Below, one piece after another: positions 1-12,014 of a DNA stretch of 12,014 bases; the first letter of the stretch is position 1; the number at the start of each line of letters is the position of its first letter. The stretch lies in assembly GCA_014379665.1 (NCBI GenBank), contig JACMLK010000442.1, forward strand, positions 1 to 12,014, read 5' to 3'. The translations under genes and the position numbers were made by a program. The notes beneath the pieces are model-generated. The model worked only from the letters and a program-made list of their open reading frames with translations. It was not told the origin of the DNA and ran no database searches. This DNA is from Saprospiraceae bacterium (GTDB taxonomy: Bacteria; Bacteroidota; Bacteroidia; Chitinophagales; Saprospiraceae).

Positions 1-74
1 GAGATTATAGCTCAGCTGGTTAGAGCGCCGGATTGTGGTTCCGGGGGCCGTGGGTTCAAGTCCCATTAGTCTCC
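1..74 (+). tRNA. tRNA-His (anticodon GTG)
   Basis: A complete cloverleaf can be folded. The acceptor stem pairs 1-7 with 67-73 (one T-G wobble). T8 and A9 are followed by D-stem 10-13/23-26. The anticodon stem 28-32/40-44 encloses a 7-nt loop with GTG at 35-37. The variable loop has 5 nt, and T-stem 50-54/62-66 encloses TTCAAGT. The discriminator is C74. In bacteria tRNA-His carries an extra G at -1 opposite C73; here that base would lie just before the window. The 3' CCA is not encoded: after the discriminator the sequence reads CAT, so CCA must be added by nucleotidyltransferase. The promoter lies outside the window. Confidence 0.96.
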
Positions 75-85
75 CATTCAAACAA

Positions 86-116
86 AGGCAGTTTCATTTT
101 GAAACTGTCTTTTTTA
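86..116 (+). terminator. Rho-independent terminator of tRNA-His
   Basis: AGGCAGTTTC (86-95) can pair with GAAACTGTCT (101-110), giving a 10-bp stem with one G-T wobble and a 5-nt loop. It runs directly into a T tract (110-115). It starts 12 nt after the tRNA and is the obvious end of that transcript. Confidence 0.85.
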
Positions 117-123
117 TTTCTGC

Positions 124-286
124 TAGTGCTCTGTCCAGAAAAAGAGTTAAATTATAATGGTAGTTATTTTTTTAAAGATCAAGACAAAAAACACAGGCAT
201 AGCTGTAGCTATGGCGAGTATTTTTAACGCAGAAATTTAGAAAAAGAACAACATTTCATTAAGTTCTTTTTCTTGACGGATCACTA
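124..286. mobile_element. MITE-like element, 163 bp, 22-bp TIRs
   Basis: Positions 124-145 and the reverse complement of 265-286 match at 19 of 22 bases; both begin TAGTG and share the inner block AGAAAAAGA. The outermost bases at both ends are TA, as expected of an element inserted at, and duplicating, a TA dinucleotide (the habit of IS630/Tc1-mariner elements). No transposase is present, so it would be non-autonomous. Internal structure: a 7-bp inverted repeat at 198-213 (CATAGCT, 2-nt gap, AGCTATG) and an 11-bp perfect hairpin at 239-249/263-273 whose right arm overlaps the right TIR. A third, direct copy of AGAAAAAGA lies at 239-247. The repeats are seen directly. The mobile nature and family are inferred; a conserved structured RNA is the alternative. 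Confidence 0.6.
157..240 (+). CDS. Possible 27-aa peptide inside the MITE-like element
   Basis: An ATG at 157 opens a frame of 27 codons closed by TAG at 238-240. It fills most of the space between the two terminal inverted repeats. The peptide begins MVVIFLKIKTKN and ends in a hydrophobic, small-residue stretch (GIAVAMASIFNAEI). It could be a vestige of a transposase C-terminus or a genuine micro-ORF. No clear ribosome binding site is seen, and a frame this short is easily open by chance. I do not recognise a family. Confidence 0.15.
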   Translation: MVVIFLKIKTKNTGIAVAMASIFNAEI

Positions 287-319
287 ATTGCACATTTGAC
301 TTTATAAATACTAACTTTG
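287..319 (+). promoter_or_regulatory. Putative Bacteroidota-type promoter for the GT-C gene
   Basis: TAACTTTG at 312-319 matches the Bacteroidota primary-sigma -7 consensus TANNTTTG. ATTG at 287-290, 21 nt upstream, can serve as the -33 element (consensus TTTG); a second TTTG at 295-298 is spaced too closely. Transcription would begin near 326 and leave a leader of about 40 nt before the ATG at 368. The -33 box starts at the base following the right end of the MITE-like element. Confidence 0.45.
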
Positions 320-367
320 CTTAGGGAAAATAGTCAACCATGAATTCGACCTATTATATTGCACCAT

Positions 368-2125
368 ATGAAATTTAGCATTCTCAGTCTTTGGATAACT
401 TGCATTTGTGTCACCATAATCTCTTTTTTTTATTATCCAAAATGGAATAAAGACACTACGGAAGCTACCATAAGTTGGGATGTTTCAGGTTATTATTGGT
501 ACCTGCCTGCATTTTTTACTTATAAGGATCCTCGTAAACTGGATTTTAACCAGGTTATTTTTGATAAATACAGACCCACTCCAAATCTTCAGCAGGCATT
601 CAAAGCGCCGAACCAAAATTTTGTTTTCAAATATAGTTGCGGACAAGCCGTAATGTTGCTTCCGCCATTTTGTATAGCCAATGTATCAGCAAAATGGTTG
701 GGTTATGAGGCTGATGGATTTACGAGACCTTATCAGTTTGCTATTTTCCTGTGGGGTCTTTTAGTTAGCCTTACAGGCTTATATATACTGAGAAAGATCC
801 TTGTGCAATATTTTTCGGAAACAGCCGCAGGACTCAGTCTGCTTATTATTGCTTTTGGGACCAATTTTCTGGAGTATGGCGCCATTACAAATGCCATGAC
901 ACACAATTATCTCTTCACTTTATACACTTTTCTGATTTGGTTGACCATCTTATTTTACAGAAAACCGTCATTCTCCTATGCAATGGGTATTGGTGTTTGT
1001 CTTGGACTTATGGTTTTGACCAGACCCACCGAATTGGTAGCGGTGATTTTTCCATTAATATTCGGGATTAAAATCACAAAAACAGACATCACCGAAAGGA
1101 TAAAGTTTTTATTTAGTCAGTTTGAGAAAATTTTCCTGACAGGAGTTATTATAGTATGTATAGGATCATTGCAGTTATTTTACTGGAAATTTTCATCCGG
1201 GTCATGGATCGTTTATAGCTATGAAGACCAGGGATTTAGCTGGCTTAGGCCACATATCATGGATGGTTTATTCAGCGGAAGGGCAGGATGGCTGATATAT
1301 TCACCTGTTATGGTATTGGTCATACCGGGATTTATCTATTTTTATAAAAACTACAGATCACTGTTTTACTGCCTTTTTATCTTCTCTGCTCTTTTTATGT
1401 ATATAACCTTTGCCTGGGATATCTGGTGGTATGGCGGTAGTATCGGACAGAGGGCCATGGTTCAGATATACCCTGTGCTAGCTTTTCCTTTGGCTGCCTT
1501 TATACAATCATTCCAAGCCGTCAATCTAAAAGCCATGATGACTTCATTATTTGTGGTGTGTTGTATTCATTACAATATCTGGGTGACACACCAGGCACAT
1601 TACGGAGGCTTGCTGGTTGCCGGTGAAATGACTAGTGAATATTTAAAAGCTATTTTTTTAAAGAACCAACTCCCGCATGATGCCAGAAAGCTCCTCGACA
1701 CAAAAAATATGTACAAAGGCGAAATTAAACAGCCGGTCTACCTTATGACAGAAAATGATAGTGTTGGCTACATTGGAAATATTTGTCTTAATGATACAGT
1801 TCAGTTCAGCCCTGCCAAAAAATTCAAACTACCTTCTTCCAATGGCTGGTTGAGGGCTTCAGCAGACTTTTTGACAATTCATAAAGAATGGGAATCGTGG
1901 AAAATGACGCAACTGATATTGAAATATTACAAAGCCGGCAAAGAGATCAACAGTGATGTGCTTCGTGCTCAAAGACATCTGGATCCTGGTAAAAAAGTAA
2001 ATCTTTTTCTTGACTCCAGATTAACCGACATGCCTGATGAAGTCGAAATTCTATTATGGAACAGCGATGGAAAAACCGAAATCTGTGTTGATAATATCAG
2101 GTTGCTTTTTCATTCCGGTGAGTAA
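368..2125 (+). CDS. GT-C family membrane glycosyltransferase (GT39/ArnT-like)
   Basis: A 585-residue polytopic inner-membrane protein, predicted to move a sugar from a polyprenyl-phosphate donor onto a lipid, glycan or protein on the periplasmic side. The first membrane helix (about 5-23) is followed by a loop with an acidic residue, SWDVSGYYWYLPAFF (D38), where GT-C enzymes carry the catalytic Asp. About ten further hydrophobic segments extend to about residue 405. LTRPTE (217-222), SGRAGWLIYSP (303-312) and WWYGGSIGQRAM (353-364) resemble motifs of Bacteroidota GT39-like proteins. The last 150 residues are polar and look like a soluble beta-rich domain. I start at ATG 368 rather than TTG 359 because no homology signal or ribosome site favours the extra three residues. 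A GT2 of the donor-making type lies two genes downstream, which suggests one pathway. Donor sugar and acceptor cannot be read from sequence. Confidence 0.8.
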   Translation: MKFSILSLWITCICVTIISFFYYPKWNKDTTEATISWDVSGYYWYLPAFFTYKDPRKLDFNQVIFDKYRPTPNLQQAFKAPNQNFVFKYSCGQAVMLLPPFCIANVSAKWLGYEADGFTRPYQFAIFLWGLLVSLTGLYILRKILVQYFSETAAGLSLLIIAFGTNFLEYGAITNAMTHNYLFTLYTFLIWLTILFYRKPSFSYAMGIGVCLGLMVLTRPTELVAVIFPLIFGIKITKTDITERIKFLFSQFEKIFLTGVIIVCIGSLQLFYWKFSSGSWIVYSYEDQGFSWLRPHIMDGLFSGRAGWLIYSPVMVLVIPGFIYFYKNYRSLFYCLFIFSALFMYITFAWDIWWYGGSIGQRAMVQIYPVLAFPLAAFIQSFQAVNLKAMMTSLFVVCCIHYNIWVTHQAHYGGLLVAGEMTSEYLKAIFLKNQLPHDARKLLDTKNMYKGEIKQPVYLMTENDSVGYIGNICLNDTVQFSPAKKFKLPSSNGWLRASADFLTIHKEWESWKMTQLILKYYKAGKEINSDVLRAQRHLDPGKKVNLFLDSRLTDMPDEVEILLWNSDGKTEICVDNIRLLFHSGE

Positions 2126-2193
2126 TCCGGATATATTGCAACCTTGTTTTATAAGTAATTATCAACAATCTGACAAAGGTTAATAAGGATTAG

Positions 2194-2219
2194 CATTTCC
2201 TATTGAAATTTTAGGAATG
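2194..2219. other. Imperfect hairpin before the 21-bp array
   Basis: CATTTCCTA (2194-2202) can pair with TAGGAATG (2212-2219) with one bulged T. There is no T tract, so it is not a convincing terminator. It sits between the GT-C stop codon and the first unit of the 21-bp array. The rest of 2126-2220 shows nothing recognisable. Confidence 0.3.
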
Positions 2220-2220
2220 T

Positions 2221-2451
2221 GTGAAGAAGATTTGGAACTCCTTAAAGAAGCTATTTGACTACTTAAAGAAACTATTTAACAACTCGAAGAAGATATTTGA
2301 CCACTTGAAGAAGCTATATGAGTACCTAAAGAAGCTATATGAGTACCTAAAGAAGCTATTTGAGTACCCTAAGAAGCTATTTGAGTACTTGAAGAAGCTA
2401 TTTGAAAACCTGTAGAAGGTTTTTGAACACTTAAAAAGGCTATTTAACCGT
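2221..2451. repeat. 21-bp tandem array, 11 units
   Basis: Eleven contiguous diverged copies of a 21-bp unit, starting at 2221, 2242, 2263 and so on. The core is AAGAAGCTATTTGA followed by (T/A/C)AC; units at 2305-2388 are nearly identical and the ends more degenerate. The period is exactly 21, about two helical turns and seven codons. From GTG 2221 one frame encodes a 64-residue heptad peptide (LKKLFEY-like) ending at TAG 2413. The next plus frame carries TGA or TAA in all nine complete central units (after GCTATT/GCTATA or a variant). The minus strand is also open (2456-2259), as any 3n period tends to give. I treat it as a non-coding tandem repeat. The flanking 2452-2534 shows nothing recognisable. 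Confidence 0.9.
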
Positions 2452-2534
2452 ATCAAAAAACCCGGAATGGTAGCTAATTATCTTCATTCTAGTGAGAAAT
2501 GCCCCGCTTCCTTCCACATCATAAATCCTAACAA

Positions 2535-3095
2535 TTGATATTTTTTTATAAATTTACACAAAATTTGAATCAATTGGAAAATCATCCGGTAAGAAATGGT
2601 CTGATATTAGGCGTGGCAAGTATAGTGTTTACACTGGGATTATATCTTATCAATCCAAAATTTATGCTAAGCTGGGGATCCTGGGCAGGAATTATCATCA
2701 TGGTTTATTTTATGAGGAAATCTGTTTTAGATCAAAAAAAGGATAACAAAGGGTTTATTTCACTCGGGGAAGGATTCAAAATGGGTTGGTTAACCTATAT
2801 ATTGGGTACGGTCATTTCTACTTTATTTTCGTTTGTACTGATCAATTATATAGATCCGTCATTAATAGAGATATTAAAAGATATTCAGATAGAAGCCATT
2901 GAACAAATATCCAAATCATTTAATATGCCCGAAGACACTATGCAAGCCCAGATCGAAGCTATCGAAGATACCAATCCATTTAGTGTGGCTTCATTAGGTA
3001 TTGCTTTACCCATTTCCTTTTTATTTCCCGGCGCAGTGATCGCCATCATTATAGCCTCAGTATTAAAAAAGAATGTACCTGATGCAAAGATGTAA
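2535..3095 (+). CDS. DUF4199-like membrane protein
   Basis: A small integral membrane protein of unknown function, up to 186 residues, matching the DUF4199 pattern known almost only from Bacteroidota. The pattern is an NPVRNGLILG-like N-terminus followed by four hydrophobic segments (about 22-41, 45-60, 84-106, 150-174), a charged loop KKDNKGFISLGEGFKMG (68-84) and an acidic/amphipathic stretch (108-145). The start is uncertain. An in-frame stop lies at 2529 and no ATG precedes the conserved part, so translation must use TTG 2535, TTG 2565 or TTG 2574. The latter two would give N-termini closer to what I expect of the family. It lies 43 nt before the GT2 gene and is probably co-transcribed; DUF4199 genes beside a GT2 are, to my recollection, common in Bacteroidota. 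Confidence 0.8.
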   Translation: MIFFYKFTQNLNQLENHPVRNGLILGVASIVFTLGLYLINPKFMLSWGSWAGIIIMVYFMRKSVLDQKKDNKGFISLGEGFKMGWLTYILGTVISTLFSFVLINYIDPSLIEILKDIQIEAIEQISKSFNMPEDTMQAQIEAIEDTNPFSVASLGIALPISFLFPGAVIAIIIASVLKKNVPDAKM

Positions 3096-3138
3096 AAAGG
3101 GTTATATTTATTTTGTGTATTACATTGATTAATAAATA

Positions 3139-4074
3139 ATGTTGGATATATCATTCGTCATCCCCTTATTGAATGAAGCGGACTCCCTCCCGGAACTCCA
3201 TGACTGGATAACCAAGGTTATGGAAAGAGAACATTATGCTTATGAAATCATTTTCGTGGATGATGGAAGTAAAGACAATTCCTGGCAGGTGATCGAAAAG
3301 CTCAGACAGAAAAATCCCTGTGTACGGGGACTAAAATTCAGAAGAAATTATGGTAAATCCGCAGGTTTAAACGTGGGTTTTGAACATGCAAACGGTGCAG
3401 TCATCATTACTATGGACGCTGATCTGCAGGATAGCCCGGAAGAGATACCTGAGATGTACAGAATGATAAAGGAAGACGGTTTTGACATCGTTTCAGGGTG
3501 GAAGAAAAAACGTTTTGACCCTATCTCCAAGACCATACCGACAAAATTGTACAATTTCGTCACCAGCAAGATGTCCGGCATTCATCTGCATGATATGAAC
3601 TGTGGGTTAAAGGCCTACCGATCCGATGTCATCAAAAATATTGAAGTATATGGCGAGATGCACAGATACATTCCCGTGATAGCCAAATGGTCCGGTTTTA
3701 CAAATATCGGGGAAAAAGTTGTGCAGCATCAGGCCAGAAAATATGGTGTTACAAAATTCGGAATATCCAGATTTCTATATGGACCACTTGATCTCTTTTC
3801 CATAATGTTTATGGGAAAATTTGGTAAAAGACCGATGCACTTTTTTGGGGTATTGGGCACCTTTATCTTTTTTGGCGGACTCGCGATACTCGGTTATCTG
3901 AGTCTGGAAAAAATAATGAATGATACGGTCGGAATTGCCAACAGACCCGCATTTTATCTGGGTATATTGTCAGTGATAGTTGGTGTACAATTGTTTATTG
4001 CAGGATTTCTAGGCGAACTCATCAGCAGGAGTGCTACAGATAGAAATAAGTATAAGATTGAGAAGGAAATCTAA
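3139..4074 (+). CDS. GT2 glycosyltransferase, polyprenyl-phosphate sugar synthase type (DPM1/GtrB-like)
   Basis: A 311-residue membrane-anchored GT-A glycosyltransferase predicted to transfer a hexose from a nucleotide sugar to polyprenyl phosphate on the cytoplasmic face. Visible motifs: the nucleotide-binding N-terminus ISFVIPLLNEADSLPEL (4-20), FVDDGS (39-44), KFRRNYGKSAGLNVG (66-80), the metal-binding MDADLQDSPEEIP (92-104), NCGLKAYR (154-161) and KYGVTKFGISRF (201-212). Two C-terminal membrane helices (about 234-256 and 271-297) are typical of GtrB/ArnC-like enzymes and absent from minimal DPM1. The length fits the family. The ATG at 3139 begins directly at the conserved core. This enzyme could supply the donor for the GT-C protein upstream. 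Mannose, glucose or another sugar cannot be decided here. Confidence 0.9.
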   Translation: MLDISFVIPLLNEADSLPELHDWITKVMEREHYAYEIIFVDDGSKDNSWQVIEKLRQKNPCVRGLKFRRNYGKSAGLNVGFEHANGAVIITMDADLQDSPEEIPEMYRMIKEDGFDIVSGWKKKRFDPISKTIPTKLYNFVTSKMSGIHLHDMNCGLKAYRSDVIKNIEVYGEMHRYIPVIAKWSGFTNIGEKVVQHQARKYGVTKFGISRFLYGPLDLFSIMFMGKFGKRPMHFFGVLGTFIFFGGLAILGYLSLEKIMNDTVGIANRPAFYLGILSVIVGVQLFIAGFLGELISRSATDRNKYKIEKEI

Positions 4075-4083
4075 TGTGGGGTG

Positions 4084-4198
4084 GCTAATTTGCTAAGTTG
4101 TTGGATTTGTTAGATTTGTTGGATTTGTAGGAGTCGTAATCCGCTAAAATGCTAATATGCTAATATGCTAACACCCTAACAACCTAATACCTTAATCG
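4084..4198. repeat. Short-period tandem array between convergent genes (8-bp and 9-bp units)
   Basis: Two 8-bp units GCTAATTT and GCTAAGTT (4084-4099) are followed by three 9-bp units GATTTGTTA, GATTTGTTG, GATTTGTAG (4104-4130). After a short break come seven 8-bp units (4143-4198): GCTAAAAT, GCTAATAT twice, GCTAACAC, CCTAACAA, CCTAATAC, CTTAATCG. The last unit includes the stop codon of the minus-strand CoA-transferase B gene. Read on that strand, the array starts at the stop TAA and continues with a TAG at the head of nearly every octamer. The GT-rich left half is partly complementary to the AC-rich right half, so a loose hairpin between the convergent genes is possible. Confidence 0.85.
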
Positions 4199-4851
4199 AT
4201 CTCCATCTCAGGTATAAGACCTTCTACCTCCAGATAACCTTCTGTGACTGATTTAATATATTCCACACTGACCCCGGGTGCTCTTTCCAACAATTTGAAT
4301 CCATGAGGTGTGATTTCCAGAACCGCTAGCTCAGTAACTATCTTTTTGACACATTTAACACCAGTAAGCGGAAGGCTGCATTTTTTTAATAATTTAGACT
4401 CTCCTGCTTTATTGACATGCATCATGGCTACTATGATATTTTCTGCTGATGCTACCAAATCCATCGCACCACCCATACCTTTGACCATTTTGCCAGGGAT
4501 TTTCCAGTTGGCTATGTCTCCTTCTTCTGAAACCTCCATGGCACCCAATATGGTCAGATCTACGTGTTTTCCACGGATCATGCTAAAACTCAGGGCAGAA
4601 TCAAAAAAACTGGCTCCGGGTAAGGTAGTAATCGTTTGTTTGCCCGCATTGATGATATCAGGATCTTCTTCTCCCTCGAAAGGAAATGGACCCATGCCAA
4701 GTATTCCATTTTCACTTTGGAACTCCACATTAATTTCAGTTGGAACATAATTGGCCACAAGAGTCGGAATGCCTATTCCAAGATTGACATAGTACCCATC
4801 TTTTACTTCCTTTGCAATTCTTTTTGCAATTCCAATTTTATCTAAAGGCAT
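4192..4851 (-). CDS. scoB: 3-oxoacid CoA-transferase, subunit B
   Basis: Beta subunit of succinyl-CoA:3-oxoacid (acetoacetate) CoA-transferase, a cytoplasmic heterodimer that exchanges CoA between succinyl-CoA and a 3-oxoacid. It links ketone-body, leucine or fatty-acid breakdown to acetyl-CoA. The family signature FQSENGILG is at residues 44-52, with E47 the expected catalytic glutamate that forms the enzyme-CoA thioester. LGIGIPT (24-30) and the MGGAMDL region (125-131) also fit. The 219 residues are the usual subunit length. The start follows the subunit A gene by 45 bp in one operon. The stop codon is the first triplet of the octamer array. AtoA-type acetate/acetoacetate transferase is the close alternative; the GMGPFPFEGEEDPD stretch favours SCOT. 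Confidence 0.93.
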   Translation of the reverse strand: MPLDKIGIAKRIAKEVKDGYYVNLGIGIPTLVANYVPTEINVEFQSENGILGMGPFPFEGEEDPDIINAGKQTITTLPGASFFDSALSFSMIRGKHVDLTILGAMEVSEEGDIANWKIPGKMVKGMGGAMDLVASAENIIVAMMHVNKAGESKLLKKCSLPLTGVKCVKKIVTELAVLEITPHGFKLLERAPGVSVEYIKSVTEGYLEVEGLIPEMEID

Positions 4852-4896
4852 AATGTATTCATTATTGATAGATGAATCATGTAAAATTTATTGTGT

Positions 4897-5607
4897 TTAG
4901 AGTGCTGTTTTTGCTGGTCTGACGGTACGTTGTTCAATCCTTTTTTCATATCGCTCACCCTGAAAAATTCGTTGCACAAAGATGCCCGGAATATGTATAC
5001 AATCGGGATCCAATCCACCCAACGGAACCATTTCTTCCACTTCAGCAATGGTAATTTTTGCGGCTCCGCACATGCACGGATTAAAATTGCGTGCTGTTCC
5101 CCTGAAAATAAGATTGCCTGCTTCGTCCCCTTTCCATGCTTTTACAATGGCAAAGTCCGCATCAAAAGCTGTCTCCAGAACGTACATTTTTCCATTAAAT
5201 TCACGTGTCTCTTTGCCGTCAGCCACCTCAGTACCATATCCGGCCGGAGTAAAAAATGCCGGGAAACCTCCCTGAGCAGCTTTGCACCGTTCGGCGAGGG
5301 TTCCCTGAGGGATTAGTTCAACTTCCAGTTCACCCGATAGCATTTGTCGCTCAAACTCTTCATTCTCACCTACGTAAGAAGAGATCATTTTTTTGATTTG
5401 CTTTTTTTGCAGCAATAATCCTAAACCAAAATCATCCACACCGGCATTATTGGATATACAGGTCAGGTTTTTCACCCCCATTTTTACGAGATGGTTTATG
5501 GAGTTTTCAGGAATACCGCAAAGACCGAATCCCCCCAGCATAATAATCATATCATCGGTGATACCTGATAATGCTTCCTGAACAGAATTTACTTTTTTTG
5601 AGATCAT
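4897..5607 (-). CDS. scoA: 3-oxoacid CoA-transferase, subunit A
   Basis: Alpha subunit of the same heterodimeric CoA-transferase, 236 residues, first gene of the two-gene minus-strand operon. The CoA-transferase family I signature is clear: [14 protein letters not shown] (20-33). It is followed by [15 protein letters not shown] (52-66), [11 protein letters not shown] (78-88), the [22 protein letters not shown] region (97-118) and [14 protein letters not shown] (120-133). All are standard for SCOT-A/AtoD. It lacks a catalytic Glu of its own, as expected, since that residue is in subunit B. No truncation is visible. The gene is divergent from the secreted-protein gene at 5778, with 170 bp between starts. 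Confidence 0.94.
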
Positions 5608-5627
5608 TTATTAAGAAGATTATGTCA

Positions 5628-5635
5628 CAAATATA
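5628..5635 (-). promoter_or_regulatory. Candidate -7 box for the CoA-transferase operon
   Basis: On the minus strand 5635-5628 reads TATATTTG, a full match to the Bacteroidota -7 consensus TANNTTTG, 20 nt upstream of the subunit A start codon. I find no good TTTG or TTG at -33 spacing (near 5655-5660), so it rests on one 8-bp box. Confidence 0.3.
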
Positions 5636-5777
5636 ATCATTGTAGCATTCTTTTTATAATGATGCAGATGTGAAAAATTTCTTTTTATCCCTTCAAAATT
5701 AAGCTGTCATTAATTATAGTTATCTGAAAGTAATGTATATTATTGTTGCATTATTACAAACATCAAAACTCATTAAA

Positions 5778-6992
5778 ATGAAAAACCTTTTTTTATTGAC
5801 CCTTTTCATAATATTAAATCACTTATTGTCGGGGCAAAAAGTCGATATTGATAATAAATATATTACGATCAGCTGTGCCGCATTTCCCGAAAATTATGTA
5901 CCCGAGAAACAAAGAACTTATAGTTTAAAATTAGATGGTAATTACTTATTCCGAGACAGAGAAAAAATCGAAAATTTTAAAATTTATGGTTGGGCAAAAA
6001 CGGAAGATGAAGCTAATATGGATATACTAGTGGATATTCATGGCTTTGTGGCCGGGTCTTCCTATGCATCATCACGGACAGAAGAAAAAAAAGATAAAGA
6101 TGGTAAAGTGATCAGCAGCACCAAATATTATAAGGTGTCGGTTACTAATAGGGGCGAAGGTGTATTAAAGATTTTCGGACCAAGAAATATCATGCCAAAA
6201 ACTCCAAAAAAAGAAAAGGAAAAAGAAAAGGAAAAGGATAAAAAGAAAAAAGAAGAATCAGCCAATCCATTTCTCCAAAATGTAGACACCAGGGATGCAG
6301 CGTCCAATCTGGATGAAAGTGTCTCATCCAAAGGTCTGGCGTATAATATTTCTCTAAATGAATCCTATGACTACACCACAAATGAAAGAACCAGCCCTAA
6401 TCTGGCTTCCAACGAATTTCAGGAAAATTATTATAACCAACAGAGAAATCATGAGAAAAATTTCCATGCGAGATATCCTGATTTGATACCTTTTCATATT
6501 AATAAATACTACGGATACAGACCAACCAGATATAATGTGAAATTTAAAGAACTTGACTCAGAAAAGCATCCGGAATATCAGACGTTCACCAATGCCATAA
6601 AAGCGCTTGAAGTCATTTTCAGCAAAATGAGATATAATAAATCCATTGAGCAGATAGCAACAGATCTTTCACCTATCATCAATTATTTTGAAAGTCTAAT
6701 ATCAAAATATAACAAAGATGATAAACATGAAAAAAAGTTAAAAGCAGCATCATACTATAATCTTGCCAGGATATTTCAATATCTGGATGATCATGATAAA
6801 GTGATTGAAATCGGACGTGCAATAATAGCCAGTGAAAATGATGAAGATGACGGCGAAGATTTTATCAAAGAGTCAGAAAACTGGAAGAGTTTGCTCGCAT
6901 TCCATCACATGAAATCGAGACACATTGTGCCGAAATCAGCATCTCAGGAAGAAGACGAATTGGGTGACAGTGAATTTGTGTCCAATAAATAG
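5778..6992 (+). CDS. Secreted protein of unknown function, Lys/Glu linker and TPR-like C-terminus
   Basis: Not recognised as a named family. Starting at ATG 5778 gives 404 residues with a clear Sec signal peptide (a hydrophobic run to about residue 16, then LLSGQK), cleaved near residue 18-20. The in-frame ATG at 5733 would add 15 residues and bury the signal peptide, so I reject it. The mature part begins with a beta-rich region of about 125 residues, tolerant of a KKDKDGK-type insert. A highly charged linker of Lys and Glu follows (about 144-159), then a region rich in Asn and Tyr (about 175-250). The C-terminal part contains a TPR-like helical pair (AASYYNLARIFQYLDDHDKV, about 326-345) and an acidic tail. 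No lipobox Cys and no C-terminal T9SS sorting domain are seen, so a periplasmic location is the simplest reading. Its job is unknown. Confidence 0.85.
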   Translation: MKNLFLLTLFIILNHLLSGQKVDIDNKYITISCAAFPENYVPEKQRTYSLKLDGNYLFRDREKIENFKIYGWAKTEDEANMDILVDIHGFVAGSSYASSRTEEKKDKDGKVISSTKYYKVSVTNRGEGVLKIFGPRNIMPKTPKKEKEKEKEKDKKKKEESANPFLQNVDTRDAASNLDESVSSKGLAYNISLNESYDYTTNERTSPNLASNEFQENYYNQQRNHEKNFHARYPDLIPFHINKYYGYRPTRYNVKFKELDSEKHPEYQTFTNAIKALEVIFSKMRYNKSIEQIATDLSPIINYFESLISKYNKDDKHEKKLKAASYYNLARIFQYLDDHDKVIEIGRAIIASENDEDDGEDFIKESENWKSLLAFHHMKSRHIVPKSASQEEDELGDSEFVSNK

Positions 6993-7010
6993 TGTCTGCT
7001 CATACATAGT

Positions 7011-7314
7011 GTGATCCCTCCGGGATCACTATTCAAACGACTTCAGAGAATACGTACCATATTAGAAATACCGATGAAATTATTTTAGACCTCAGATGAG
7101 TCGGAAAATGCATTATTGCAACCAATGAAGATGAATAAAAATGACTCAGCATTTTATGGTCTTGCTGCGATAACTGTCATAACGACTTCAGAGAAGTCGC
7201 ACTATGTTAGAAATAAATGAAGATATAGCCCACGACTCCAGCGGAGTCGCACAATATCCTGGTGTAAACATTGAGGAGAATATCCGAGCGTTTGTATGAT
7301 CCCTCCGGGATCAT
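7011..7314. repeat. Cluster of short palindromic repeats, two stem families
   Basis: Family 1: GTGATCCC-TCC-GGGATCAC at 7011-7029 and ATGATCCC-TCC-GGGATCAT at 7296-7314, with 8-bp stems and 3-nt loops. Family 2: CGACTTC-AGA-GAAGTCG at 7183-7199 and CGACTCC-AGC-GGAGTCG at 7233-7249, with 7-bp stems and 3-nt loops; a further member lies at 7664-7680. Degraded family-2 copies sit at 7037-7053 and 7088-7103. In both families stem differences are paired (T-A to C-G; A-T to G-C), so base pairing is preserved. The geometry resembles REP-type elements, but the family is not one I can name. Confidence 0.85.
7037..7251. repeat. Diverged 145-bp repeat unit carrying paired palindromes
   Basis: The degraded palindrome at 7038 lines up with the perfect one at 7183, and the one at 7089 with 7234; both offsets are exactly 145 bp. 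The spacers also match: ATATTAGAAATACCGATGAA after the first pair member against TATGTTAGAAATAAATGAAG after the second. This points to a tandem duplication in which the left copy lost its stems while the right copy kept them. Weak similarity may continue to about 7315. Confidence 0.6.
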
Positions 7315-7425
7315 GTGCTACTTTGTGATATCAATAGTCTGATTAAATCAGGCAATGTAGAAAATATTTGTGGTTGGTGCTTTTTTTAGGCGTTTTATAC
7401 CCATCCCCGGCCCTTCCCTTGAAAA

Positions 7426-7663
7426 GGAAGGGTGACTCGCATGTCTGGTTTTTGTTCGTAATTCTTTAATAAATAGATATTCTTTGGCTGATTTATTCAT
7501 AAAAAAACTTCCCCCTAAGATGTGTGTAAACGGTAGCTTTAAAAGGAAGGGTGACTCATATGCCTGGCATTTGAACGCAATTTTTAAAGGAATAGATTTA
7601 GTTTGAGCGTTATGGTTCTTGAAAAGCACCCCTCTACGATGTGTGTAAACGGTAGAAACTTTT
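7426..7663. repeat. Two diverged 119-bp direct repeats
   Basis: Copy one is 7426-7544 and copy two 7545-7663, abutting and of equal length. Both begin GGAAGGGTGACTC and both contain GATGTGTGTAAACGGTAG near the end (7519 and 7638, offset 119). The middles are about two-thirds alike by eye. Just left of copy one, CCCTTCC (7411-7417) pairs with GGAAGGG (7426-7432). The second copy is followed directly by the family-2 hairpin at 7664. Origin unknown; a decayed mobile or structured element is possible. Confidence 0.75.
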
Positions 7664-7680
7664 CGACTCCGGAGGAGTCG
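7664..7680. repeat. Family-2 short hairpin next to arfB 3' end
   Basis: CGACTCC-GGA-GGAGTCG is a perfect 7-bp stem with a 3-nt loop, the fifth perfect member of the cluster upstream. It lies 41 bp beyond the arfB stop codon. It has no adjacent T tract on either strand, so a classical intrinsic terminator is unlikely. Confidence 0.8.
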
Positions 7681-7721
7681 CATAAACTGAGTAGTTAGGC
7701 CTCAGGTCCTGCCATTTTTTC

Positions 7722-8147
7722 TCATTCTTCCCAATCAGTGGGTTTTACTTTCCCTCGTTTTGATTTTATATCTCCTGATTGTTTCTTTTCTGCAATGCGT
7801 CTTTCATTTGACGCTTTGGTAGGTTTGGTTGGTAATCGTGGTTCATCTTCCTTTAGAGATTCTTTGATCAGATCATGTAATTTTTTGATCACCAATACTT
7901 TGTTTTTCAGTTGACTTCTTGTCTCCTGTGCAGATAATAAAATGGATGAGTCATCATCCACTAACCTGTGTTTTAACTTTGTAAGCAAAAGATTTTTTTC
8001 TTTGTCCGAAAGTAATTCAGATTTGATGATGTTGAAACGCAATTCTACCTTGGTCTCCGTCTTATTGACATGCTGACCTCCGGGTCCGCTACTACGACTT
8101 GTATTAAATGTACATTCGGGAGTGAGGTCAGGAATTTCATTTTCCAT
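7722..8147 (-). CDS. arfB: Peptidyl-tRNA hydrolase ArfB (YaeJ), ribosome rescue
   Basis: A 141-residue codon-independent release factor that frees nascent chains from ribosomes stalled without a stop codon. The catalytic signature is complete: TSRSSGPGGQHVNKTETKVELRF (residues 16-38) contains the GGQ triplet at 23-25. The C-terminus is basic (KPTKASNERRIAEKKQSGDIKSKRGKVK), as needed to enter the empty mRNA channel, and the length matches ArfB/ICT1 rather than the much longer RF1/RF2. It starts 3 bp after the stop of the DUF4293-like gene, so the two are probably co-transcribed and translationally coupled. Confidence 0.95.
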   Translation of the reverse strand: MENEIPDLTPECTFNTSRSSGPGGQHVNKTETKVELRFNIIKSELLSDKEKNLLLTKLKHRLVDDDSSILLSAQETRSQLKNKVLVIKKLHDLIKESLKEDEPRLPTKPTKASNERRIAEKKQSGDIKSKRGKVKPTDWEE

Positions 8148-8150
8148 AAC

Positions 8151-8588
8151 TTATCTCAATCGGTCCATAGATTTGACGGTATTTTCATCCTTACGGATAA
8201 ATCTTGCCGCAAGAATAGAAAATATCAAACTGATAAAGGGCATATAAAGTCCAAACTGATCGTCAATGCTATCGGCTTGTGTAGTGAATGTTCTTTCATT
8301 GTAAATGAGTAAAAAAGCAACCAATGGCAACAAAAATGCAAAAATAGTCGCCATGTAACTCAATTTGATCTGAAGTTCACGGTTATTAAAAAGGAAGATG
8401 GCCACCAAACTGACTACACCACCAAGCGCACACAATACCATCAGAATCGGACTATCCTGCACATTGTATACCATGTCCGCCAGCAATTGTGGTATGGCTA
8501 CCTCACTGGTTGCAAACGGTACAGCAAACAAACCAAAAAATGAGCCTCCACTTAATAAAAGGAAAATACTTTGAATTCTCTGAATCAT
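8151..8588 (-). CDS. DUF4293-like integral membrane protein
   Basis: A 145-residue protein with four hydrophobic segments (about 7-24, 48-67, 73-95, 112-128) and a positively charged C-terminus. The opening MIQRIQSIFLLLSG and the four-helix layout match the DUF4293 family found in Bacteroidota; its function is unknown. It is the promoter-proximal gene of a pair with arfB and is divergent from the FAD oxidoreductase gene. Nothing in the sequence links it to ribosome rescue other than position. Confidence 0.88.
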   Translation of the reverse strand: MIQRIQSIFLLLSGGSFFGLFAVPFATSEVAIPQLLADMVYNVQDSPILMVLCALGGVVSLVAIFLFNNRELQIKLSYMATIFAFLLPLVAFLLIYNERTFTTQADSIDDQFGLYMPFISLIFSILAARFIRKDENTVKSMDRLR

Positions 8589-8653
8589 ATGATGTTTATT
8601 TTTTGTAAAATGGTTTCCTGATTATTCTCTTTTCAAATGACCAAAAGAAATAC

Positions 8654-8661
8654 TACTTTTG
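8654..8661 (+). promoter_or_regulatory. Candidate -7 box for the FAD oxidoreductase gene
   Basis: TACTTTTG fits TANNTTTG and lies 38 nt upstream of the ATG at 8700. No clear TTTG is found at the -33 position, so this is tentative. Between it and the ATG is an overlapping short frame: ATG 8690 to TAG 8710, six codons, out of frame with the gene. Confidence 0.3.
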
Positions 8662-8699
8662 TTTGAATTGTCAGAATAATCAAATCACGATGCAAGATA

Positions 8700-9818
8700 A
8701 TGAATTATAGTTTTTGGGAAAAATATTTTATTGAATCACCTTCTGATATTACGATCATTGGTTCCGGTATAGTTGGGGTAAGCACAGCTATTTCAATCAA
8801 AGAAAAACTTCCTCACCTGGATGTAAAAATTATAGAGCGCGGCAGTCAACCCTATGGAGCGAGCACTAAAAATGCCGGATTTGCCTGTTTCGGATCCGTC
8901 TCCGAACTCCTCGACGACTTCATAAAAATGGGTGAAAATCCATGTATGGAAGTAGTACACATGAGGTGGGAAGGTCTCAAAAAGCTGAGAGCAAGATTAG
9001 GGGATCAAATTATGGAATATAAAAATGGTGGTGGAATGGAATTGTTCAGGAACGGTGATGAACAAATCATGGATGAATGCTTAGGAAAAATAACCTTTTG
9101 TAATGAAATGATGGCTGATCACCTGGGTATCAGCAAATGCTATACTGAAGTAAAAAATGATAAAGTACACAGACTTAAAAAGGAAGCAATATTTAATGCT
9201 TATGAAGGTACGATTAATCCGGTAAGTATGATGAACCAACTGATAAAAAAAGCCATATTACTTGGCGTCCACCTCATCAATGGTATTGCAGTGGATTCCA
9301 TAGACCGTACGAATAAAAAGCTCATGTGTGCTTCAGGACTGCAGATAAATTATGGTACACTTATCGTTTGCACCAATGGGTTTGCTGCTCAGTTATTGCC
9401 TGAACTACCCGTTGTTCCGGCGAGAAATCAGGTATTGATGACGTCGCCCATAACAGATTTAAATCTAACCTCAGCATATCATGTGGACAAAGGATATATA
9501 TATTTTCGTCAGTATGAACAAAGGATTCTATTGGGAGGCGGGAGAAACATCGATCCAATTACGGAATCAACGGACGAATTTGGCAATACTGAAATAATCA
9601 GAAAATATTTATTATCTTTTTTAGATACTATCCATCCCGGGTCTTCTGATCATGTTGTGCACTGGTGGAGTGGCATACTCGGCGTAGGCGATTCCAAATT
9701 TCCTGTGTGTAAGTGGGTAGGAGATGATGTTCTGGTAGGAGTTCGACTAGGAGGCATGGGAGTAGCCATCGGGTCATATCTTGGAGATAAGTTGGCAAGT
9801 GAAGTTGCTGAATCTTAA
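8700..9818 (+). CDS. FAD-dependent oxidoreductase, DAO superfamily (amine/D-amino-acid oxidase-like)
   Basis: A 372-residue flavoenzyme expected to oxidise a primary or secondary amine or amino acid. The N-terminal Rossmann motif is ITIIGSGIVGVSTAISIKE (17-35), with E47 in KIIERG at the end of the second strand to bind the FAD ribose. GASTKNAGF (53-61) is the usual DAO-family motif near the flavin. The C-terminal VRLGGMGVAIGSYLGDKLA closes the FAD site in the normal way, and the HWWSGILGVGDSKFPVC stretch is typical of the DadA/ThiO/SoxA group. There is no signal peptide, so it is probably cytoplasmic. The substrate cannot be told from sequence; a GlpD-like or sarcosine-type activity is less likely but not excluded. 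The neighbour downstream starts 57 nt later. Confidence 0.85.
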   Translation: MNYSFWEKYFIESPSDITIIGSGIVGVSTAISIKEKLPHLDVKIIERGSQPYGASTKNAGFACFGSVSELLDDFIKMGENPCMEVVHMRWEGLKKLRARLGDQIMEYKNGGGMELFRNGDEQIMDECLGKITFCNEMMADHLGISKCYTEVKNDKVHRLKKEAIFNAYEGTINPVSMMNQLIKKAILLGVHLINGIAVDSIDRTNKKLMCASGLQINYGTLIVCTNGFAAQLLPELPVVPARNQVLMTSPITDLNLTSAYHVDKGYIYFRQYEQRILLGGGRNIDPITESTDEFGNTEIIRKYLLSFLDTIHPGSSDHVVHWWSGILGVGDSKFPVCKWVGDDVLVGVRLGGMGVAIGSYLGDKLASEVAES

Positions 9819-9848
9819 AATGGCTGGAAGGAAGTGGTAAAAGTCTTA

Positions 9849-9856
9849 TACATTTG
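9849..9856 (+). promoter_or_regulatory. Candidate -7 box for the phosphodiesterase gene
   Basis: TACATTTG matches TANNTTTG and lies 19 nt upstream of ATG 9876. If used, transcription would start after the alternative GTG at 9834, which supports the ATG. No good -33 element is seen, and read-through from the oxidoreductase gene 57 nt upstream is equally possible. Confidence 0.3.
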
Positions 9857-9875
9857 CATTTTAAATGAAGTGAAC

Positions 9876-11882
9876 ATGATGTGGGTTGTAAATAGGTTCT
9901 TAGTATGCTGTTTTTTAACTATAGCTTGTGGTAATATCATTGGTCAAACAAAAAAAGTATTAATCATAGGCATTGACGGTTGCAGACCCGACGCGCTTAT
10001 GCAAGCCAATATACCCAATATCGATATACTCCTGGATAATTCGATATACAGTCTTCATGCGCTCAATGATGACATTACCATTTCAGGTCCTGGTTGGTCG
10101 GCCATGTTGGCAGGTGTCTGGTCAGCAAAACATGGTATTCATGACAACACTTTTAATGGGAGCAATCTGGTACAATACCCCCATTTTTTCAAAAGAGTAG
10201 AAGACTTTAATCCTGCTTTACAAAAGGAGTCCATCAGCCAATGGGGACCGATTAACAATCAAATTGTGCTCAATCACGCAGACTATAAAGTTAACCCTGG
10301 CAATGAAATGAACGTAACTTCAGAAGCAATAAACAGGCTGACAAATCACAATCCGGATGTGTTATTTTTGCATTACGATGATGTAGACCACGCCGGTCAT
10401 GATTCCGGTTTTTCTCCAACAAATGCAGCATATCTCGCTGCGATAGAAGAAGTGGATCAAAACATTGGAATGGTGTTGGATGCACTCTATGACAGACCGA
10501 CTTATAATGACGAAAACTGGTTAATACTTATCTCTACTGATCATGGTGGCATCAATACATCCCATGGAGGCAACTCAATCGGAGAGCAAACGATTTTTTA
10601 TATTGCGCACAATAAGTCATTTACGAAAACACAAATATTTCCTGATAGCATTATCGTTCCTGTGACAAGTTGTATATCTCAGACCAAATATCTCGAATTT
10701 GATGAAGATAGCGATATGGTGACCATCCCTAATATACCTGCCTACAATTTTGGAACAGATACAGATTTTACCATAGAGTGTCGGGTGCGTACTGCTTCGG
10801 CAGGTGATGTAACTATCGTGGGAAATAAAAACTGGGCAAGTGGAAATAATGATGGATTTGTAATGTCTTTTAAACTTCCTTCCGGTCCGGAGTGGAAGGT
10901 AAATGTAGGTGATGGTAGCAATAGACGGGACATCAATACAGGTGGTTTGATTGCCAATAGCGAATGGCACCACCTGGCAGCTACTTTTGATAGAGACGGC
11001 AATATCACCATATACGAAGATGGGGTACAGAAAGGGAGTACAAGTATGGTGGGCATTGGTGATATCACCAATAATGGACCCATAACAATAGGTGCAGACA
11101 TCCTGGGTAATCTGGACTACACAGGAATGGTACAAGAAGTAAGATTGTGGAATAAGGTGATTAGTCAATCGGAATTGGATCAATGGAAATGTGTCCCACT
11201 CACAGCTACTCATCCTGACTACCAAAGATTGATAGGTCACTGGCCACTAAATGAATCTGCCGGTACTATAGCAAATGATTTATCTACCTTTAACAATGAC
11301 GGCGTCATCACGGCACCTGACTGGCAAAGTGGAGATACGACATTAATATATACCCATACGCCCCGGATCGTAGATGTGGCTTTGTCTGCCCTGGACTGGT
11401 TATGTATTGATACTGTGAGTACCTGGGGTCTGGACGGCAAATCCCGAATTACCGCAAAGTCTTTGGTGGTTGAGACAATAGATAATCTTCCGGGAAGTCT
11501 TAGAGCAGCAATACAATCATCTTGTCCTAATGATACGATATTTTTTAGTCCGGCGACTGACAATGTATTTCAAAATGTCAATACAGCGGAAATTACCATT
11601 CCCTATAATCTTTTTATACAAGGAAATGGTGCCAATACCACAAAATTGACGGCAGCCTTTGCCAATAGATTATTTTATATTCCAGTTGGGACATCCCTGC
11701 ATCTTACAGATCTGCGTATAAGTGAAGGAAGTGCACCTGTCAATGGGGGTGCTTTTTACAACCAGGGGGACACCCATCTCAAAAATGTAATCCTACAAAA
11801 TAATAAGGAAGGTGTTAACTACAAAGCTATGACCAATCATGGGAATATCACCATAGAAAATCTCGTAGAAGTCAAGGAATAA
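9876..11882 (+). CDS. Secreted type I phosphodiesterase/alkaline-phosphatase-fold protein with LamG-like and beta-helix-like segments
   Basis: A 668-residue exported protein. The signal peptide (residues 1 to about 24) ends IIGQ before TKKVLIIG. The catalytic part (about 25-260) has the alkaline phosphatase superfamily pattern: GIDGCRPD with metal ligand D34, GPGWSAMLAGVWSAKHG with likely nucleophile S75, DDVDHAGH with D171 and H175, STDHGG with D222 and H223, and H230. Residues about 270-430 look like a LamG/concanavalin-like domain (FTIECRVRT, EWHHLAATFDRDGNITIYEDGV, VQEVRLWNKVIS). The last 150 residues look like the start of a right-handed beta-helix (SLRAAIQSSCPNDTIFF, then GGAFYNQG and LKNVILQNN). 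No T9SS sorting domain is present. I start at ATG 9876 so the signal peptide is terminal; GTG 9834 would add 14 residues. The substrate is unknown (nucleotide, phosphodiester or phospholipid). Confidence 0.85.
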   Translation: MMWVVNRFLVCCFLTIACGNIIGQTKKVLIIGIDGCRPDALMQANIPNIDILLDNSIYSLHALNDDITISGPGWSAMLAGVWSAKHGIHDNTFNGSNLVQYPHFFKRVEDFNPALQKESISQWGPINNQIVLNHADYKVNPGNEMNVTSEAINRLTNHNPDVLFLHYDDVDHAGHDSGFSPTNAAYLAAIEEVDQNIGMVLDALYDRPTYNDENWLILISTDHGGINTSHGGNSIGEQTIFYIAHNKSFTKTQIFPDSIIVPVTSCISQTKYLEFDEDSDMVTIPNIPAYNFGTDTDFTIECRVRTASAGDVTIVGNKNWASGNNDGFVMSFKLPSGPEWKVNVGDGSNRRDINTGGLIANSEWHHLAATFDRDGNITIYEDGVQKGSTSMVGIGDITNNGPITIGADILGNLDYTGMVQEVRLWNKVISQSELDQWKCVPLTATHPDYQRLIGHWPLNESAGTIANDLSTFNNDGVITAPDWQSGDTTLIYTHTPRIVDVALSALDWLCIDTVSTWGLDGKSRITAKSLVVETIDNLPGSLRAAIQSSCPNDTIFFSPATDNVFQNVNTAEITIPYNLFIQGNGANTTKLTAAFANRLFYIPVGTSLHLTDLRISEGSAPVNGGAFYNQGDTHLKNVILQNNKEGVNYKAMTNHGNITIENLVEVKE

Positions 11883-12014
11883 GGCTAAGGCTAAGGTTAA
11901 GATTAAGATTAAGATTAAGATTAAGATTAAGATTAAGATTAAGGTTAAGGTTAAGGTTAAGGTTAAGGTTAAGGTTAAGGTTAAGGTTAAGGTTAAGGTT
12001 AAGGTTAAGGTTGA
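11880..12014. repeat. Hexanucleotide array, 22 units, beginning at a stop codon
   Basis: Starting with the TAA stop of the phosphodiesterase gene: TAAGGC twice, TAAGGT once, TAAGAT seven times, TAAGGT twelve times (to 12011), then TGA at the window edge. Variants lie in homogeneous blocks, as expected from slippage, with no isolated substitutions. The array may continue beyond the window. One plus-strand frame has a TAA in every unit; the others would encode alternating dipeptides. Confidence 0.95.

Follow-up and report, generated by a model that had tools for sequence, protein, structure and literature searches.

MITEs are normally explained as internal deletions of a single insertion sequence (IS), an origin under which their middles should be unrelated to one another and free to drift. 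Archaeal MITEs are described as often resembling an IS over less than 20 nt at the ends (PMC3852290), and Nezha is named in an account of related elements (PMC3733652) in which the REP repeats of RAYTs are given as 20–40 bp palindromes tagged at one end, the tags being GTAG and CGTC. Elements of the IS630 group duplicate TA, as stated for ISY100 (PMC2170065). Effects at the level of RNA have been put forward for some of the small intergenic repeats: a role of RNase III has been proposed for the hairpin transcripts of Neisserial MITEs (PMC2229807, PMC2649163), and the effect of ERIC on mRNA is described as dependent on its orientation (PMC2229807).

The element described here lies in a 12,014-nt stretch of a Saprospiraceae bacterium genome (contig JACMLK010000442.1, assembly GCA_014379665.1; the whole stretch is hereafter termed the window), and its features are collected in Table 1. 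A preliminary description, made from the letters of the window, had claimed 22-bp terminal inverted repeats (TIRs) agreeing at 19 of 22 positions with TA at both ends, and the window sequence bears this out: compared by eye, positions 124–145 and the reverse complement of 265–286 differ at three of 22 positions, and both termini of the 163-bp element start with TA. The third, internal copy of the inner block is likewise present (AGAAAAAGA at 239–247), as is the claimed 11-bp hairpin, formed by 239–249 with 263–273. The stated absence of a transposase also agrees with the reading frames, in that no ORF of at least 60 aa falls within the element; one ORF overlaps its left part (33–227, TTG start, 64 aa) and begins in the tRNA gene. 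The whole element is an imperfect palindrome, three copies from its own genome also matching on the opposite strand over 162–163 bp at 70%, and as single-stranded DNA it folds at −26.4 kcal/mol, compared with −11.4 on average over 200 shuffles (z = −5.9). A REP or GTAG repeat moved by RAYTs is ruled out by the 163-bp length, the 22-bp TIRs and the TA ends. Elsewhere in the window (2221–2456), tandem YLKKLFE-like heptads make up a short ORF that is overlapped by another on the opposite strand; it adjoins the gene of a PMT_2-domain membrane protein and looks like a DNA tandem repeat.

Table 1. Positions of the element, its parts and its upstream context in the window.
Feature	Position	Strand	Remarks
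Whole MITE, TA to TA, 163 bp	124..286	+	The CAAG(G/A)C strand ("top strand") is the + strand of the window
Left TIR	124..145	+	14 of the outermost 15 positions equal the end of the L237 IS630, the first 12 unbroken
Right TIR	265..286	-	19/22 against the left TIR; 13 of the outermost 15 positions equal the end of the L237 IS630
Structured core with arms	152..257	+	Covariance model R1, 97.3 bits; the sequence is among the 20 training sequences of R1
Outer helix 1, 5' side	167..177	+	Pairs with 235–245; all 11 of 11 pairs changed on both sides in some of the 20 families of alignment A1
Outer helix 1, 3' side	235..245	+	
First internal loop, left side: conserved CAAGAC (consensus CAAGGC)	180..185	+	
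First internal loop, right side: conserved AACGCAG	226..232	+	
Helix 2, 5' side	184..192	+	Pairs within 218–228; covariation
Apical stem-loop (helix 3)	196..215	+	Covariation
Third copy of the inner TIR block	239..249	+	Can pair with 263–273 (11-bp hairpin)
tRNA-His gene, upstream context	1..75	+	Followed by a terminator-like hairpin at 84–112

Copies exist in the own genome and in related genomes, as the MITE reading of the preliminary description had led one to look for, and their homology stops at the TIRs, which in the own genome is seen among the copies printed. A BLAST search of this genome with the element returned 29 match rows, which manual sorting reduced to 20 places, each on its own contig, with copies or fragments (the window included); full-length copies of ∼163 bp number five. 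The copy on contig C454 has the same arms and is 96 bp long, the middle (core) being missing, and longer copies of 235–239 bp on C389, C418, C86, and C327 carry ∼70–80 bp extra in the left half of the middle, as does C372, which is cut by the contig end. The element was matched in 18 of 60 genomes chosen as relatives (own included), with full-length copies in the same-genus genomes G003, G004, G007, and G008. In G004, end-sites with at most one mismatch amount to 220 + 228 = 448, vs. 4 + 6 = 10 for a reversed control pattern, and there are at least 150 structured cores. Short, core-less copies of 43–137 bp make up six of 58 in that genome, a low estimate given that the G004 loci were mostly fetched for holding the core, and 11 more near-full-length copies also miss the strict core pattern of that count. 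On CALDTJ contigs (L046, L057, L069, L083, L085, and others), many matches lie ∼34 bp from the locus end, which is the contig end; the repeat breaks assemblies, and draft genomes probably understate its copy number.

Of 17 and then 150 genomes scanned for the IS630 transposase domain PF13358, 5 and 47 matched. Genome G576, from the family of the window organism, harbors an autonomous IS630 of 1270 bp from TA to TA (locus L237, 695–1964) with TAGTGCTCTGTCAAG at both ends, and the agreement with this end over the outermost 15 positions, given for the window in Table 1, is 15/15 in the own-genome copy on C63. This IS630 comprises two adjoining ORFs (156 and 218 aa), the first with HTH_32 and the second with DDE_3, and NCBIfam NF033545 (transpos_IS630) scores 103.1 bits on the second and 51 bits on the first (cut-off 100). 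A 141-bp, TA-bounded MITE with the end of this IS630 stands in tandem to it, with a TA in common. A full-length IS with matching TIRs, which the preliminary description had proposed to seek, was thus found in G576 and not in the own genome. Two further pairs of similar kind were found: one end of the L185 IS630 reads TAAGTACTAGGACA, as in the L095 MITE, and the ends of the L209/L239 IS630 (TATACCCGTC..AAGTGGTTTGGG) are near those of the L044 MITE (TATACCCAAACGAAAGTGGTTTGGG). Separately, an IS630 with ends TAGTGGTCTGTCAA (L232 / L251, G526:C279) stands in tandem with a MITE-like element, as in L237, and this MITE-like element has a weak match to the core model (E = 0.005). In L255 (G660:C307), at ∼1324–2766, an IS630 with ends TAAGTACA(C/A)TGTAAAATAAA is flanked on both sides by palindromic MITE-like copies (near TAAGGAACGCTCAAAAAATAAG) inverted to each other, and the whole may be a composite.

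Two other candidates for a full-length IS, C351:1604–3137 in the own genome (suggested by the spacing of its ends) and L172, hold ordinary-looking genes instead. No transposase of the L237 IS630 subfamily was found in the window genome (G000, 65% complete) or in G001–G008, some of which carry MITEs of the window's family, and a search for the L237-type transposase matched 40 of 398 genomes of the family. An autonomous partner in the same genome is not strictly required, and partners get lost. The partner missing from the own genome may have been lost, may have been missed by the 65% complete assembly, or may be too diverged.

The sites at which the window's MITE family is inserted also have the character of IS630 targets. 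Among 63 such sites, TA is found at both ends in 47, C precedes the left TA in 50, G follows the right TA in 41, and both occur together (C-TA...TA-G) in 34; CTAG is reportedly the preferred target of IS630, as the title of a 1991 paper by Tenzen and Ohtsubo has it. At 12 tandem junctions, seven share exactly TA and five overlap by three bases and so lack one. Tandem pairs with a common TA are frequent for MITEs of the window's family in G004 (L175, L177, L180, L182), each junction reading CTAG, and this suggests that they insert preferentially into their own ends. Of 11 joined sites looked up in 10 genomes of the genus, one gave an insert-free orthologous locus with both flanks, in G007, located by eye between a stop codon and a terminator-like hairpin; the flanks are ∼74% alike, such that the single TA is not readable to the base. 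The preliminary description had set homology running on beyond the TIRs, with no empty sites, against a MITE, and the orthologous G007 locus lacks the element. Its MITE reading holds on the copies that end at the TIRs, the insert-free locus and the full-length IS630 with matching ends, and we regard the 163-bp element as an IS630-type MITE with near certainty. The preliminary description needs correcting on two points: the termini are those of a known group, IS630, and the centre, noted there as an internal repeat, is confined neither to this family nor to Bacteroidota, being common to MITEs with unrelated ends in three phyla.

In the search of the 60 genomes, many relatives matched only positions ∼50–115 of the element. 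The core is a two-loop hairpin, in which the internal loops CAAGGC/AACGCAG and GCAG/CGAG are conserved. Scanned with the exact pattern, 395 genomes of the phylum gave a match in the own genome only; the exact pattern was therefore considered too strict and was replaced by a search with covariance model R1, which found the core in 15 of 198 genomes of the class (own included) and in six more own-genome copies belonging to another TIR family. This second own-genome family (L302, L303, L304, L305, L306, and L301, on contigs C430, C444, C297, C11, C11, and C274) has ends near GAGTATGTTTAAA and the same core, with the A-tract/T-tract of helix 2 turned into T-rich/A-rich by paired changes. A core-pattern search of a named genome collection gave at least 115 stretches, mostly from Saprospiraceae and Chitinophagales MAGs, and further carriers include Mesonia aquimarina, Moheibacter lacus, a Flavobacteriales MAG, the Bacteroidetes MAG GSL.Bin30, and two clostridial MAGs. 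In the 126 occurrences read, one core stands at the centre of palindromes with quite different ends (TAGTGCTCTGTC, TAAGGGAGTAGGCA, TAAGTACCTGAGCA, TAATACCAATTTGAC, TATACCCAAACG, TAAGTAACGACG, TAAGTACTAGGACA, and more), and several termini may surround one core within one genome, e.g., in the CALDTJ and JANSWP assemblies.

The core is also present in eight Burkholderiales plasmids, where it was first met through a distant blastn match and its relatives, and in Clostridia. Clostridial MAG G986 holds 26 copies of the core, and 41 of 197 genomes of its family match (G986 included), which counts against contamination as the source of the clostridial matches. The clostridial termini are again diverse, among them GAACCTGTTC, bounded by TTA at either side, GGGTGTGCTGACAC, and GGGACCTCTGAC; the style of the clostridial ends (TTA GAACCTGTTC ... 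GAACAGGTTC TTA) and that seen in Variovorax suggest IS5-like partners with TNA targets. The core was absent from viral contigs and phages searched with the exact pattern and by distant blastn. The core thus recurs in MITEs with unrelated termini in at least three bacterial phyla.

The structure of the core is evidenced by covariation. In alignment A1, comprised of 20 non-redundant examples from 22 clusters (L067 and L148 left out), cells changed on both sides of a pair number 87 across the 20 families, vs. 26.3 after shuffling and 25–36 with slid partners. Helix 2 is nearly invariant in A1 by construction, its letters having been fixed by the search pattern. In 39 wider model matches, at loci hand-picked among those that already had a model match, helices 2 and 3 covary too, with 224 both-side changes in all vs. 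68 shuffled and 60–105 slid, and 21 clostridial matches in 20 loci gave 126 vs. 40 shuffled and 22–36 slid. Across the same 39 rows, the loop letters C.AGG and AACG..G are kept (left loop: A in 37, G in 37, and G in 35; right loop: A in 39, C in 35, G in 38, and G in 38). Because R1 was trained on the exact pattern, it favors these loop letters, while the helices are free to differ, and do. These unpaired letters are conserved in all three phyla.

A second line of evidence comes from the arms. Because the core is asymmetric, it fixes the orientation of the nearly symmetric arms, and the left and right arms outside it were aligned under a scoring that treats G.T and A.C equally. Families were defined as arms below 70% identity (80% for the A1 clustering and the whole-element fold set), and elements with N or too close to a contig end were excluded from the clustering, fold, and strand counts. 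In the first set (21 families), G.T mismatches outnumber A.C by 83 to 31, with G.T in excess in 18 families, the reverse in none, and three ties; in arms-only RNA folds the top (core) strand is the more stable in 21 of 21, by a mean of 10.4 kcal/mol, and whole-element RNA folds favor the core strand in 26 of 26. The second set, 19 families of model matches, gave G.T 73 vs. A.C 27 (13 families vs. 4) and a better fold of the core strand in 15, of the other strand in three, and a tie in one. The third, 14 clostridial families (one second match in L347 was dropped before the count), gave 58 vs. 20, 13 families vs. none, and a better core-strand fold in 14 of 14. Sets 2 and 3 were oriented by a model that tolerates G-U, a possible bias of which the first set is free.

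When the sets were pooled and the clustering redone (45 families, 17 + 15 + 13), G.T exceeded A.C by 97 to 35 at more than 20 nt from the core (33 families vs. 5), and folds of the arms beyond 15 nt favored the core strand by 38 to 7. With DNA energy parameters the core strand is favored by 43 to 2, an equal asymmetry, so that RNA and single-stranded DNA are not separated by this measure. Other mismatches follow the same direction (A.G 67 vs. C.T 16; G.G 13 vs. C.C 0), T.T and A.A being even at 26 vs. 32; mispaired C is avoided on the core strand, as in structured single strands. The asymmetry weakens toward the termini (G.T 2 and A.C 5 at 51–60 nt), and A.G vs. C.T is reversed at 41–50 nt (6 vs. 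16), as expected given that double-stranded TIRs must stay symmetric. From the covariation together with the asymmetry of arm mismatches, selection seems to act on the fold of one strand, probably as RNA: the selection of the core as a strand-specific fold is very likely, and we lean toward RNA over DNA as the form in which the selected strand works.

The placement of the elements among genes was examined in a sample of 125, of which three lie inside an ORF (as called by a simple caller) and 39 are without a neighboring gene on one side. The 83 with both neighbors comprise 19 between convergent genes, 19 between divergent genes, and 28 in sense and 17 in antisense between co-directional genes, counts that are weighted heavily by G004 copies; other neighboring gene pairs are 75 convergent, 72 divergent, and 315 co-directional. 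The orientation bias between co-directional genes (28 vs. 17) is not significant, and a cis role in mRNA is therefore not supported. Several Burkholderiales copies lie between co-directional, operon-like genes, and in L317/L318 two such genes stand 202 bp apart, vs. 14 in Burkholderia multivorans. The operon-like sites, together with a placement unlike that of terminators, lead us to favor a part for the hairpin, as transcript or as single strand, in the element's own life, with a putative host factor reading the conserved loop.

As a whole, these observations are best explained by an IS630 MITE that carries a separately conserved, strand-selected hairpin core, most likely acting as RNA, a reading to which we assign a probability of about 0.62. 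An IS630-family DDE transposase, supplied in trans, would bind the TAGTGCTCTGTC ends and excise the element, which would reinsert at TA, preferably within CTAG, with duplication of the TA; ends, target, and copies are observed, and the part given to this particular transposase is presumed. The middle would constitute a separate conserved domain, carried by MITEs of many different termini and selected as a single strand of fixed polarity, as covariation and strand asymmetry indicate. An RNA form would arise when neighboring promoters transcribe the element in the core sense, and its long hairpin may be recognized by a conserved host factor for double-strand RNA processing or RNA binding. An insertion in an operon or at a 3' end could thereby be processed or tolerated where it would otherwise be lethal, which would let core carriers outgrow core-less MITEs. 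This path from host-factor recognition through tolerated insertions to the success of core carriers is doubtful as a whole. The core-less short copies (the 96-bp C454 copy and those in G004) count against the overall explanation.

The alternative that fares best, although we consider it unlikely, is that single-stranded DNA is the functional form; folded on the lagging strand or after excision, the top strand would be bound as a hairpin, and this would serve the priming, protection, or re-integration of the element. The asymmetry under DNA energies, noted above, accords with this, as does the near-equal frequency of A.G and G.T (67 vs. 83), A.G mismatches being well tolerated in DNA, and a non-significant gene-orientation bias is what selection on the element, rather than on host mRNA, would produce. 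The published description of IS630 transposition, a double-strand cut-and-paste process that duplicates TA (PMC2170065), tells against this alternative.

A plain MITE would need neither form. In that case the core would be inherited ballast, the complementarity of the arms a product of template switching, and the strand asymmetry mutational, and we judge this improbable. Template switching does yield both-side changes without selection, and top-strand arms are G-rich and C-poor (C 0.12, G 0.18), which raises G.T over A.C somewhat; however, by hand arithmetic this composition predicts a G.T/A.C ratio of ∼1.4, and 2.7 is seen, and the excesses of A.G over C.T and of G.G over C.C do not follow from C-to-T changes alone. 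Unpaired letters, moreover, are kept across three phyla, though switching should erase asymmetry.

Also quite improbable is a core that is itself a mobile or recombining module, inserting into the centre of unrelated palindromic MITEs. The C454 copy keeps the same arms without the core, the core's left half is longer by ∼70–80 bp in at least four own-genome copies (C389, C418, C327, C372), and the CALDTJ and JANSWP assemblies, with several termini around one core, could be read in the same way; yet helix 1 of the arms runs on into the core without a break and covaries with it, the arms pair over 34–48 positions in 21 families with no free core in that set, and the 96-bp form is explicable as a hairpin deletion. 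Terminators would gather between convergent genes, and a bidirectional transcription terminator that makes insertions harmless is very improbable as the role of the core: although the minus strand has a predicted terminator-like site (213–198) and A- and T-tracts flank the apical stem, divergent placement is as frequent as convergent, 45 of 83 elements lie between co-directional genes, several Burkholderiales copies among operon-like ones, and the conserved loop letters are not needed for termination.

Under the preferred reading, an IS630 MITE with a separately conserved hairpin core, the middle is the conserved part, crossing phyla and unrelated termini with the marks of a selected single-strand structure. 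A bolder form of it, which we offer tentatively, is that one selfish hairpin domain of fixed polarity, be it RNA or single-stranded DNA, may have spread through at least three phyla inside MITEs moved by different transposases, the ends being interchangeable packaging and the core the true replicator. This bolder form would define a class of mobile element by its internal structure and not by its transposase. The preferred reading, if true, would give a directly testable answer to why bacterial MITEs are long hairpins, some at 150 or more copies per genome, and would predict a host or element factor that reads the CAAGGC/AACGCAG loop. The covariance model can be used to annotate intergenic repeats in many genomes.

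At the Rfam 15 gathering cut-offs, a scan of the window returned the tRNA only, and a scan of 15 clostridial loci returned a single sRNA match, away from the core. By E-value, the best match over the window element was Thr_leader at 25.8 bits (cut-off 55), and nine other loci gave one weak match, again away from the core; in the loci scanned, neither element nor core is thus matched by any Rfam 15 family at or above its cut-off. We know of no lead to the hammerhead, the hairpin ribozyme, the kink-turn, or the integron attC from a comparison with the core. A core common to unrelated MITEs was not found described in the open-access literature searched, most subscription papers and preprints lying outside this scope.

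Of the described systems, the element resembles IS630 and ISY100 (Tc1/mariner-IS630 group) in its outer terminal bases, TA ends, and preference for CTAG targets, but differs in being 163 bp long without a transposase, its partner IS having been found in another genome of the family and not in the own genome. Archaeal MITEs and Nezha are alike in that the MITE is tied to an IS by its termini only, whereas the passages of PMC3852290 and PMC3733652 that concern them mention no shared internal domain. With the Correia elements (NEMIS) of Neisseria, compared here by description and not by sequence, it shares the form of a short, TA-ended MITE with long and short versions, but here the core is common to unrelated TIR families across phyla. 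ERIC (IRU/RU-1) and YPAL (RU-2) of the enterobacteria, likewise compared by description, are also small, intergenic, MITE-like hairpins, YPAL differing in that it is described without TA termini and with TSDs of 3–26 bp (PMC2229807). For the role of the core, the nearest precedents may be the RNase III role proposed for Neisserial MITE transcripts and the orientation-dependent effects of ERIC. The element is of a known kind as a MITE; what is new is its shared, structured, and stranded core.
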